NCBI RefSeq assembly: GCF_003004785.1
Contig: NZ_PVZS01000003.1
Coordinates: 1 to 64,000, forward strand
Origin: Alsobacter soli
Lineage (GTDB): Bacteria > Pseudomonadota > Alphaproteobacteria > Rhizobiales > Beijerinckiaceae
Direction of reading: 5' to 3'
DNA length: 64,000 bases
Below are positions 1-64,000 of the stretch, one piece after another; within the stretch, counting starts at the first letter, position 1, and each line of letters begins with the position of its first letter. The notes under the pieces were generated by a model. That model ran no database searches. It saw only the letters and a program-made list of their open reading frames with translations, and had not been told where the DNA came from. The translations under genes and the position numbers were made by a program.

Positions 1-3000
1 GCGCGAGGCTGAGCGCGCCCCTGACCGCGAGCGCGCGCGCATCCTGGGCCTGCGCCAGCGCGAGCCCGTCGCGCAGGCTCGCCTCCGCGTCGCGCAGGCC
101 CGCGCCCGCCAGCGCCCGCATCTCCCCGATCGCGCGCAGCACGTCGGGCATCCAGATGCGCAGGCCCGCGGCCTCGCACGCGTCGCGCACGTATTCCAGC
201 TCGCGCAGGCCCTCGTCCGCGCGGCCCGCGAGCGCCAGCGCCTCCGCGAGCATGCAGTAGTAGATCGGAAAATCCTCCGACGTGCCGCTGTCCTTCTGCT
301 GGGCGAGGCCCTCGCGCAGCATGGCGAGGCCGCCGGCCGGGTCTCCGCCGAGCGCGGCGGTCCAGCCCAGGAAGATGCGCCCCTTGGACAGGTGGTCGGC
401 GAACCCCTTCTCCTCCGCCAGGCGCAGCATGGTGGCGGCGCGCTCGCGCACGGCCGGGATGTCGCGCCGATAGGCGCTGTGCATCACGGCGATGTCGATG
501 CAGTGGCTGTAGGACCCGTCGTGGCCGAGCTCGGCCGCCCAGGCCATGGCCCGCCGCTCCTGCAGCACGGCCTGCTCGGGCGCGCCCTGCAGCCAATGGA
601 CCAGCGTCCGCTCGCCGAGCGCGCAAACCTTCGCGTCATGGTTGCCGTAGAGCGTGGCGTGATGGCGGAAATCGCCCGCCTCGTAGATCGCGAGCCCCTT
701 GTCGATGTGCTCGCAGCAGGCGCCGAACTGCGCCAGGCCGAAATAGCTGCCCCAGCCGCAATGGTGCGCCTGCAGCAGCAGCTCCGGGTCCTGTCGCTCC
801 TGCGCCCGCCCCAGCAGCTCCTCGAAGCGGCGGGTCTTGTCGCGGTAGTCCTCCGACATCCGCCACCAGCCCCAATACACGGGATAGTGGGTGCGCGACT
901 CCGGCAACAGGCGGCAGGTGTCGTAGGCCGCGGCGTAGATCTCCTCCACCTCGCGCGATCCCGGCCCCTTCAGCGAAATCAGCGCCGGCCCCAGCAGCAC
1001 GAGAACCCTCAGCCGCTGCTCCAGGTGCTCCGCTTCTCGCGGCAAGCGGTCCAGCGCCTCCAGGCAGCGCCGCAGCTGGCCGACGGCTTCGGGAAGGGCC
1101 GAGCGCTGCAGGTTGCGTTCGCCCGCCCGCAGCCAGTAGCCGACCGCCTCCGCATAGCGCCCAGCCTCCATCTGGTGCTGGCCCAGCATCTCGGGCTGTT
1201 CGCGGGCGGTCTCCGGCGAGAGCCGCAGGATGGCGTCGGCCGCGGCCGCATGCAGGCGCCGGCGCCGGTCGCGCAGCAGCGTGCGGTAAGCGGCGTCCTG
1301 CACGAGGGCATGCTTGAAGCGATAGACGCGCTCCCCCTGCTCAACGCCCTCGTAGACGAGGCCGGAGGCCAGCAGCGCCTGCAGGCCTGATTCGATGTCG
1401 ACGCCCTCCCCTTCGGTCAGCGCCTCCAGGAGCCTGCGCCCGAAAGAGCGCCCAAGGACCGCGCCGATCTGGGCCAGGTCCTTGCCGTCCCCGGCCTGGT
1501 CGAGGCGCGCCACCAGGATCTCGTGCAGCGACTCCGGGATGGGCGGCATCGCCTGGACGGCGAAGCGGTCGAGGCCCCTGGAGCTCTGCACCGCGTCCAG
1601 CACGGTGCTGGTGAACTCCTCCAGAAACAGCGGAATGCCATCCGTCTTGCTGACGATCTGCGCTTCGAAGGCCGGGTCCAGGCGCCGGTCGCCGAGCACG
1701 GTGTGGATCAGCGCGCGCGCATGCTCCGGTTCGAGCCGGCCCTGCCGCAACACGGGGATGCCCGTGCGCTCGATCCACCCGCACTGATCCTCGTCCCGGC
1801 AGGTCACGACCAGGAGGATGCGCTTGTCCGCGAGGCGCGGGATGAGCTGTTCGAGAAGCTCGAGCGAGGTCGGATCGAGCCAGTGGAGGTCCTCCACCAG
1901 CATGAGCACCGGGTTCACGGCCGCCCGGGCTTCCAACTGTGCGATGAGCAGCGCGAAGGTCTGGTCGCGGATCTGCCGCGGCGTGAGGTCCTGCCCGATC
2001 CGCTCGCCGACGTCGATCGACAGGAGGTCGGCCAGCAGGACGGCGCCGGCACGCCGGCCCTGCTCGTCACCGTGGACCAGGGCTTCCAGCTTCCGGCGGC
2101 GCACCGCGACGTCGTCCCCGCGCCGGATGGAGGACGCGCGCGTCAGGAATTCGACCAGCGGCAGCAACGGGCTGTGGGTGGCGAAGGGGCTCGCCGTGTA
2201 GCGGTGCACGACGGCCTCCGTCCCCTCCACCGTCTGGGCGAAATGCTCGACCAGGCGGGACTTGCCGATTCCCGCCTCACCGACCACGGCGACGGCGCCG
2301 CCCTGCCCCCCAAGGGCGCGCTTCCACCGCTCCCGAATGTCCTCCACCTCGGAGAACCGGTTCACGAGCGGCGCTGCGTGGCGCCCCCGGCGCGCCCGGA
2401 ACCGACTCGTGATCCGCCGTTCCCCGTGCACGCGCCACAGCGCCGTGTCGGCCGAGAAGCCCCGGAAGGTCCTGCGCCCCAGATATTCGCAGGCGAACAG
2501 GCCGCGCACGAGCCGGTAGGTGCTTTCCGCGACCAGGACCTCGTCTGGCTCGGCCGCCGAGTGGATGCGCGCCGCGAGGTTGGGCGTCGACCCCACGATC
2601 TCCTGGCGCTCGGGTCCGCCCGGGCTGAACACGTCGCCCACGATCACCACGCCCGTGGTCAGGCCGACCCGCGCCTGCATGCGGGAACCGTCCGGCGTGC
2701 GGATGTCGCCGAGCCCCCGCGTGATCTCGATGGCGGCGCGCACGGCGCGTTCGGCGTCGTTCTCGTGGCCGATCGGGTAGCCGAAGTAACAGAGGATGCC
2801 GTCGCCGATGAAGCGCGCGACGAAGCCCTCGTAGCGGTGCACCACCTGCGTGCAGAAGGCCCGGTAGCTCTGGATGATCTCCAGGTAGTCTTCCGTCTCG
2901 AGCCGGTCCGACAGGCGGGTCGAGCCGACGAGATCGCAGAACATCACGGTGAGATGGCGGCGCTCGACCAGGCCCTCGACCGTGTCGTGGGCGTGGCTGG

Positions 3001-3205
3001 CCACAGCCGCCCCGCCGGTCCGCTCCGCGATGGCCCGCATCATCCGCTTGCGCTGGCCCAGCGTGAGGCCAAGCTCCTTCAGGTCGCCCTCGGTGATGGC
3101 GGGCAAGGTGTCGAAGGCCACGTGCTGGGCCTCGAACACCGGCGCCAGCTCTGCCAGGCCTATGGCGGCCAGCCATTCCTCGAATGATTGCGGAAATTCT
3201 GACAC
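1..3205 (-). CDS. SAM-domain / class III adenylate cyclase / AAA+ ATPase regulator, partial at the C-terminus
   Basis: Probable signalling ATPase that makes a cyclic nucleotide. The minus-strand frame is open from about 3205 to the left edge, giving over 1,060 residues, so the C-terminus lies outside the window. Domains in order: a SAM domain (about residues 5-60, FEEWLAAIGL), a class III cyclase domain (about 80-260) with the two metal aspartates in FCDLVGST and FIGDGILCYFG, then a MalT/LuxR-like ATPase with Walker A GEAGIGKSR (about 308) and Walker B LMLVEDLHWLD (about 435), followed by an alanine-rich helical region typical of TPR repeats. This architecture is widespread in Alphaproteobacteria; the ligand is unknown. 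The start is uncertain: GTG at 3205 was chosen because the SAM domain begins directly after it, but GTG at 3226 is also in frame. No transmembrane segment was seen, so it is probably cytoplasmic. Confidence 0.85.
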   Translation of the reverse strand, partial: MSEFPQSFEEWLAAIGLAELAPVFEAQHVAFDTLPAITEGDLKELGLTLGQRKRMMRAIAERTGGAAVASHAHDTVEGLVERRHLTVMFCDLVGSTRLSDRLETEDYLEIIQSYRAFCTQVVHRYEGFVARFIGDGILCYFGYPIGHENDAERAVRAAIEITRGLGDIRTPDGSRMQARVGLTTGVVIVGDVFSPGGPERQEIVGSTPNLAARIHSAAEPDEVLVAESTYRLVRGLFACEYLGRRTFRGFSADTALWRVHGERRITSRFRARRGRHAAPLVNRFSEVEDIRERWKRALGGQGGAVAVVGEAGIGKSRLVEHFAQTVEGTEAVVHRYTASPFATHSPLLPLVEFLTRASSIRRGDDVAVRRRKLEALVHGDEQGRRAGAVLLADLLSIDVGERIGQDLTPRQIRDQTFALLIAQLEARAAVNPVLMLVEDLHWLDPTSLELLEQLIPRLADKRILLVVTCRDEDQCGWIERTGIPVLRQGRLEPEHARALIHTVLGDRRLDPAFEAQIVSKTDGIPLFLEEFTSTVLDAVQSSRGLDRFAVQAMPPIPESLHEILVARLDQAGDGKDLAQIGAVLGRSFGRRLLEALTEGEGVDIESGLQALLASGLVYEGVEQGERVYRFKHALVQDAAYRTLLRDRRRRLHAAAADAILRLSPETAREQPEMLGQHQMEAGRYAEAVGYWLRAGERNLQRSALPEAVGQLRRCLEALDRLPREAEHLEQRLRVLVLLGPALISLKGPGSREVEEIYAAAYDTCRLLPESRTHYPVYWGWWRMSEDYRDKTRRFEELLGRAQERQDPELLLQAHHCGWGSYFGLAQFGACCEHIDKGLAIYEAGDFRHHATLYGNHDAKVCALGERTLVHWLQGAPEQAVLQERRAMAWAAELGHDGSYSHCIDIAVMHSAYRRDIPAVRERAATMLRLAEEKGFADHLSKGRIFLGWTAALGGDPAGGLAMLREGLAQQKDSGTSEDFPIYYCMLAEALALAGRADEGLRELEYVRDACEAAGLRIWMPDVLRAIGEMRALAGAGLRDAEASLRDGLALAQAQDARALAVRGALSLA

Positions 3206-3404
3206 GGCCGAGCCACTCGTGGCCACAATGGCGCCAAGATGCCCCAAGGCGCGCGCGACCCGCAAGCGTGGATGCGCACATGCCGCGACGTTGTCGTACG
3301 AATAAAATTCGAGATTGCAGTGAGTTGAGGCAGTCTACCGGCTCCGGGCCCTCCGCGGTCACTCGTCATTAGACGTCGCGAGACATCGCGTGACGTGGCA
3401 TTCA

Positions 3405-3690
3405 TCATCGGACAGCCTGAAAACCTGAGAACGAAGGGTCTCCAGGGGCGTTCAACCCAGGCACAGCCTCGGCTTCTCGAACGGAAGGGCGGACATGGCC
3501 AGCCCGGGCGACGCCCGCACCAGCGGCGCCGAAATCCGCGCCGCGCGCCATCCCCAGGCTCGCCAAGAGCGAATTCCCCGTGAGCGGCGGCGGCATGAAC
3601 CAGGAAACCGCGGCCACAACAAGCACCACGACGCCGGCCAGTCCGGCCACAAACCCCAGAAGCGCTAGGCGCCTCCCTCTCCTACGCGCG
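3405..3690 (-). other. Possible 5'-truncated small membrane-protein gene next to the repeat array
   Basis: A minus-strand frame encodes a basic stretch followed by one convincing transmembrane segment (LALLGFVAGLAGVVVLVVAA) and a short polar tail ending at 3405. There is no ATG, GTG or TTG between the membrane segment and the repeat array that begins at about 3700, where the frame runs into repeat sequence. It could be a small single-pass protein that lost its 5' end when the repeat arrived, or a chance frame. The rest of the 3227-3700 interval shows no convincing gene; it also holds the promoter region of the cyclase gene. Confidence 0.22.
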
Positions 3691-3700
3691 TGGGAGATGA

Positions 3701-4081
3701 AACGAACCTCTCCGCCGTCATCCCCGGCGGCGCGAAGCGCCGGGAAGCGGATCCAGGAGACTGGGTGAGTTGTCGGGTGGGTTCCCGACGTCTTGCGCCT
3801 GACTTCCGAGAGGGGCGCAGTCCGGGGAGGTTCGGCGCGCGCGGCCCTGGATCCCCTTCCCGGCCCGCTGCGCGGGCCGCCGGGGATGACGGCGCGTACT
3901 TTCCCCCGCCGCCGGGGCATCTTCCATTCCGTCATTGTGAGCGAAGCGAAGCAATCCAGGGGCCCAGGTGCCAAACCCCGGGGGCCTTCCCCTGGATTGC
4001 TTCGTCGCTTCGCTCCTCGCAAGGACGGGGGTGGCTCGCGGCTGAACTCATCCCTGCCCTCTCCAGCATGCCGGAGGAGGA
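3701..4081. repeat. Composite palindromic repeat, copy 1
   Basis: First of three tandem copies. The unit holds two nested inverted repeats. The outer one has arms of about 40 bp that begin CCGTCATCCCCGGCGG and end GAAGGGGATCCAGG (here GAAGCGGATCCAGG), and it encloses a core of about 115 bp. The second has arms of about 33 bp built from CGTCATTGTGAGC and GCAATCCAGGGG, with a spacer of about 30 bp. A tail of about 50 bp links it to the next copy. Sequences of this kind are common intergenic mosaics in Hyphomicrobiales. They produce long spurious open frames on both strands. Confidence 0.85.
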
Positions 4082-4465
4082 AACGAACCTCTCCGCCGTC
4101 ATCCCCGGCGGCGCGAAGCGCCGGGAAGGGAATCCAGGGGACTGGGTGAGTTGTCGGGTGGGTTCTCGACGTCTTGCGCCTGACTTCCGAGAGAGGCGCA
4201 GTCCGGGGAGGTTCGGCGCGCGCGGCCCTGGATCCCCTTCCCGGCCCGCTGCGCGGGCCGCCGGGGATGACGGCGCGTCATTTCCCACGCTGCCGGGGGC
4301 ATCTTCCATTCCGTCATTGCGAGCGCAGCGAAGCAATCCAGGGGGCCAAGCGCCAAACCCCGGGGGCAGCCGCCCCTGGATTGCTTCGTCGCTTCGCTCC
4401 TCGCAAGGACAGCGGCGGCTCGCGGCCGAACTCATCCCTGCCCTCTCCGGCATGCCGGATGAGGA
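4082..4465. repeat. Composite palindromic repeat, copy 2
   Basis: Nearly identical to copy 1 and offset by 381 bp. It starts at the same AACGAACCTCTCCGCCGTCA boundary and contains both inverted repeats and the same linking tail. Differences are scattered substitutions, for example CATTGCGAGC where copy 1 has CATTGTGAGC. The high identity over the whole unit, including the non-palindromic tail, indicates tandem duplication rather than independent insertions. Confidence 0.85.
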
Positions 4466-4790
4466 AACGAACCTCTCCGCCGTCATCCCCGGCGGCGCGA
4501 AGCGCCGGGAAGGGGATCCAGGAGGTCGGGTGGGTTCCCGACGTCTTGCGCCGGACTTCCGAGAGGGGCGCAGACCGGCGGGGGGCGGCGCGCGTGGCCC
4601 TGGATCCCCTTCCCGGCCCGCTGCGCGGGCCGCCGGGGATGACGGCGCGTCATTTCCCACGCTGCCGGGGGAGGCATCCGCCGTTCCGTCATTGCGAGCG
4701 CAGCGAAGCAATCCAGGGGCCAAGCGCCAAACCCCGGGGGCAGATGCACCTGGATTGCTTCGTCGCTTCGCTCCTCGCAAGGACGGGGGT
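4466..4790. repeat. Composite palindromic repeat, copy 3 (shortened)
   Basis: Third copy, offset by 384 bp from copy 2. It lacks about 10-15 bases in the core (the GACTGGGTGAGTTG stretch of the other copies) and ends after the second inverted repeat at about 4790 without the linking tail. It is also the most diverged copy. The 120 bases from here to the next start codon at 4911 should contain the promoter of the following gene, but no clear -35/-10 pair was recognised. Confidence 0.82.
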
Positions 4791-4910
4791 AGCTGGTCGA
4801 AGGCGAAAGCTGAGACGCCGTGGCGGCCAATGCGCCGGAGGTCGGCGGTTGACGCATTCAGTCGCATTCAGCGTCTTGCCAGCGCGAGCGGCGCCACGTT
4901 GAATGCGGGC

Positions 4911-7310
4911 ATGACCGACCCCCGCCTTCCCCTCCTTCGTGAACTCGAGCGCCGCGTGTCCTGGCTCGCGGCGTGGACCATCCACCATGCCAACCACGTC
5001 CGCCCGGCGGACGAGGTGAAGGTCGGAGGCCACCAGGCCTCGTCCGCCTCGCTGGGCGCCATCATGACGGCGCTGTACTTCGCGGCCCTGCGGCCGCAGG
5101 ACCGGGTGGCGGTGAAGCCGCACGCCTCGCCGATCTTCCACGCCATCCAGTACCTCGCCGGCAACCAGACCCGCGAGAAGCTGGAGGACTTCCGCAGCTA
5201 CAAGGGCGCGCAGAGCTACCCGTCCCGGACAAAGGACGTGGACGACGTCGACTTCTCGACCGGCTCGGTGGGCCTGGGCGTGGCCCAGACGCTCTTCTCG
5301 GCGCTGGTGCAGGACTACGTCTCCGCCCATGGCTGGATGAAGGGCCGACCCGAGGGCCGCATGGTGAGCCTGATCGGCGACGCCGAGATGGACGAAGGCA
5401 ACATCTACGAGGCCCTGATCGAGGGCTGGAAGCAGGGGCTGCGCAACTGCTGGTGGGTGGTGGACTACAACCGCCAGTCCCTTGATTCGGTGGTCCGCGA
5501 GGGCCTGTGGCAGAAGTTCGAGCAGATCTTCGAGAACTTCGGCTGGGACGTCGTGATTCTGCGCCATGGCTCGCTGCAGCAGGCGGCTTTCGCGGAGCCG
5601 GGCGGCGACACCCTGCGCGACTGGATCGAGCGCTGCCCCAACCAGCTCTATTCCGCCCTGACGTTCCAGGGCGGCGCGGCGTGGCGCAAGCGGCTCCTCG
5701 ACGAGATCGGCGACCAGGGTCCCGTGACCGCGCTGGTCGAGCGCCGCTCGGATGACGAGTTGCAGGCCCTGATGGTGAACCTCGGCGGCCACGACATGCC
5801 GAGCCTGCTGGACGCCTTCGAGAAGGCCTCCCGGAACGACCGGCCCACCTGCTTCATCTGCTACACCATCAAGGGCTACGGGCTGCCGCTGGCCGGGCAC
5901 AAGGACAACCACGCGGGCCTGATGACCCCGGCCCAGATGGAGAGCTTCCGCAAGCAGATGGGCGTGCGCCCCGGCCACGAGTGGGACAAGTGGGAGGCCG
6001 CCGGACTGCCCGCGGCCGAACTCGAGGCCTTCATCGCCCAGGCGCCGTTCTTCAGCGAGGGGACGCGCAGGCTCTCCGCCCCCGCGGTGCCCGTGCCGGA
6101 GGCGCTGGCGACGCCGGCCCCGGGCGGCAAGCCGGTGTCGACCCAGATGGGCTTCGGCCAGATCCTGAACGAGATCGCGCGCGAGCAGACCCCGCTGGCG
6201 GAGCGCATCGTCACCACGGCGCCGGACGTGACGGTGTCCACCAACCTCGGCCCATGGGTGAACCGGCGCGGGCTCTTCGCCCGAGAGAGCATGGCCGACA
6301 CCTTCAAGGCCGAGCGCATCCCGTCGACCTATAGCTGGGAGTTCGGGCCCAAGGGCCAGCATTTCGAGCTCGGCATCGCCGAATCGAACCTGATGATCAT
6401 GCTCTCGGCGCTGGGCCTGTCGCATTCGGTGAACGGCGTGCGCCTGCTGCCCATCGGCACGGTCTACGACCCCTTCATCTATCGCGCGGCCGACCAGCTG
6501 AACTACGCCTGCTACCAGGACGCCCGCTTCATGCTGGTGGCAACGCCGTCCGGCGTGACGCTCGCCCCGGAAGGCGGCGCGCACCAGTCCATCGGCACGC
6601 CGCTGATCGGCATGGCGCAGGACGGCCTGTGCTCCTTCGAGCCCGCCTTCGTGGACGAGCTCGCCGAAATCATGCGATTCGGCTTCGACTACATGCAGCG
6701 CAACGGCGAGGGCGACCCGGACGAGACCACCTGGCTGCGCGACCAGACGGGCGGCTCCGTCTACCTGCGCCTGTCGACCCGGCCCCTGGAGCAGCCGCTG
6801 CGCAAGATGACGGCGGACCTGGCGCGGGACGTGGTGAACGGAGCGTACTGGATGCGCCCGCCCGGCCCGAACGCCAGCGTGGTGATCGCCTACCAGGGCG
6901 CGGTGGCCCCCGAGGCCATCGCCGCCACGGGCCTGCTCGCCGAGGACCGGCGCGACGTGGGCCTGCTGGCGATCACCTCGGCTGACCGGCTCAACGCGGG
7001 CTGGCAGGCCGCCGAGCGCGCCCGCCAGCGCGGGACCCATGGCGCCATGAGCCACATCGAGCGCCTGCTGGCGCCGCTGTCCCGCGACTGCGGGATCGTC
7101 ACGGTTCTGGACGGCCATCCGGCCACGCTCGCCTGGATCGGCGGCGTCCAGGGCCACCGCGTGAAGGCGCTGGGCGTCGAGCATTTCGGCCAGACGGGCA
7201 CGATCGCCGACCTCTACCGCCACCACGGCATCGACGCCAACGCCATCGTCCACGCCGCCCAGGCGGTCAGCGCGGGGCGGACGGTGCGTTACCTCAAGGC
7301 GCTGCCTTAA
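4911..7310 (+). CDS. AceE/transketolase-family thiamine diphosphate enzyme
   Basis: About 799 residues. It belongs to the ThDP-dependent homodimeric pyruvate dehydrogenase E1 / transketolase family. Visible features are the N-terminal VGGHQASSASLGAI substrate/ThDP region, the ThDP-Mg motif beginning GDAEMDEGNIYEAL, the FICYTIKGYGLPLAGHKDNH segment typical of AceE-like enzymes, and C-terminal pyrimidine and transketolase-C domains. It is shorter than typical AceE (about 890) and no E2/E3 genes are nearby, so a classical pyruvate dehydrogenase role is not shown; a transketolase-like acyl or ketol transfer is equally possible. The frame is open upstream through the repeats to 3690, but that extension is repeat-derived and was rejected. 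ATG at 4911 directly precedes conserved sequence; its ribosome site is weak, and TTG at 4899 is the alternative. Confidence 0.82.
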   Translation: MTDPRLPLLRELERRVSWLAAWTIHHANHVRPADEVKVGGHQASSASLGAIMTALYFAALRPQDRVAVKPHASPIFHAIQYLAGNQTREKLEDFRSYKGAQSYPSRTKDVDDVDFSTGSVGLGVAQTLFSALVQDYVSAHGWMKGRPEGRMVSLIGDAEMDEGNIYEALIEGWKQGLRNCWWVVDYNRQSLDSVVREGLWQKFEQIFENFGWDVVILRHGSLQQAAFAEPGGDTLRDWIERCPNQLYSALTFQGGAAWRKRLLDEIGDQGPVTALVERRSDDELQALMVNLGGHDMPSLLDAFEKASRNDRPTCFICYTIKGYGLPLAGHKDNHAGLMTPAQMESFRKQMGVRPGHEWDKWEAAGLPAAELEAFIAQAPFFSEGTRRLSAPAVPVPEALATPAPGGKPVSTQMGFGQILNEIAREQTPLAERIVTTAPDVTVSTNLGPWVNRRGLFARESMADTFKAERIPSTYSWEFGPKGQHFELGIAESNLMIMLSALGLSHSVNGVRLLPIGTVYDPFIYRAADQLNYACYQDARFMLVATPSGVTLAPEGGAHQSIGTPLIGMAQDGLCSFEPAFVDELAEIMRFGFDYMQRNGEGDPDETTWLRDQTGGSVYLRLSTRPLEQPLRKMTADLARDVVNGAYWMRPPGPNASVVIAYQGAVAPEAIAATGLLAEDRRDVGLLAITSADRLNAGWQAAERARQRGTHGAMSHIERLLAPLSRDCGIVTVLDGHPATLAWIGGVQGHRVKALGVEHFGQTGTIADLYRHHGIDANAIVHAAQAVSAGRTVRYLKALP

Positions 7311-7439
7311 AAGCCCGGCCAGGGGTGAAGCGACACCCTCCCGACGCTGGGAAGGGTGAAGTTGACGGCGCCTCGCCAGGGGCGTCGCCCTGCCCTATGT
7401 TCCCGGCGCGAGCGAAGCCTGCCCTGCCGAGGAGCCTGC

Positions 7440-8366
7440 GTGTCCCCCATCATCGCCGTCGAGGGCCTGACGAAGACCTACGCCAGCGGCTTCCAGGCCC
7501 TGAAGGGCGTGGACCTCGCCATCAACCGGGGCGAGATTTTTGCGCTGCTCGGCCCCAACGGCGCGGGCAAGACCACCCTGATCAGCATCGTGTGCGGGAT
7601 CGTGAACCCCACGGGGGGCGTGGTGAAGGTGGGCGGCCACGACGTGGTGCGCGACTACCGGGCGGCGCGCTCCCTGATCGGCCTCGTGCCGCAGGAGCTG
7701 ACCACGGACATGTTCGAGACCGTGTGGAACACGGTGTCGTTCAGCCGCGGGCTGTTCGGCAAGCCCAATAACCCGGCGCTGGTCGAGAAGGTGCTGCGCG
7801 ACCTGTCGCTGTGGGAGAAGCGCGACAGCAAGATCATGGCGCTCTCCGGCGGCATGAAGCGCCGCGTCATGATCGCCAAGGCGCTCTCGCACGAGCCGCA
7901 GGTGCTGTTCCTGGACGAACCGACGGCCGGCGTGGACGTCGAGCTGCGCCGCAGCATGTGGGACATGGTGCGCCGGCTGCAGGAGACGGGCGTGACCGTG
8001 ATCCTCACCACGCACTACATCGAGGAAGCCGAGGAGATGGCCGACCGCGTCGGCGTCATCCGTCAGGGCGAGATCGTCGTCGTGGAGGAGAAGGCCGCGC
8101 TGATGCGCAAGCTCGGGCGCCGGCAGCTGACGCTCCACCTGCGCGAGCCCCTGGCGGCGCTGCCGCCGGACCTCGCCGACCCCGCGCTGGAGCTCTCGGC
8201 CGACGGCTGCGAGCTGACCTACACCTTCGACGCCCAGGCCGACCACGGCGGCGTCGCCGAGCTGCTGCGCCGGCTGGCCGAGCGCGGCATCGACTTCAAG
8301 GACCTCCAGACCTCCGAGAGTTCGCTGGAGGACATCTTCGTCAGCCTGGTGCGGGGACGCCCATGA
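7440..8366 (+). CDS. ABC-2 type transporter ATP-binding protein (YadG-like)
   Basis: ATPase of an ABC exporter, 308 residues, the same length as E. coli YadG. Motifs: Walker [10 protein letters not shown], signature LSGGMKRR, Walker [13 protein letters not shown], and an H-loop in [12 protein letters not shown]. The GTG start at 7440 is preceded by GAGGAG with about 7 bases spacing; an upstream in-frame ATG at 7356 lacks a ribosome site and adds unconserved residues. The 3' end overlaps the permease start in an ATGA junction, so the two are co-translated. The substrate is unknown; the family includes drug, lipid and polysaccharide exporters. Confidence 0.9.
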
Positions 8367-9124
8367 ACGGCTACGCTATCCGCGCCATCTACCTGTTCGA
8401 GATGGCCCGCACCTGGCGCACGCTGATGCAGAGCATCGCCTCGCCGGTGCTCTCCACCTCGCTGTATTTCGTGGTGTTCGGCTCGGCGATCGGGTCCCGC
8501 ATGGCCGAGATCGACGGCGTCAGCTACGGCGCCTTCATCGTGCCGGGGCTGGTGATGCTCTCCATCCTGACGGAGAGCCTCTCCAACGCCTCCTTCGGCA
8601 TCTACATGCCGCGCTTCTCGGGCACGATCTACGAGGTGCTGTCGGCGCCGGTCTCAGCGGCGGAGATCGTGCTGGGCTATGTGGGCGCGGCGGCGACCAA
8701 GTCGGTGATCCTGGGCGCCATCATCCTGCTCACGGCGCGGCTCTTCGTGCCCTACGGCATCCAGCACCCGGGCTGGATGCTGGCGTTCCTGCTGCTGACC
8801 TCCATCACCTTCAGCCTGTTCGGCTTCATCATCGGCGTCTGGGCCGACAGCTTCGAGAAGCTGCAGGTGGTGCCGATGATGATCATCACGCCCCTCACCT
8901 TCCTGGGCGGCAGCTTCTACTCCATCGACATGCTGCCCCCGTTCTGGCGGACGCTCACGCTGTTCAACCCGGTGGTCTACCTGGTCAGCGGCTTCCGCTG
9001 GAGCTTCTTCGGCGTGGCCGACGTGCATGTGGGCGTGAGCCTCGCGATGACGCTGGCCTTCATGGCGGCGTGCCTGCTCGTGATCTGGCGCGTCTTCGCC
9101 ACGGGTTACAAGCTGAAGAATTAG
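8363..9124 (+). CDS. ABC-2 type transporter permease (YadH-like)
   Basis: Membrane partner of the preceding ATPase, 253 residues with about six hydrophobic segments, close to the 256 residues of E. coli YadH. It contains the ABC2_membrane family region [17 protein letters not shown] followed by [17 protein letters not shown], the hallmark of this permease family. It starts inside the stop codon of the ATPase gene (ATGA overlap), so both subunits should be made in fixed ratio. The complex would be a dimer of each subunit in the inner membrane. Confidence 0.9.
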
Positions 9125-9223
9125 CAACCTCCGCGCCTCCCTTGGGCCGCAAAAGTCTGGCAAGGGAATGAAGCCGGCCCGACGCGCCTCGGCTGAAAGG
9201 CGCAAGGACGGCGAGGAAACTTC

Positions 9224-9670
9224 GTGCGACGGATGGCGTTCTCGCACGCTCAAGGGGACTGGGGCCCAATGGCGACAGCGCAGCCGCGGCTGGACAACCA
9301 TCGCATTCTGGTGGTCGAGGACGAGCGCCTGGTCGCGCTCGACCTCGCGAGCGCGCTGGAGAACCTCGGCGCCAAGGTGATCGGCCCTGCGCGCGACATC
9401 AGCGGCGCCCGGGCCCTGCTCGAACGCGATCCCGGCCCCATCTCGATGGCCATCCTGGACATCAACCTCGCGGGCGAACTCGTCTTCCCCTTCGCGGAAG
9501 AGTTGCGGGCGCGCCAGACCCCTTTCCTGTTCGCCAGCGGCTACGCCAACCCGACTTTGCCGGACCGCTACGCCTCCGTGCCCATCTGGGGCAAGCCGCT
9601 GGACACGGACGCCTTCGCCCAGGCGCTGGCCGGCATGCTCGCCCGCAAGGCGGCCCGCCGTTCGCTCTAG
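9224..9670 (+). CDS. Single-domain response regulator
   Basis: Receiver-only protein of about 148 residues. After a short basic leader the receiver fold begins RILVVEDERLVALDLA (acidic ED pair), with the phospho-acceptor aspartate in AILDINL, a switch residue near FLFASGY and the conserved lysine in IWGKPLD. There is no output domain, so it would act by protein contact or as a phosphate sink, as CheY-like proteins do. No kinase gene is adjacent. The GTG start at 9224 is preceded by GAGGAAAC; ATG at 9233 and ATG at 9269 are in-frame alternatives. Confidence 0.85.
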   Translation: MRRMAFSHAQGDWGPMATAQPRLDNHRILVVEDERLVALDLASALENLGAKVIGPARDISGARALLERDPGPISMAILDINLAGELVFPFAEELRARQTPFLFASGYANPTLPDRYASVPIWGKPLDTDAFAQALAGMLARKAARRSL

Positions 9671-9812
9671 ACCGGACTGCAACCGAAAGGATGACGGGCG
9701 GATTATTCGATTGGCCTGTGTCCGCGGGGGCTGAATGCCCTCAAACTACGGGCCGCCACCCGAGTGGGGCGTCTCCCGCCCCTGTCCGATTGTCCTGCGA
9801 CCTGAGGTTCGA

Positions 9813-10229
9813 ATGGCTCTCCTCTCGCTTCGGCGCGCCCAGCCCAGCCCCGTGACGCGTCTGTCCGAAGACCTGGACCGAATCATCGACCTCATCCAGA
9901 CGAACACGCCTCCGGAGCGACGTCCCCGGATGGAGACGCTGACGACCGCCGTCGCCGCCCTCAACGCCCTCATGTGCAAGGGCGCGACGCACCGGTTCTC
10001 GGGCATCCAGTACGACGAGCTGAGGGTCGCGGTGGCCGACTACCTGGAGCGCTCCGCCTTCGGGGTGCTCGTCGAGCGCCTGAGCGGCCTGCCTATTACG
10101 CTGAGCCTGGTGACGGCCGCCGCGAAGGACTGCCAGCTGTCGTCAGAGGGCCAGGAGGCCGCCGCGGCCGAGCTGCGGCAGCGCGCGGAGGCCATCATCC
10201 ATCGGCTGAACCGCTGCGTCCTGGCCTGA
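9813..10229 (+). CDS. Unknown cytoplasmic protein, 138 residues
   Basis: No family was recognised. The protein is mostly helical and charged, with no signal peptide or membrane segment. It contains a segment (RLSEDLDRIIDLIQTNTPPE) followed by MCKGATHRF and a C-terminal helix rich in alanine and arginine. ATG at 9813 was chosen because GAGG lies five bases upstream; an in-frame ATG at 9735 would add 26 residues without a ribosome site. It lies in the same orientation as the response regulator, 142 bases downstream, and might be co-transcribed with it. Confidence 0.55.
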   Translation: MALLSLRRAQPSPVTRLSEDLDRIIDLIQTNTPPERRPRMETLTTAVAALNALMCKGATHRFSGIQYDELRVAVADYLERSAFGVLVERLSGLPITLSLVTAAAKDCQLSSEGQEAAAAELRQRAEAIIHRLNRCVLA

Positions 10230-10380
10230 TCCAAGCCCGCAACCCGGCTCCACAGGACACGTCATCCGCATTCTGTCGAATGCGCAAATGTCAATTGAAA
10301 CCGCGCCGCCGATGGTGTCCGTCTACGACCCGGCGAGCGCAAGCCGCCGAGCCGGCGCGGAGGTCGGGGGGCCTTCGCGT

Positions 10381-10413
10381 GGCGGCGTGATGTCGAGGGG
10401 GCATCACGCCGCC
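10381..10413. terminator. Strong hairpin between converging genes
   Basis: A perfect 12-bp inverted repeat, GGCGGCGTGATG and its complement CATCACGCCGCC, flanks a 9-base loop. It lies between the end of the plus-strand unknown gene and the end of ftrD on the minus strand, where a bidirectional terminator is expected. No T-run follows on either strand. Confidence 0.6.
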
Positions 10414-10447
10414 CGGCTACCCGGAAGGGCGCCCTCGGCTGCCCGAT

Positions 10448-11881
10448 TCACACGCTCCAGAACAGCGAGCCCCAGCTGACCGCCCCGACCGTGACGGCCA
10501 CGCCCACCGCCGCCACGCCGGCGAAGCGTCGAGCCGCTCCGACGGGCTGCAGCCGGGCGATGCCCCAGGCGAGCGTCAGAGACCACAGGCTGGCGCCCGC
10601 CAGGAGGGCCGCCCGCAGCGGGCCGACGAAGCCAAGCTCGAAGCCGTCCGCCCGCAGAATCGTGACCGTGAGGGCCGAAAGGCCCAGGAAGACGCCGCAC
10701 CCGGCGATGGGGATCAGCGCCTGGGCGAGATGGTGGAAGCGCCGGGCCGACCAGCCGCCCAGCATGCGGGTCGCGAGCGCCAGCGCGCCGAACGCGCCGG
10801 CTGCGACCAGCGCGGCCGTCCCCAGGATGAAGCCGATCAGCACCGCGCCGTCGAGCACAGTCATGACGTCGTTCTGGTCCGGCGCGTTTGTTAGGATCCA
10901 CCACGGCATGGTGGCCTCCAGCGGCCACATCCAGCCCCAGCCGATCAGCTGCTCGGCCAGCGCCTGCTTGATCTGGACGAACACCGCGCTGGACGCCCAA
11001 TGGAACGCGCCGGAGGCGATGCCCATCAGGCCGACCACGATCAGCACGGTCTCCCACGGCTTCGCCTCGAGGCCCGCCACGTGGATGATCTCGTGCATGG
11101 GCGACCGACGTGAGAGCGTGATCGCGCCCTTGTAGCTGCTGCAGCGGCCGCACATGTGGCAGCCGCTTGCGCCCTTCATGGTCTTGATCGGGACCAGGGG
11201 GGCGCAGTTGACGACCGGCTGCGCCCCCGGGTTCTTGGGCCAGGCGTTCCAGGCCGCCGTGTCCACGCGGAAATGCACGGGGGCCAGCTTGGCGAGCAGG
11301 CTGAACACGCCGTTCACGGGGCAGAGATAACGGCACCACACGCGCTTGCCGCGCCCATAGAGAGCGCCGACCGCGACGGCCGCCAGCGTGGAGCCGCCGA
11401 GCACCAGCAGCGCCGGCAGGGCGTACTGGTAGACGCTCACCATCTGCCCGTAGATCGTGGTGCACGCGAAGGCGACGAAGGGCCAGCCCTTCCAGCTGAT
11501 CCAGCGCGGAACGGCGAGGCCCCGCCCATGGCGGCTCACGGTCTCCGACAGGGACCCCTCCGGGCACAGCACGCCGCACCACAGCCTGCCGACCAGAACC
11601 ATGCTGAGCAGCACGAAGGGCCACCAGACGCCCCAGAACACGAACTGGGCGAACAGGACGAGGTTGGTCCAGATATGGGCCGTGCGGTCCGGCAGCGGCA
11701 GCGCCGCCGGGACGACCAGAAGGAACAGGTAGATTCCGACGACGCCCCACTGGGCGGCCCGGATCGCCTTCTGGCGGCGCATCAGCCAGTCGCCGACGCT
11801 CGCGAGCGCCCGGTCGACCGGCTTCGGCTCAGCCTTGTTCAGGCTGCCTTGCGGACGGGCCGGGAGAACGAGAGCAACCAT
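10448..11881 (-). CDS. ftrD: FtrD-type polyferredoxin, ferrous iron uptake membrane subunit
   Basis: Membrane protein of up to 477 residues, with NapH/CcoG-like iron-sulfur sites. Cysteine clusters visible: CGVLCPEG, CRYLCPVNG and GCHMCGRCSSYKG; several transmembrane segments precede and follow them. In the Brucella and Bordetella FtrABCD systems FtrD is proposed to accept or recycle electrons from the oxidation of Fe(II) before passage through FtrC. It is the last gene of the operon and overlaps the end of ftrC by 43 bases from ATG 11881. A shorter CTG-initiated start at 11842, overlapping the ftrC stop, is also possible since the first 13 residues look unconserved. Confidence 0.88.
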   Translation of the reverse strand: MVALVLPARPQGSLNKAEPKPVDRALASVGDWLMRRQKAIRAAQWGVVGIYLFLLVVPAALPLPDRTAHIWTNLVLFAQFVFWGVWWPFVLLSMVLVGRLWCGVLCPEGSLSETVSRHGRGLAVPRWISWKGWPFVAFACTTIYGQMVSVYQYALPALLVLGGSTLAAVAVGALYGRGKRVWCRYLCPVNGVFSLLAKLAPVHFRVDTAAWNAWPKNPGAQPVVNCAPLVPIKTMKGASGCHMCGRCSSYKGAITLSRRSPMHEIIHVAGLEAKPWETVLIVVGLMGIASGAFHWASSAVFVQIKQALAEQLIGWGWMWPLEATMPWWILTNAPDQNDVMTVLDGAVLIGFILGTAALVAAGAFGALALATRMLGGWSARRFHHLAQALIPIAGCGVFLGLSALTVTILRADGFELGFVGPLRAALLAGASLWSLTLAWGIARLQPVGAARRFAGVAAVGVAVTVGAVSWGSLFWSV

Positions 11882-12696
11882 AGAACCAGGATCCAGTACG
11901 CCGCGTAGGTCAGGACTTCGAGCAGGGCCGGACGGGCCCGGTACCCCGTGAGGGCGGAGATGAGGCCGCCAATGGGCCCGCCGTCGGAGAGCAGCGCAGA
12001 GCTGTCCCAGACCTTGGCCGTGAGATGGCCCACGGCGTCAGGCAGCACGCCGAGATCGGCGAGGTTGTCCACGCCCGTCAGCACCAGCGAGGCGGCCAGG
12101 AACAGGAGCATGATCTCCGTCGCCCGGAAGAACACGCGCCACGACACGAACCTGCCGCCCACCTGCAGCGCCCAGTAGCTCGCGATCGCCGCGGCGAAAC
12201 CCGCCGAGATGGCGAGCGCGTCGGCGGCGAAGCTGGCGCCCGCTCCCGAGACCAGCGTCCCGTAGAGGAAGACCGCCGTTTCGCTTCCCTCGCGCGCCAC
12301 CGCGATGAGGGCCAGCACGAAGACGCCCCACCAGCTCGAGCGCTCGGCCGCGGCGCCCAGCGCGTTCTCCAGGTTCCGCTTCAGGTCGCGCCCGTGCTTT
12401 CGCATCCAGAACACCATCTGGACGATCAGCGCGGCCGCGATCAGCACCGTGGCGGTCTGGTACGCCTGCTGGGCTTCCTCGGGCAGCGCGTCGCCGAACA
12501 CGATCAGCAGGGCCGCGAAGGCCACCGCGAAGGCGAGGCCCGCGGCCACGCCCGACCACAGGAAACGGCGCGCCCGAAGGAACGTCAGCGGATCGGTCTG
12601 CCGCTGGAGCCAGGCGTTGAGGATGCCCACCACGAGCAGGGCCTCGACGCTCTCGCGCCAGATGATGAAGACGATGTTTCCGAGCTGCGCTGTCAT
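11839..12696 (-). CDS. ftrC: FtrC, FTR1-family high-affinity iron permease
   Basis: Inner-membrane iron permease, 285 residues with about seven transmembrane segments. The two REXXE iron-binding motifs of the FTR1 family are present: RESVE near the N-terminus and REGSE in the middle. It carries ferric iron produced from Fe(II) by the periplasmic partners FtrA and FtrB. The start at ATG 12696 was placed at MTAQLGNIVF, directly before the first motif; the longer frame to 12768 overlaps the ftrB stop region and looks unlike the family. Confidence 0.92.
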   Translation of the reverse strand: MTAQLGNIVFIIWRESVEALLVVGILNAWLQRQTDPLTFLRARRFLWSGVAAGLAFAVAFAALLIVFGDALPEEAQQAYQTATVLIAAALIVQMVFWMRKHGRDLKRNLENALGAAAERSSWWGVFVLALIAVAREGSETAVFLYGTLVSGAGASFAADALAISAGFAAAIASYWALQVGGRFVSWRVFFRATEIMLLFLAASLVLTGVDNLADLGVLPDAVGHLTAKVWDSSALLSDGGPIGGLISALTGYRARPALLEVLTYAAYWILVLWLLSFSRPVRKAA

Positions 12697-12721
12697 GGGC
12701 GTCGTCTGCTTGGGCGTGGCT

Positions 12722-13069
12722 TTACTTGGCCACCAGGACGGCGGGAGGCGCGTCCGGGTGGAAATCATCGAAGAAGTCGTACTGGCCGGGATCCAGCGTC
12801 CGGATCACCAGGGTCGAGTTGGACCCCGGCGCAAGCACCTTCTCCTTGCGGAGCTCCTTGCTTTCGAACTCCGCCGGGGTCTTGCCTACGTTGAACAGGT
12901 CGAGCTTGATGCGCTTGCCGGCCGGCACCTCGAGCCGCTGCGGCGAAACCTTTCCGTCGTTGAACTCGATGCGGAAGGTCGGGTCATCCTCGGCCCGCGC
13001 CGGCGCCGCGAACGCCGAGAGGGCCAGGGCGACGGCCAGGGGGGCGGCGAAGAGCAGGCCAGCGCGCAT
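12722..13069 (-). CDS. ftrB: FtrB, periplasmic cupredoxin-like protein
   Basis: 115-residue exported protein. A signal peptide (MRAGLLFAAPLAVALALSAF, cleavage after APARA) is followed by a cupredoxin_1-type beta-sandwich with EFESKELRKEKV and FFDDFHPDAP, the pattern seen in FtrB and EfeO N-terminal domains. In the Ftr system it is proposed to oxidise Fe(II) or to bind copper. ATG 13069 shares its A with the TGA of ftrA (TGATG), showing translational coupling. Confidence 0.88.
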   Translation of the reverse strand: MRAGLLFAAPLAVALALSAFAAPARAEDDPTFRIEFNDGKVSPQRLEVPAGKRIKLDLFNVGKTPAEFESKELRKEKVLAPGSNSTLVIRTLDPGQYDFFDDFHPDAPPAVLVAK

Positions 13070-13614
13070 CAGTAGGCGCCCTTCTTTCCGACGCCGGCGA
13101 AGACGAAGTCGTACTCGACGGTGAAAGGCTTGAACCACGCGCCCACGCCCGTCTCCTTGTCGACGTGCCGGCCGAAATGGGCGTGCGCGGCCGGGCCCTC
13201 GCCGGGCGGCGAGATCGTGAGCTTCAGCTTGTACTTGCCCGGGCCCTTCAGCTTGACGTTGTCGCCGTAGTGCGGGCCGTCATTGGCGACCATGGGCATG
13301 AAGTCGCCAGAGATGGGCTGGGCGTCCCCGTCCTTGGTCAGCTCGTAGTGGACGCCAAGCGAGGGCACCCAGTCGCCCTGGGCGAAGCCGTTCTTGTTGT
13401 CCTTGCCAGCCTTGATGTCGGCCTCCAGATGGACATCGGAGTCCTTGGCGTCCCGCATCATGCCGGCGGGCTCCATCTCGATCGGCTGCAGGTACACCGC
13501 GCCGATCTCCATCCCGGCCTGCGACTGCGGCTTGCCGATCGGATATTCCTTGGCCTGGGCGGTCCCGAGCGCGAAGGCCGAGAGCCCGACCGCCAATCCA
13601 ACTGCAACCCGCAT
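13069..13614 (-). CDS. ftrA: FtrA, P19/Tp34-family periplasmic iron-binding protein
   Basis: 181-residue exported protein of the P19/Tp34 family (also called FetP or UPF0423). Signal peptide MRVAVGLAVGLSAFALGTAQ, then EYPIGKPQSQAGMEIGAVYLQ and a fold with metal ligands in METGIGA/MEIGAVY, DVHLEADI, MPMVANDGPHYG and AHFGRHVDKETG. P19 proteins bind Fe and Cu and hand iron to FTR1 permeases. ATG 13614 has GGAG about 7 bases upstream; a longer frame to 13656 lacks this. First gene of ftrABCD. Confidence 0.92.
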   Translation of the reverse strand: MRVAVGLAVGLSAFALGTAQAKEYPIGKPQSQAGMEIGAVYLQPIEMEPAGMMRDAKDSDVHLEADIKAGKDNKNGFAQGDWVPSLGVHYELTKDGDAQPISGDFMPMVANDGPHYGDNVKLKGPGKYKLKLTISPPGEGPAAHAHFGRHVDKETGVGAWFKPFTVEYDFVFAGVGKKGAY

Positions 13615-13653
13615 CACCAGCTCCGCTACGTCCGCCCCGAAGGCATTGCGGTC

Positions 13654-13682
13654 CAATTACGAAGACACCCACCCTGCGTCAA
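13654..13682 (-). promoter_or_regulatory. Sigma-70-type promoter of ftrABCD
   Basis: On the minus strand TTGACG (13677-13682) is separated by 17 bases from TAATTG (13654-13659), a good housekeeping-type -35/-10 pair. Transcription would start near 13647 and give a leader of about 33 bases to the ftrA ATG. The surrounding stretch 13680-13740 is clearly AT-richer than the rest of the window, as expected for a regulated promoter. Confidence 0.55.
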
Positions 13683-13708
13683 CAAGTAAATCTCTTTTTA
13701 AAAACGTT

Positions 13709-13725
13709 CCAAACTAGCAGTTTTG
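13709..13725. promoter_or_regulatory. Palindrome upstream of the ftr promoter
   Basis: CCAAACT-AGC-AGTTTTG is an inverted repeat with 6 of 7 arm positions matching and a perfect 5-3-5 core (AAACT-AGC-AGTTT). It sits just upstream of the -35 element of the ftrABCD promoter, in AT-rich DNA. A metal- or acid-responsive regulator site is plausible. It does not clearly match the Irr or RirA consensus. Confidence 0.4.
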
Positions 13726-13754
13726 AGACATTCTGAAGTAGAGCGGATCATGTT

Positions 13755-13771
13755 CCGGATAAAAGATCCGG
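13755..13771. repeat. Short inverted repeat in the ftrA/EamA intergenic region
   Basis: CCGGAT-AAAAG-ATCCGG is a perfect 6-5-6 inverted repeat within GGATCATGTTCCGGATAAAA. It resembles dispersed palindromes of Hyphomicrobiales genomes and could equally be an operator for the downstream EamA gene. The remainder of the 13615-13927 gap is explained by the ftr promoter region and shows no gene. Confidence 0.35.
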
Positions 13772-13927
13772 TTGGATACGTAGGCCACCCGGCCTCATCG
13801 GCCCCGTTCCGCAAGACGGACCGCGCGTCCTCGCCGCGTCCGGCCAAGACGCGATCAAGAAAAGCGATGGCAGTGATCAGCAGGTCTGCTTTGTGCCGGT
13901 CCGTCCTGCTCTGTATGGTTCGCCGCC

Positions 13928-14869
13928 ATGACAGCCGCGACTCCCCCGCTTTCCTCGTCCATCCCATCCCAAGCCCAGGCGCGCGCCCGTCCCGGCCTGA
14001 GCGGGGCCGATCTGGGCCTCTACGCCATCGTGGTCTTCGCCTGGTCGACCAGCTGGATCGCCCTCAAATGGCAGCTGGGCGTGGTGGCCCCGGAAGTCTC
14101 CATCGTGTGGCGTTTCGCGGTGGCGAGCGCGATCATGTTCGCCTGGGCGGCGGCGTCAGGAGCCCGCCTGGCCTATCCGCTTGCGGCCCATGCCCGCTTC
14201 GCGCTGCTCGGACTGTTGATCTTCGGCTGCAATTTCCTCTGCTTCTACTACGGTGGTTTATCGACCCCGTCCGGGTTGCTGGCCGTGGTCTTCTCCACGG
14301 CCTCCCTGTTCAATCTTCTGCTGGCCTGGCCGCTGCTCGGGCAACGGATCGAGCCGCGGGTCGCCGCGGGGGCCGCGCTCGGGCTCGGCGGGGTGCTCCT
14401 GATGTTCGCGCCCCGCCTGTTCGGCGCCGCCTTCGACGCCTCGGCCGCGCTCGGCTTCAGCTTCTGCGTGCTCGGAACCCTGCTGTTCTGCAGCGGCAAC
14501 ATGCTTTCCACCGCGATCCAGCGCAGCGGGATCGGCGTCATCCCGGCGGCCGCCTGGGGCATGCTGTATGGCGCGGTCGCGCTCGCCCTGTTTGCGGCGG
14601 CGCGCGGCGACGCCTTCGCGATCGAGGCCACCCCCCGCTACCTGGCCGGCCTGTTCTGGCTGGCCGTCGTCTCGTCCGTGGCCGCCTTCGCCGCCTACCT
14701 GACGCTGCTGGGGCGCATCGGCGCGGCCCGGGCGGGTTACTCGACCGTGATGTTCCCGGTCTTCGCCCTGCTGATCTCGACGGCGCTGGAGGGCTACCAG
14801 TGGACGTGGCCAGCCATCCTCGGCCTTGTCCTGGCCCTGGCCGGGAACCTGCTCGTCCTGCGCCGCTGA
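13928..14869 (+). CDS. EamA/DMT-family transporter
   Basis: Inner-membrane transporter of 313 residues with about ten hydrophobic segments arranged as two EamA repeats; the first begins LYAIVVFAWSTSWIALKW and the second near ALGFSFCVLGTLLFCSGN. DMT proteins export or import metabolites such as amino acids or nucleosides; the substrate cannot be told. The sequence ends VLALAGNLLVLRR, typical for the family. ATG 13928 has no strong ribosome site but is the first methionine before the membrane domain. It is monocistronic and divergent from ftrABCD. Confidence 0.85.
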   Translation: MTAATPPLSSSIPSQAQARARPGLSGADLGLYAIVVFAWSTSWIALKWQLGVVAPEVSIVWRFAVASAIMFAWAAASGARLAYPLAAHARFALLGLLIFGCNFLCFYYGGLSTPSGLLAVVFSTASLFNLLLAWPLLGQRIEPRVAAGAALGLGGVLLMFAPRLFGAAFDASAALGFSFCVLGTLLFCSGNMLSTAIQRSGIGVIPAAAWGMLYGAVALALFAAARGDAFAIEATPRYLAGLFWLAVVSSVAAFAAYLTLLGRIGAARAGYSTVMFPVFALLISTALEGYQWTWPAILGLVLALAGNLLVLRR

Positions 14870-15290
14870 CCGCAGGCGAGCCCAGCCGCGTGATCCCGAG
14901 CGCTCGCGGCGCGTTTCCTCGCCGAAGGCCAGCGCGCGCGTTCGAAGCTTGGCGGCGGTGACGTGCGCGCCAGGGCGCGCCGATTCGGGATGGCGCACTG
15001 CCGCTTGGCCATGGGGGGCTTGAACCTGGCTCCTGATGGGACCCTGCCCCTGAGCGGGGCCAGTGCTTTGGAATCTTGCTTACCGGACAATTCCTCGCGC
15101 GGCGCCATGGCCCATTGCGGGCTATTCGATGCAGGATCGGACCGAAGCACAGGGCGAACGCGCCACAAGGCGCCTGGGGAGCTCTCGATCCGGCCCAAAT
15201 CGGCCCACAAAGGGGGTTGCAAACCCCCCTCCCCTCCGCTATTCACACCCCCGCTTCGACGCCGCGCCCGCGGCCTTCGCAGAAGCCCGT
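14870..15290. other. Intergenic region upstream of tRNA-Gln, no gene recognised
   Basis: 421 bases without a convincing gene. It contains a perfect hairpin GGGGGTT-GCA-AACCCCC at 15212-15228, about 60 bases before the tRNA. Several short open frames cross it in all directions; none has a ribosome site or recognisable composition. It should hold the tRNA promoter, but no clear -35/-10 pair was identified. Confidence 0.4.
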
Positions 15291-15364
15291 TGGGGGATAG
15301 TTCAACGGTAGAACAGCGGACTCTGACTCCGTTAATCTTGGTTCGAATCCAGGTCCCCCAGCCA
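15291..15364 (+). tRNA. tRNA-Gln (anticodon CUG)
   Basis: Complete cloverleaf of 71 bases plus encoded CCA. Acceptor arms TGGGGGA and TCCCCCA pair perfectly; the D stem is GTTC/GAAC; the anticodon stem GCGGA/TCCGT encloses loop CTCTGAC with anticodon CTG, reading CAG glutamine codons; the T arm has the TTCGAAT loop. The discriminator is G, followed by CCA at 15362-15364. No integrase or duplicated 3' end is near, so it is not an occupied attachment site in this window. The following gap to 15602 holds no gene. Confidence 0.97.
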
Positions 15365-15602
15365 ACTTCCGGCGTCTGCCCATGAGCGCAGACAGGCGAC
15401 AGACAACCAGCATATGACGCCGAGATAGCGAGCGGCGCGCCATTGTCGCCGCCGCGACGCGAAGAAGGGGGCGACGCTGATCGCCTGAATCCGCAGGCCG
15501 TCGTTCCGGGAAACGCCATGCCCAACATGAGGCTGAGCGACGCTTACGCCCGTGACAACGCCGCGTACCTCGCCACCCTGCGATGACGGCGCAGCGCCTG
15601 GA

Positions 15603-17213
15603 TCAACCGGCGGCGCCGCCACGGCGCAGGCCCAGCGATCCCGGATTCATGAGATCGTTTGGGTCGACCGCCCGCTTGAGCGCCTGCAGCAGCGCCAGGG
15701 TTTCCGGCTTCAGAACGCTCGCGAACGGATAATCCCGGGCCACCTGCCAGCTGACGCCTCCGAGGCTGACGTAGAGGTCCTGGGTGGCGCGGCGGAGTTG
15801 CGCCACCGCCGCCCGGGCCTCCTCGTTGGCGGGGCGGTCCAGCCAGGGCTTGACCACCTCATGGCCGACGCTGGCCGCGTGAAGCGGGGTGATCTCGTCG
15901 CGCCAGTAGAAGGCCGGCTCCAGGAAGAACTCCGCCCCGACCGTCATGCTCATGACCGAATAGACGATGCCGTGCCGCTCCATGATGGGCCGCTGCTCGG
16001 CGAAGAAGCGCTCGTTCGCGTCCACGACGCGCTGCGCCTCGCCCAGCGGGAACACGGCGTGGATCGGGACCCAGCGCTCGCCATTCAGCCCCAACATGCC
16101 CCGGACGGGGCCGAAGGGCTTGGCGCGCATCACCATCGGCACGCTGTTCTGGATCTCTACGCCATGGCGCCGCCCGATGGCGGAGAGCGTCGCCAGTCCC
16201 TTGCGCAACTGAGCCTCGTCGGTCGCCTCGGTGACGATGTGGAGGGTGTAGGCGTGCGCCTTGAGGAAGTTCGCCCCCGCTGCCGCCACCCCGGCCGCGG
16301 ACTTGACGCCCTCGAGGAGCGACTTCCCCGAGCTCGCCACTGCGCCCAGGGCCTTCAGGCCGTCGGATATCCGGTTGACGCTGGCGGAGTGCTCCGCCTT
16401 GGTGCGGTCGATCCCGAAGCCCTCGGCCACGAGCCTCGTGCGCGCCATCTCGACCTGGGCGGCCGCCATCGCCTGCATGGATCCGAAGCCGAAGGACAGG
16501 TAGCCCGCCTCGGCGGGCCGCGGCCACAGGCGCAGGGTGGCGGCGACCTTCACGCCGAATGCGCCGTTGTCGCCGAGGAAAAGCCCGGTGAGGTCAGGCC
16601 CACCCTCCCGCGTGAAGGGCTTGGCGCCCGTGCGCCCGCCGGACCCGGTGGTGACCAGCGTCCCATCCGCCAGGACCACGGTGACCCCGAGCACCGAATC
16701 CGCGACCGTGCCGCTGAGGGCCGAGCCGAAGAAGGCGCTGTTCTGGGAGAGCGCCCCGCCGACGGTGGCGTTCACGCCCGAGAGCGGGCCCCAGTAGCCG
16801 GTCCGCAGGCCGGTGTCCGCCAGCGCGGCGTTCAGCTTCTCCCAGGTGCAGCCCGCCTCCACGGTCACGTAGAGGTCGTCGGCGTTCACCTCGACGACGC
16901 GGTCGAGCTTGCGAAGGTCGATCACGACCGAATCGGCCCGCTCCGGCAGGTAGCCCTTGGTGTAGGACATGCCGCCCCCGCGCGGCACCACGGAGAAACC
17001 CTGCTCCGTGGCGAGCCTGACGGCTGCGGCCGCCTCGGCCGCGGTCTGGGGCAGCGCCACCGCCAGCGGCGGGATCCCGGGCTGCCAGAAGATGTCGTTG
17101 GCGTAGTATTCCCGGGTCTTGGCGTCGGCGAGGACGCGGTCCTCTCCCAGGCCGCGGCGCAGCGCGTCCAGCGCCATGAGGTCGTCGGCGCGGATGTGAT
17201 CCGTGAGGGTCAT
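15603..17213 (-). CDS. FAD-binding oxidase/dehydrogenase (GlcD / D-lactate dehydrogenase-like)
   Basis: 536 residues. The FAD_binding_4 domain starts near residue 55 (FSVVPRGGGMSYTKGYLP) and contains the flavin-binding VEAGCTWEKLNAAL and GPLSGVNATVGGALSQN segments; a FAD-oxidase C-terminal domain ends ALKRAVDPNDLMNPGSLG, the signature of 2-hydroxyacid and related oxidases (GlcD, VAO superfamily). It likely oxidises a hydroxy or phenolic substrate. ATG 17213 has GAGGAACG upstream. It is divergent from the IclR gene, with a shared 150-base promoter region containing a 19-bp inverted repeat, so it is probably a target of that regulator. Confidence 0.88.
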   Translation of the reverse strand: MTLTDHIRADDLMALDALRRGLGEDRVLADAKTREYYANDIFWQPGIPPLAVALPQTAAEAAAAVRLATEQGFSVVPRGGGMSYTKGYLPERADSVVIDLRKLDRVVEVNADDLYVTVEAGCTWEKLNAALADTGLRTGYWGPLSGVNATVGGALSQNSAFFGSALSGTVADSVLGVTVVLADGTLVTTGSGGRTGAKPFTREGGPDLTGLFLGDNGAFGVKVAATLRLWPRPAEAGYLSFGFGSMQAMAAAQVEMARTRLVAEGFGIDRTKAEHSASVNRISDGLKALGAVASSGKSLLEGVKSAAGVAAAGANFLKAHAYTLHIVTEATDEAQLRKGLATLSAIGRRHGVEIQNSVPMVMRAKPFGPVRGMLGLNGERWVPIHAVFPLGEAQRVVDANERFFAEQRPIMERHGIVYSVMSMTVGAEFFLEPAFYWRDEITPLHAASVGHEVVKPWLDRPANEEARAAVAQLRRATQDLYVSLGGVSWQVARDYPFASVLKPETLALLQALKRAVDPNDLMNPGSLGLRRGGAAG

Positions 17214-17311
17214 GGGGCGTTCCTCGCTGGAGCCGGGATCTTGCGGACGGCGTCCTGTCCCTTCCCGGCGATCGAACCACCCGCCACGGCTGCGTGTCAA
17301 CTTTCGACTTC

Positions 17312-17330
17312 CGTTTCACGCTATGACATG
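17312..17330. promoter_or_regulatory. Predicted IclR-family operator, site 1
   Basis: The sequence CGTTTCACGCTATGACATG, read on the other strand as CATGTCA-TAGCG-TGAAACG, is an imperfect 7-5-7 inverted repeat. Closely related 19-mers occur at 18149-18167 and 28134-28152. This copy lies in the divergent promoter region between the FAD oxidase and the IclR regulator. A further CGTGTCA half site lies at 17293. Confidence 0.55.
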
Positions 17331-17365
17331 GCATGCTTCAAGCAACATCAATGCTGGAAAGGTCG

Positions 17366-18163
17366 ATGGCGGAGACGGAAGGCAACACCCAGAACGTGAG
17401 GGCGGTCACGCGCGCCCTCGCGGTGCTCAACTCGTTCGCGGGAAAGGGCGTGCAGTCGCTGGCCGAAGTGACCCATGCGACCGGGCTCGACAAGGGCACC
17501 ACGCGCCGCCTGCTGCTGACCCTGATGAACAGCGGCTTCATCGCCCAGGACCCCGTCTCGCAGCACTATCGCCTGGGCAGGGCCGTGCGCGACCTGGTCG
17601 CCAACGTGGCCGACGAGCGCGACCTGCGCAGCATCGCGCAGCCTGTCCTGACCGATCTCGCGGGCGAACTGCACGGCACCGCCTTCCTGTCCGTCTATGA
17701 CGGCGGCGACGTGGTCTGCCTCGACCGCATCCACGACATGAAGGGCATCGAGGTCCACTGGTGGGCCGTGGGCGGCGCCCTCCCCTACAACTGCGGCGGG
17801 GCGCCCAAGCTGCTGCTCGCCTTCCAGCCCGAGGAGGAGATCGAGCGCGTCCTGCTGCGCCCCACCACGGAGCTCACGCCCAAGAGCATTACGAACGTCG
17901 ACGAGCTCCGCCAGTCGCTCGCCAGGATCCGGGAGCGGGGCTGGGAGCTCGCCGTGGACGACGTGGCCCTGGGCCTCTCGGCGCTCGCCGTGCCGGTGCG
18001 CGGCCCGCAGGGCGACGTGGTGTGCGCGATCAGCATCGCCGGCCTGACGCCCCAGATGGTCTCGCGCAACCGGCCCGTCCACCTCGCCCGGATCCAGCGC
18101 GCCGCGGCCGCCATCGAGCGACGGCTCGGAACCCCGGTTCGGCGGGAGCGTGTCGCCCCATGA
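17366..18163 (+). CDS. IclR-family transcriptional regulator
   Basis: 265 residues from ATG 17366. N-terminal winged helix-turn-helix (VRAVTRALAVLNSF through TGLDKGTTRRLLLTLMNSGF) and a C-terminal IclR effector-binding domain with DRIHDMKGIEVHWWAVGG, PYNCGGAPKLLLAF and GLSALAVPVRGPQGDV. IclR proteins bind small organic acids and control catabolic genes. The ATG has GGAAAGG just upstream; two earlier in-frame ATGs (17333, 17351) would overlap or abut the operator candidate. It sits between a FAD oxidase and a solute importer, both preceded by copies of the same inverted repeat, and probably controls them. Confidence 0.9.
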   Translation: MAETEGNTQNVRAVTRALAVLNSFAGKGVQSLAEVTHATGLDKGTTRRLLLTLMNSGFIAQDPVSQHYRLGRAVRDLVANVADERDLRSIAQPVLTDLAGELHGTAFLSVYDGGDVVCLDRIHDMKGIEVHWWAVGGALPYNCGGAPKLLLAFQPEEEIERVLLRPTTELTPKSITNVDELRQSLARIRERGWELAVDDVALGLSALAVPVRGPQGDVVCAISIAGLTPQMVSRNRPVHLARIQRAAAAIERRLGTPVRRERVAP

Positions 18164-18167
18164 AACG
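18149..18167. promoter_or_regulatory. Predicted IclR-family operator, site 2
   Basis: CGTGTCG-CCCCA-TGAAACG matches the site at 28134-28152 at 15 of 19 positions, with the same arm spacing. It overlaps the stop codon of the IclR gene and lies about 150 bases upstream of the importer operon. A GGGGC-TGCGC-GCCCC hairpin follows at 18187-18201, possibly ending the regulator transcript. Confidence 0.45.
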
Positions 18168-18316
18168 TGGTTTGCAGATTGACAGTGGGGCTGCGCGCCC
18201 CGTACCGTGAGGGATGGCCCATGAGGCCGCCCAGACGCGCCCGCGGCTCCGCCCAGGAGCCGACCTGCGCACGACGTTGATCCACGAATGATCACGCGAA
18301 GAACGGGGGAGGAACG

Positions 18317-19483
18317 ATGAACAGGATATCCAAGGCCGCGCGCGCCGTGCGTGGCGTCGTCGCCGGCGCAGCGGCCCTGGCCGCCGGCTTCGCGGGGCCC
18401 GCCCTGGCGGCGCCCGCCGCAGGCGAATACGGCGTCGGCTTCATCACGGAGAACACCGGCCCGCTGGCCGCCGCCGGCGTGTCGTATCACCGTGGGGCCC
18501 AACTCGCGGTCGACGAGATCAACGGCAGCGGCTGGATCGGCCAGGGCGTAAAGCTCAAGCTCGGCGAAAAGGAGAGCGGCTCCGACGCCGCCCGCGCCGT
18601 GCAGGCTCTCACGCAGTTCTCGGCCGACCGCAACGTCATCGCCGTGACGTGCTGCATCCTCTCGCCGGTCGCCGCCGCGCTGAAGCCTGTCACCACCAAC
18701 GCCAAGCTGCCCCTGGTGATCTACGGGGCGACGCTGCCCGGCCTGCCGCAGCCTCCCTACGTCACCTCCATCGTCGGCCTCCCGGGCCCGCAGGAGGTGA
18801 AGATGTCCAAGATGCTGGCCGAGACGCTCAAGCCGAAGACGGTCACCTACTTCGTCAACGCCGACAACGAAGGCTTCCAGAACCGCTTCAAGGCGGCCCA
18901 GAAGGTGATGGAAGAGGCCGGGGCCAAGACCGCCGGCGTGGTCAGCATTCTGTCCGCCGACACCGACTTCACCGCGCCCGCCACCCAGGCGATCGCCACC
19001 AATCCCGACCTGATCATGGTCTGGACCACGCAGACCCCCGCGGCCGGGATCATCGCCGCCCTGCGCGCCCGCGGCTACGCGGGCAAGATCTCGGCGTCCG
19101 ACGTCATCTCCCCTGCCCCCGTCTTCAAGAAGATCGGCCCGGCGCTCGCCGGCGTTCCGTTCCCCATCCTGTTTGCGGCCGAGATCTCCAGCACCCCGGA
19201 GGCGAAGAGCTTCATCGAGGGGTACACCAAGAAGTTCGGGGAAGCGCCGGACACCTATTCGGCACAGGGCTATACGGCGCTCTACTACATCGCCCAGGGC
19301 CTCAAGAACACCAACGGCAAGCCCACCCGCGAGGACCTCGCCGCAGCCATCGGCCAGATCAAGTCCAACGACCACAACGTCTACGGCGGCGTGCCCATGG
19401 TGAACGGGCAGGCGGAGGTCGAGAACTCCCTGGTCGCGAACTGGACGGCCGACGGCAAGGTCGTGCGCTGGGAGAACAAGTGA
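18317..19483 (+). CDS. ABC importer substrate-binding protein, branched-chain amino acid type
   Basis: 388-residue periplasmic binding protein of the Leu/Ile/Val (LivJ, peripla_BP_6) family. A signal peptide (VVAGAAALAAGFAGPALA) is followed by GFITENTGPLAAAGVSYHRG and the two-lobed fold with FSADRNVIAVTCCILSPVAA and ASDVISPAPVFKKIG. In related systems such proteins bind amino acids, amides, short-chain acids or aromatic acids; here the neighbouring catabolic genes suggest an organic acid. The ATG is preceded by GGGGGAGGAACG. First gene of a five-gene operon in which every junction is coupled or nearly so. Confidence 0.9.
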   Translation: MNRISKAARAVRGVVAGAAALAAGFAGPALAAPAAGEYGVGFITENTGPLAAAGVSYHRGAQLAVDEINGSGWIGQGVKLKLGEKESGSDAARAVQALTQFSADRNVIAVTCCILSPVAAALKPVTTNAKLPLVIYGATLPGLPQPPYVTSIVGLPGPQEVKMSKMLAETLKPKTVTYFVNADNEGFQNRFKAAQKVMEEAGAKTAGVVSILSADTDFTAPATQAIATNPDLIMVWTTQTPAAGIIAALRARGYAGKISASDVISPAPVFKKIGPALAGVPFPILFAAEISSTPEAKSFIEGYTKKFGEAPDTYSAQGYTALYYIAQGLKNTNGKPTREDLAAAIGQIKSNDHNVYGGVPMVNGQAEVENSLVANWTADGKVVRWENK

Positions 19484-20370
19484 TGCAGCTGTTCGTCGAG
19501 CAGCTGATCAACGGCTGGGCGTTGGGCTCGCTCTACGCCCTGTTCGGGATCGGCTTCGGCCTGGTCTTCTCGACGCTCGGCATCCTCAACGCCGCCCACG
19601 GCACGTACGCCAGCTGGGCCGCGATCGCCGGCTACTACGCCGTCGATCGTTTCGGCGTCCCCTTCCCCGTCGCGGTCGCGGCGGGGGTGGTGGGAGGCGG
19701 CCTTCTGGCCGTCGTTGTGGACCAGATCGGCTTCCAGCCGCTCCGGGCCAAGAAGACCGGCATGCTCGGCGCGCTGATCACCAGCATCGCGTTCTGGATC
19801 ATCCTCGACAGCCTGGCCGGCTTCGCCACCGGCCAGCAAAGCCTCGCCTTTCCTGCGACCAGCTACCCCAACCAGATGGTCGTGCTTGGACCGCTGCGGG
19901 TCCCGCAGATGCAGATCATCACCATCCTGGCCCTGCTGGTCTGCACGGTCGGCATCTACCTGCTGATCCAGAAAACCCGGATCGGCGCTGCCATGCGGGC
20001 CGTCGGCTGGAACGAGGTCGCGGCGGCCCTCGGCGGCGTCAACGCCCGCATGGTGATCCTGCTCACCGCATTCCTGGCCGGCGCCACCTCGGGCCTCGCC
20101 GGCGTGCTCGGCGGCATCTCGACCTCGAACGTCTCGTTCACGCTGGGCGAAGGCCTGATGCTGAAGGGCTTCGCCGCCGTCGTCGTCGGCGGCTATGACG
20201 ACGTGCGCGGCACCGCCATCGCCGGAATCTGCCTCGGCGTCATCGAGGTCTTCGTCGCCCAGTACATCTCCACCAGCTTCCGTGACGGCTTCACCTACCT
20301 GCTGCTGCTCGCCTTCCTGATCGCCCGCCCGCGCGGCCTTTTCGGCAGCGCCAACTTCGTGCGGGCCTGA
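19483..20370 (+). CDS. ABC importer permease, LivH type
   Basis: 295-residue inner-membrane permease of the branched-chain amino acid transporter family. It begins MQLFVEQLINGWALGSLYAL, the typical LivH N-terminus, with about eight transmembrane helices and a conserved cytoplasmic loop (AAMRAVGWNEVAAALGGVNA) that contacts the ATPases. Its ATG overlaps the TGA of the binding-protein gene (TGATG). It pairs with the following LivM-type protein to form the channel. Confidence 0.92.
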   Translation: MQLFVEQLINGWALGSLYALFGIGFGLVFSTLGILNAAHGTYASWAAIAGYYAVDRFGVPFPVAVAAGVVGGGLLAVVVDQIGFQPLRAKKTGMLGALITSIAFWIILDSLAGFATGQQSLAFPATSYPNQMVVLGPLRVPQMQIITILALLVCTVGIYLLIQKTRIGAAMRAVGWNEVAAALGGVNARMVILLTAFLAGATSGLAGVLGGISTSNVSFTLGEGLMLKGFAAVVVGGYDDVRGTAIAGICLGVIEVFVAQYISTSFRDGFTYLLLLAFLIARPRGLFGSANFVRA

Positions 20371-20371
20371 C

Positions 20372-21277
20372 ATGGAGACGCTGCTCGACCTCTGGGCCGG
20401 CTACGGCAGCACGGTGACCTTCGCCAGCGTGAACGCCTTCTTCGCCCTGTCCACCTACGCGGTGCTTTCGACCGGGGTCCTGAGCTTCACGACTGTCGTT
20501 TTCGCCGCGGTCGGCGGCTTCCTATCCGCCCAAATGGCGGGCAAGTTCGGCGTGCCGCTGTGGGCCGCATTCCCCATGGCCGCCCTCGGCGGGGGCTTCG
20601 CGGCCGCGGTGGTGGCGGGCGCCTTCCTGCGGCTTGAGAGCCACTGGATGGCGCTGGCGAGCCTGGCGCTCGTGCTGATCACCCGCGTGACGGCCCTCAA
20701 CACGCCCCTGCTCACGGGCGGCGTGAACGGTCTTATCGTACCGTTGCGGGTGGAGCCTCTTGAACTCGCCCTCCTGCTGGCGCTCTGCGCTCTGGTGTTC
20801 TGGCGCCTTCACCGGTCCTGGTACGGCCTCGCCGCAAGGGCGGTGCGGGAGGACGCCGCGGTGGCGTCCACGATGGGCATCAGCCCCTATCGCGTGCAGT
20901 TCGCGGCCTTCCTGATCAGCGGTGTCGTCGGCGGCCTCGGTGGCGCGGCCCTGGCCTTCACGCTCCAGTTCATTTCGCCCGAGACTTACTTCATCGGCAT
21001 CGCCTTCACGATGATCGCCTCCACGGTGCTGGGCGGCTCCTTCCATTGGCTCGGCCCCATCGTCGGGGCCGCGGTTTTCACCGCCCTGCCCACGGCCATG
21101 CAGGCCATCGTTCCCCAGATCGAGGACGTGGCGAAGGGGGTCGTGCTGCTCCTGATCATGATCTTCCTGCCGCGCGGCCTCATCGACCCGCGCGCCTGGG
21201 GCCTCAGGCGCGCCGCCAGGCTCCGCGAGGAGAACGAGCGCCGGCAGCAAGCCGCGGAGCGCGACGCCCATGCATGA
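20372..21277 (+). CDS. ABC importer permease, LivM type
   Basis: 301-residue permease with eight to ten hydrophobic segments; the coupling loop is ARAVREDAAVASTMGISPYR, diagnostic for LivM-type proteins, and the C-terminal helix ends VVLLLIMIFLPRGLIDPRA. It begins one base after the LivH stop and its end overlaps the next gene by 8 bases. It has no fused ATPase domain, unlike some family members. Confidence 0.92.
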   Translation: METLLDLWAGYGSTVTFASVNAFFALSTYAVLSTGVLSFTTVVFAAVGGFLSAQMAGKFGVPLWAAFPMAALGGGFAAAVVAGAFLRLESHWMALASLALVLITRVTALNTPLLTGGVNGLIVPLRVEPLELALLLALCALVFWRLHRSWYGLAARAVREDAAVASTMGISPYRVQFAAFLISGVVGGLGGAALAFTLQFISPETYFIGIAFTMIASTVLGGSFHWLGPIVGAAVFTALPTAMQAIVPQIEDVAKGVVLLLIMIFLPRGLIDPRAWGLRRAARLREENERRQQAAERDAHA

Positions 21278-22070
21278 CGGCGCGTCCATCCTGGTGCTCG
21301 ATGACCTCGTGAAGCGCTTCGGCGGGGTGGCCGCCGTGGGCGGACTCACGGCCCATGTCCGCCGGGGCAGCGTCCACGGCCTGATTGGCCCGAACGGCGC
21401 CGGCAAGACGACGGTGATCAACCTCATCACGGGACTGTTCCACCCCACCTCCGGGAGCATCCGGTTCGAGGGCGCGGCGCTCGAGGCCATGGCCCCGCAG
21501 GACATCGCCGCCCGGGGCGTCACCCGCACCTACCAGAACGTGCGCCTGTTCAGCGGCATGACGGCGCTGGAGCAGGTCATGACCGGCTGCTGGCTGCGCC
21601 GCGGCGTGTCGCTCTGGGCCTCGTTTCTCGGCCTGCCGGCGGCCTCCGCCGCCTGGCGCGCCAGCCGCGACCATGCCATGCACCTGCTGGAGCGGGTGGG
21701 AATGGCGCACCGGGCGGACGAACTGGCCGAAACCCTCAGCTATGGCGAGCAGAGGCGCATCGAGATCGCGCGGGCGCTCGGCTCCGACCCCAAGCTGCTC
21801 CTCCTCGACGAACCGACCGCCGGCATGAACGCCGCCGAGGCGGACGCCGTCGGTCGCCTCGTGCATGAGCTTCGGGACGCGGGGCTCACCATCCTGATGG
21901 TCGAGCACAACATGAGCCTCGTCACGGCCTTCTGCGACAGCTGCACCGTGATGAACTTCGGCCGCCTCCTGGCGGAGGGAGATCCCCGCGCCTGCATCGC
22001 CGATCCCGCCGTGCAGGAAGCCTACTTCGGACGAAAGCACGATGCTGACCGTATCCAAGCTCTCCGCTAG
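21270..22070 (+). CDS. ABC importer ATP-binding protein, LivG type
   Basis: 266-residue ATPase. Walker [10 protein letters not shown], LivG-specific segment GVTRTYQNVRLFSGMTALEQ, signature LSYGEQRRIEIARAL, Walker B LLLLDEPTAGMN and the H-loop in LMVEHNMSL. It provides one of the two ATPase subunits of the importer. The start overlaps the preceding permease and the end overlaps the LivF-type gene by 29 bases. Confidence 0.93.
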   Translation: MHDGASILVLDDLVKRFGGVAAVGGLTAHVRRGSVHGLIGPNGAGKTTVINLITGLFHPTSGSIRFEGAALEAMAPQDIAARGVTRTYQNVRLFSGMTALEQVMTGCWLRRGVSLWASFLGLPAASAAWRASRDHAMHLLERVGMAHRADELAETLSYGEQRRIEIARALGSDPKLLLLDEPTAGMNAAEADAVGRLVHELRDAGLTILMVEHNMSLVTAFCDSCTVMNFGRLLAEGDPRACIADPAVQEAYFGRKHDADRIQALR

Positions 22071-22737
22071 CTACGGCGCGATCCAGGCCGTGCGCGGCGT
22101 CGACCTGGAGGTCAAGGCCCGCTCGCTCTGCGTTCTGCTCGGTTCGAACGGCGCGGGGAAGTCCACCACACTGCGCAGCATCGCCGGCCTGCACCGCCCC
22201 GTTTCAGGATCGGTCAACCTCGCCGGCCAGGAGATCTCGCGCCTGTCGCTGCACAGGGTGGTGCGCTCGGGGCTCGCTTTTGTGCCGGAAGGGCGCATGG
22301 TGGTCGCTCCCCTCACGGTCGAGGAGAACCTCGCCCTGAGCGGCTTCGCAGGGCGCAACGCCGACCCCCGCCTCGTTGACAAGATCTATGCGCTGTTCCC
22401 CCGGCTGGCCGAGCGCCGCAAGCAGAAGGCCGGGCTCATGAGCGGCGGCGAGCAGCAGATGCTCGCCATCGGCCGCGCGCTGATGACGAAGCCCCAGATG
22501 CTGGTGCTGGACGAGCCCTCCATGGGGCTCGCGCCAGCCATCGTCGACCTCGTGTTCCAGGCCATCGTGGCCCTGCACAAGGAGGGGCAGTCCATCCTCC
22601 TCGTGGAGCAGAACGCCGCCATCGCGCTGTCGGTGTGCGACTACGGCTATGTGATGCGCCGGGGCCAGATCGTGGTCCAGGGAACGCCGGAGGAGCTCCG
22701 GCAGAACCCGGAAGTGCTCGAGGCCTATCTCTCCTGA
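22042..22737 (+). CDS. ABC importer ATP-binding protein, LivF type
   Basis: 231-residue second ATPase. Walker A GSNGAGKST, signature MSGGEQQMLAIGRALM, Walker B LVLDEPSMGLAP and H-loop VEQNAAIAL are all as in LivF. It forms a heterodimer with the LivG-type subunit under the two permeases. It is the last gene of the operon and converges with the alpha/beta hydrolase gene 48 bases downstream. Confidence 0.93.
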   Translation: MLTVSKLSASYGAIQAVRGVDLEVKARSLCVLLGSNGAGKSTTLRSIAGLHRPVSGSVNLAGQEISRLSLHRVVRSGLAFVPEGRMVVAPLTVEENLALSGFAGRNADPRLVDKIYALFPRLAERRKQKAGLMSGGEQQMLAIGRALMTKPQMLVLDEPSMGLAPAIVDLVFQAIVALHKEGQSILLVEQNAAIALSVCDYGYVMRRGQIVVQGTPEELRQNPEVLEAYLS

Positions 22738-22756
22738 TGCCGCGTACAGCTGTGCT

Positions 22757-22777
22757 GGCGCCGGCTGCTGCGGCGCC
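22757..22777. terminator. Hairpin between converging operons
   Basis: GGCGCC, a 9-base loop, then GGCGCC form a GC-rich stem between the ends of the importer operon (plus strand) and the catabolic operon (minus strand). It could end transcription from both sides, although no T-run is present. Confidence 0.4.
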
Positions 22778-22785
22778 GTCGGCGA

Positions 22786-24369
22786 TCAAGTCTCGGGAGA
22801 GAGAAAGGCGTCGTAGATCGCCATGGCGCGCGCCGCCGCTTCCGGCTCCGGATCGGGCCACCACACGGTGGTCGGCGTCATCCGCACCTGCACGGAGGGC
22901 ACGGCGAGCGCTTCCGCCTCCTTCAGCCCGTCCACGAGCATGTCGTTCGGGCCGGCGCACACCAGCGCGGGGCGCCGCAGGAGCGGCATGCGGGCGCGGG
23001 TGTCGTAGGCGAAGGCGGACCGGTAAGCCCGATCGTAAGTGGGGCCGCTCTCCAGGATCCCGACCGTGTAGAGGTTCAGCTGCTCGGCCGACGGCAAGCC
23101 GAGCTGGCGCGCAGCGGCGCGCTCCACCCGGTACCACGGCCAATACAGGAACATGTCGCGCCTCCAGTTCCAGGCGAACTGGAGGTGGAGGCCCCACGGG
23201 TCGGGGCGTAGCGGCGGGAAGTAGTGGGCCAGCAGATCCTGCTGGAAGTCCGGAGATATGAACACGGGGCCTTCGAGCACCGCCCGGCCGACCAGGTCGG
23301 GCCGGCGCACGGCCAGCTCCAGCCCGACGAGGGCGCCCGTGTGGGAGCCCCATACGTCCACCTCCGGGAAACCCAGCGACTCGATCAGCGCGGCCATGTC
23401 GTCGGCGAGGTCGCCGATGGTGACGGCGCGATCCGGCTTCTCGGACAGGCCGTTGCCCAGGTAGTCGACCGCGAAGGCCTGCCGGCCGCGCGCCAGCCCG
23501 GTGACCACGGGAGCGAACTGGGCCGAGGAGCCGCCCCCCGTGGGAATGACCAGCAGCGGACGGCCCTCGCCGCCGGCGCGACGCAGGTGCATGCGTCCGC
23601 GGGACGTCTGGACGTACTGGTTCCAGAGTCCCGCCGGGAGGGGCTTGGTGGACGGCAGCCCGGGCGCGCGGGCCGGCTGCGGCAAGGCTTGGAGAAGGGC
23701 TGCGGCCTCCGGCAGATCCTTGGCCCCAGTTGCGCCGAAGGCGTCGGCCGCCGCCCCCAGCTGCAGCGAGTCGATGCAGGCGGACCAGAGCCTCTCGTAG
23801 GCGGCGGGGTCGGCCGCGGCGGCGACGACCGTGGAGTCGAGCTCCGTGGGCGACGGCAACGGCTCGCCGAGGCGGGCCGGCTGCGTTGGGTCATCGGGCT
23901 CGAAAAAATGCGCGTCGCGCAGGTGGGCCCAGAGGGCCGTGAGGTGCGTCCCGTCCTGGCGAGGCGCAAGCGACGGCAGGCGCCAGCCACGGCGCGCCCA
24001 CGACTGCGCCGCGCCTGCGCCGAGCGTCACCGCCGGTCGCCGCCGCATGCGGGCCGCGACGGCGATCGACAGGTCGCACGCGACCAAGGGTGCGTCGTGC
24101 GCCACGCAGAAGTCCAGGGCGGCGTCCAGGCGGCGGGCGGCTTCGGCCAGATCGCCCGTGGCCAGCCCGGCGGATCCGCCGACGCCCGGCAGTTCCAGCA
24201 CGGTGACGCGACGGCCCGGCCAGGCTTCAGCCAGACGCGCGGCGGTCGCCTCCGCGCCGAGCGCCAAGCCGTGCAGGACGGCGACATCCGGCCCTTCGCC
24301 GCAACGCCAGAGGCGCAGTTGGCCGGCGGGCAGCGTCAGGTAATGGGGGCAGGGCTGCGGGCCGGCCAT
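22786..24369 (-). CDS. Two-lobed alpha/beta hydrolase-fold protein lacking a canonical catalytic serine
   Basis: 527 residues made of two alpha/beta-hydrolase-like halves. The first half (about 1-230) has no nucleophile elbow; the matching place reads ACDLSIAVAARM. The second half (about 255-527) is a clear hydrolase fold (LLVIPTGGGSSAQFAPVV, AFAVDYLGNGLSEKP), but its elbow reads VWGSHTGALVGLELA, putting histidine where the nucleophilic serine of GXSXG should be. No histidine follows the usual acid (PNDMLVDG). It may be a lyase- or thiolase-like relative, a divergent hydrolase or a scaffold. It is the last gene of the minus-strand catabolic operon, 9 bases after the lyase gene. Confidence 0.75.
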   Translation of the reverse strand: MAGPQPCPHYLTLPAGQLRLWRCGEGPDVAVLHGLALGAEATAARLAEAWPGRRVTVLELPGVGGSAGLATGDLAEAARRLDAALDFCVAHDAPLVACDLSIAVAARMRRRPAVTLGAGAAQSWARRGWRLPSLAPRQDGTHLTALWAHLRDAHFFEPDDPTQPARLGEPLPSPTELDSTVVAAAADPAAYERLWSACIDSLQLGAAADAFGATGAKDLPEAAALLQALPQPARAPGLPSTKPLPAGLWNQYVQTSRGRMHLRRAGGEGRPLLVIPTGGGSSAQFAPVVTGLARGRQAFAVDYLGNGLSEKPDRAVTIGDLADDMAALIESLGFPEVDVWGSHTGALVGLELAVRRPDLVGRAVLEGPVFISPDFQQDLLAHYFPPLRPDPWGLHLQFAWNWRRDMFLYWPWYRVERAAARQLGLPSAEQLNLYTVGILESGPTYDRAYRSAFAYDTRARMPLLRRPALVCAGPNDMLVDGLKEAEALAVPSVQVRMTPTTVWWPDPEPEAAARAMAIYDAFLSPET

Positions 24370-24378
24370 GGACGGGGT

Positions 24379-25272
24379 TCACTCCGCGGCGAAGGCCTTC
24401 GGCGGCGGCGAGGTCAGATACTTGAGCTGCAGCTCCTCGATCTGCTTGAAGCCGATCATCTCGACGAAGGGGTCATGCGCCATCACGGGCCGCGGCAGGT
24501 TCTTGCTGGTCTTCTCGCGGGCGAGCACGGCCAGGTTCTCCTGCATGGCCTGGGCGACCGTCATCAGCGGCACGAGCGGGAACGTGGCCAGGCCGGCGAC
24601 GCTTTCGATCTCGGCGGGCGACAGGTTCTTCTCGAGCCAGCCGAGGACCTGGAGCGACAGCGGCGCGCCGCAGGCCTCGCGCAACGCGCGCAGCCCCTCG
24701 ATCGTCTTGAAGGTGCGGCTGATCGGCTGGATCACGTCGGCGCCGGCGGCCACATAGGCCTTGGCGCGCTCGATCGCCTCCGCCTCCGTGGCGACGTCGG
24801 TGCGCGCGACGATCAGCATGTCGGGATTGCGGCGGGCCTCGACGGCGGCCTTGAGCTTGCCGACCGCTTCTTCCAGCGGGATGGTCTCGACGCCTCCGAC
24901 GCAGATGGGGCAGCGCTTGGGGGCGACCTGGTCCTCCATGATCACGGCCGCCGCGCCGGTCGCCTCGAATTCGCGGATCGTGCGCATCACGTTGATGGCG
25001 TTGCCGTAGGCGGTGTCGATGTCGGCGATGACCGGAATGTCGACGACGTTGCAGACGTTGCGCACGACGCCGAGGTTCTCGGTCATGGTGTAGAGCTCGG
25101 CGTCCGGCATGCCGAGGAGCGAGGCGGAGACGCCGAAGCCGCTGGTGAGCAGGGCGTCGAAGCCGGCGGCCTGGATCATGCGGGCGGACAGCGCGTCATA
25201 GGCGCCGGCGGCCCAGTAGGTCTTCTGGGCGCGCACGCGTGCGGCGAAATCCTTGTGGCCGGTGAAAGGCAT
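24379..25272 (-). CDS. Isocitrate lyase/PEP mutase-family lyase
   Basis: 297 residues. The ICL/PEPM TIM barrel is clear: YWAAGAYDALSARMIQAAGF, DIDTAYGNAINV (metal aspartates), MEDQVAPKRCPICVGG (the KRC-type catalytic loop of 2-methylisocitrate and dimethylmalate lyases), IVARTDV and GADVIQP. Family members cleave 2-hydroxy-dicarboxylates to pyruvate, glyoxylate or oxalate plus an acid. Directly upstream lie both subunits of an aconitase-type hydratase, the arrangement of dimethylmaleate hydratase and 2,3-dimethylmalate lyase in Eubacterium barkeri. A related alkylmalate cleavage to pyruvate is therefore a reasonable but untested guess. The ATG has GAGGAGACG upstream. Confidence 0.85.
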   Translation of the reverse strand: MPFTGHKDFAARVRAQKTYWAAGAYDALSARMIQAAGFDALLTSGFGVSASLLGMPDAELYTMTENLGVVRNVCNVVDIPVIADIDTAYGNAINVMRTIREFEATGAAAVIMEDQVAPKRCPICVGGVETIPLEEAVGKLKAAVEARRNPDMLIVARTDVATEAEAIERAKAYVAAGADVIQPISRTFKTIEGLRALREACGAPLSLQVLGWLEKNLSPAEIESVAGLATFPLVPLMTVAQAMQENLAVLAREKTSKNLPRPVMAHDPFVEMIGFKQIEELQLKYLTSPPPKAFAAE

Positions 25273-25284
25273 TGGGGCGTCTCC

Positions 25285-25845
25285 TCAGGCGTTGCGCGAT
25301 TCTGCGGGGGCCGACCCCGCCGGGGCGGCCGGCTGCGCCCCGGCTGCGGAGCGCTTCAGGTAGGGAACGAGCCCGCCGGCGTCGAGCATCGAGCGGTCGG
25401 CGAAGGACAGGGGCTCCATGGGCAGGGACCGGCCCCTGGTGAGGTTGCGCACCTCGTTGGCGTCGAAGTCGACCTCGATGTCGTCCCAGCGCTCCACGAG
25501 GCCGAGGATCCCGGGGCAGCTCGCCTGCGGGAAGCCCATGCTGATCTCGCCGCGCCAGTAGCCGGGGGAAAAGGACTCCGCCACCACGCCGGCGACGCCG
25601 AGATGGCGCATGGCCCGCATGGGCGGGTAATGCGGGTGGCCGTAGCCGAAATTGTGCGCCCCGACGAGGATGTCGCCCTTGCGCACCTTGGCGTGGAACT
25701 CCGGGTCGTAAGAGAGCATGGCCACCTTGGCCAGCTCCTCCACGTCCGTGATCTTGATGTTCTTGACGCCGACGATCTGGTCGACGTCGAAGTTCTCCTC
25801 GTCGAAGATGAAGGCGACGCGCCCGCGCAGCGTTGTCAGGGCCAT
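25285..25845 (-). CDS. Aconitase-family hydratase, small (swivel) subunit
   Basis: 186 residues, LeuD-like. It contains NFDVDQIVGVKNIKITD, the substrate-binding loop VGAHNFGYGHPHYPP and the segment GVAGVVAESFSPGYWRGEISMGFP, corresponding to the swivelling domain of isopropylmalate isomerase and homoaconitase small subunits. The C-terminal 20 residues are a low-complexity alanine/proline tail. ATG 25845 (MALTTLRG) was chosen over a longer frame that overlaps the large-subunit gene. It is 13 bases from the large-subunit stop and 12 from the lyase start. Confidence 0.87.
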   Translation of the reverse strand: MALTTLRGRVAFIFDEENFDVDQIVGVKNIKITDVEELAKVAMLSYDPEFHAKVRKGDILVGAHNFGYGHPHYPPMRAMRHLGVAGVVAESFSPGYWRGEISMGFPQASCPGILGLVERWDDIEVDFDANEVRNLTRGRSLPMEPLSFADRSMLDAGGLVPYLKRSAAGAQPAAPAGSAPAESRNA

Positions 25846-25858
25846 GGCTCCCCTCCTC

Positions 25859-27115
25859 TCAGAGATACTTGCGCGGATCGGCGATCGCGCCCTCGATCGC
25901 GGTGGCGGCGACCGTCGCGGCGTTGCAGAGGTAGATTTCGGAATCCGGGCTTCCCATCCGCCCACGGACGTTCAGGGTGCCCGTGGACACCGCCCGCTGA
26001 TTGGCCGTCATGGTCGCGATGCGCCCGAAGCAGTAGTCGCAGCTGGGCGAGGAGATGAACGCGCCCGCTTCCGCCAGCGTCGAGATGAGGCCCTCGCGGC
26101 CCGCCGCCGCCATGATCTCCTGGCTGGTCGGCACCACGTTGAGCTGGAAGCCGGGCTTCACCTGCCGCCCTTGCAGGACCTTCGCGGCCACGCGCAGGTC
26201 CTCGAGGCGCCCCGACGCGCAGGAGCCGAGATAGCCGGCGTTGATCTCCAGGCCGAGGAAATCGGACAGGTTACGCGAGTTGGCCGGCGTCGGCGGGATG
26301 ACGACGAGCGGTTCGAGGTCCGTCAGGTCGACGTCGTGGACGGCGGCGTACTCGGCGTCCGGATCGCTGTACACGGGCTCGATGGCCTTCTTGGCCCGCG
26401 GCAGGGCGTAGGCGAGGCGCTCGGCGTCCGGGTTCACGATGGCGGTGATCGCGCCGGTGAACATGGCGAGGCCGGTGATCGTCTGCAGCCCCTCCGTCGA
26501 GATCTGCGAGAGCGCGGGTCCGCCCAGCTCCAGCACCTGGAAACGGCAGGACGCCGGCCCCAGCGTGCGCACCAGGTGGTGGAAGACGTCGCGGGCCATC
26601 ACGCCTTTCCGCAGCGTGCCGCGCAGGTTCACCCGCACGGTCTGCGGGACCTTGATGGAGATGCGCTCGCGCACGAACGCCTCCAGCAGGTTGCGGCGGA
26701 TTCCCATCGCCAGGGTCCCGAACGTGCCGAGCTGGCTGATGTGGCCATCGAAATGAACCACAAACGCGCCCGGCGTGGCGTAGCCCACCTCCGCCGCGAC
26801 CTGGTGTCCGATGCCGCGGCGCTCATAGAGCGCCACGCCGTTCTCGGCGCACCACTGGCGGGTGCCGATGTGGAGCTCCTCCTCCTTCGGAGTCGTCGCC
26901 GGCACCATGTGGTCGATGAAGATGGCGTAGCGGTCCGGCTCCGACACGCGGTCGATGCCGAAGTCCTCCTTCATCTGCTTGAAATAGACGTCCGTGTAGC
27001 CGGGGAAATCGTAGGCGATGACAAAGTCCGGCTTCGCCATGACCTCGTCGCCGGCCTTGACGGGCCCCTGGCCCGACACCCGCGCCAAGATCTTCTCGGT
27101 GATGGTGTAGCCCAC
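25859..27115 (-). CDS. Aconitase-family hydratase, large (iron-sulfur) subunit
   Basis: 418 residues, the length of archaeal-type LeuC/HacA and of dimethylmaleate hydratase large subunits rather than of bacterial LeuC (about 470). It begins VGYTITEKILARVSG; [4Fe-4S] ligands lie in GSCASGRLEDLR and PSCDYCFG, and the aconitase active-site regions IDHMVPATTPKEE and HFDGHISQLGTFGTLAMG are visible. With the small subunit it should hydrate or dehydrate a dicarboxylate. The GTG start at 27115 has GGGGAG seven bases upstream. A leucine biosynthesis role is unlikely given the catabolic context. Confidence 0.88.
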   Translation of the reverse strand: MGYTITEKILARVSGQGPVKAGDEVMAKPDFVIAYDFPGYTDVYFKQMKEDFGIDRVSEPDRYAIFIDHMVPATTPKEEELHIGTRQWCAENGVALYERRGIGHQVAAEVGYATPGAFVVHFDGHISQLGTFGTLAMGIRRNLLEAFVRERISIKVPQTVRVNLRGTLRKGVMARDVFHHLVRTLGPASCRFQVLELGGPALSQISTEGLQTITGLAMFTGAITAIVNPDAERLAYALPRAKKAIEPVYSDPDAEYAAVHDVDLTDLEPLVVIPPTPANSRNLSDFLGLEINAGYLGSCASGRLEDLRVAAKVLQGRQVKPGFQLNVVPTSQEIMAAAGREGLISTLAEAGAFISSPSCDYCFGRIATMTANQRAVSTGTLNVRGRMGSPDSEIYLCNAATVAATAIEGAIADPRKYL

Positions 27116-27156
27116 GTGTGAACTCCCCAAAAATCCGCCCGCGCGGGCGGTGTGTT

Positions 27157-28059
27157 TCACTGAGCCCCGGCGGTCTCGGCTGGCCTGAAGGAGAAGCCGC
27201 CGTCCCGGCGCGTGATGTAGCCCGCGTGCGGCGGGCCGAAATGCGAGGGCAGCAGCAAGGCGCCCGTGTCGGCGCAGTGCTCGAGGAGCCGCAGCCGGGT
27301 GGCGCGGGCGGCCTCCCCATCCTCGCAGAAGCAGCTGTTGAGCTCCGGGGCGTAGACCTGGATCGGCTGGTGAAGCACGTCTGCGGAGCAGACGAAGCTC
27401 TCGCCATCGCGCTCGTAGACGAGGTTCAGCTGGGTCTCGGTGTGGCCGGGCGCGGCCACGGCCTTGAGGCCGGGCAGGATCTCGTCGCCGTCCTCGACGA
27501 AGTCGACGAGGCCCGCCTCCACCACCGGATCGACGCTGTCGCGGATCACGTCGACGTTTTCGGGCAAGCGGGCCCGCCCCGCCCCGCCCTCGCGCCAATG
27601 GTCGTATTCGGCCCGGCCGAACAGATAGCGGGCGTTCGGGAAGGTCGGAACCCAGCGGCCCTCCTCGGCCCGCGTGTTCCATCCTACGTGATCGATGTGC
27701 AGGTGCGTGCAGAAGACCAGGTCCACGTCCTCGGGCGTCACGCCGGCGGCGGCGAGGTTCTCCAGGTAAGGGAATTCCAGCATGTGGAAGCGTCGGAACA
27801 GCGGCAGGGCCCGGGCCTTGCCGTTGCCGGAACAGGTGTCGACCAGGATCGTTCGGCCCTGCAGGCGGATGAGCCAGGATTGGATGCTGGACATCACCTT
27901 CCCGCTTTCGGCGTGGAAGAAATTCGGCTGCGCCAGCTGGGGGTGGCGTGCGAGCAGGGAGCGATCGAAGCCGGGCAGCAGGAATGATGGCTCGAAGCCC
28001 TGCTCCAGCACTTCCTCGACGCGGACCACGGATACGCCGCCGAGATGAAACCTCGTCAA
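27157..28059 (-). CDS. Metallo-beta-lactamase-fold hydrolase (lactonase-like)
   Basis: About 300 residues. All zinc motifs of the MBL fold are present: THLHIDHVGWN (HXHXDH), the following histidine in PGHTETQLNL, the bridging aspartate in CSADVLHQP and the last histidine in LPSHFGPPH. Quorum-quenching lactonases and ring-opening hydrolases share this pattern. It would open a lactone or hydrolyse a thioester in the pathway. TTG at 28059 is preceded by AGGGGAGGG and fits the conserved start (TRFHLGGVSVV); an in-frame ATG at 28122 adds 21 basic residues. First gene of the catabolic operon, with a 19-bp operator candidate about 75 bases upstream. Confidence 0.87.
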   Translation of the reverse strand: MTRFHLGGVSVVRVEEVLEQGFEPSFLLPGFDRSLLARHPQLAQPNFFHAESGKVMSSIQSWLIRLQGRTILVDTCSGNGKARALPLFRRFHMLEFPYLENLAAAGVTPEDVDLVFCTHLHIDHVGWNTRAEEGRWVPTFPNARYLFGRAEYDHWREGGAGRARLPENVDVIRDSVDPVVEAGLVDFVEDGDEILPGLKAVAAPGHTETQLNLVYERDGESFVCSADVLHQPIQVYAPELNSCFCEDGEAARATRLRLLEHCADTGALLLPSHFGPPHAGYITRRDGGFSFRPAETAGAQ

Positions 28060-28133
28060 AGGCGCCCTCCCCTGGGCTTTCTTGCTTGCCCGAGAGGTAT
28101 CACGGCGCACCCGCGCTGCCAACCCGCAAAATC

Positions 28134-28152
28134 CGTTTCACGTGATGACACG
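28134..28152. promoter_or_regulatory. Predicted IclR-family operator, site 3
   Basis: CGTTTCA-CGTGA-TGACACG is the most symmetric copy of the motif, with 6 of 7 arm bases complementary. It lies directly upstream of the minus-strand catabolic operon. It shares 16 of 19 bases with site 1 in the promoter of the IclR gene over 10 kb away. Confidence 0.55.
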
Positions 28153-28184
28153 GCTGGTGGAAAGCGACGCACCGACGCCGAAAT

Positions 28185-28970
28185 CTACAGCCTGGCCTTG
28201 GTCGCCTTGATCGCATTGGCTCGGGCCGTTCGTGTAAAGGGGCCCGAACCTGCATCGGCGAATTGCGCGCGCAGTCGTTGCCTGATCGGCTCGATCCGTT
28301 CCAGGCCGAACTCTTCGACGGCAGCCGACAAGCTCGTGCCCAGGAGACTGGTTTCCCACCAGTCGTCGAAGCCGTCGAAGATGCGTTCGACTCCGATCTC
28401 CGTCATCTCGACGCCTTCGAGACCACAATCCGCGAACAAGGCCCGCAGGGCATCCGGCGCCGAAACCGAGGCGCTTGGCGGAAGCGGCGGGACCATTCCG
28501 GCCGCCCGAAGCTCGCGGATGATCGGGAAATGAGGAAGGCCCGTCGGGATGTCCCACAAGTATGCGCAAACGATCCCTCCCGGCGCGGTGACACGGGCCA
28601 TCTCCGCCACTCCTCTCGCCGGGTCGGCAAGGAAGAACAGCACCAGAGCGGCCGAACACGCATCCATCGATCCGTCCGTAAACGGGAGCCGCTCCGCATC
28701 GCCCTGTCGGAAATCGATCGATTGAACGCCTGGTCGCTTCCTGGCGAAGTCCAGTTGAGCCGGGGAAGGGTCGATCCCATGCACCGCGCTCGGAGCGCAG
28801 CGGTCCTGGATCAGTTGGGTGAAGGCGCCGTTCCCGCAGCCCACATCCAGCCAGCGCAATCCCGGGCGGGGATCGACCCAGTCCAGGAACACCTGGCCGG
28901 CCAACCGGCTCCAGCGTCCCATCATCCGCTCATAGGATTCACCGTTGTCGAACTTGATTTGGCCCGGCAT
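28185..28970 (-). CDS. Class I SAM-dependent methyltransferase
   Basis: 261 residues. Motif I LRWLDVGCGNGAFTQLI, motif II acidic residue in VHGIDPSPAQLDFAR, the adenine-binding FRQGDAERLPF and post-motif VTAPGGIVCAYLWD are all present, typical of the Methyltransf_11 (UbiE/COQ5-like) family. The substrate is unknown. It has no coupled neighbour; the closest gene on the same strand starts about 210 bases away. The short gap to the MBL-fold gene upstream contains the operator candidate. Confidence 0.87.
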   Translation of the reverse strand: MPGQIKFDNGESYERMMGRWSRLAGQVFLDWVDPRPGLRWLDVGCGNGAFTQLIQDRCAPSAVHGIDPSPAQLDFARKRPGVQSIDFRQGDAERLPFTDGSMDACSAALVLFFLADPARGVAEMARVTAPGGIVCAYLWDIPTGLPHFPIIRELRAAGMVPPLPPSASVSAPDALRALFADCGLEGVEMTEIGVERIFDGFDDWWETSLLGTSLSAAVEEFGLERIEPIRQRLRAQFADAGSGPFTRTARANAIKATKARL

Positions 28971-29156
28971 GGCGCCCGCCTCGGTTCCTCGGGGCCGCAG
29001 GTCATCGGGCGGGGGCCCGACGCCTCGTCCACCGCTTCCCGAGGCTAGGAGCGCCGGGCAGGCGTGTCACTGGAGCAGAAGGCTTACACACTGCCGCGGC
29101 GGCCGCGGGCGATCCGATCCGGCCAGCCCTGAGCGAATGTCGGCCCTTCCGGCCGG

Positions 29157-29552
29157 TCAGCGGCGGTACTGGGCGTCGGTGACATGCTCCAGCCAGTCCA
29201 CGGCCTTGCCGTCGAGCTTCTCCTGGATGGCGATGTGCGTCATGCCGGCCGTTGCTGAAGCGCCGTGCCAGTGCTTCTCGCCGGGTGAGAACCAGACCAC
29301 GTCGCCGGGACGGATCTCCTCGACCGGGCCGCCCTCGCGCTGCGTCCAGCCGCAACCGGCGGTGACGATCAGGGTCTGCCCGAGCGGGTGGGTATGCCAC
29401 GCGGTCCGGGCGCCCGGCTCGAAGGTGACCATCGCGCCCGCGACGCGCGCCGGATCAGGCGGGCTGAAAAGCGGGTCGATGCGCACCTGCCCGGTGAACC
29501 AGTCGGCCGGGCCCTTCTGGGAGGGCTGCGAGCCCGCGCGTGCGATGTCCAT
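29157..29552 (-). CDS. Small single-domain cupin
   Basis: 131 residues forming one cupin barrel. Metal-ligand histidines lie in the two cupin motifs: [17 protein letters not shown] and [16 protein letters not shown]. Proteins of this length and pattern are often linked to carboxymuconolactone-decarboxylase-type or quercetinase-type redox genes; no reaction can be assigned. The ATG is preceded by GGAGAAACTCC. The gap to the methyltransferase (28971-29156) shows no other feature. Confidence 0.85.
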
Positions 29553-29692
29553 GGAGTTTCTCCTGTGATGTCTCCTGGATATGGGGCGCAGTCCTCTCAG
29601 GGCGGGCCTTCTCCTTCCCCCTCACGCTCATTCATGTCGCGCAGGCCGTTCGGCGGCGACCGCAGGCCGGTCGAGGGGCCAGCCCGGGACGC

Positions 29693-30625
29693 CTATTGCG
29701 AGGACAGCCCGGACACATGGGGGTACCTGCTTCGGATGGCGGCGACGTCCCGGGCGAACTCGTCCTTCATCCACTGGAAGACCTCGCGCAGGACGGGGCG
29801 CCTGCCGCTCTCCCGCACGACGAGCTCACACCGACGGCCAGTGCGAACCGCTAACTGGCTCGCGGGCGCCAGCTTGCCCTCGGCGAGCAGGAGCGACACG
29901 GTGTTGAGCCAGCCCAAGGCGATGCCCTGGCCCACCAGCGCCGCCTGCACGACGAGGGAGTAGTCGGACAGCGCGAACTGCTCCATGTCGAACCGGCCCG
30001 TCGCGGGCGAAAGGACGCTGGACCAATCGGGCTGAGCTTCGCTCAGGGTGATCATCCGGGCGGCCGGCGCATCGGAGTCCCCCCGCCACGCGAAGTGGGG
30101 TGCGCAAACCGGTATCAGCAGCTCGTCCATGAGCGGCAGCACTTCCTGCTCGCCCTCTCGCTTGTGGTCGTAGCGCATCGCGAGGTCGACCGCGTCCAGC
30201 GGGCCGCGCATGGGCCCCGACATGAGCTGGAACTGGATCTCCTCGCCCGGGAAGCGTTCGTGGAAGGCTGCCAGACGAGGCATGAACCAGTGCGTCGCGA
30301 AAGCGGACGACACCGAGAGCACGATCGGCCTCCGGCCGGTCTTCCTCGACGGGGTGAGCCTGTTCAGCGACCTTTCGATCTCACTGAAGCCCCTGGTGAC
30401 GGCCGCAAACAGGTCGGAGCCTTCCGCGGTCAGCTCCACGCCTGTCGGCTTGCGGGAGAACAGCAAGACGCCGAGGTAGGTCTCCAGCCTGCCGATGGTC
30501 CGGCTGACCGCAGGCCCCGTCACCCCGAGTTCCGCCGCAGCGCGGGCGAAGGTGCCGCACCGGACCGCCGCCTCGAAGGCCACGAGCCCGTTCATCGACG
30601 GAAGCAGTCGGCGCAGTTGTGACAT
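29693..30625 (-). CDS. LysR-family transcriptional regulator
   Basis: 310 residues, GcvA-like. The N-terminal helix-turn-helix (LVAFEAAVRCGTFARAAAEL, GVTGPAVSRTIGRLE) is followed by the LysR substrate-binding domain with FHERFPGEEIQFQLMSG and GQGIALGWLNTVSLL. The start at ATG 30625 gives the family's usual MSQLRRLLPSMNGLVAFEAA opening. It is divergent from a HAD-type hydrolase gene, its likely target, and a T-N11-A palindrome touches its start codon. Confidence 0.9.
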   Translation of the reverse strand: MSQLRRLLPSMNGLVAFEAAVRCGTFARAAAELGVTGPAVSRTIGRLETYLGVLLFSRKPTGVELTAEGSDLFAAVTRGFSEIERSLNRLTPSRKTGRRPIVLSVSSAFATHWFMPRLAAFHERFPGEEIQFQLMSGPMRGPLDAVDLAMRYDHKREGEQEVLPLMDELLIPVCAPHFAWRGDSDAPAARMITLSEAQPDWSSVLSPATGRFDMEQFALSDYSLVVQAALVGQGIALGWLNTVSLLLAEGKLAPASQLAVRTGRRCELVVRESGRRPVLREVFQWMKDEFARDVAAIRSRYPHVSGLSSQ

Positions 30626-30637
30626 TACACAATGTAA
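30625..30637. promoter_or_regulatory. LysR-type T-N11-A palindrome
   Basis: TTACA-CAA-TGTAA is a perfect 5-3-5 inverted repeat fitting the LysR binding consensus. It lies at the start codon of the LysR gene, within the 110-base divergent promoter region shared with the HAD gene at 30736. This position suits autorepression and control of the divergent gene. Confidence 0.55.
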
Positions 30638-30735
30638 CTCCCCGATAAGAATTTGTCGGATTGCGGGGCCCCTCCGCAAGGCCCAATCTCGTCCGCACTC
30701 GCGCTTGGCGCGCACGGCCGCAGGAGCCTCCCGGA

Positions 30736-31443
30736 ATGTCCTTCGCAGACTTCAAGGTCATGACCTTCGACATCGTCGGAACGTGCATCGATTTCGAGAA
30801 AGGCGTTCTCGACGGCTTCCGCGCGATGGGCGGCGCCGCTGCGCAAAATCTGAGCGACGAGGACATCTTCGCTCCCTACCTTGCCGGCCGGGCGAAGTTC
30901 CCGGGCCGCTCCAGCGTCGTAATGAGGGACGTGTACATCTACGCCGCCAAGGAACTGGGGCTGCCGCACGACGACGCCGCAGCCAACGGGTTCATGTGGC
31001 GCTTCTTCCAGTATCCCGCCTTCCCGGATTCCGCCGACGCGCTCCGCAGGCTTCGCCGCCGGTTCCGCCTCGTCGCCATGACGAACTTCGACCGCGTGGC
31101 CTACAGCGCCTGCGCCAACACCCTCGGGCTGCCATTCCATGACAGCGTCACGGTCGACGACGCGCAATATCCGAAGCCCGACCCGCGCTTCTTCTCGTAC
31201 AACCTTGGGCGCCAGTCGGCCTTCGGCTACCGGCAGGAAGACATCCTCCACGTGGCCCAGAGCCAGTACCACGACATCGGGGTCGCTCGCGAACTGGGGT
31301 ACAAGGTCTGCTGGATCGAGCGCCGCAAGGGCATGAAGGGGTTCGGCGGCACGCCCGAGCCCAAGTCCGTGACCAAGCCGGATTTCCATTTCGCCAGCCT
31401 CGGCGAGCTTGCCGACGCCGTCGACCGCGAGTTCGGCCGTTGA
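30736..31443 (+). CDS. HAD-superfamily hydrolase, haloacid dehalogenase type II-like
   Basis: 235 residues. HAD motif I FDIVGTCIDFEKG supplies the nucleophilic aspartate, motif II is AMTNFDRVAY, motif III is YPKPDPRFFSY and motif IV region is HVAQSQYHDIGVAREL. The cap domain lies between motifs I and II, as in (S)-2-haloacid dehalogenases and related phosphatases. Activity on halo-acids cannot be claimed from sequence. ATG 30736 has AGGAG upstream. Divergently transcribed from a LysR regulator, so probably inducible. Confidence 0.82.
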   Translation: MSFADFKVMTFDIVGTCIDFEKGVLDGFRAMGGAAAQNLSDEDIFAPYLAGRAKFPGRSSVVMRDVYIYAAKELGLPHDDAAANGFMWRFFQYPAFPDSADALRRLRRRFRLVAMTNFDRVAYSACANTLGLPFHDSVTVDDAQYPKPDPRFFSYNLGRQSAFGYRQEDILHVAQSQYHDIGVARELGYKVCWIERRKGMKGFGGTPEPKSVTKPDFHFASLGELADAVDREFGR

Positions 31444-31525
31444 CGGACCACGACACGCTTGCCTGATTCCCCAGGGGCCTACGCCCCGGCTGTGCAGCTT
31501 GCAGCCGCGCCGCGGTCGCGGGCAG

Positions 31526-32455
31526 TCAGCGGGCCTTCCTTACCGAGACCTGCTCTCGCTCCAGCTCGGCGCCAGCGCTTTCCTGGCGCATGACGGTCCC
31601 GATGCCGATGATCACGGGTCCGTCGGAGGGAAGCGGAAACGGGCCTCTCAGCTCGTCCAGCGTTCCGCGCCAGATCCGCTGGCTCGGGCGCGAGACGTCG
31701 CGAGCCACGAGAGTCGGCGTGTCCGCCGGCAGGCCCTCCGCGATCAGCCGTTCGGCGATCCGCGACGCCGTCTTGCCGCCCATGTAGATGATCGTGGTCG
31801 AGCGTGGGTCGGCGAGCCTCGCCCAGTCGAGGTCGCTCGGCACGTCGCCGTGGCGGTCGCGGCCGGTGACGAAATGCACCGCCTGCGCCTCGCCGCGGCG
31901 GCTGAGCGAAACGCCAAGCTCAGCCGCGAGCGCCAGGCCGGTGGTGATGCCGGGAACGACGGCCACCGGGATGCCGGCCGCCCGGAGCTCCTCGATCTCC
32001 TCCCCCGCCCGGCCGAAGATCATGGGGTCGCCGGACTTCAGGCGCACCACGTGCCTGCCCGCGCGCGCGAGCGTGAGCATGAGCGCGTTGATGTCCGCCT
32101 GCGCGCAGGACGGCCGGTCCCCCCGCTTCCCGACCATCATGCGCTTCGCCTCGCGGCGGGCGAGGTCGAGAACGCCGTCGGAGACAAGGTCGTCGAACAG
32201 GATCACGTCGGCCGCCTGCAGCGCCCGCACGGCGTTGAGGGTCAGCAGGCCTGGATCGCCCGGCCCCGCGCCGACGAGAGTGACGCGCCCTCCATGGCCG
32301 CCGCGGCAAGCGGGTTCACCCGTGCGTGCGCCATCGGCACGCGGCGCCGCCCCGAAGGCGCGCCTAGCCAGCTTCCCCAGCCGGGCCGTCTCGGCGCCGT
32401 CCGGCGCGCGAGCGGAAGGGACCAGGGTGGGAACGCGGCCTGACGTCTCGCTCAT
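31526..32455 (-). CDS. cobA: Uroporphyrinogen-III C-methyltransferase (SUMT)
   Basis: 309 residues. It methylates uroporphyrinogen III at C2 and C7 to precorrin-2 using SAM, the first committed step to siroheme, the cofactor of the nitrite reductase encoded nearby. Conserved SUMT sequence: VTLVGAGPGDPGLLTLNAVRAL, VGKRGDRPSCAQADIN, VVRLKSGDPMIFGRAGEEIE, VVPGITTGLALAAELG and GRDRHGD. A low-complexity N-terminal extension of about 55 residues is unusual. No oxidase/ferrochelatase domain is fused, so other genes must finish siroheme. Its leader carries a sigma-54 promoter, two ANTAR-type hairpins and a terminator. Confidence 0.92.
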   Translation of the reverse strand: MSETSGRVPTLVPSARAPDGAETARLGKLARRAFGAAPRADGARTGEPACRGGHGGRVTLVGAGPGDPGLLTLNAVRALQAADVILFDDLVSDGVLDLARREAKRMMVGKRGDRPSCAQADINALMLTLARAGRHVVRLKSGDPMIFGRAGEEIEELRAAGIPVAVVPGITTGLALAAELGVSLSRRGEAQAVHFVTGRDRHGDVPSDLDWARLADPRSTTIIYMGGKTASRIAERLIAEGLPADTPTLVARDVSRPSQRIWRGTLDELRGPFPLPSDGPVIIGIGTVMRQESAGAELEREQVSVRKAR

Positions 32456-32469
32456 CGCTTCGAGCTCCC

Positions 32470-32528
32470 AATAAAAATGCCGCCGGCGCGTCCGCGCCTC
32501 CTTAAGCGGAGGCCGGCGCACCGGCGGC
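32470..32528 (-). terminator. Intrinsic terminator in the cobA leader (attenuator)
   Basis: On the minus strand GCCGCCGG (32521-32528) pairs with CCGGCGGC (32479-32486), enclosing a further GCCTCC-GCTTAA-GGAGGC hairpin, and is followed at once by ATTTTTATT. This is a factor-independent terminator upstream of the cobA ATG. Its 5' arm overlaps the second six-base-loop hairpin, so the two structures exclude each other. Confidence 0.75.
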
Positions 32529-32575
32529 GTTGCCGGATGCCCACAATGTGGGCAGTTGGGGATCGCCCTTGATCC
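32521..32575 (-). promoter_or_regulatory. ANTAR (NasT) target RNA in the cobA leader
   Basis: Minus-strand RNA folds into P1 GGATC-AAGGGC-GATCC (32560-32575) and P2 CCGGC-AACGCC-GCCGG (32521-32536). Both loops are six bases with A at position 1 and G at position 4, the recognition pattern of ANTAR proteins. Between them lies an extra hairpin GCCCAC-ATT-GTGGGC (32539-32553). P2 shares its 3' arm with the terminator, so NasT binding would favour read-through into cobA. Confidence 0.72.
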
Positions 32576-32588
32576 TGGGGCCCAACAA

Positions 32589-32604
32589 GCATGCCGCGTG
32601 CCAA
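32589..32604 (-). promoter_or_regulatory. Sigma-54 promoter of cobA
   Basis: The minus-strand sequence TTGGCACGCGGCATGC has the -24 GG and -12 GC elements ten bases apart and matches TTGGCACG-N4-TTGC with one mismatch. Transcription would begin near 32577, two bases before the first ANTAR hairpin, the same geometry as at nirB. Confidence 0.68.
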
Positions 32605-32688
32605 GGACGCCGGCACGCCGCAGCCCTCGCCCGAAGCGCAGCGCGCTCTGGCCCGCCGCTTGCTTGGCGCGTGGCGACAAGGAAGCCG

Positions 32689-33294
32689 ATGCAGTCCAAG
32701 AGCCTGAACGTCGCCGTCGTCGACACCAATCCCATCAGGGCCGCGATCCTGTGCGACGGACTGCAAGCCGCCGGCATCGAAACGGTGCACGTCATCCGCG
32801 ACACCACGGGCGTGATGCGCGTACTGGCGGACCTCGCGCCGGATGTGGTGATCATCGATCTCGAGGATCCCAACCGCGACGTGCTGGAGCAGATGTTCCA
32901 GGTCTCGCGCAGCGTGTCCCGCCCGGTTGCCATGTTCGTCGACCAGTCGGACGCGAGCATGATCGAGGCGGCCATCGATGCGGGCGTGTCCGCCTATATC
33001 GTGGACGGGCTCCGCGCCGACCGGGTCAAGCCTATCGTGGACATGGCGATCAGCCGCTTCAACGCCTTCGCGAGGCTCAGGCGCGAGCTCGACGAAACGC
33101 GCCAGGAGCTGGCCGACCGCAAGACGGTCGACCGCGCCAAGGGGCTGCTGATGCGGGCCAAGGGGCTCGGCGAGGCGGAGGCTTACGCTCTCCTGCGCTC
33201 CACCGCCATGAAGCAGAGCCGCAAGATCATCGACGTCGCCGAAAGCATCATCCTGGCGGCCGACCTCCTCGGACCCAAGGGAGACGCCTCGTGA
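32689..33294 (+). CDS. nasT: NasT, ANTAR-domain RNA-binding antiterminator
   Basis: 201 residues. The N-terminal receiver-like domain has VAVVDTNPIR and VVIIDLEDP but lacks the usual switch lysine (YIVDGLRAD), so it is probably controlled by NasS binding rather than phosphorylation. The C-terminal ANTAR domain (about 135-195) reads RKTVDRAKGLLMRAKGLGEA and continues to SRKIIDVAESII. In the known NasS-NasT systems nitrate releases NasT from NasS, and NasT then prevents termination in target leaders. Two candidate targets are in this window. The start is ATG 32689 with GGAAG upstream; the stop overlaps nasS (GTGA). Confidence 0.9.
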   Translation: MQSKSLNVAVVDTNPIRAAILCDGLQAAGIETVHVIRDTTGVMRVLADLAPDVVIIDLEDPNRDVLEQMFQVSRSVSRPVAMFVDQSDASMIEAAIDAGVSAYIVDGLRADRVKPIVDMAISRFNAFARLRRELDETRQELADRKTVDRAKGLLMRAKGLGEAEAYALLRSTAMKQSRKIIDVAESIILAADLLGPKGDAS

Positions 33295-34334
33295 ACACGG
33301 TTCTGCGCGTCGGCTTCATTCCCCTGGTGGACGCCGCTTCACTGATCGTGGCGGCGCACAAGGGCTTCGCCGCCGCCCAAGGCCTCGCGCTCGATCTGCA
33401 GCGGCAGATGTCCTGGGCCACGATCCGCGACAGGATTGCGACGGGCAGGCTCGACGCCGCCCACATGCTCGCCCCCATGCCCATCGCGGCGGCGCTCGGC
33501 ATGCCCAAGGGAGCGCCGCGACTGATCGCGCCGGTCGCCCTGGGTTACAACGGCAACGCCGTCACCGTCTCCGAACGGCTCTGGAGCGCCATGGTCGAGC
33601 AGGGCGCGACCGAGACGGGGGATCCGGCGGCCAACGGCGCGGCGCTCGCTCGGGTCGTCCAGGCGCGACCTGCCGGGAGCGGGCCGCTGTCGCTCGCGGT
33701 CGTCTTTCCTTTTTCGCCGCACCGCTACGAACTCCTGGACTGGCTCTCCGGCGCGGGACTGGTCCCCGAGCGCGACGTGCGCCTGCCGGTGGTCCCGCCG
33801 CCTTTCATGGCGGATGCGCTCGAAGCCGGGTTGATCGACGGGTTCTGCGTCGGCGAGCCCTGGAACAGCGCCGCGATCCTGGGCGGCCACGGCAGGCTGG
33901 CGACCACCAAGGCGGCGCTGATGGGGCGCGGCCCGGAAAAGGTGCTCGCCCTGCGCGCCGATTGGGCAGAAGCGCATGAGGAGAGCGCGCTTGCGCTCAC
34001 GCGCGCCATCGTGGGGGCAGCGCGTTGGTGCGACGCGCCCGAGAACCGGGAGGAACTCGTCGCCCTTCTCGCCGCATCCGACGCCCTGGACTGCCCACCC
34101 GAGCAACTGCGGCCGGTTCTCTCCGGCGAACTGCCGCTCGATGCGACGCGGCGCCTGTGCGCGCCAGAGGCCATCGTCTTCCATGCGGAGGGGGCCACCG
34201 AGCCAAGCCTCGGCCACGCCGAGTGGTTCTACCGGCAGATGACCCGTTGGGGCGACGCGCCGGGCGGCGCCGAGGCACGCGCCGCCGCGCTCGCCTGCTT
34301 CCGGCCTGATCTTTATGCGCGCGCCCTGGGCTGA
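33291..34334 (+). CDS. nasS: NasS, nitrate-sensing NrtA/CmpA-like protein
   Basis: 347 residues and no signal peptide, so it is cytoplasmic, unlike the transport-associated NrtA. It has the NMT1-like bilobed fold of nitrate/bicarbonate binding proteins: VGFIPLVDAASLIVAAHKGF, MLAPMPIAAALGMPKGAP, PPFMADALEAGLIDGFCVGEPWN and the C-terminal HAEGATEPSLGHAEWFYRQM. It is expected to hold NasT inactive until nitrate binds. The GTG start overlaps the nasT stop. The 210 bases between its stop and nirB hold the regulated leader. Confidence 0.9.
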   Translation: MNTVLRVGFIPLVDAASLIVAAHKGFAAAQGLALDLQRQMSWATIRDRIATGRLDAAHMLAPMPIAAALGMPKGAPRLIAPVALGYNGNAVTVSERLWSAMVEQGATETGDPAANGAALARVVQARPAGSGPLSLAVVFPFSPHRYELLDWLSGAGLVPERDVRLPVVPPPFMADALEAGLIDGFCVGEPWNSAAILGGHGRLATTKAALMGRGPEKVLALRADWAEAHEESALALTRAIVGAARWCDAPENREELVALLAASDALDCPPEQLRPVLSGELPLDATRRLCAPEAIVFHAEGATEPSLGHAEWFYRQMTRWGDAPGGAEARAAALACFRPDLYARALG

Positions 34335-34418
34335 CCAATCAGCAGGCATCTGGGCCTCTTCTCGGCGCCGCCCCTCCCCTGTGCCCACCTAAAGTCCTGA
34401 TTCGACTGGAGCGGCCTG

Positions 34419-34435
34419 TTGGCACGCTCCCTGCA
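34419..34435 (+). promoter_or_regulatory. Sigma-54 promoter of the nirB operon
   Basis: TTGGCACGCTCCCTGCA matches the RpoN consensus TTGGCACG-N4-TTGCA with one mismatch, and the GG and GC elements are ten bases apart. Transcription would start near 34446, just before the first leader hairpin. NtrC-type nitrogen control is implied; no clear NtrC site was identified upstream. Confidence 0.75.
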
Positions 34436-34451
34436 AGGATCTTTGCATCCA

Positions 34452-34508
34452 GGACTGCAACGACGCAGTCCCCTCTCCGCAGAGCCTCATCGCGCAACGG
34501 CGCGCGAT
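34452..34508 (+). promoter_or_regulatory. ANTAR (NasT) target RNA in the nirB leader
   Basis: Two perfect 7-bp hairpins with six-base loops: P1 GGACTGC-AACGAC-GCAGTCC (34452-34471) and P2 ATCGCGC-AACGGC-GCGCGAT (34489-34508). Both loops have A at position 1 and G at position 4, as required for ANTAR proteins. They lie between the predicted start at about 34446 and the nirB ATG at 34545. A weak GC-rich stem may follow P2 but it has no T-run. Confidence 0.8.
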
Positions 34509-34544
34509 CCGGACCGCGGCCTCCCAGACATTCAGGATTTGGAC

Positions 34545-36998
34545 ATGGCCACACGTTCGCTCGTGGTCGTCGGCAATGGCATGGCCCCCGGCCGCGCCCT
34601 GGAGCGCCTGTTCGAAGCCGCCCCCGACGCCTTCAAGGTCACGATTTTCAACGCCGAGCCGCGGGTCAACTACGACCGCATTATGCTCTCGCCCGTCCTG
34701 GCCGGCGAGAAGGGCTTCGAGGACATCGTCATCCATGACGACGCCTGGTACGCCGAGCGCGGGGTCACCCTGCACAAGGGGCGCAAGGTCGTCGCCATCG
34801 ACCGCGCCGCCAAGACCGTCACGGCCGAGGACGGTACGACGGCGGCCTATGACGAGCTGATCATCGCCACCGGCTCCCAGCCCTTCATGCTTCCCGTACC
34901 CGGCCAGACGCTGCCCGGCGTCGTCGCCTATCGCGACCTCGACGACGTGGAGGCGATGCTCGCCGCCGCTCGCAAGGGCGGCAAGGCGGTGGTCATCGGC
35001 GGCGGCTTGCTCGGCCTCGAGGCGGCGGCGGGCCTGAAGGCCCAGGGCATGGATGTCGTGGTGCTCCACCTGATGCCGCACCTGATGGAGCGCCAGCTCG
35101 ACCAGGCCGCCGGCTACCTTCTGGAGCGCGCCATCGCGGCGCGGGGGATCACCGTCCACTGCAAGGCCAACACGCACGAGCTCCTGGGCGTCGACCGCGT
35201 GACGGGCGTCCGGCTCGACGACGGCACGATCTACGAGGCCGACATCGTGGTGATGGCCGTCGGCGTCCGTCCGAACGCCGACCTCGCCCGCAAGGCCGGG
35301 CTCGACGTCAACCGCGGCGTCCTCGTGGACGACAGGATGCGCACCTCCGATCCGTCCATCTTCGCGCTGGGCGAATGTGTGGAGCACCGCGGCGCCGTCT
35401 ATGGCCTCGTCGCCCCGCTCTACGAGATGGCCAAGGTGGTGGCGGCCCAGCTCACGGGCGACGCCTCGGCCGCATATCGCGGATCGGTGACCGCGACGAA
35501 GCTCAAGGTCACGGGCTGCGACCTCTACTCGGCCGGGGATTTCGCGGACGGGCCGGGCCGCGAGGAGATCGTGCTGCGCGACCCCGCGGCGGGCGTCTAC
35601 AAGCGGCTGGTCCTGAAGGACGACGTCATCATCGGCGCCGTGCTCTATGGCGATACGGCGGACGGCCCCTGGTTCTTCGACATGATCAGGCAGAAGACCG
35701 ACGTCTCGGCCATGCGCCAGACGCTGATCTTCGGCCAGTCCTACCAGGGAGGCGCCTCCCTGGACCCTATGGCCGCCGTTGCAGCCTTGCCGGATGAGGC
35801 GGAGATCTGCGGCTGCAACGGCGTCTGCAAGGGCACGATCTCGTCGATCATCACCGCGAAGGGTCTGACCGGCCTGGAGGAGGTGCGCGCGCACACCAAG
35901 GCTTCGGCCTCCTGCGGCTCGTGCACGGGCCTTGTCGAGCAGGTGATCCGCCTCGCGCTGGGGGACGCCTACAACCCGGCGGCCGTGCAGCCCATGTGCG
36001 GCTGCACCGAGCTGGGCCACGACGACGTGCGCCGGCTCATCCGGGCCAAGTCGCTGAAGTCCATCCCGGCCGTTATGCAGGAACTCGGCTGGAAGACCTC
36101 CTGCGGCTGCGCCAAGTGTCGGCCGGCGCTGAACTACTACCTCGTGTGCGACTGGCCCGGCGAATACGAGGACGACAACCAGTCGCGCTTCGTCAACGAG
36201 CGCGTCCACGCCAACATCCAGAAGGACGGCACCTTCTCCGTCGTCCCCCGGATGTGGGGCGGTCTGACGAGCGCGAAGGAGCTTCGCGCCATCGCCGACG
36301 TGGTGGACAAGTTCGCCATCCCGACCGTGAAGGTCACGGGCGGGCAGCGGATCGACCTGCTGGGCGTCCAGAAGCAGGACCTGCCCGCCGTCTGGGCGGA
36401 CCTCAACGCCGCAGGAATGATCTCCGGCGCCGCCTACGCCAAGGGCCTGCGCACGGTGAAGACGTGCGTCGGCTCCGACTGGTGCCGCTTCGGCACGCAG
36501 GATTCCACGGGCCTCGGGGTCAAGCTCGAGAAGTTCATGTGGGGTTCCTGGACGCCCGCCAAGCTGAAGATGGGTGTTTCCGGCTGTCCGCGGAATTGCG
36601 CGGAGGCCACCTGCAAGGACATCGGCGTCATCTGCGTCGACAGCGGCTACGAGATCCACTTCGGCGGCGCCGCCGGGCTGGACATCAAGGGCACGGAGGT
36701 CCTCGGGCACGCCAGGTCCGAGGCAGAGGCGATCGAGATCATCGCCGCCCTCACCCAGCTCTACCGCGAGGAAGGGCGCTATCTCGAGCGCATCTACAAA
36801 TGGGCCAAGCGCGTCGGCGCGCCCCACATCCGCGCCGCGGTCGTCGACGACCGCGAGAAGCGCCGGAGCCTCTTCGAGCGCTTCGTCGTGAGCCAGAAGA
36901 CCGCCCAGGTCGACCCCTGGGCCGAGCGCGTGGCGGGCAAGGACGCCCACGAATTCAAGCCGCTCGAGAGCATCCGCTTCATCCAGGCCGCAGAGTGA
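34545..36998 (+). CDS. nirB: Assimilatory nitrite reductase [NAD(P)H] large subunit
   Basis: 817 residues. Reduces nitrite to ammonium in the cytoplasm with NirD. Domains: FAD/NAD(P)-dependent oxidoreductase (about 1-400; VVVGNGMAPGRALERL, VIGGGLLGLEAAAGL), two BFD-like [2Fe-2S] domains (CGCNGVCKGTISS with CGSCTGL; CGCTELGHDDVRR with CGCAKCRPAL), then the sulfite/nitrite reductase half-domains ending with the siroheme-[4Fe-4S] ligands in CVGSDWCRFG and GVSGCPRNCAEATCKD. ATG 34545 starts ATRSLVVVGNGM; the longer frame runs back into the leader hairpins. Its transcript begins with the NasT target RNA. Confidence 0.95.
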   Translation: MATRSLVVVGNGMAPGRALERLFEAAPDAFKVTIFNAEPRVNYDRIMLSPVLAGEKGFEDIVIHDDAWYAERGVTLHKGRKVVAIDRAAKTVTAEDGTTAAYDELIIATGSQPFMLPVPGQTLPGVVAYRDLDDVEAMLAAARKGGKAVVIGGGLLGLEAAAGLKAQGMDVVVLHLMPHLMERQLDQAAGYLLERAIAARGITVHCKANTHELLGVDRVTGVRLDDGTIYEADIVVMAVGVRPNADLARKAGLDVNRGVLVDDRMRTSDPSIFALGECVEHRGAVYGLVAPLYEMAKVVAAQLTGDASAAYRGSVTATKLKVTGCDLYSAGDFADGPGREEIVLRDPAAGVYKRLVLKDDVIIGAVLYGDTADGPWFFDMIRQKTDVSAMRQTLIFGQSYQGGASLDPMAAVAALPDEAEICGCNGVCKGTISSIITAKGLTGLEEVRAHTKASASCGSCTGLVEQVIRLALGDAYNPAAVQPMCGCTELGHDDVRRLIRAKSLKSIPAVMQELGWKTSCGCAKCRPALNYYLVCDWPGEYEDDNQSRFVNERVHANIQKDGTFSVVPRMWGGLTSAKELRAIADVVDKFAIPTVKVTGGQRIDLLGVQKQDLPAVWADLNAAGMISGAAYAKGLRTVKTCVGSDWCRFGTQDSTGLGVKLEKFMWGSWTPAKLKMGVSGCPRNCAEATCKDIGVICVDSGYEIHFGGAAGLDIKGTEVLGHARSEAEAIEIIAALTQLYREEGRYLERIYKWAKRVGAPHIRAAVVDDREKRRSLFERFVVSQKTAQVDPWAERVAGKDAHEFKPLESIRFIQAAE

Positions 36999-37009
36999 GA
37001 GGTCGACCC

Positions 37010-37354
37010 ATGAACACGATCGTGACCGGCTGGCTCGAGGTGGCCGCCGTTGAAGACATCCCCGTGCGCGGCTCGCGCGTGCTCAGGTCCCCCGCGGGCG
37101 ACATCGCGCTGTTCCGCGCGGCCGACGGCGTGGTGTTCGCCCTGTACGACAAGTGCCCGCACGGCGGCGGCCCCCTGTCGCAGGGCATCGTGCACGGCCA
37201 CAGCGTCACCTGCCCGTTGCACAACTGGGTGATCTGCCTGAAGTCGGGAGAAGCGCAGGGCGCGGATCGCGGCTGCACGCCCAACGTCCCAGTGCGGGTC
37301 GAGAATGGCCGCGTACTGGTGCGCGCCGCGTCCCTTGTCGGACAGGCGGCCTGA
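37010..37354 (+). CDS. nirD: Assimilatory nitrite reductase small subunit
   Basis: 114 residues with a Rieske-type fold. The [2Fe-2S]-like ligands are intact: CPHGGGPLSQG (C-X-H) and CPLHNW (C-X-X-H), which some NirD proteins lack. It supports electron transfer or assembly of NirB. ATG 37010 follows the nirB stop by 11 bases with GAGAGGT in between, and nasA starts 2 bases after its stop. Confidence 0.93.
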   Translation: MNTIVTGWLEVAAVEDIPVRGSRVLRSPAGDIALFRAADGVVFALYDKCPHGGGPLSQGIVHGHSVTCPLHNWVICLKSGEAQGADRGCTPNVPVRVENGRVLVRAASLVGQAA

Positions 37355-37355
37355 C

Positions 37356-40067
37356 ATGGTGGCGCGCGAGCCCGGGATCGACGGCGCGGGCGGCGGGGGC
37401 CCCGCTCCGCCCGCCACCCGAACCACCTGCCCCTATTGCGGCGTCGGCTGCGGCGTGCTCGCCCGCCGTGAGCCTGACGGCCGCGTGACGGTCCAGGGCG
37501 ACCCGAACCATCCGGCCAACCGCGGCCGGCTCTGCTCCAAGGGTTCCGCGCTCGCCGAGACCCTGTCGCTTGCTGACCGTTTGCTGCATCCGCAGGTCGG
37601 GGGCCGGCGCGTCGGCTGGGACGACGCGCTCGACCTCGTGGCCTCGCGCTTCAAACAGGCGATCCGCGAGCATGGCCCGGATTCCGTCGCCTTCTACGTC
37701 TCGGGCCAGCTGCTCACGGAGGATTATTACGTCGCGAACAAGGTGATGAAGGGCTTCATCGGCTCAGCCAACATCGACACCAACTCCCGCCTCTGCATGG
37801 CCTCGGCCGTGGCCGCCCATCGGCGCGCCTTCGGCTCGGACACGGTCCCGGGCGTCTACGCCGACCTCGAGGAGGCCGAGCTCGTCGTCCTCGTCGGCTC
37901 CAATTTCGCCTGGTGTCACCCGGTGCTGTTCCAGCGCCTTCTGGCGGCCCGCGCGAGCCGCGGCGTGCGGCTGGTGGTCATCGACCCGCGCCGAACGGCG
38001 ACGGCCGAGCAGGCGGACCTGCACCTGCCCATCGCGGCGGACAGCGACGCGGCCCTGTTCAACGGCCTCCTGCGTCACCTCGACCGCGTCGGCAAGCGCG
38101 ACGTGCCCTACACGGACGCCCATGTGACAGGTTGGCCCGAGGCGGTCGCGGCCGCCGCGCCCGCGACGCTCGAAGCCGTGGCGGCCGCCACCGGATGCTC
38201 CGCCCAGGACATCGCCCGCTTCTACGCCGAGTTCGCCGGAGCCGACCGGGTCGTGACCGTCTTCTCCCAGGGCGTGAACCAGTCCGTGTCCGGCACGGAC
38301 AAGGCGACCGCGATCCTGAACTGTCACCTGTTCACGGGACGCATCGGCAAGCCCGGAGCCTCGCCCTTCTCCATCACCGGCCAGCCGAACGCCATGGGCG
38401 GCCGGGAGGTGGGCGGCCTCGCCACCATGCTGGCCGCGCACATGGACCTGGAGGACGCGGCGGCGCGCGAGCGCGTCCAGCGCTTCTGGGGCTCGCCGGC
38501 GATCGCGACCCGGCCCGGACTGAAGGCTGTCGAACTGTTCAGCGCCGTCCGCGAGGGGCGGGTGAAGGCGCTGTGGATCATGGCCACCAACCCGGCGGAC
38601 TCCCTGCCCGACGCCGACGAGGTCCAGGCGGCGCTGCGAACCTGTCCTTTCGTGGTCGTGTCGGACGTGACCGCCCGCACCGATACGGCGCGCTTCGCGC
38701 ACGTGCTGCTTCCGGCCGCCGCCTGGGGGGAAAAGAACGGCGCAGTGACCAACTCCGAGCGCCGTATCTCACGCCAGCGCGCTTTCCTGCCGCTGCCCGG
38801 CGAAGCGCGCCCGGATTGGTGGGCTCTCGCTGCCGCCGCGCGGCGCATGGGCTTCGCCGGGTTCGACTACGAAGGGCCGGCCGCCATCTTCCGCGAACAC
38901 GCCGCGCTCTCGGCCTTCGAGAACGACGGCGCCCGCGCCTTCGATATCGGCGCCCACGATGCGATCGGCGCGGCCGCCTACGACGCGCTCGCGCCATTCC
39001 AGTGGCCCCAGCGCCGCGGCGAGCCTGCGCGGGACACGAGGTTTTTCTCCGAAGGCGAGTTCTCCACGCCGGACGGGAGGGCCCGCATGACCCCTGTCGC
39101 AGTCCTCGCCGCCGTGGCGCAGCGCGCGGACTTCCCGCTCACCCTGAACACCGGCCGCATCCGGGACCAGTGGCACACCATGACGCGCACGGCCAAGTCG
39201 CCGCGCCTCATGGCGCACTACGGCGAGCCCTTCTGCGAGATCCACCCGGCCGACGCCGCGCGCCTCGGGGTCGCGCCGGACGGAATCGTGCGCGTGACCA
39301 CGGAGCAAGGATCCGTGCTCCTGCGGGCCCTCATCACCGACCGGACTGCCCGGGGCTCGGTCTTCGCGCCCATGCACTGGAACGACCAGTTCGCCGGCGC
39401 CGGCCGCGTCAACGCGCTCGTCAGCCCGGCTACTGACCCGGTCTCGGGTCAGCCCGGCTTCAAGCGGACCACATGCCGCGCAGAGCCGTTCCCGGCCGCA
39501 TGGTTTGGCTTCGCCGTCAGCGCGACGCGGCCGGCTCCCAGCTCAGTGGAATACTGGGCCCTCGCCCCCGCCACTGGCGGCTACCGCATCGAACTCGCGG
39601 GCCACGCCCCTCCTGCCGATTGGCGAGCCTTCGCCGAAAGACTCTTCGGGGTCGAAGGCGAGGACCTGGACTGGGTCGCCTATCACGACCGGCTCGCCGA
39701 CAGCATCCGGCTCGCCGCCTTTGCGGGCGAGCGGCTCGTGGGCGCGCTCTTCGCCGCGCCGCAGCCGGTGGCCCTCGCGCGCGGCCTGCTCGTCGAGGCC
39801 CTCGCGCAAACACACGCCGGCTCTTGCCGAGCCAGGCTGCTCGCCGGGCTCGCAGCCGCCGGCGCGCCGGACCGCGGGACGATCGTTTGCGCTTGCAGGG
39901 AGGTTGGCGCGAAGCAGATCCACGCGGCCATCCGGACAGGCGCGGCGAACCTTGACGCCATCGGCGAGAGGCTCGGGGCCGGCGCCAACTGCGGCTCCTG
40001 CCGGCCCGAGATCCAGCGCCTCATCCAAGCCGCCCGCGTGGCCGCGCCGGAAACCCGGACAGCCTGA
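37356..40067 (+). CDS. nasA: Assimilatory nitrate reductase catalytic subunit
   Basis: 903 residues. Cytoplasmic molybdopterin enzyme reducing nitrate to nitrite. The N-terminal [4Fe-4S] ligands are in CPYCGVGCGVLARR and RGRLCSKGSAL; molybdopterin oxidoreductase domain sequences include YVSGQLLTEDYYVANKVMKG and SPFSITGQPNAMGGREVGGL; the dinucleotide-binding domain has NTGRIRDQWHTMTRT. A C-terminal BFD-like [2Fe-2S] domain (CACREVGAKQIHAAI, CGSCRPEIQRL) is present, as in NasA of Klebsiella, and accepts electrons directly. No Tat signal. Part of nirB-nirD-nasA-narK. Confidence 0.95.
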   Translation: MVAREPGIDGAGGGGPAPPATRTTCPYCGVGCGVLARREPDGRVTVQGDPNHPANRGRLCSKGSALAETLSLADRLLHPQVGGRRVGWDDALDLVASRFKQAIREHGPDSVAFYVSGQLLTEDYYVANKVMKGFIGSANIDTNSRLCMASAVAAHRRAFGSDTVPGVYADLEEAELVVLVGSNFAWCHPVLFQRLLAARASRGVRLVVIDPRRTATAEQADLHLPIAADSDAALFNGLLRHLDRVGKRDVPYTDAHVTGWPEAVAAAAPATLEAVAAATGCSAQDIARFYAEFAGADRVVTVFSQGVNQSVSGTDKATAILNCHLFTGRIGKPGASPFSITGQPNAMGGREVGGLATMLAAHMDLEDAAARERVQRFWGSPAIATRPGLKAVELFSAVREGRVKALWIMATNPADSLPDADEVQAALRTCPFVVVSDVTARTDTARFAHVLLPAAAWGEKNGAVTNSERRISRQRAFLPLPGEARPDWWALAAAARRMGFAGFDYEGPAAIFREHAALSAFENDGARAFDIGAHDAIGAAAYDALAPFQWPQRRGEPARDTRFFSEGEFSTPDGRARMTPVAVLAAVAQRADFPLTLNTGRIRDQWHTMTRTAKSPRLMAHYGEPFCEIHPADAARLGVAPDGIVRVTTEQGSVLLRALITDRTARGSVFAPMHWNDQFAGAGRVNALVSPATDPVSGQPGFKRTTCRAEPFPAAWFGFAVSATRPAPSSVEYWALAPATGGYRIELAGHAPPADWRAFAERLFGVEGEDLDWVAYHDRLADSIRLAAFAGERLVGALFAAPQPVALARGLLVEALAQTHAGSCRARLLAGLAAAGAPDRGTIVCACREVGAKQIHAAIRTGAANLDAIGERLGAGANCGSCRPEIQRLIQAARVAAPETRTA

Positions 40068-40129
40068 CCCATCGCCCTGACACCCACCATGGCCAGGGCG
40101 GAGCCCCCGGCCTTCGAGGAGGTTGAACC

Positions 40130-41608
40130 ATGTCCCAGCCCAGCCGCGGACCCGGCGAGTTTTTCAGCTTCAAGGACCGGTACCGGATCCTTCATCTCTC
40201 CTGGCTCGCCTTCTTCGTCACCTTCATCGTCTGGTTCAATCACGCGCCCCTGATGGCGGCCATCCGCGACACCTTCAGGCTCAGCAACGAGCAGGTCGGC
40301 GCGATCCTGATTCTCAACGTTGCGCTCACGATCCCCGCCCGCATCCTGGTCGGCATGCTGGTGGACCGGCTCGGGCCGCGGACGTCGTTCAGCGCCATCC
40401 TGGCCGCGTCGGGCGTGCTCTGCCTCGCCTTCGCGGCGTCCACCAGCTTCGAGATGCTGGCGGTCACCCGCTTCCTGCTGGGCCTTTCCGGAGCGGGCTT
40501 CGTGGTCGGCATCCGGATGATTTCAGAGTGGTTCCCCGCCAGGCAGATGGGGCTCGCCCAGGGGATCTATGCGGGTCTTGGCAATTTCGGCTCGGCTGCG
40601 GCCGCCGTGCTGATGCCCGCGCTGGCGGCGCTGCTGGCGAGCTACGCGTCATGGCGCGCCGCCGTCGCGCTGACTGGCGTGATCGCCCTCGTGTATGGCG
40701 CGGTCTATTACCTCACCGTCACCGACACCCCGAAGGGCGCGACCTATTTCAAGCCGCAGAAGTCCGGCGCCATGGAGGTGACGAGCATCGGCGACATGGC
40801 GCTTTATGCGCTCGTCCAGCTTCCGATCTACGCCTCCCTCGGCGTGCTCGCCTGGCAGCTCGGCTTCGGCAAGCTGAGGCTCCTGTCGGAAGCCGCCACA
40901 ATCGTTGCGTGGCTCGTGCTGGCCGGGCTCTATGCATGGCAGGCAGCGCAGATCTGGCGGGTGAACCGGGACGTCGTGCGCCAGCCAGTGCCGCCGCTTC
41001 ACCGCTACCGCTTCGCCCAGGTCGCGATCCTGTGCCTCATGTATTTCGTCAGCTTCGGCGGCGAGCTCGCCGTCGTCTCCATGCTGCCGCTCTATGTGAA
41101 GGACACGTTCCAGCTGTCGCTGCAGGACGCAGGCATCGTCGCCGGGTGCTTCGCCGGAACGGCTTTCGTAACGCGGCCCATCGGCGGCTGGATGTCCGAC
41201 CGCATCGGCCGGAAGCCGGCGCTCCTGATGGTGCTCGTGGGCATGGTGGCGGGCTATTGCGCCATGGCATTCATGGACGCCTCGCGCGGCCTCGCGTTCG
41301 CGCTCCCGGCGATGCTGCTGACCTCCATCTTCGTCAACAGCGCCAACGGAACGGTGTATGCGGTGCTGCCGATCATCAAGCGCCGGCTAACCGGCCAGAT
41401 CGCCGGCCTCGCCGGGGCCTATGGCAACGTGGGCAGCGTGCTGTTCCTGCTCGTGTTCTCCGTCGGCGGGGCTTCCGCGCTGTTCCTGTCCATCGCGGCC
41501 TGCGCCGGCGCGACGCTCGTCCTCGTTCTCGCCTTCTTTCGCGAGCCGGAAGGCGCCATTGCGGAGGTGATGCCCGATGGCGCCGTGATGATGATCAGCG
41601 TGAGGTGA
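40130..41608 (+). CDS. narK: NarK/NasA-family nitrate/nitrite MFS transporter
   Basis: 492 residues with 12 or more transmembrane helices. Nitrate/nitrite porter signatures are visible: HLSWLAFFVTFIVWFNHAPL, the first nitrate-signature helix GLGNFGSAAAAV, and SANGTVYAVLPIIKRRLTGQ with GAYGNVGSVLFL. The loop between helices 6 and 7 is longer than usual and carries two extra hydrophobic segments (ALYALVQLPIYASLG, ATIVAWLVLAGLYAW), so the helix count may be 14. It brings in nitrate for the preceding reductases. Last gene of the nas operon; AGGAGG precedes the ATG. Confidence 0.9.
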   Translation: MSQPSRGPGEFFSFKDRYRILHLSWLAFFVTFIVWFNHAPLMAAIRDTFRLSNEQVGAILILNVALTIPARILVGMLVDRLGPRTSFSAILAASGVLCLAFAASTSFEMLAVTRFLLGLSGAGFVVGIRMISEWFPARQMGLAQGIYAGLGNFGSAAAAVLMPALAALLASYASWRAAVALTGVIALVYGAVYYLTVTDTPKGATYFKPQKSGAMEVTSIGDMALYALVQLPIYASLGVLAWQLGFGKLRLLSEAATIVAWLVLAGLYAWQAAQIWRVNRDVVRQPVPPLHRYRFAQVAILCLMYFVSFGGELAVVSMLPLYVKDTFQLSLQDAGIVAGCFAGTAFVTRPIGGWMSDRIGRKPALLMVLVGMVAGYCAMAFMDASRGLAFALPAMLLTSIFVNSANGTVYAVLPIIKRRLTGQIAGLAGAYGNVGSVLFLLVFSVGGASALFLSIAACAGATLVLVLAFFREPEGAIAEVMPDGAVMMISVR

Positions 41609-41612
41609 CCTT

Positions 41613-41632
41613 GCGGGCGCCCGGATGCCCGC
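41613..41632. terminator. Hairpin after the nas operon
   Basis: GCGGGC, an 8-base loop and GCCCGC lie 4 bases after the narK stop, between converging genes. It is a short GC stem without a T-run. Confidence 0.35.
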
Positions 41633-41659
41633 TGTCGGCGAGCACCGGGCCTTCCGGCT

Positions 41660-41941
41660 TCAGCAGTTGCCCTTCTTGGCCTGCCCGGGCGGGCAAAAGC
41701 CCTTGCGTTCCCACTTGGTCGGCGGTCGGCGATAGCCGCCCTCGCCATAGGGATCGTCGTAGCCGTATCTTGGCCGGTAGCCGTAGTCCGGCTGCTCCCA
41801 GCAGCGGCCCCATTGGTCGCAGACGGTGCGAACAGGCTCGATGGCGATGGGGTTGGCCAGCCCGGGCCACGGCATGGCCGACGCCGCCTGCGCCGAGGCG
41901 ATGGCCGCGACGCCGCATCCAAGCAGAAGGGCGAATCTCAT
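41660..41941 (-). CDS. Small exported cysteine-containing protein
   Basis: 93 residues. Signal peptide MRFALLLGCGVAAIASAQAA is followed by a short mature part with CDQWGRCWEQ, a tyrosine/glycine/proline-rich middle (YGYRPRYGYDDPYGEGGY) and a C-terminal CPPGQAKKGNC. The four cysteines suggest two disulfides. Short secreted proteins with this layout are common and uncharacterised in Hyphomicrobiales. No function can be given. It stands alone, converging with narK. Confidence 0.7.
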   Translation of the reverse strand: MRFALLLGCGVAAIASAQAASAMPWPGLANPIAIEPVRTVCDQWGRCWEQPDYGYRPRYGYDDPYGEGGYRRPPTKWERKGFCPPGQAKKGNC

Positions 41942-42091
41942 GGACGGTCCTCCGATTGACCCTGTCGGCGCTCAATCGACGCCGGAATGCGGCGGTTCCG
42001 TCAGGGAGAGCCCTTCGGCCAAAATGGCGGGCCCAATCCGCAGCGGGGCTCGCGCTCCGTGCGGAAGGACCCGCCCGCGCTGTACGCAGCA

Positions 42092-42568
42092 TCAATCCGC
42101 CAGCGCCTTCCAACCGGGGTGGTCGAAATGCGCGCCATATGCGTCCAGGGCATTCACGACGGCGAGGGCTCCCTGTTCGCGGTTGTCGGCGGACTTCATG
42201 GCCGCGACCCCGTCGAGCATGTGGGTCAGCGCCAGGTGCAATTGAGAATCGGCCTCCTCGGGCAGCTTGCAGTTCGCCACGATGAAGTCGATGCGCCCCT
42301 GGACCGCGTCGGCGAGGGCGGCGTAGTCGCCGCCGCCGAACCGCCCCGCGTGAATACGGGGGAGCGCGTCGGACATCGACGCGCGGATGTCCGACATCCC
42401 GCCTCTCAGCGCAGCGTCGGTTGGCCATTTCCGGCCCTGGTCCAGGCTCATGGACTGGAGCGCGACGTCGCCGCCGGCATGTGAATGCTGCGAGAACGCC
42501 GTGGACAGAGCGGGGGCCGACAGCGCGACGGCCAAGGTTGCGGTCAGCACCAGAGTTCGCGCGGACAT
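42092..42568 (-). CDS. Exported helical protein of unknown function
   Basis: 158 residues. A signal peptide (MSARTLVLTATLAVALSAPA) is followed by a histidine-containing SQHSHAGGD segment and four predicted helices (ALRGGMSDIRASMSDALPRI, DYAALADAVQGRIDFIVANC, QLHLALTHMLDGVAAM). The shape resembles cytochrome c'-type four-helix bundles but there is no CXXCH heme site. It may bind metal or be a DnrO-like periplasmic protein. AGGAG precedes the ATG. It lies 35 bases after a PepSY-like gene on the same strand and may share its transcript. Confidence 0.68.
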   Translation of the reverse strand: MSARTLVLTATLAVALSAPALSTAFSQHSHAGGDVALQSMSLDQGRKWPTDAALRGGMSDIRASMSDALPRIHAGRFGGGDYAALADAVQGRIDFIVANCKLPEEADSQLHLALTHMLDGVAAMKSADNREQGALAVVNALDAYGAHFDHPGWKALAD

Positions 42569-42603
42569 GGCAGGGCTCCTTTCTTTTCGAGGGCGGGCCG
42601 GCC

Positions 42604-42879
42604 TCAGCGAAGGGCCGCGCGGAGCATCTCGCCGGTCGCCGGATCGTAGGTCAGCTTGATCGGCAGCCCCGTGTCGTTGACGGCGCGCAGTTCCAGCCGG
42701 CCGTGCTCGTCTTCCACATGGCTGACGCGGTAGCCGAGCTCTTCCAGCGACTTGCGGATCTCCGCGCGAGCGCTGGACGCAGGGAAGTTTTCGCCGGAGA
42801 CCGTGCGCTCGCCGGCGATGGTCGTTGTGGAGGCGCCGGCCGCGAGGGTGGCGAGGGCTGCGATGAGGATCGTGCGCAT
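42604..42879 (-). CDS. PepSY-like periplasmic protein
   Basis: 91 residues. Signal peptide MRTILIAALATLAAGASTTT, then a single PepSY-like module: SARAEIRKSLEELGYRVSHV, EDEHGRLELRAVNDTG, KLTYDPATGEMLRA. PepSY modules are thought to inhibit peptidases or sense envelope state; short ones often accompany two-component systems. ATG 42879 has GGGAG upstream. Its promoter region contains the four-fold 11-bp repeat about 71 bases upstream, shared with the divergent pepSY-regulator-kinase operon. Confidence 0.75.
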   Translation of the reverse strand: MRTILIAALATLAAGASTTTIAGERTVSGENFPASSARAEIRKSLEELGYRVSHVEDEHGRLELRAVNDTGLPIKLTYDPATGEMLRAALR

Positions 42880-42949
42880 GGTGGTTCTCCCGAATGGGCT
42901 CCGGATCCGAAAGGTCCGGGCCGATGGGCGAGACCCTAGCGCGGGGGGC

Positions 42950-42993
42950 CTGTTGGCCCGCTGTTGAGCCATGTCAGCGTCTTGACAGGTCCT
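42950..42993. promoter_or_regulatory. Four-fold 11-bp direct repeat, copy A (predicted response-regulator site)
   Basis: Four consecutive 11-mers: CTGTTGGCCCG (42950), CTGTTGAGCCA (42961), TGTCAGCGTCT (42972) and TGACAGGTCCT (42983). OmpR-family regulators bind direct repeats spaced by one helical turn. The array is 20 bases before the plus-strand pepSY/two-component operon and 71 bases before the divergent PepSY-like gene. A second array of almost the same sequence is at 46289-46332. Confidence 0.62.
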
Positions 42994-43012
42994 GGCGGAC
43001 TACAGTGGCGCC

Positions 43013-43324
43013 ATGCTTCACGCACTCGCCCGACTCGCGCTCGCGCTCGGCGTCGCCGCCGGCGCCCTCGCGCCCGCGCACGCGGATCGCGCGCGCGAGC
43101 AGGAGGACGCGCGCAAAGCCGTCGAGCGCGGCGAGGCCCTGCCTTTGGTCGAACTCCTTGGGCGGATCAGGGCGCAGCTGGGCGGGGAACTCGTGGGGGT
43201 GTCCTTCGAGCGCAAGCATGGACGCTGGGTCTACGAGTTCAAGGTCGTCGGAGAAGGCGGCCAGATCGAAGAGGTCTACGTCGACGCCGCCACGGCCGAG
43301 ATCCTGAAGCGGGAGGGCCGCTGA
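43013..43324 (+). CDS. PepSY-domain periplasmic protein in a two-component operon
   Basis: 103 residues. Signal peptide ending APAHA, then helix KAVERGEALPLVELLGRIRA and the PepSY strands GVSFERKHGRWVYEFKVVGE and IEEVYVDAATAEILKREG. It is translationally coupled to the response regulator (TGATG overlap), so it is likely part of the sensing pathway, perhaps an accessory to the kinase in the periplasm. It starts 20 bases after the 11-bp repeat array, implying autoregulation. Confidence 0.85.
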   Translation: MLHALARLALALGVAAGALAPAHADRAREQEDARKAVERGEALPLVELLGRIRAQLGGELVGVSFERKHGRWVYEFKVVGEGGQIEEVYVDAATAEILKREGR

Positions 43325-43992
43325 TGCGCATCCTGCTGGCCGAGGACGACGCCCGCATCGCCGGCAAGGTGAGCACGGTCCTCGAACGGGCCGGCTACGC
43401 CGTGGACGCGACCTCCGACGGCGAGGACGCCTGGTTCCGAGGCGACGTCGAGGACTACGACCTCGTCGTCCTGGACCTCGGACTGCCCAAGATGGACGGA
43501 CTCGCCGTGCTCAAGAAATGGCGCGCGGCGGGACGCGCCCTGCCCGTGCTCATCCTTACTGCGCGCGGCGCCTGGGCCGAGCGGGTCGAGGGCATCGACG
43601 CCGGGGCCGACGATTACCTGTGCAAGCCCTTCGCCATGGAGGAGCTGCTCGCCCGGGTGCGCGCGCTGCTGCGGAGGGCCGCGGGCCGCTCCTCGTCCGT
43701 CATGACGGCCGGCCCGGTCACGCTGGACAGCCGCCAGATGCGCGTCTGGGTGAAGGACGAGCCCGTCGACCTCTCGCCCCTCGAATATCGCTGCCTCAGC
43801 TACCTGATGCACCACGCAGGGCGCGTGGTGTCGTCGGGCGAGCTCATGGAGCACCTCTACGCCCACGACCATGACCGCGAGCCGAACGCCGTCGAGGTCC
43901 TCATGGGACGGCTTCGCCGCAAGCTGGGCGTCGAGCTGATCGAGACGCGCCGCGGCTTCGGCTATTCGGTGCCGGAGCAGACGGCGCCGTGA
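43324..43992 (+). CDS. OmpR/PhoP-family response regulator
   Basis: 222 residues. Receiver domain with acidic pair LAEDDARIAG, phospho-acceptor in DLVVLDLGLPKMDG, T in LILTARG and lysine in DDYLCKPFAMEEL; then a winged-helix DNA-binding domain (LSPLEYRCLSYLMHHAGRVV, RLRRKLGVELIETRRGFGYS). It resembles PmrA/QseB/PhoP regulators. It is predicted to bind the 11-bp direct repeats at 42950 and 46289. Its stop overlaps the kinase start (GTGA). Confidence 0.93.
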   Translation: MRILLAEDDARIAGKVSTVLERAGYAVDATSDGEDAWFRGDVEDYDLVVLDLGLPKMDGLAVLKKWRAAGRALPVLILTARGAWAERVEGIDAGADDYLCKPFAMEELLARVRALLRRAAGRSSSVMTAGPVTLDSRQMRVWVKDEPVDLSPLEYRCLSYLMHHAGRVVSSGELMEHLYAHDHDREPNAVEVLMGRLRRKLGVELIETRRGFGYSVPEQTAP

Positions 43993-45359
43993 CGCGGGGC
44001 TCGCTCAAGCTCCGCCTCCTCGCGGCTGGAGCCGCTTCGGTCCTGCTGGCGCTGACGGTCGCCGGCCTTGGCCTCCTGCTCCTGTTCGAGCGTCACGTGG
44101 AGCGGCGCATCGCCCTGGAGCTCGCGGCCGATCTGCGCACTCTGGTGAGCAGCGTGGGACGAACCGAGGCCGGCGCCATCGAGGTCAGCGCGCCGCCCCT
44201 GGATCCGCGCTACAACGAGCCGCTCAGCGGCCGCTATTGGCAGATCGCGCCGGACCCGCCGGGCCCCGTTCTGCGTTCCCGCTCGCTCTGGGACGCGGTC
44301 CTGGATTTGCCCAAGGACAGCCTGGAGGATAGCCAGGTCCACGAGCACGTCATCCCCGGACCAGGCGGCCAGTCCCTCCTTGTGGTCGAGCGCTCCGTGG
44401 CGCTGCCGGCGCGCCTCGGAGGCGGACGCGTGCGCGCGGCGGTCGCCCTGGACCGTTCGGAGATCCACGCGGCCGGCCGGTCCTTCGCCTCCGACCTCGC
44501 GCCCTCCCTGGCCCTCCTGGCGGCGGCCCTGGTGCTCGGCGGCTGGATCCAGGTGGCGGTGGGCCTGCGACCCCTCGACGCCGTCCGGAGCCGCCTGAAC
44601 GCCGTGCGGACCGGAGCCGGGCGTCGCCTGGGCTCGGATTTTCCGGACGAGGTGCGTCCGCTCGCGGCCGAGGTCGATCATCTTCTCGACGCCCAGGAAG
44701 CGGCGCTGAACCGCGCCCGCGGACGCGCCGCCGACCTCGCCCATGGCTTCAGGACGCCCCTCACGGTGCTCGCGGCGGATGCTGAAGAACTGCGGGCCCG
44801 CGGCGAGACAGCCCTGGCGCAGGAGATCGCGGATGTCACGGAAGGGCTGCGCGGCCATGTGGAGCGCGAGCTCGCCCGCGCCCGGGCCGGCGCCCATGCG
44901 GGATCCGGCAAGCCGCAGGCGCTTGCGCCCGTCATCGAGCGCGTTGTCTCGGTTCTGCGGCGGACGCCGACCGGACGACAGCTCATGTGGACGGTCGACG
45001 CCGGAGACCTGTCGGTCTGCGTCGACGGGCAGGATCTCGCCGAAATGCTCGGCAACCTGGCCGAGAACGCCGGCAAGTGGGCCGCCAGCCGCGTGCGGAT
45101 CACCGCAAGGTCGGACGGCGGACCGGTGCTGCTCCGCGTCGAGGATGACGGCCCGGGGATCCCGCCACCGCAGGCCGAGGCCGCGCTGATGCGTGGCGCG
45201 AGGCTCGACCAGCGACAGCCCGGTTCGGGGCTGGGCCTCTCCATCGTGGAGGACCTGGCGCAGGCCTATGGCGCCGAGCTCGCGTTGCGGCGCTCAGACC
45301 TGGGCGGCCTGAACGCCGAAATCCGCTTCCCGGAGCCAACGGCCCAACTCGGCTCATAA
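43989..45359 (+). CDS. Sensor histidine kinase
   Basis: 456 residues, PhoQ/QseC-like. TM1 about residues 7-33, a periplasmic sensor region to about 165 with acidic and proline-rich stretches, TM2 about 165-190, then HAMP, the H-box DLAHGFRTPLTVLAADAEEL (histidine near 252), N-box NLAENAGKWAASRV, G1 DDGPGIPPPQ and G2 GSGLGLSIVEDL. The GTG start at 43989 overlaps the regulator stop. The ligand is unknown; the PepSY partner and the downstream PepSY/cytochrome b561 genes point to an envelope redox, metal or acid signal. Confidence 0.92.
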   Translation: MTRGSLKLRLLAAGAASVLLALTVAGLGLLLLFERHVERRIALELAADLRTLVSSVGRTEAGAIEVSAPPLDPRYNEPLSGRYWQIAPDPPGPVLRSRSLWDAVLDLPKDSLEDSQVHEHVIPGPGGQSLLVVERSVALPARLGGGRVRAAVALDRSEIHAAGRSFASDLAPSLALLAAALVLGGWIQVAVGLRPLDAVRSRLNAVRTGAGRRLGSDFPDEVRPLAAEVDHLLDAQEAALNRARGRAADLAHGFRTPLTVLAADAEELRARGETALAQEIADVTEGLRGHVERELARARAGAHAGSGKPQALAPVIERVVSVLRRTPTGRQLMWTVDAGDLSVCVDGQDLAEMLGNLAENAGKWAASRVRITARSDGGPVLLRVEDDGPGIPPPQAEAALMRGARLDQRQPGSGLGLSIVEDLAQAYGAELALRRSDLGGLNAEIRFPEPTAQLGS

Positions 45360-45932
45360 GGCGCGCTTGCGCCCGGTGATCATGGCCTTCACGAGGTTCT
45401 CGCGATGGGCGAGCCCGGAGAGCACGACGCCGCTGACATGGAGGCCGATAAGACCCAAGGTCGCGTAGACGAGCGCTGCGTGGAGATCCTCAACCCACTC
45501 GGAGCCCCAGAAGCTGTCCGTGGTCATCATGAACCCGGTGGCGGAGATCCCCGCCAGCATCGTCAGGAGCGCGACGATCATCGCGCCGCCTGCCGGGTTG
45601 TGGCCCAGGAAACGGGGGGCCTTTCCGGCGGCCACCGCTCGGCAATAGGCGAGAACCGACGCGGGGCTGCGCACGAAATCGCCGAAGCGGGCGTGACGGG
45701 ATCCGACGACACCCCAAAGCACGCGAAGCCCGACAAGGCCGGCGACCGCATATCCGGCCGCCACATGGACCCCTTCGATCTCGTCCCCGGTGACGAAGGC
45801 GAGCGCGAAAAGTCCGACCAGGCTCCAGTGGAAGACGCGCACGAAGGGGTCCCAGACCTGGACCACCTTCGGCGTGGCCGTGGCGGGCGGCTTCACGCCG
45901 CCGGCCTGGGCCGCTTCGCCAATCGCGGCCAT
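45354..45932 (-). CDS. Cytochrome b561-type membrane protein
   Basis: 192 residues with four transmembrane helices and heme-ligand histidines in DPFVRVFHWSLVGLFALAF, EIEGVHVAAGYAV, EDLHAALVYATLGLIGLHVSG, the pattern of the Ni,Fe-hydrogenase/b561 family (also called CybB-like). It would move electrons across the inner membrane, for example to a periplasmic acceptor. ATG 45932 follows the pepSY stop by 5 bases, making a two-gene operon. It converges with the kinase gene, overlapping by 6 bases. Confidence 0.88.
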   Translation of the reverse strand: MAAIGEAAQAGGVKPPATATPKVVQVWDPFVRVFHWSLVGLFALAFVTGDEIEGVHVAAGYAVAGLVGLRVLWGVVGSRHARFGDFVRSPASVLAYCRAVAAGKAPRFLGHNPAGGAMIVALLTMLAGISATGFMMTTDSFWGSEWVEDLHAALVYATLGLIGLHVSGVVLSGLAHRENLVKAMITGRKRAL

Positions 45933-45937
45933 GCGGG

Positions 45938-46219
45938 TCAGTCCTGGGCCACGATCGCGCCCGAGGTCGGGTCGAGGAAGAGCTCGACGCGCGCGCCCTT
46001 GGCGTCGAGCGCATAAACCTCGCCACAGGCAGCCTTCAGCTTCGCCTTCTGCACCTTGTAGCCCTGGCCTTCCACCTTGGCCTTGAGCGCGTCCAGGCTG
46101 AGCCACTGGTTTTCCGGTGCGGACGTGCAGGGGCGCCCGAGGCTGCTGGCCTGGGCGGCGGGGATGGACGAGACGGCCCCGGCGGCGACGGCGACGGCGA
46201 GCGGGATGATCTTGCGCAT
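45938..46219 (-). CDS. PepSY-type periplasmic protein
   Basis: 93 residues. Signal peptide MRKIIPLAVAVAAGAVSSIPAA, then a PepSY-2-like module: ENQWLSLDALKAKVEGQGYK, VQKAKLKAACGEVYALDAKG and VELFLDPTSGAIVAQD. Two cysteines (PCTSAP and AACGEV) could form a disulfide. PepSY-cytochrome b561 pairs are common in proteobacteria. The 11-bp repeat array lies about 70 bases upstream, so it probably belongs to the regulon of the neighbouring two-component system. Confidence 0.83.
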   Translation of the reverse strand: MRKIIPLAVAVAAGAVSSIPAAQASSLGRPCTSAPENQWLSLDALKAKVEGQGYKVQKAKLKAACGEVYALDAKGARVELFLDPTSGAIVAQD

Positions 46220-46288
46220 GTCTGTCTCTCTCTTTGTTCGGGCTCCGCGGGTCGCGGGGCCGACGAACCGCAGACTGGCGGACAGGGC

Positions 46289-46332
46289 CTGTTAGCGGGC
46301 TGATGAGCGATGTCAGCGAGTTGTCAGGTTCC
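46289..46332. promoter_or_regulatory. Four-fold 11-bp direct repeat, copy B (predicted response-regulator site)
   Basis: Four consecutive 11-mers: CTGTTAGCGGG (46289), CTGATGAGCGA (46300), TGTCAGCGAGT (46311) and TGTCAGGTTCC (46322). It matches copy A at most positions over 44 bases although 3.3 kb away and outside any gene. It is 70 bases upstream of the PepSY/cytochrome b561 pair and 140 bases upstream of the DUF1330 gene. Confidence 0.62.
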
Positions 46333-46471
46333 GGATGGCTCGCGCAGACAAAATCCATGCGCCCGGCCAAGCCCCTCGCCACCAAGCGAGCACGACGCCT
46401 CCTTACCTCCCGGGTAATCGCTCCGCCCTCCGCGCCTCGGCATAGTGCCGGCGTCAACGAGGGAGACCGTC

Positions 46472-46807
46472 ATGACCGCTTACGCCGTCGGCCACCTGCG
46501 CCACGTGAACATGGGCCCGGGCATAGTGCAGTATCTGGAAGGGATCGACGCCACCTTGGCGCCGTTCGGCGGATCGTTCCTGATCCATGGCGGCCGGCCC
46601 GAGGTGCTCGAGGGTGACTGGCGTGGCGACCTGATCGTGATCGCCTTCCCCGACATGGCGTCGGCCCGCGCCTGGTACGCCTCTCCCGCCTACCAGGCCA
46701 TCCTGGCCTGCCGCACGGAGAACGCCGTCGGCGAGGTCCTGCTGGTCGAAGGCGTCGACCCCGAGCACAAGGCCACGGATGTCCTTTCGCCTCCAAGGGC
46801 AGCTTAG
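46472..46807 (+). CDS. DUF1330-family protein
   Basis: 111 residues with the ferredoxin-like dimeric barrel of DUF1330: YAVGHLRHVNMGPGIVQYLE, FGGSFLIHGGRPEVLEGDWR, LIVIAFPDMASARAWYASPA and YQAILACRTENAVGEVLLVE. The family is widespread and its reaction is unknown. ATG 46472 has GAGGGAGA upstream. It is divergent from the PepSY/cytochrome b561 pair and converges with the CDP-diacylglycerol pyrophosphatase gene. Confidence 0.88.
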   Translation: MTAYAVGHLRHVNMGPGIVQYLEGIDATLAPFGGSFLIHGGRPEVLEGDWRGDLIVIAFPDMASARAWYASPAYQAILACRTENAVGEVLLVEGVDPEHKATDVLSPPRAA

Positions 46808-46846
46808 TTCGGAGGTGGCGGGAAGGGTTCGGGCCGTCCGAAGGGC

Positions 46847-47671
46847 TCAGCGGGTCAGGACGGCGCCCGAGGTCTTGGCGACGCTCGGGGCGCCGCACGA
46901 GGTCTGCAGCAGGTTCTCGTAAGACTGTCTGCCCGTGTTCGCCAGGACCAGGTAGCCCGGCGCCCCCGCCTGGGTCATCACGCCGAGCACCGCGACGTTG
47001 ACGGTCGCCGGAGCCGGTTCGCCAGGAATTTGGCGGATCAACGCAAAGGGATTGAACCCGCCCGCGCTGGCGTCCGTCGCCAGGAACCAGTCACGACCGA
47101 TGCGCCGCCATCGCGTCTGGGCCGCAGGAAGAAGCCGGGCGACGACGCCTCGGCCGCGCGGGCTGAGACAATCAACATGCACGTGCAATTGGTCCTGGCT
47201 TCGCACACGGGCCGAATTCACCACCATGCCGGCCCCGTCCCAACGCCCCGACGAGGCGCCCAGGGCGGTGCGCCACGCCAGGGCGGCGTAGTTCGCTCCG
47301 GCGGCGCCGGCCAGCGGTTCTGCCTCGACCCCGATCACGCGATCGGTCGGGACCACCAAGGTATGAGCCTGAGGCAGGGGCGGATCGACGACGGCGACGC
47401 TCACCCCCGCCGCCGTCTCGATGCTGCGGCACGGCAGAGCGACGCCGAAGGTCGCCTGGGCGAGCGCGCAGGCCCGCACGACCGTCCACAGGGCCTGGCG
47501 CGATTGCGCCTGCGCGGGGGACCCCAGGCACAGGGCCGCGACCGCAGCCGCGCCGATCGCCGCCAGCGCGGCGCCGCGCAACGCCGCGGCTCGCCGTAGG
47601 CCGGTTGCGGATCCCCGGGGCTTGCCCGACGCATAAGACGATTGGCCAAGGGCGGGCCCGCGCGCCGACAT
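46847..47671 (-). CDS. CDP-diacylglycerol diphosphatase family protein
   Basis: 274 residues. After an N-terminal hydrophobic segment (AALAAIGAAAVAALCLGSPA, ending AQAQ) the CDH-family core follows: PLPQAHTLVVPTDRVIGVEA, NYAALAWRTALG and the HIT-like active-site motif SQDQLHVHVDCLSPRG. The enzyme would hydrolyse CDP-diacylglycerol to phosphatidate and CMP in the envelope. ATG 47671 gives a normal anchor or signal; the longer frame to 47818 adds unconserved basic residues. It follows the SGNH hydrolase gene by 46 bases on the same strand. Confidence 0.82.
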   Translation of the reverse strand: MSARGPALGQSSYASGKPRGSATGLRRAAALRGAALAAIGAAAVAALCLGSPAQAQSRQALWTVVRACALAQATFGVALPCRSIETAAGVSVAVVDPPLPQAHTLVVPTDRVIGVEAEPLAGAAGANYAALAWRTALGASSGRWDGAGMVVNSARVRSQDQLHVHVDCLSPRGRGVVARLLPAAQTRWRRIGRDWFLATDASAGGFNPFALIRQIPGEPAPATVNVAVLGVMTQAGAPGYLVLANTGRQSYENLLQTSCGAPSVAKTSGAVLTR

Positions 47672-47717
47672 GATCGTCCTCACGGTGACGGCCCACGGGA
47701 ACGGAGCCTGACCCCGT

Positions 47718-48482
47718 TCACATGGACCGCGAAGTCGGCGCAAAGGCGACCGGGCCGGATTCCAGGGCTGACCTGATCTGTTCCGCCAGCCCGTGGGCCA
47801 GGCAGCGGTAGCCGACATCGTTCATGTGGAAGCGATCGTCTGCGAGAGCCTGCAGGAGCTGGTCCTGTCCGGCCTTCGCCCAGCCGCGCATCATCTCGAA
47901 CCGCTGGAAGACCGGCGCCCTGCTGGACTTCGCGACCCTCCGAACCGCGTCCACGAAGGATTCATAGCGAGCCTCGTCGCCGAGCTTCGGCGTGAACTGC
48001 TGGTCGACCAGGATCAGGTCTGCCTTGGCCCTGCGCACCACGTTGATCCCGGCGCGCAACCGGCGCTCGAAGGCGCCGAGGTCGACGCCAGCGACGGCGT
48101 CGTTGGTCCCCACCTGCCAGATCACGAGACCGTAGTGGCGGCTGGCGAGCGCCTGGCGCAGCCGCGCCAGCGTCGTGTCCGCCGTCTCGCCGCCGACGCC
48201 GGCGTTGACGACCTCCACCGCCACCCCTGGCATTGCGCTGGTGAGAGCCTGCTGGAGCACCGAGGGATAGCTGGAGGCCGGAGAGGACGCACCCACGCCC
48301 TGCGTGGACGATGAGCCGATCGCCAGGATCGCGGCGGAATGGTCCGCCTGCACCTGCTCCCGCAGGACAGGCAAGCGATCATGCAGCACGGCGGACGAGG
48401 CGCCGCATTGGAACGGAGCCGCGAATGCGGGCGCAGCGCCCAGGAGCGCAAGGCACAATGCTGTTGTCAGAACTCTCGACAT
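47718..48482 (-). CDS. Exported SGNH/GDSL hydrolase
   Basis: 254 residues. Signal peptide MSRVLTTALCLALLGAAPAFA, then all four SGNH blocks: serine in LAIGSSSTQGVG, glycine in VNAGVGGETA, asparagine in WQVGTNDAVAG, and the D-X-X-H pair in DDRFHMNDVGY. It is likely an esterase or acyl-transfer enzyme acting on envelope polysaccharide or lipid. It is divergent from opgC, whose product modifies periplasmic glucans, so a glucan or glycan substrate is plausible. Confidence 0.87.
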   Translation of the reverse strand: MSRVLTTALCLALLGAAPAFAAPFQCGASSAVLHDRLPVLREQVQADHSAAILAIGSSSTQGVGASSPASSYPSVLQQALTSAMPGVAVEVVNAGVGGETADTTLARLRQALASRHYGLVIWQVGTNDAVAGVDLGAFERRLRAGINVVRRAKADLILVDQQFTPKLGDEARYESFVDAVRRVAKSSRAPVFQRFEMMRGWAKAGQDQLLQALADDRFHMNDVGYRCLAHGLAEQIRSALESGPVAFAPTSRSM

Positions 48483-48686
48483 CGGGCGTTTCCAACGTTT
48501 TCGGCCCCAGGTTGGAGGCCCGGGCCTGAACCCAACCTGAACAAAACATCGCGACTAGGTCCACTACGTGATGAACCCAAGGTTGCGACCAATCGTTCTT
48601 GCCTTCAGAAGGGCGCCTTCGCGGCGCTCTCTTCGAGTCGGCCAAGGCCCGGCCCGCGACACCGACGCACAAACTGGATTGTACTC

Positions 48687-49808
48687 ATGACGGGACGCCC
48701 CGAACGTCTCCTGATCGTCGACGCGTGCCGCGGCTTGGCGCTGGCGACCATTTTCATCAACCACGTCCCCGGGACGTTGTTCGAGCGGTTCACGCACAAG
48801 AACTTCGGCCTGTCCGATTCCGCAGAAATCTTCGTGCTGCTCGCCGGCTTCGCGGCCGCCCTCGCCTACCTGCGTCCGTTCCGCGATGGCGACGTCGCCC
48901 GGCAGACCTTCCGCATGGTCTCCCGCGCGGTTCAAATCTATACCGCGCACCTCGCCGTGATCGCCATCTGCGGGGCGCTGGTGGCCTGGGCTTCGCTCGC
49001 CCTGCAGGATCCGCGGGTGCTCGAGGCCATGAATTTCGACGCGGTCGTCGCTGCGCCCATCGAGAGCATGGTGGGCATCGCCGCCCTTGGCCTGCAGCCG
49101 TCCTACCTCAACATCCTTCCGCTCTACGTCGTGCTGCTGTTGATGGCCCCGGCGCTGATGGCCCTCGTGGCGCTCAATCGCTGGGCGGCCCTCGCCGTCT
49201 CGGCTGCGATCTACGGCGCGGCCCAGGCGGGGTTCACGCCGCCGAGCTATCCCGGCATGGGGCAAGCCTGGTTCTTCAACCCCTTCGCCTGGCAGTTGCT
49301 GTTCACCACGGGCCTCTGCATGGGCGCGGCCGTCATCGACAAGCGCCCGCTGCGGCTGCCGCGCGCGGTTCTGCCGCTGAGCGTCGCCTACCTGCTGTTC
49401 GGCCTCGTGTGGAGGCAGCTGGAAATCTATCCGGACGGCGTGTTCGGCCTTCCGCGCTTCCTGTGGGACGACGACAAGCACCTGCTTTCGCTGCCGCGCT
49501 TCCTCCACGTGCTCTCTCTTACCGTCGTGGCGTCGTCGCTCCCCGTCGAAACCTGGCTCAGGCGCACCCCATGGACGGCGCCGCTCGGCTGGCTCGGCCG
49601 CCACTCGCTCCCCGTTTTCTGCGTCGGCACCATCTTGGCGATCTGTGGGCAGATGCTGAGAATAGCCGGGGACGGCGACGTCCGGGTGGATGTGGCCATC
49701 ATCGTGGGCGGGCTCGTCCTGCAGATCGGACTGGCATGGGCATTGGAATGGAACCGCTCTGGCGCAAGCGCGCGCGTCGTGCCGGGCTTGGCTCAGCCGC
49801 AGCGCTGA
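48687..49808 (+). CDS. opgC: OpgC-family membrane acyltransferase
   Basis: 373 residues with about ten transmembrane segments. OpgC_C family features: MTGRPERLLIVDACRGLALA, FINHVPGTLFERFTHKNFGL with SDSAEIFVLLAGFAAALAYL. In Rhodobacter and Brucella OpgC succinylates osmoregulated periplasmic glucans. No glucan synthase genes (opgGH or cgs) are in the window. ATG 48687 starts the conserved domain; a longer frame runs through the promoter region and the divergent gene. The end overlaps the next gene by about 60 bases. Confidence 0.88.
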   Translation: MTGRPERLLIVDACRGLALATIFINHVPGTLFERFTHKNFGLSDSAEIFVLLAGFAAALAYLRPFRDGDVARQTFRMVSRAVQIYTAHLAVIAICGALVAWASLALQDPRVLEAMNFDAVVAAPIESMVGIAALGLQPSYLNILPLYVVLLLMAPALMALVALNRWAALAVSAAIYGAAQAGFTPPSYPGMGQAWFFNPFAWQLLFTTGLCMGAAVIDKRPLRLPRAVLPLSVAYLLFGLVWRQLEIYPDGVFGLPRFLWDDDKHLLSLPRFLHVLSLTVVASSLPVETWLRRTPWTAPLGWLGRHSLPVFCVGTILAICGQMLRIAGDGDVRVDVAIIVGGLVLQIGLAWALEWNRSGASARVVPGLAQPQR

Positions 49809-50488
49809 TCCTGGGCCTGCTCTGGACCGCGCCCTCGAGCGCCGAGGTGTCCCCTCGGTGCCGGGTCCCTGACGTCTACCTGTCCATGTCGGCGGACCTG
49901 AAGCGCACCGAGCGCCTGGTCGACCGGGCCCGCCCGGTCCGCGTCCTGGTGCTCGGCCCGGAGATCGGGGGGCCCTCGCCGCCCGAGAAGCGGCGTGTGC
50001 GCCTCCATCAGGAGTTGTCGACGAGGCTGCCGCAGACGGAATTCGAATTCCTGGACGAGACGCCTCAATCCGGACTGGCCGAAGCGGATTTCGGCAACAT
50101 CCGCTCCGCGGTGGCGCGATTTGAGCCCGACCTCGTGCTCTGGCAGGTGGGCGGGGCGGACGCCATCGCGCTGTCGGACGCGGAAGCGTTCGGCCGCACC
50201 CTGTTCGATGCTGCGAAGTGGCTGAAGGAGCGCAACGTCGACCTGGTGCTCATCGATCCGCCCTTCGTGCCGCGCGTACCCCACGAGCAGATCTACTGGC
50301 GCATCGTGGGCAAGATCCGCGAGGTCTCCGATCGCGCGCGCCTGAACCTCGTGCAGCGCTACGCGGCGATGCAGTTCCTCGACTTCCAGCGCCAGAAGCT
50401 GAAGGAGGAGCCCGCCGACGCCGGATCGCGCCGGGTGTGCATGGCCGAGCTGGTGGCGGAAGCCATCGTGAAGGCCGTCACGCGCTAG
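49748..50488 (+). CDS. Degenerate SGNH-like exported protein
   Basis: 246 residues with a signal peptide (RAGLGSAAALILGLLWTAPS). The fold parallels the neighbouring SGNH hydrolase: PVRVLVLGPEIGG for block I, DLVLWQVGGADAIALS for block III, LVLIDPPFVPRV. The catalytic serine is missing in block I (GPEIG), the block III asparagine is alanine, and no D-X-X-H pair is evident. It may be a binding or scaffold partner of OpgC. ATG 49736 is an in-frame alternative. It overlaps the opgC end, indicating coupled translation. Confidence 0.7.
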   Translation: MEPLWRKRARRAGLGSAAALILGLLWTAPSSAEVSPRCRVPDVYLSMSADLKRTERLVDRARPVRVLVLGPEIGGPSPPEKRRVRLHQELSTRLPQTEFEFLDETPQSGLAEADFGNIRSAVARFEPDLVLWQVGGADAIALSDAEAFGRTLFDAAKWLKERNVDLVLIDPPFVPRVPHEQIYWRIVGKIREVSDRARLNLVQRYAAMQFLDFQRQKLKEEPADAGSRRVCMAELVAEAIVKAVTR

Positions 50489-50532
50489 CCCATGGGCATC
50501 GCAACGGACCGGACCCGGCCTGCGGGCGCGAA

Positions 50533-50558
50533 GGAACTTTCCCAGCGACGGTGACGTT
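50533..50558 (+). promoter_or_regulatory. EcfG (general stress) type promoter
   Basis: GGAAC (50533-50537), 17 bases, then CGTT (50555-50558) is an exact match to the alphaproteobacterial EcfG consensus GGAAC-N16/17-CGTT. It lies 32 bases upstream of the first cytochrome gene start, so a transcript would have a short leader. Confidence 0.62.
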
Positions 50559-50590
50559 GGCAGGCATTGCTACGAAGCCGGAGGGGGGCC

Positions 50591-51298
50591 TTGCACCACA
50601 TCCGCGACGTTGCGGTCCTCGCCGCCATCCTGGTCCCGGTCTTCACCGCGGCGCGCGCCCAGTCCCCCGAAGCTCCGCCTGACACCATGGCCGAACGCGT
50701 CCTGGCCTGCGCGCCCTGCCACGGGGCCCAGGGCGAAGGGACGCGCGATCCCTACTTTCCGCGGCTCGCCGGCAAGCCCGCAGGATACCTGGCTAACCAG
50801 GTCATCGCCTTCCGGAACGGCCGCCGGCATTACCCGCCGATGAACTACCTCCTGGAGTTCCTGCCGCCCGACTACCTCAAGGAGATGGCGGAGTATTTCG
50901 CCAGCCTGAATCCGCCGCTTCCGCCTCCCGCCACGCCGGCGGTCGGGGAAGATGTGCTCAACCTCGGCAAGACGCTGGTGACGCAGGGCGACGCGGCGCG
51001 CAACATCCCGGCCTGCGTCAGCTGCCACGGGCCCAGCCTGACCGGGATGGAGCCCGGCATCCCGGGCCTGCTGGGCCTGCGCCCGAACTACATCAGCGCC
51101 CAGCTCGGGGCCTGGCGCTACGGCACGCGCACGGCGCTCGCGCCCGACTGCATGCAGATCGTCGCCGGCCACCTGACGGAGGCGGACGTCACCGCCATCA
51201 CGGCCTGGCTGTCGTCGAGGCCGGCCCCGGAGAACCGCCGCTCCGTTCCGAAAGGAACCTATGCGCTGCCCTTCGCCTGTGGGAGCCAGCCGCAATGA
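50591..51298 (+). CDS. Di-heme cytochrome c
   Basis: 235 residues. A signal sequence (RDVAVLAAILVPVFTAARA) precedes two cytochrome-c domains with heme sites CAPCH and CVSCH; it resembles the cytochrome c4/c553 family (GTRDPYFPRLAGKPAGYLAN). It would carry electrons in the periplasm toward the oxidase encoded downstream. TTG 50591 has a strong GGAGGGG ribosome site and is preferred over TTG 50567. The stop overlaps the start of the next cytochrome (ATGA). Confidence 0.85.
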   Translation: MHHIRDVAVLAAILVPVFTAARAQSPEAPPDTMAERVLACAPCHGAQGEGTRDPYFPRLAGKPAGYLANQVIAFRNGRRHYPPMNYLLEFLPPDYLKEMAEYFASLNPPLPPPATPAVGEDVLNLGKTLVTQGDAARNIPACVSCHGPSLTGMEPGIPGLLGLRPNYISAQLGAWRYGTRTALAPDCMQIVAGHLTEADVTAITAWLSSRPAPENRRSVPKGTYALPFACGSQPQ

Positions 51299-52560
51299 CG
51301 CGCAAGCTGATCCCCTCCCTGCGCGCCGCAGCCGCGCTCGCCCTCGCGCTTCTTCCTGGAGCCGCGCTGGCCCAGAACGGCGCGGCGCCGAAATCCAACG
51401 GCGACCTGATCGCCAAGGGCGAGTACCTCGCCCGCGCCGGCGACTGCATCGCCTGCCACACGGCGCCGGAGGGCCGGACCTTCGCGGGCGGGCGGCACAT
51501 GCCCACGCCCTTCGGAACGCTGTTCACGTCCAACATCACGCCCGACCCGGAGACCGGGATCGGCAAATGGACCGCCGACCAGTTCTACGGGATGATGCAC
51601 ACGGGCCGCTCGCCGGATGGCGGGCTGCTCTACCCGGCGATGCCCTTCGGCTCCTACACCAAGGTGACCCGGGCCGACAGCGACGCCATCTACGCCTTCC
51701 TGATGTCGGTGCCGCCGGTGCGGCAGCCCAACCGACCGCATGACCTCAAGTTCCCCTACAACAACCGCCAGCTGATCCTGGGCTGGCGCACGCTGTTCTT
51801 CCGGGAGGGCGAGTTCAAGCCGGACCCGAACCAGTCGGCCGAGTGGAATCGCGGCGCCTACCTGGTCGAGGGACTCGGCCACTGCGGCATGTGCCACACG
51901 CCCATCAACGCGCTGGGCGGCAACAGCGAGTCCCAGGCCTTCCAGGGCGGCCTCATCCCCATGCAGAACTGGTACGCGCCCTCGCTCACCTCCAACCGCG
52001 AGGCCGGCGTGGGCGACTGGACCATCGAGGAGATCTCGGACCTGCTGCGCACCGGGGTGTCGCGCCGGGGCGCGGTCTACGGCCCCATGGCCGAGGTCAC
52101 CTACAACAGCCTGCAATACCTGACGCCCGAGGACACGCGGGCCATGGCGGTCTACCTGAAGAGCCTTGGCCAGGAGCCTCCCAGCCCCGCGACGTCCACC
52201 GTGCCGCGCGCGGAAAGCAGCCTGCTGCTATCGCTTGGCAAGACCGTCTACGACCAGCACTGCGCCGCATGCCACGGCGCCCAGGGCCAGGGCAAGCCGC
52301 CACACTACCCGCCTCTGGCGGGCAACCAGTCGATCCAGATGTCCTCCGCCGTGAACCCGATCCGCATGGTGCTGAACGGCGGCTACCCGCCAGGCACGGC
52401 CGGCAATCCGCGGCCCTACGGCATGCCGCCTTTCGCGCAGACGTTGTCGGACAACGAGGTCGCGGCGGTGGTGACCTATATCCGCACGTCCTGGGGCAAC
52501 CGCGGCGCCGCGGTTGCTGCCGCCGAAGCCAACCAGCTCCGATCCGCCCCGCTGGACTGA
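51295..52560 (+). CDS. Tri-heme cytochrome c (alcohol/gluconate dehydrogenase cytochrome subunit type)
   Basis: 421 residues. Signal peptide ending AALAQ, then three heme sites CIACH, CGMCH and CAACH in the spacing of AdhB/gluconate-2-dehydrogenase cytochrome subunits, with TFAGGRHMPTPFGTLFTSNI and YPAMPFGSYTKVTRADSDAI. Such subunits take electrons from membrane dehydrogenases of the GMC or PQQ type and pass them to quinone or oxidase. The matching GMC dehydrogenase and its small subunit lie in the converging operon at 55.7-58.1 kb. Confidence 0.9.
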   Translation: MTRKLIPSLRAAAALALALLPGAALAQNGAAPKSNGDLIAKGEYLARAGDCIACHTAPEGRTFAGGRHMPTPFGTLFTSNITPDPETGIGKWTADQFYGMMHTGRSPDGGLLYPAMPFGSYTKVTRADSDAIYAFLMSVPPVRQPNRPHDLKFPYNNRQLILGWRTLFFREGEFKPDPNQSAEWNRGAYLVEGLGHCGMCHTPINALGGNSESQAFQGGLIPMQNWYAPSLTSNREAGVGDWTIEEISDLLRTGVSRRGAVYGPMAEVTYNSLQYLTPEDTRAMAVYLKSLGQEPPSPATSTVPRAESSLLLSLGKTVYDQHCAACHGAQGQGKPPHYPPLAGNQSIQMSSAVNPIRMVLNGGYPPGTAGNPRPYGMPPFAQTLSDNEVAAVVTYIRTSWGNRGAAVAAAEANQLRSAPLD

Positions 52561-52564
52561 CGCC

Positions 52565-52735
52565 ATGCTGAACTCGCCTCCCCTCCGCGACCGAGACGAG
52601 GCCGACGACCGCGAGATCGGCGCCATCGTGCGCGCCGGCCCCCACGGCGCCGTGACGCTCGCCGCCATCGCGACAGCCATCGTGGTGGCCTGCTGGTTCG
52701 CCTTCTACCTGTTCGTGTTCCTGCCCCGGGGGTGA
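52565..52735 (+). CDS. Small single-pass membrane protein in the oxidase operon
   Basis: 56 residues: an acidic N-terminus (LRDRDEADDREIGAIVRAGP) and one transmembrane helix (AAIATAIVVACWFAFYLFVF). It sits between the tri-heme cytochrome and oxidase subunit II, 4 and 6 bases from each. The position suggests an accessory subunit like the small CbaD-type subunit of ba3 oxidases, but there is no sequence proof. Confidence 0.65.
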   Translation: MLNSPPLRDRDEADDREIGAIVRAGPHGAVTLAAIATAIVVACWFAFYLFVFLPRG

Positions 52736-52741
52736 CCGTCC

Positions 52742-53305
52742 ATGACCACCCAGGACCATGACGTCGAGGAGGCCCGGGTCGCCGAGCGGGTGGAGCGGCG
52801 CTGGGCGACCCTCTCGATCGCCATCATCGTCGTGCTCGCGGGCGCCGCCGCCTTCGCGGGAATTCACCAGGCCACCATGCCCCAGGGCCGGGTCGAGACG
52901 ATCCAGCCGCAGATCATCCACCTCTCGGGCGAATTCACGGAAGCCAACCTGGGCAGCGCGGCCGAGCCGGACGGCTCCGTGACGGTGCGGGCGGTGGGCC
53001 AGCAATACAGTTTCACCCCCCAGTGCATGGTGGTCCCGGCCGACACGCCCGTCGTGTTCCGCGCCACGAGCCCGGACGTGGTGCACGGCTTCCTGATCCA
53101 GGGCACCAACATCAACACCATGCTGGTGCCGGGCTACGTCTCCGAGATCCCGGCCCGCTTCAAGCAGCCCGGCGAGCACCTGATGCCGTGCCAGGAGTTC
53201 TGCGGCGTGGGGCATGAGGGCATGTGGGCCAAGGTCAAGGTCGTGGACCGGACCGAGTTCCTCACCATGAGCAGCAAGAACCGGAGGGTCACCTGTGTTG
53301 AATAG
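52742..53305 (+). CDS. Cytochrome c oxidase subunit II, ba3 type
   Basis: 187 residues with one N-terminal transmembrane helix (LSIAIIVVLAGAAAFAGIH) and a periplasmic cupredoxin domain with a complete CuA site: histidine in DVVHGFLIQGTNINTML and CQEFCGVGHEGMW with both cysteines, histidine and methionine. The single helix and short length match ba3/B-type oxidases. It receives electrons from the cytochromes encoded around it. Confidence 0.92.
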   Translation: MTTQDHDVEEARVAERVERRWATLSIAIIVVLAGAAAFAGIHQATMPQGRVETIQPQIIHLSGEFTEANLGSAAEPDGSVTVRAVGQQYSFTPQCMVVPADTPVVFRATSPDVVHGFLIQGTNINTMLVPGYVSEIPARFKQPGEHLMPCQEFCGVGHEGMWAKVKVVDRTEFLTMSSKNRRVTCVE

Positions 53306-54917
53306 CAGGAGGCTGGTGCTCGCCCATTTCTGGCTGGCCTTCACGGTGTTCGGCCTCGCCCTCGTGCTCGGGGCCTGGCAGATGTTCATCCGCAGCCCCC
53401 TGCACACCTGGATCAGCAATCCCGAGTGGTACTACCGCTCGCTGACGGCCCACGGCACGGTGATGGGCTACGTCTTTCCGACGCTGGTGGCCATGGGCTT
53501 CGGCTACGCCATCAGCGAGGTGTCGCTGAACCAGCCCCTCATCGGGCGCAAATGGGCCTGGGCCGGTTTCTGGCTGATCGTGGTCGGCGCCGTGATGGCC
53601 ATGATCCCGGTCGCGCTCGGCCGCGCATCGGTGCTCTATACGTTCTACCCGCCGCTGATCGGCAGCCCCTTCTACTACCTGGGCGTCGTGCTCGTGGTCG
53701 TGGGCTCCTGGATCTGGGTGGCCCTCATGTCGGTCAACCTGCACGCCTGGAAGAAGGCCAACCCGGGCGCGCCCGTGCCGCTGCCCATGTTCGCCAATGT
53801 GGCCGGCTCGTATCTCTGGGGCTGGACGGCCGTGGGCGCCGCGCTCGAGCTGCTGCTGCAGATCCTGCCGGTCGCCTTCGGGCTCAAGTCGACGATCGAC
53901 GCCGGCCTGTCGCGCGTCTTCTTCTCCTGGACGCTGCACGCCATCGTGTATTTCTGGCTGATGCCGACCTACATCGCCTACTACACGATCGTCCCGCGGG
54001 CGATCGGCGGGAAGGTCTACAGCGACACCATGGCCCGGATCTCGTTCATCCTGTTCCTGGTCGTCGCCATGCCGATCGGCATGCACCACACTTTCGCCGA
54101 CCCGCAGGTCGGCGCCGGCTTCAAGTTCATCCACTCGGCTTTCACGGCCCTCGTCGCTCTGCCGACCCTGCTGACCGTTTTCACGATCTGCGCCTCGGTG
54201 GAGATCGCCGCCCGCATGCGGGGTGGACGCGGGCCGCTCGGCTGGATCCGGGCGCTGCCCTGGTCCAACCCGATCATGCTGGCGGTCGCCTTTTCCTTCG
54301 TGATGCTCGGCTTCGGCGGCGCCGGCGGGCTCATCAACATGAGCTACCAACTCGACACGACCATTCACAACACCCAGTGGATCACCGGCCACTTCCACCT
54401 GATCTTCGGGGGCGCGATCGTGATCATGTATTTCGCGATCGCCTACGACCTATGGCCCCACCTGACTGGCCGGGCGATGCGCGATCTCGGACTCATGCGC
54501 CTGCAGCTGTGGCTGTGGTTCGTCGGCATGATTGTGACCACCTTCCCCTGGCACTGGGTCGGCATCCTCGGCATGCCGCGGCGCATGGCCTATTACGACT
54601 ACACGGACCCGGCGGTGGCGCCGCAGGCGGTCTCGGTGATGCTGTCGGCCATCGGCGGATTCATCCTTCTGGCGTCCGGCCTGCTCTTCATCGTCATTCT
54701 CCTGCGCGCCCAGCGCGCGCCGCGAGAAGAAGCCGGGCTTTATCGCTTCTCGGCCGCCCTGCATCCGCCGGTGGCCGTGCCGGCGCTCAACAGCTACGCG
54801 CTCTGGATTGCCCTGATGGTCGGCCTCACGGTCACCAACTATGGCTTCCCCATCGCCCAGTTGGCGCTGCGCAGCGACACCTCCGTGCCGGCCGTCTACG
54901 TGGGAGCCAACCCATGA
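53295..54917 (+). CDS. Heme-copper oxidase subunit I, ba3 (B) type
   Basis: 540 residues with about 13 helices. Metal-binding histidines: LTAHGTVMGY (low-spin heme), WTLHAIVYFW (CuB; the H-X-I-V-Y form of B-type oxidases), GMHHTFADP (CuB) and WITGHFHLIFG (both hemes). It reduces oxygen to water and pumps protons. GTG 53295 has GGAGG eight bases upstream and overlaps the subunit II stop by 11 bases. Confidence 0.93.
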   Translation: MLNSRRLVLAHFWLAFTVFGLALVLGAWQMFIRSPLHTWISNPEWYYRSLTAHGTVMGYVFPTLVAMGFGYAISEVSLNQPLIGRKWAWAGFWLIVVGAVMAMIPVALGRASVLYTFYPPLIGSPFYYLGVVLVVVGSWIWVALMSVNLHAWKKANPGAPVPLPMFANVAGSYLWGWTAVGAALELLLQILPVAFGLKSTIDAGLSRVFFSWTLHAIVYFWLMPTYIAYYTIVPRAIGGKVYSDTMARISFILFLVVAMPIGMHHTFADPQVGAGFKFIHSAFTALVALPTLLTVFTICASVEIAARMRGGRGPLGWIRALPWSNPIMLAVAFSFVMLGFGGAGGLINMSYQLDTTIHNTQWITGHFHLIFGGAIVIMYFAIAYDLWPHLTGRAMRDLGLMRLQLWLWFVGMIVTTFPWHWVGILGMPRRMAYYDYTDPAVAPQAVSVMLSAIGGFILLASGLLFIVILLRAQRAPREEAGLYRFSAALHPPVAVPALNSYALWIALMVGLTVTNYGFPIAQLALRSDTSVPAVYVGANP

Positions 54918-55726
54918 GCGACGACAACGTCCTGTCTCCAAGGGACCCATGGTTCCGTCGGGCCGTCGGCATCACGGCCGGAATTTTCGTCCTTACAGCC
55001 CTCGGCGGCTTCATCGTGCTGCCTTACGCCCAGCCGGAGCTCAAGGTCTCTGGCCTCTGGGACGCGATCTGCAGCGCGGCGGGCGTGGTGCGGACATCCT
55101 CCGCCCAGGCGCCTGTCCAGCCCGACCCGAAGCTGACCAAGGTCGTGATCACCTCGGCCCTGCCGGCCACCCCGGCGCCAGACGCCATCGGGCGCGGGGC
55201 GACGCTCGCGCAGCAATGCGCCATCTGCCATGGCCCCACCGGGGTGAGCCGGGCCGACTCCCCGAACCTCGCCGGGCAGTACGCGGCGTCCATCTACAAG
55301 CAGCTGGCTGACTTCAAGAACGGCGCCCGCGTGAACGCCATCATGTCGCCCTTCGCGGCGAACCTGAGCGAGCGCGACATGCAGGACCTCGCGGCCTATT
55401 ACGCCTACCTGCCGCGCCTGCCCGGCTACCATCCGCAGCAGAGCCAGCCTGCCCCGAAGATCGTGATCAACGGCGCGCCGATGCGGGGCGTGGCGCCTTG
55501 CGGCTCCTGCCACGGCGCGCTCGACAACAAGACCGGCAGCCCCTGGCTGGAAGGCCAGCCGGCGGCCTACGTGAAGGCGCAGCTCCAGGCCTTCGCCTCG
55601 GGCGAGCGCCGCAACGACATCAGCCAGCAGATGCGCAACATCGCCCGGCGCATGACGCCCGAGGAAATCGACCAGGCGGCCGAGTGGTACGCCTCGCAGC
55701 CGCCGACGCTGATCCATACGAACTGA
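54914..55726 (+). CDS. Membrane-anchored di-heme cytochrome c
   Basis: 270 residues. An N-terminal helix (GITAGIFVLTALGGFIVLP) is not followed by a cleavage site, so it is probably membrane anchored. Two cytochrome domains follow with CAICH and CGSCH. It is related to the first cytochrome of the operon (cytochrome c4-like). ATGA overlap with oxidase subunit I. It is probably the direct electron donor to CuA. Its end faces the GMC operon, 15 bases away, with no visible terminator. Confidence 0.87.
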   Translation: MSDDNVLSPRDPWFRRAVGITAGIFVLTALGGFIVLPYAQPELKVSGLWDAICSAAGVVRTSSAQAPVQPDPKLTKVVITSALPATPAPDAIGRGATLAQQCAICHGPTGVSRADSPNLAGQYAASIYKQLADFKNGARVNAIMSPFAANLSERDMQDLAAYYAYLPRLPGYHPQQSQPAPKIVINGAPMRGVAPCGSCHGALDNKTGSPWLEGQPAAYVKAQLQAFASGERRNDISQQMRNIARRMTPEEIDQAAEWYASQPPTLIHTN

Positions 55727-55741
55727 CGACGCTGGCGCCGC

Positions 55742-57421
55742 CTACAAGTCGCCGCGCCGAGCCAGCGCCCTGATGCGATCGGCGGTTCGGCACGCGATCG
55801 CCTGGATGGTCAGGGACGGGTTCGCGCCGCCCACGGTCGGGAACACCGACCCGTCGCAGATCCACAGGTTGGGAATGTCCCAGGAGCGGCAGTCGCCGTT
55901 GACCACGCTGGTCCGGGGATCGTCGCCCATGCGCGCCGTGCCGTTGAGATGGCAGGTGTCGTCCTCCTGGTCCCAGATCTCGCGGGCGCCCGCGGCTTCG
56001 AGCGCCTTGCGCATGAAGCCGAGCGCGTGACGGTTCACCCGCTTGTCGTTGTCGCACCAGGAGTAGGTGACGCGGGCGATGGGGAGCCCCAGCGCGTCCT
56101 TCTCGTCGGCCAGGGTCACGCGGTTGCGCTCCTGCGGCATGTACTCGCTGACCACCTTGAGGCCGACGCTGTGGTTGTAGCGCTGCATCTCGTCCATGAG
56201 CGCCTCGCCCCAAAGGCCGCGCGCGCCCGCCTGGACACCGGCCCAGAGCACCGGCAGCGGGCCCTGGCTCATGTAGCTGTAGCCGCCGAAGAAGTCCTTG
56301 CCGCGGTCCTCGTAATTCCAGTGCTCCGTGATCGCCAGGGAGGGCGGCCCCTTGTAGGAGCGGATCTCCTCGTCCATGACGCCCCAGCAGGCCTGGTTGC
56401 CCTGGACTGTGAGGTAGCGGCCGACCAGGCCCGACGAGTTCGCGAGCCCGCCCGGATAGCGCTCGTTCGCCGACATCAGCAGCAGCCGCGGGGTCTCGAT
56501 GGCGTAGCCCGCCACGACCACGTTGCGCGCCTTCTGGAAACGCCACTGGCCCTCGCGGTGGTAGTGGACGCCGCTGGCGAGCCCGGCCGCATCCGTCTCG
56601 ATGCGGCCCACCATGGCGAGATCCCGGACTTCCGCGCCGGCCCGCAGCGCCCGCGGCAGCCAGGTGACGAGTACGCTCTGCTTGGCGTTGGTGGAGCAGC
56701 CGAGCGTGCAGAAGCCCCGATAGACGCAGGGCGGCGAGGCGCCGCGCGGCGCCGAGACCGTGGCGAGCGGCGTCGGCGCCCAGGAGATCCCGAGCGCCTC
56801 GGCGCCGCGCGCCAGCACCTTGGCGGCGGCGTTGAGCTCGTGCTCCCGGTAGGGATAGCGCGGCCGCTTCGGACCCCACGGATAGGTGACCGGGCCGGCG
56901 ATCTTCAGCGCCTGCTCGACTTCCGTGTAGTAGTCCCACATCTCCCGCCAATCGAGCGGCCAGTCGGCCCCATAGCCCAGCAGAGTGCGGGACTTGAACC
57001 ACTCCGGCCGGAACCGGAGCGACACCATGGCGAAGTGCACGGTGGAGCCGCCGACCGACTTGCCGGAGTTGTTGGCCCCGAGCTGGAGCGGGTTCTCGCC
57101 GTCGACGATCCGCTCGTCGGTCCAAAACAGCTTGGTCTGTTCCTGCTCGTCGGAGGCGAAGTCCTCCAGGGGCCGCCAGTACGGCCCGGCATCGAAGGCC
57201 ACCACGGAAAATCCCGCCTCGGCCAGGCGGCAGGCCAGGGTCCCTCCCCCGGCGCCCGTGCCCACGATGGCGAAGTCCACCGGCTCGGACTCAGGATACT
57301 CCCGCATGGGCGTCCAGGCGCCGAGCCGGAACACGTCCGGCGCCCGGCCGTTCCTGGCCCGCGGCGCGCGCATGGGGTCGTCCGGCGCCGCCCGGTTCGC
57401 CCGCGGCTCACCGTCCCACAC
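55742..57421 (-). CDS. GMC-family FAD oxidoreductase (gluconate/sorbitol/alcohol dehydrogenase-like)
   Basis: About 559 residues. FAD-binding GTGAGGGTLACRLAEAGFSV, the second motif GKSVGGSTVHFAMVSLR, CVYRGFCTLGCSTNAKQS as in membrane-associated GMC dehydrogenases, catalytic histidine in CHLNGTARMG and the C-terminal GGANPSLTIQAIA. It likely oxidises a sugar or sugar acid and hands electrons to the tri-heme cytochrome encoded by the converging operon. GTG 57421 has GGGAG upstream and overlaps the small-subunit stop; ATG 57373 is an alternative. No signal peptide or Tat motif is visible, which is odd for a periplasmic dehydrogenase. Confidence 0.88.
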   Translation of the reverse strand: MWDGEPRANRAAPDDPMRAPRARNGRAPDVFRLGAWTPMREYPESEPVDFAIVGTGAGGGTLACRLAEAGFSVVAFDAGPYWRPLEDFASDEQEQTKLFWTDERIVDGENPLQLGANNSGKSVGGSTVHFAMVSLRFRPEWFKSRTLLGYGADWPLDWREMWDYYTEVEQALKIAGPVTYPWGPKRPRYPYREHELNAAAKVLARGAEALGISWAPTPLATVSAPRGASPPCVYRGFCTLGCSTNAKQSVLVTWLPRALRAGAEVRDLAMVGRIETDAAGLASGVHYHREGQWRFQKARNVVVAGYAIETPRLLLMSANERYPGGLANSSGLVGRYLTVQGNQACWGVMDEEIRSYKGPPSLAITEHWNYEDRGKDFFGGYSYMSQGPLPVLWAGVQAGARGLWGEALMDEMQRYNHSVGLKVVSEYMPQERNRVTLADEKDALGLPIARVTYSWCDNDKRVNRHALGFMRKALEAAGAREIWDQEDDTCHLNGTARMGDDPRTSVVNGDCRSWDIPNLWICDGSVFPTVGGANPSLTIQAIACRTADRIRALARRGDL

Positions 57422-58055
57422 GGAGGTTCTCCCGGAGCGCTTCGTTTTCCTGCCCAGGCTTCGCCTCGGCGGCCTCCCAGGGATCGCGCGCGTCGAAGTC
57501 CATTCGCACGTAGCCGCGTGGGCTCGCGGGACCACCAAACCCGATCTCGCTCCAGGCTGTCGGGTGGGCGTAGTAGCTCTTCACCACGTCAGGGATGACG
57601 CGCATGCGGAAGAAAAGGTCGCAGGGCATCCCGCCCCAGGCGGCATGCTTCAGAGAGCCGCCCTCCATGGCCCGGATCAGGGCGTCCTGCCGCTCCGGCG
57701 CGAGCGCGTCGAAGGAGGCGCCGTCCGCCGACTGCGCTTCCGCGTCGAGCGCCGCGAGCCCGCGCCGCCAGGCTTCGCCAAGGGCCGGAAGGTCGATGTG
57801 ACGAAAGCCGTCGCGGGCGTCCTCCAGCGCCTTGTGGTCAACCATCGCGGCGACCGGAACCGGCGATGCCCGGCCTTCAGGTTGAGGCACGATGCGGGCG
57901 CAGAGCGCCTTCAGGACCGCCCATTCCCGGGCGTCGAAGAAGCGCGGCTCGTCCGTGATGGCGAGGCGCCGTTCGATCACGGCCCGGGTCTGTTCGTTCC
58001 AGGACGGGGTGTCGCGCTTGTTCAGCACGTCATAGCCGGGAAAGACGTCACGCAT
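57408..58055 (-). CDS. Gluconate 2-dehydrogenase subunit 3-family protein
   Basis: 215 residues of the small-subunit family that accompanies GMC dehydrogenases: FFDAREWAVLKALCARIVPQ, HKALEDARDGFRHIDLPALG, HAAWGGMPCDLFFRMRVIPD and a C-terminal region VKSYYAHPTAWSEIGFGGPA. Known members carry a Tat signal that exports the complex; here the N-terminus (MRDVFPGYDVLNKRDTPSWN) has none. It overlaps both neighbours, consistent with one operon. Confidence 0.85.
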   Translation of the reverse strand: MRDVFPGYDVLNKRDTPSWNEQTRAVIERRLAITDEPRFFDAREWAVLKALCARIVPQPEGRASPVPVAAMVDHKALEDARDGFRHIDLPALGEAWRRGLAALDAEAQSADGASFDALAPERQDALIRAMEGGSLKHAAWGGMPCDLFFRMRVIPDVVKSYYAHPTAWSEIGFGGPASPRGYVRMDFDARDPWEAAEAKPGQENEALRENLRVGR

Positions 58056-59016
58056 CGGGGTGGTCCTTGAGGAGGTCGAGCGCGGCCAGGCCTGCGAGCG
58101 CCAGGCCAGTGAAGCTGGGCGGCGCCGGCAGGGGCGGCCCGTTCAGCAGGTTCTGCCGCCAGTTGCTCCAGCCGCCCATGTTGCGGTGAACGCCGTAGGC
58201 GTGGAACGCCGGCCCGACGAAACCCATCAGGGCGGTCAGCCGCAGCCACAGGCGGGCCAGGCGGCTGCGGCTGCGCGAGGGGCTGAACGCCGCCCGCGCG
58301 GTGAGCGCCGCCGCGACCGGCGGGAGGCTGACGGGCAGGAGCATGAAAGGGTTGTGGAACGCGCCGCGGAAATGCAGCAGCCCCGCTTCGCCGGTCGTGC
58401 CCACAAGGCCGACCGCGGCGAGCGCCGCCAGGAGACGCGCCGCCGGACGGCCCAACACCGTCGGGGTCCTCCCGGGAGGCGTGCCGCGAACCCGTTCGGC
58501 GGCCGCGCCCAGCAGGCCCGAAAGGGCGATGGCCGTCGGCGCGCCGAGCGGGGCGCCATAGAAGAGGTTCTGCCAGTCCAGGCCGCCCGTCCGCTTGAGT
58601 ACGTTGTAGAGGTGGAAGCCCGTTCCGACGCCGCCCGTCGCGGCGGCCACAACATAGGTGGCGTGGCGCACGCGATGGCGCCCGCGATGCGGGTCCCCCA
58701 GCCCGTGCGCGCTGACGACGAGCGTCAGCGCGGACACCGCGAGGGGCGCGAACATGGCGGGGTTCTTGAAGTCTCCCCGATCGTGCTCCATGGCGCTGTC
58801 GGCCAGCACGGCGGCGGCCAGCACGCCGGCTGCGCGGTTCAGGCGCCGCCCGGCCCGGACGGTCGGCGGCTCGCCCGGCGCCCGCGGCGGTCCCGAAGAG
58901 GTCGTGGTGCGGGCCAGGAGAGCGGCCGCGGCCACGCCGAGTCCTGCCGCGCCCAGGCCCAGCCCGATCTGGCCCCACCCCACTTGCCGGCCCGAGGTCA
59001 TCAGTTCACGCGACAC
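58048..59016 (-). CDS. Polytopic membrane protein of unknown function
   Basis: About 322 residues with six to eight hydrophobic helices (IGLGLGAAGLGVAAAALLAR, AAGVLAAAVLADSAMEHDRG, PAMFAPLAVSALTLVVSAHG) and histidines placed in or near them (GFHLYNVLKR, LLHFRGAFHNPFML, AFHAYGVHRNMGGWSNW). Such paired histidines could bind heme or metal and make a membrane electron-transfer role with the GMC dehydrogenase possible. No family was recognised. GTG 59016 has GGAG upstream and overlaps the preceding gene; ATG 59001 is the alternative. Confidence 0.7.
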   Translation of the reverse strand: MSRELMTSGRQVGWGQIGLGLGAAGLGVAAAALLARTTTSSGPPRAPGEPPTVRAGRRLNRAAGVLAAAVLADSAMEHDRGDFKNPAMFAPLAVSALTLVVSAHGLGDPHRGRHRVRHATYVVAAATGGVGTGFHLYNVLKRTGGLDWQNLFYGAPLGAPTAIALSGLLGAAAERVRGTPPGRTPTVLGRPAARLLAALAAVGLVGTTGEAGLLHFRGAFHNPFMLLPVSLPPVAAALTARAAFSPSRSRSRLARLWLRLTALMGFVGPAFHAYGVHRNMGGWSNWRQNLLNGPPLPAPPSFTGLALAGLAALDLLKDHPDA

Positions 59017-60112
59017 GCCATTGCTCCGCGTCGGAGGCCTTGAGCGTGAGACCGTGGCCGGCACGGCTGAGGTCGGGACGGATGGCGCCCTCGTGCGGCG
59101 CCGGCGCGCCGTCGAACAGCATGCCCTCGATCCGCGCGTGGTCGTGGAACCACTCCAGATGCCGCAGCCTCGGAACGGCGCAGGCGACCGGCAGGTGGAG
59201 AGCCGGCCCGCAATGGCCCGAGAGGTCGACATGGAACGCCTCCGCCAGGGCCCCGGCCTGGAGGAAGGCCGTGTAGCCGCCGCAGCGGGTCACATCCGCC
59301 TGGAGCACGTCCACGCACCCGGCCTGGAGCCAGTGGCGGAAGTCGTCGAGGGCGTAGCCGTATTCCCCGGCCGCGATGTCCATGCGGCCCGGCGCCCTCG
59401 CGCGGACCTGGGCGAGACCCGGCCAGTCGTCCGACGAGACGGGTTCCTCGAACCAGCGCACGTCCGCCTCGCTGGCGAAGACCTCCGCCAGGCCCAGCGC
59501 CTGCCTTGGCGAGAAGGCGCCGTTGGCGTCCACGAACAGGGCGGCGTCGCCGATCGCGCGCTTGGCGGCTCGGACCCGTTCCGGGTCGCGCTCCGGCTCG
59601 GAGCCAATCTTCATCTTGACCCAGCGGCAGCCCTCGCGCTCCACCCAGCCGGCGAGCTGCGCCGCCAGCCGGGCGTCGTCATAGGTCGTGAAGCCGCCCG
59701 AGCCGTAGATGGGCGCAGCGTCCCGGGCCCGCCCGAACAGCAGCGCCAGCGGCAGTCCCAGGAGCCGCGCCTTGAGGTCCCAGAGCGCCGTATCCACCGC
59801 CGAGATGGCGGTGGCCGCGAGCCCGCTGCGGCCGATGTTGCGCACCGCGACCGTCATGGCGCGCCACGCGGCCGGCGGGTCCATGGCGTCCATGCTCTGG
59901 ACTGTCTGCGCCAGTGGCCCGGCGATCAGCGGCACGGCCGCCTCGCTCGTGTAGGTGTAGCCAAGGCCGGTCTGGCCCCCGCCGTCCACCTCGACGGCGA
60001 CGAGCGTGGTGGAGCGCCACGCGAAGGTGCCGTCCGCCTCTGGCGCGTCCGTCGGGATCTTGTAGGCCCGGGCCCGGACAGCCCCGACCGGCGCTGTCGG
60101 GACCTGTTTCAT
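59006..60112 (-). CDS. Enolase-superfamily enzyme, mandelate racemase/sugar-acid dehydratase type
   Basis: 368 residues. The MR-type catalytic set is present: KMKIGSE (K-X-K), metal ligands in LFVDANGAF, WFEEPVSSDD and IAAGEYGYAL, and the histidine in LSGHCGPALHLPVAC, with a final acid in LEWFHDHARIE. Members racemise or dehydrate hydroxy-acids and aldonic acids. Placed in one operon with a GMC dehydrogenase, it suggests a sugar-acid pathway: oxidation to the acid, then dehydration. ATG 60112 overlaps the ThDP enzyme stop (ATGA). Confidence 0.88.
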   Translation of the reverse strand: MKQVPTAPVGAVRARAYKIPTDAPEADGTFAWRSTTLVAVEVDGGGQTGLGYTYTSEAAVPLIAGPLAQTVQSMDAMDPPAAWRAMTVAVRNIGRSGLAATAISAVDTALWDLKARLLGLPLALLFGRARDAAPIYGSGGFTTYDDARLAAQLAGWVEREGCRWVKMKIGSEPERDPERVRAAKRAIGDAALFVDANGAFSPRQALGLAEVFASEADVRWFEEPVSSDDWPGLAQVRARAPGRMDIAAGEYGYALDDFRHWLQAGCVDVLQADVTRCGGYTAFLQAGALAEAFHVDLSGHCGPALHLPVACAVPRLRHLEWFHDHARIEGMLFDGAPAPHEGAIRPDLSRAGHGLTLKASDAEQWRVA

Positions 60113-61899
60113 GACTTGTCCGAGGGAAGGACGCTGCTGAGCACCTGCCTGGCGGTGTCGATGATGACGTTGCCCTCGTCCGGGTCGCCCTTGATCAGGG
60201 AGGACGCGAACTTGCGCGCCTGGTCCAGCGAGATGTGGGACGGCAGCGGCGGCACGTTCGGGTCGGTCTTCACCTCCAGGACGCACGGCATGCCGGCGCT
60301 CAGGGCCTCCTCCCAGGCTGGGCCCAGCTTCTCGGGGTCGTCCACGTAGAGGCCTTTCAGGCCGATCAGCTCCGCGAACTTGTGGTAGGGCACGTTCGGG
60401 ATGTCTTGGGACGCCTCGAATTTCGGGTCCCCCTCCATGGCCCGCTGCTCCCAGGTGACCTGGTTCAGGTCCTCGTTGTTCCAGACGCAGCAGACCCAGG
60501 TCCTGTTGGACCAGCGCTTCCAGTATTTGGCCACCGTGATGAGCTCGGCCATGTTGTTCATCTGCATGGCCCCGTCGCCGACGAGAGCCACCACCGGCCG
60601 GTCCGGGTGGGCGAACTTCGCCGCGATGGCGTAGGGCACGGCGGCTCCCATGGAGGCGAGCCCGCCGGACAGCGAGCACATCATGCCGCGGCGGATACGC
60701 ACGTCGCGGGCGTACCAGTTGGCGCAGGAGCCCGAGTCCGAGGTGATGATGGCGCGGTCCGGCAGGCGCGGCGACAGCTCCCAGGCGACCCGCTGGGGAT
60801 TGACCGGGCTTGCGGCCGCCATGGCCCGGTCCTTCATGGTTATCCACCAATCGTCCATCCCGGACGCGATCCGCTTGCGCCAGGAGTCGTCTGTCTTCTG
60901 CTGAAGCATCGGCAGGAGCAGCCGGAGCGTCTCGGCGGAGTCGCCTACGAGGTTGACCTCCATCGGATAGCGGATGCTCAGCATGTCGGGCTTGATGTCG
61001 ATCTGCACGCCTCGCGCCTGGCCCTCCTTCGGCAGGAACTCGGCATAGGGGAAGCCCGAGCCGATCATCAGCAGCGTGTCGCACTCGGTCATCATGTCCC
61101 AGGACGGCTTCGTGCCGAGGATCCCGATGGAGCCCGTGACCCAGGGCAGGTCATCCGGCAGCGCGGCCTTGCCGAGCAGCGCCTTGGCCGCCCCGGCCTG
61201 GAGCCTGTCCGCCACGGCGATCACCTCATCCGTCGCGCGCAGCGCGCCGGCTCCGACCAGGATGGCGACCTTCTTCCCGGCGTTGAGGACTTCCGCCGCG
61301 CGGCGCAGGTCCGCCTCGTAGGGCGTCACCTTGGGCGCTGCGTAACCCACGCCCGAGTGAATCGTGCCGTGCTTGCGGGGCGGTTCCTCGTAGGGCATCT
61401 CCTGCAGGTCGTTTGGGAAGATGATCGCCGTCACCTTGCGTTCGCCGATCGCGATGCGGATGGCCCTGTCGACGAGGTGGCGGGTCTGCGCCGGGGCGGA
61501 GGCCTGCTGCACGAAGGCTCCGGCCACATCCTTGTACAGGCTTTGGAGCTCGACCTCCTGCTGGTAGTGGCCGCCGAGAGCGGTCGTGGCCTGCTGGCCC
61601 GCGATGGCCAGCACGGGTTGATGGTCGAGCCGGGCGTCGTACATGCCGGTCACCAGGTGGGAGCCGCCCGGTCCGGAGGTCGCCATGCAGACTCCGAGCT
61701 CGCCGGTGAACTTGGCGTAGGCGGAGGCCATGAAGGCCGCCATCTCCTCATGCCGCGCCTGGATGAACTCGATGCCGTGGCTGTCGCGGTTCATGGCGCC
61801 GAGCAACCCGTTGATGCCGTCGCCGGGGTAACCGAAGACCAGCTTCACGCCCCAGGCGCTCATGCGCTCCCAAAAGAAATCGCCGACCGTCTTGCTCAT
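60109..61899 (-). CDS. PoxB-like thiamine diphosphate enzyme
   Basis: 596 residues, POX/acetolactate synthase superfamily. Visible are the catalytic glutamate region FIQARHEEMAAFMASAYAKF, SGPGGSHLVTGMYDARLDHQ, the central Rossmann domain (KVAILVGAGALRATDEVIAV) and the ThDP-Mg motif VGDGAMQMNNMAELITVAKY. It resembles quinone-dependent pyruvate dehydrogenase and the large group of uncharacterised ThDP-requiring proteins. If PoxB-like it would decarboxylate pyruvate or another 2-oxoacid and pass electrons to quinone. First gene of a five-gene operon whose members all overlap. ATG 61899 was chosen; GTG 61902 is adjacent. Confidence 0.87.
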   Translation of the reverse strand: MSKTVGDFFWERMSAWGVKLVFGYPGDGINGLLGAMNRDSHGIEFIQARHEEMAAFMASAYAKFTGELGVCMATSGPGGSHLVTGMYDARLDHQPVLAIAGQQATTALGGHYQQEVELQSLYKDVAGAFVQQASAPAQTRHLVDRAIRIAIGERKVTAIIFPNDLQEMPYEEPPRKHGTIHSGVGYAAPKVTPYEADLRRAAEVLNAGKKVAILVGAGALRATDEVIAVADRLQAGAAKALLGKAALPDDLPWVTGSIGILGTKPSWDMMTECDTLLMIGSGFPYAEFLPKEGQARGVQIDIKPDMLSIRYPMEVNLVGDSAETLRLLLPMLQQKTDDSWRKRIASGMDDWWITMKDRAMAAASPVNPQRVAWELSPRLPDRAIITSDSGSCANWYARDVRIRRGMMCSLSGGLASMGAAVPYAIAAKFAHPDRPVVALVGDGAMQMNNMAELITVAKYWKRWSNRTWVCCVWNNEDLNQVTWEQRAMEGDPKFEASQDIPNVPYHKFAELIGLKGLYVDDPEKLGPAWEEALSAGMPCVLEVKTDPNVPPLPSHISLDQARKFASSLIKGDPDEGNVIIDTARQVLSSVLPSDKS

Positions 61900-62099
61900 C
61901 ACGATGTCCTGAAAACAGCGTTGGCGCCGCGCGGAGCGGCATGCGCGTCGGGAGGGCAACGCCGTGGACCGGGAATGCGGCATGGGGCAGGCCCGAATTT
62001 CTGTTCGGCGCGGGACACAGATTCGCGAGACGGCTCGGCCGCAACGACCCAAGCCCTCGTTCCGTTCTCAAAGGCGAAGACCAACAGGATCGGAAAAAC

Positions 62100-63137
62100 A
62101 TGGACGAACGCACAGGCGGCTTTCCCGACGCTGCCGCCGGAACACGCCGGCCCGCGCCGGTTTGCGTCATCACCGGCGCGTCGGCCGGAGTAGGCCGGGC
62201 CACCGCGCTCGCCTTCGCGCGCCGGGGCTGGCGCGTGGGGCTGATCGCGCGGGGCGAGCGGGGACTGGCCAGCGCCGCCCGGGATGTCGAGGCGACCGGG
62301 GGCGAGGCGCTCGCCCTGCCGCTCGACGTGGCCGACGCCCAGGCCGTGCGGGACGCGGCCGAAAAGATCGCTCGCCAGTGGGGCGCGATCGACGTTTGGA
62401 TCAACAACGCCATGGCCACGGTGTTCGGCCGCGTGGACGACGTCACGGCCGACGAGTTCCGGCGAGTGACCGAGGTCACCTACCTGGGACAGGTGCACGG
62501 GACCCTGGCGGCGCTCCGCCACATGCGCCAGCGCGGAAGCGGAACCATCGTCCAGGTCGGCTCGGCCCTCGCCTACCGCTCCATTCCGCTCCAGTCCGCC
62601 TATTGCGCCGCCAAGGCGGCGGTGCGCGGCTTCACGGACTCGCTTCGGTGCGAGTTGGCCCACGAGGGCAGCCCGATCCGACTCACGATGGTCCAATTGC
62701 CTGCCGTGAACACGCCCCAGTTCGACTGGGCCCGCAACCGCCTGGGCCGCCGCCTCCAGCCCGTTCCTCCGATCCACCAGCCAGAACCGGTTGCGGAAGA
62801 GATCGTCCGCGCCGCCCTCACCGCACCGCGCGAGCTCTGGATCGGCGGGTCCACCATGGAGGCGATCGCCGGCACGATGGCCGCCCCCGGCCTGCTGGAC
62901 CACTATCTCGGCCGGATGGCCTGGGATGGCCAGATGACTCCGGAACCTGCCGATGGCTCCCCCGATGGCAACCTGTTCGCGCCCGTGGACAGCGATCCCG
63001 GCGCCCATGGCCGCTTCGACGGACGCAGCGCCGGACGGGTCGCCGCCTTGTCCCCCGCGGTGGCCCGCGCCGGCCTGCTGCTCGGTGCGGTTGGGGTCGG
63101 GCTTGCGGCGTGGGCCGCAGGGCGCCGTGGCTCCTGA
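62100..63137 (+). CDS. Short-chain dehydrogenase/reductase with C-terminal membrane helix
   Basis: 345 residues. Rossmann motif VITGASAGVGRATALAFARR, NNAMATVFG, catalytic serine in VQVGSALAYRS and Y-X-X-X-K in QSAYCAAKAAVRGF. The C-terminal about 70 residues are outside the SDR core and end in a hydrophobic helix (AGLLLGAVGVGLAAWAAGRR), suggesting membrane attachment. The substrate is unknown. It is divergent from the PoxB operon with a 200-base intergenic region in which no strong promoter was recognised. Confidence 0.87.
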   Translation: MDERTGGFPDAAAGTRRPAPVCVITGASAGVGRATALAFARRGWRVGLIARGERGLASAARDVEATGGEALALPLDVADAQAVRDAAEKIARQWGAIDVWINNAMATVFGRVDDVTADEFRRVTEVTYLGQVHGTLAALRHMRQRGSGTIVQVGSALAYRSIPLQSAYCAAKAAVRGFTDSLRCELAHEGSPIRLTMVQLPAVNTPQFDWARNRLGRRLQPVPPIHQPEPVAEEIVRAALTAPRELWIGGSTMEAIAGTMAAPGLLDHYLGRMAWDGQMTPEPADGSPDGNLFAPVDSDPGAHGRFDGRSAGRVAALSPAVARAGLLLGAVGVGLAAWAAGRRGS

Positions 63138-63159
63138 GCCAGCGCTTCCGCGGCAGTCC

Positions 63160-64000
63160 CTATGAAGCGGCCGGACCGTTCTCGTCCAGCATGGCGACGA
63201 GTTGCGCCTTGATTGTCTTGCCTAGCGCTGTCTTGGGCAGCGCGCCCATGAACCTGACATGTCCCGGGCGCTCGAACGCGGCGAGCCGGCCTTCGAGAAA
63301 CTGCTTCAGTTCCTGCTCCGTCAGCCGGCCGTCCGGCCGCAGCACGACGAAGGCGGCCAGGCGCCCTTCCTGGGCGCCTGCCGTCGGTCCGATCACAGCG
63401 GCGTCGGCTACGGACGGGTGCGCGCGGATTGCGTCCTCGACGACCCGGGGGAAGACATGGCGCCCATGGACCGAGACCAGGTCCTTCAGGCGATCGACCA
63501 CGAACAGGTAGCCGTCGTCGTCCAGCGAGCCGAGGTCTCCCGTTCGCAACCAACCGTCGCGAAAAACGGCTGCGGTCTCCCCGGGCGCATTCCAATAACC
63601 GGCCATCACCTGGGGCCCCGCCACGCAGATCTCCCCGACCTGCCCGGCGGCCATAACGATCTCGGGCGCGCTCGGATCCACGATGCGAAGGCGTGTCCCC
63701 GGGAGGGGCAGGCCCGCCGAGGCGGGCTTGGCAGGCACGTCGAGGGATCCACAGGTCACCACGGGCCCGCACTCTGTCAGTCCATATCCCTGCAGCACGC
63801 GGACGCCGGTCGCAGCCCGGAAGGCGTCCGCCAGCGCTGGATCGAGGGGGTCGCCTCCCGAGATGCAAACCTTGAGACTGCTGAGATCGGCCTTGGCGAG
63901 CTTGGGACGCATCAGCAACGCCCGGAACATGGCCGGAACGCCGAGCAGCATGGTGGCGCGCCGACTCTCCATCACCGAGATCAACCCATCGGCGTCGAAG
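63160..64000 (-). CDS. AMP-binding acyl-CoA synthetase/ligase, partial at the N-terminus
   Basis: The C-terminal about 280 residues of an ANL-superfamily enzyme; the frame continues through the right edge, so the start is not in the window. Visible motifs: LQGYGLTECGPVVT (A5), GEICVAGPQVMAGYWN, GWLRTGDLGSLDDDGYLFVV (A7), DRLKDLVSVHGRHVFPRVVE (A8) and the catalytic lysine in PKTALGKTIKAQLV (A10). It would activate a fatty or other carboxylic acid as acyl-AMP and acyl-CoA. It converges with the SDR gene. Confidence 0.9.
   Translation of the reverse strand, partial: FDADGLISVMESRRATMLLGVPAMFRALLMRPKLAKADLSSLKVCISGGDPLDPALADAFRAATGVRVLQGYGLTECGPVVTCGSLDVPAKPASAGLPLPGTRLRIVDPSAPEIVMAAGQVGEICVAGPQVMAGYWNAPGETAAVFRDGWLRTGDLGSLDDDGYLFVVDRLKDLVSVHGRHVFPRVVEDAIRAHPSVADAAVIGPTAGAQEGRLAAFVVLRPDGRLTEQELKQFLEGRLAAFERPGHVRFMGALPKTALGKTIKAQLVAMLDENGPAAS

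Follow-up and report, generated by a model that had tools for sequence, protein, structure and literature searches.

Which signal governs a stand-alone cobA gene whose divergent neighbour encodes NasT, an RNA-binding regulator? The question arises on contig NZ_PVZS01000003.1 of Alsobacter soli, within a stretch of 64,000 nucleotides that we analysed as a whole and call the window. An initial annotation had proposed that a NasT-type antitermination switch lies in front of cobA and couples it to nitrate.

Genes surrounding the cobA leader

The genes on both sides of the proposed switch are listed below in window coordinates.

30661–31443, plus strand: HAD-type hydrolase, convergent with cobA and the next gene identified
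31529..32455, minus strand: cobA, uroporphyrinogen-III C-methyltransferase, 309 aa (TIGR01469, PF00590)
32456–32688: intergenic region between the divergent genes cobA (start 32455, minus strand) and nasT (start 32689, plus strand)
32689..33294, plus strand: nasT, response-regulator-like and ANTAR RNA-binding protein, divergent from cobA
33291..34334, plus strand: nasS-like nitrate/nitrite sensor (NMT1_2 family)
34545..36998, plus strand: nirB, siroheme-type assimilatory nitrite reductase large subunit

The cobA product scores 247 bits with TIGR01469, against a cut-off of 185, and also matches the PF00590 domain. The ANTAR domain of NasT scores 66.5 bits (segment searched, 32692–33294), and an ANTAR-family search across all 96 contigs of the genome (5.19 Mb) returned this one protein; 14 control genomes gave no matches, so the search has no positive control. 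The initial annotation had NasT encoded next to cobA, and this is borne out: the only ANTAR protein found genome-wide is the divergent neighbour. We take the product of the following gene to be NasS, from its place behind nasT and from similarity. NirB contains a NIR_SIR domain and scores 900 bits with TIGR02374, whose cut-off is 578 (segment searched, 34491–36998). Beyond nirB lies a molybdopterin oxidoreductase similar to nitrate reductases of the assimilatory type, with no equivalog model above its own cut-off, followed by a NarK-type MFS transporter that reaches 303 bits with TIGR00886, slightly below the cut-off of 311.7.

Architecture of the cobA leader

The leader is read from the minus strand, and its elements follow one another in the order given here.

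32589..32604, minus strand: sigma-54-type −24/−12 motif TTGGCACGCGGCATGC (GG-N10-GC), from a pattern search
32560..32575, minus strand: P1 hairpin, 5 bp, C:G closing pair, loop AAGGGC (A1, G4)
32537..32559, minus strand: P1–P2 linker with a stable third hairpin, 7 bp, 3-base loop, from folding
32521..32536, minus strand: P2 hairpin (antiterminator), 5 bp, C:G closing pair, loop AACGCC (A1, G4)
32470..32528, minus strand: intrinsic terminator (32528–32479, −47.4 kcal/mol) with T tract ATTTTTATT (32478–32470)

The sigma-54 motif, the two hairpins with six-base loops and the terminator that the initial annotation had seen before cobA are all present at their places on the minus strand; the third hairpin in the linker (−11.3 kcal/mol) was absent from that account. 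By eye, the leaders of L190 and L192, from one related genus, have a hairpin-like sequence at the matching linker position. The promoter motif reads TTGGCACG-CGGCA-TGC (32604–32589, minus strand), a GG-N10-GC pattern with consensus flanks. Its strict form, TTGGCACGN5TGC, occurs at two sites in the 64 kb, before cobA and before nirB, where 0.03 are expected; the looser form TGGCACN6TGC finds the same two sites and is not significant, because two were reached in 19 of 100 shuffles. The usual distance from promoter to start places the predicted start of cobA transcription near 32577. An NtrC-like palindrome with two mismatches to the NtrC consensus (GGCATCGAAACGGTGCA) lies at 32773–32789, inside nasT and ~200 bp upstream of this predicted start.

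P1 (GGATC-AAGGGC-GATCC, 32575–32560) and P2 (CCGGC-AACGCC-GCCGG, 32536–32521) give the leader the features that define an ANTAR two-hairpin target: consecutive six-base loops, A1 and G4 in each loop, and C:G closing pairs. The 5′ arm of the terminator, GCCGCCGG, begins inside the P2 loop and includes the entire 3′ arm of P2. Because the P2 3′ arm lies within the terminator 5′ arm, P2 and the terminator are mutually exclusive. The leader ends 15 nt from the cobA start; a ribosome-binding-like GGGAG (32469–32465) is followed by the cobA ATG at 32455.

Folding energetics and pattern scans

The leader RNA folds far more stably than its shuffled counterparts (z = −7.0). The terminator state has a free energy of −67.5 kcal/mol, compared with −53.1 kcal/mol when P1 and P2 are enforced; therefore, a protein would have to keep P2 in place while the RNA emerges. 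Folds begun at 32595 or 32590, upstream of the likely start, paired promoter bases with the leader, and folds begun at 32577 show P1.

Scanned for dual A1/G4 hairpins, the window yields the leaders of cobA and nirB and no other site; 20 simulated sequences average 0.5 sites per 64 kb. When an overlapping terminator and a T run were added to the pattern, the cobA leader was the only site in the window and none was found in 30 simulated 64-kb sequences; in the fetched loci, 1.14 Mb in total, this pattern matched once, in L029, probably spuriously. At the gathering threshold, Rfam matched only a tRNA in the window and no family matched the cobA leader, so a leader model of our own was needed.

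Homology to the nas leaders of related bacteria

Of 298 family genomes, 162 have NasT relatives (E-value of 1e-20 or better); the weakest of these relatives, at 35–40% identity, are perhaps other ANTAR regulators. From 77 NasT-region loci (L118–L146 and L172–L219), we dropped three that had no located nasT or nasS (L176, L179, L206). Of the 74 left, 31 contain an A..G..-loop hairpin no more than 1.6 kb behind nasS, and a terminator followed by a T run takes up the 3′ arm of that hairpin. This is a rough rate only, because many of the loci stop ~450 bases behind nasS (L175 and L202 have next to nothing there), some are duplicate fetches of one place, and L201, L207 and the second match of L188 are probably spurious. 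The usual form in relatives is CAGC-AAYGCC-GCTG followed by CAGCGGC-TTTTT, and the leaders of L190, L192 and L197 have the form of the window, CGGC-AAYGCC-GCCG. The arm that, in the initial annotation, P2 and the terminator share is present in the window, and the overlap recurs in the nas leaders of relatives.

We aligned 17 relatives' leaders with a recognisable P1, picked by eye from 28 and two of them with hand-set ends (alignment A1), and built from them a covariance model, R1, leaving the window out. P1 is poorly aligned, with four of its pairs modelled, and the E-values of R1 are rough. When R1 was run on the window, the cobA leader ranked first (44.2 bits, E = 8e-11; runner-up, 13.3 bits), and it did so again on the 5.19-Mb genome (44.2 bits, E = 6.4e-9; runner-up, 21.3 bits, E = 0.018). 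Its 44 bits fall inside the range of the relatives' nas leaders. The other matches in its own genome, at 21.3 bits or below, were taken as chance, and the three inspected (L221–L223) precede no recognised gene. Across the family, 157 of 298 genomes have an R1 match with an E-value of 0.01 or better, weak ones included.

The alignment also records how the two alternative structures share bases. P2 columns 56 and 67 pair as A-U in 13 sequences and as G-C in four, and column 67 also pairs with terminator column 121 (U-A in 11, C-G in four, U-G in two), so that one base keeps two alternative partners, one in P2 and one in the terminator. Independent pair changes are few, because just two genera supply the four G-C rows, and most pairs of P2 and the terminator vary little or not at all. 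The proposal of a NasT-type antitermination leader for cobA is supported by its first rank with R1, by NasT as the sole ANTAR protein, and by the loops and shared arm found in relatives. Membership of the cobA leader in the ANTAR/NasT class is well supported; its placement is unusual.

Position of the leader in related genomes

We compared 150 CobA places with 150 R1 places, among the matches listed for the family genomes. Among these listed matches, 41 leader–CobA pairs share a contig and strand: the leader lies within 1 kb upstream of CobA in one pair, the window's own; in 33 pairs with a spacing below 20 kb, the leader precedes the CobA match by 6.1–11.7 kb; and the other seven are farther apart or in reverse order. 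In 31 of the 33 listed pairs, the leader is 1.2–1.6 kb behind nasT (in G271 nasT is elsewhere, and G220 has no listed nasT); therefore, control of cobA/cysG by NasT looks to be the norm. At the order level (397 genomes; 78 R1 places compared with 41 CobA places in R1-matched genomes), in a sample that overlaps with that of the family, there are 21 pairs on the same contig and strand: in 19 of them the leader lies 4.4–14.1 kb upstream, one is far apart, and one is the window's own.

Among 84 R1 matches in 79 fetched loci, four weak ones (<20 bits; in L302, L255, L296 and L264) were dropped, each being on the opposite strand to, or far from, a stronger match. The first gene behind each of the 80 remaining leaders was defined as the longest reading frame starting within 420 nt. 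It is NrtA-like in 37 cases (with 27–33% identity to the window's NasS), of an outer-membrane type in 13, NarK-like in nine, NirB in four, unrecognised in 16, and cobA in one, the window. Here, the leader adjoins cobA beside nasTS-nirB, and the usual first genes in relatives are nrtA-like, narK-like and nirB. No leader other than the window's stands directly before cobA in the genomes examined (the listed family matches, the order sample and the 80 leader places), and cobA is beside nasT in none of the 29 closest family NasT loci (~1.5 kb of flank, less in a few at contig ends). Because the other examined genomes lack such an arrangement, the placement before cobA has no support from conservation. 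The initial annotation had named, as a refuting outcome, a lack of conservation of the two loops or the overlapping terminator in related genomes; both are conserved in the nas leaders of relatives, but in no relative examined do they directly precede cobA. Where relatives have leader and gene on the same contig, NasT control seems to extend to cobA/cysG by way of the nas genes; in the window, the leader appears to be private.

Several loci in these sets have arrangements of their own. R1-type leaders stand before outer-membrane-type proteins in L260–L264, L268, L270, L271, L295, L255, L259, L236 and L277 (13 of 80); L277 matches Pfam Porin_2, L263 has no Pfam match, and the remaining genes were grouped by similarity only. 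From these sequences, a nitrate-inducible porin branch of the NasT regulon is possible; a literature search linking ANTAR, nitrate assimilation and porin found no report. The gene order is nasT-nasS-cysG in L169, L173 and L174 (in L169, only the end of nasS is present), and the hairpin scan found no A1/G4 pairs in these three loci. L140 has a dual A1/G4 pair (AACGAC, AACGAA; 110–156, minus strand) that faces the contig end, away from nasT, on a contig without a target gene.

The CobA protein and the destination of precorrin-2

The window's CobA has the CobA domain only, and the N-terminal domain of CysG was not found in it. It scores 317 bits with PRK10637, below the cut-off of 400, and falls outside the definition of a trifunctional CysG. 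The CysG N-terminal domain precedes the CobA domain in 131 of the 135 CobA loci tested, a set that includes the window and in which some entries are two fetches of one place. The four CobA-only loci are the window and three from Filomicrobium MAG sequence (L025, L029, L076), where cobA directly follows nasA; the L029 protein has the highest identity to the window's CobA among the loci tested (66.8%). We had considered an in-place deletion of the CysG N-terminal domain beside the leader, and these three CobA-only loci weaken that idea. In 114 of the 135 loci, nasA or nirB is just upstream.

The first gene of siroheme synthesis is cobA, and nitrite reductase requires this pigment. Since the protein is CobA-only, siroheme also needs CysG-B activity, for example from the full-length CysG that is the second copy in the genome, on contig C7. 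It is plausible that the cobA leader matches siroheme supply to nitrite reductase demand, as the initial annotation had suggested; precorrin-2 from CobA could also feed B12.

A second ANTAR-type leader before nirB

The window contains a further candidate leader, which the initial annotation had not recorded.

34419..34508, plus strand: nirB leader, with a sigma-54 motif (34419–34434) and two A1/G4 hairpins (34452–34508)

Its loops are AACGAC and AACGGC, making it a second leader of ANTAR type. A recognisable U-tract terminator was not found between 34419 and 34544, and the leader scores only 5.8 bits with R1. Translational control of nirB via P2 was considered and is unsupported, as forced folds barely altered the accessibility around the ribosome site.

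Proposed mechanism and alternative explanations

Very probably, the cobA leader works as an antitermination switch of the NasT class, with two ANTAR hairpins and gated by nitrate, that raises precorrin-2 for the siroheme of NirB. From the computed elements, homology, sole ANTAR protein and gene order, we infer how the promoter would be used, how NasT would bind and permit read-through, and which purpose siroheme would give to the switch. Sigma-54, probably together with NtrC under nitrogen limitation, would initiate transcription a few bases before P1, near 32577. When nitrate and nitrite are absent, NasS would hold NasT, P2 would yield to the overlapping terminator, which is far more stable, and transcription would stop near 32470, before cobA. 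When either is present, NasT would be freed to bind P1 and P2 as they emerge and to hold P2; RNA polymerase would then enter cobA, and more precorrin-2 would become available for NirB siroheme. Relatives appear to reach this control with cobA/cysG as a late gene behind the nas leader; here, cobA is split off, divergent from nasT, and has its own leader. Two observations weigh against this reading: no second genome examined has the leader at this place, and the adjacent nirB leader has both hairpins but no recognisable terminator.

The leader might instead act mainly in trans, its short terminated RNA serving, without nitrate, as a decoy for NasT that tunes the nirB operon. The strong terminator and the sigma-54 motif would yield a two-hairpin RNA of ~108 nt, the nirB leader has two ANTAR hairpins without a U-tract, and decoy RNAs are known for the ANTAR protein EutV. 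We consider this explanation very unlikely: the 15-nt distance to the cobA start, with its ribosome-binding-like GGGAG, fits a switch in cis, and the homologous leaders of relatives directly precede nrtA-like, narK-like and nirB genes. We also give little credence to a plain terminator or attenuator, for example one limiting cobA, with the two hairpins left over as a relic and NasT binding lost. In its favour, the terminator is very strong (−47.4 kcal/mol), P1 is weak (5 bp, −5.3 kcal/mol) and the placement before cobA is not conserved; against it, the loops, closing pairs, terminator overlap and promoter motif are intact and the 44-bit score is within the nas-leader range.

The nitrate response may also be as described while its product mainly serves cobalamin rather than siroheme. 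Precorrin-2 is common to both pathways, the window's protein is CobA-only, and weaker methyltransferase-model matches on contig C12 may be corrin-pathway methylases. The neighbourhood is one of nitrate assimilation with a siroheme-type NirB, and the frequency of nasA or nirB just upstream of CobA (114 of 135 loci tested) points the same way, making a mainly cobalamin-directed role improbable.

Returning to the nitrate-gated switch for siroheme, we offer tentatively, as somewhat doubtful, that cobA left the nas operon with its own copy of the leader and so retained NasT control, giving siroheme synthesis a private, tightly shut nitrate gate, and that the neighbouring nirB operon, whose leader shows no terminator, is controlled differently. 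If true, one NasT would order cofactor supply and enzyme synthesis separately. The arrangement suggests that siroheme supply stays coupled to nitrate assimilation even where the genes are split: in relatives the coupling apparently comes from operon membership, and in this genome from duplication of the switch. With one ANTAR protein and a pair of candidate leaders of which only the cobA one shows a terminator, the window is a compact test case that bears on how ANTAR regulons grow and on whether leader copies travel with genes, and R1 provides a map of candidate NasT leaders across the family genomes. That NasT should control cobA has precedent; a switch devoted to siroheme synthesis would be a clear, testable variation on it.

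Comparison with known systems

The papers cited in this section are represented by excerpts, and our statements hold for those excerpts. Two A1/G4 hairpins, the second of which excludes a terminator, are also found in Klebsiella NasR/nasF and Enterococcus EutV (PMC7496416, PMC3369931): NasR SELEX yielded loops with A1/G4 and a C:G closing pair (PMC7496416), and the EutV work identified loop positions A1 and G4 (PMC3369931). Both differ from the window in sensor architecture and in targets. In Paracoccus denitrificans, NasT binds the nasA leader (PMC3795266), and mutation of hairpin HI strongly reduces expression, whereas mutation of HII has little effect with nitrate (PMC5424462). Its nasTS/nasABGHC system is one operon, unlike the window (PMC3795266, PMC5424462); in the available text of these two papers, cobA occurs in a reference title only, and cysG is absent from that of PMC5424462.

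The NasT regulon of Bradyrhizobium diazoefficiens resembles the window in having hairpins before several separate genes, reported or predicted before nosR, coxS, nirA, narK and bjgb (PMC6759348). Predicted NasT hairpins do not by themselves establish activation, because narK-bjgb-flp has such hairpins and yet is expressed more strongly in the nasT mutant (PMC6759348); the available text of this paper has no cysG, and cobA in a reference title only. In Sinorhizobium meliloti, nirB, nirD, narB and cysG share one transcript (PMC6616083). The nas leaders of related Alphaproteobacteria share with the window the promoter motif (in many), P1, a P2 loop of AAYGCC type, and the re-use of the P2 3′ arm by a terminator with a T run. 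They differ in that the recognised first gene is nrtA-like, narK-like, nirB or of outer-membrane type, and cobA/cysG follows kilobases later.

The initial annotation knew of no described case of cobA under an ANTAR switch, and this needs correcting: the excerpt of PMC8092218, citing Romeo 2012, already reports that nirBD-PA1779-cobA of Pseudomonas aeruginosa is under RpoN, NtrC and NasT. Our searches of the open-licence literature turned up no ANTAR leader dedicated to a cobA or cysG that stands alone. The P. aeruginosa operon and the window are alike in that RpoN and NasT antitermination reach cobA, or in the window would reach it, in nitrate assimilation (PMC8092218). They are unlike in that cobA is the last gene of a one-leader operon in P. 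aeruginosa, whereas in the window it stands alone with the leader directly before it (PMC8092218). The type of switch is known, and its dedicated leader on a stand-alone cobA appears to be the new part.
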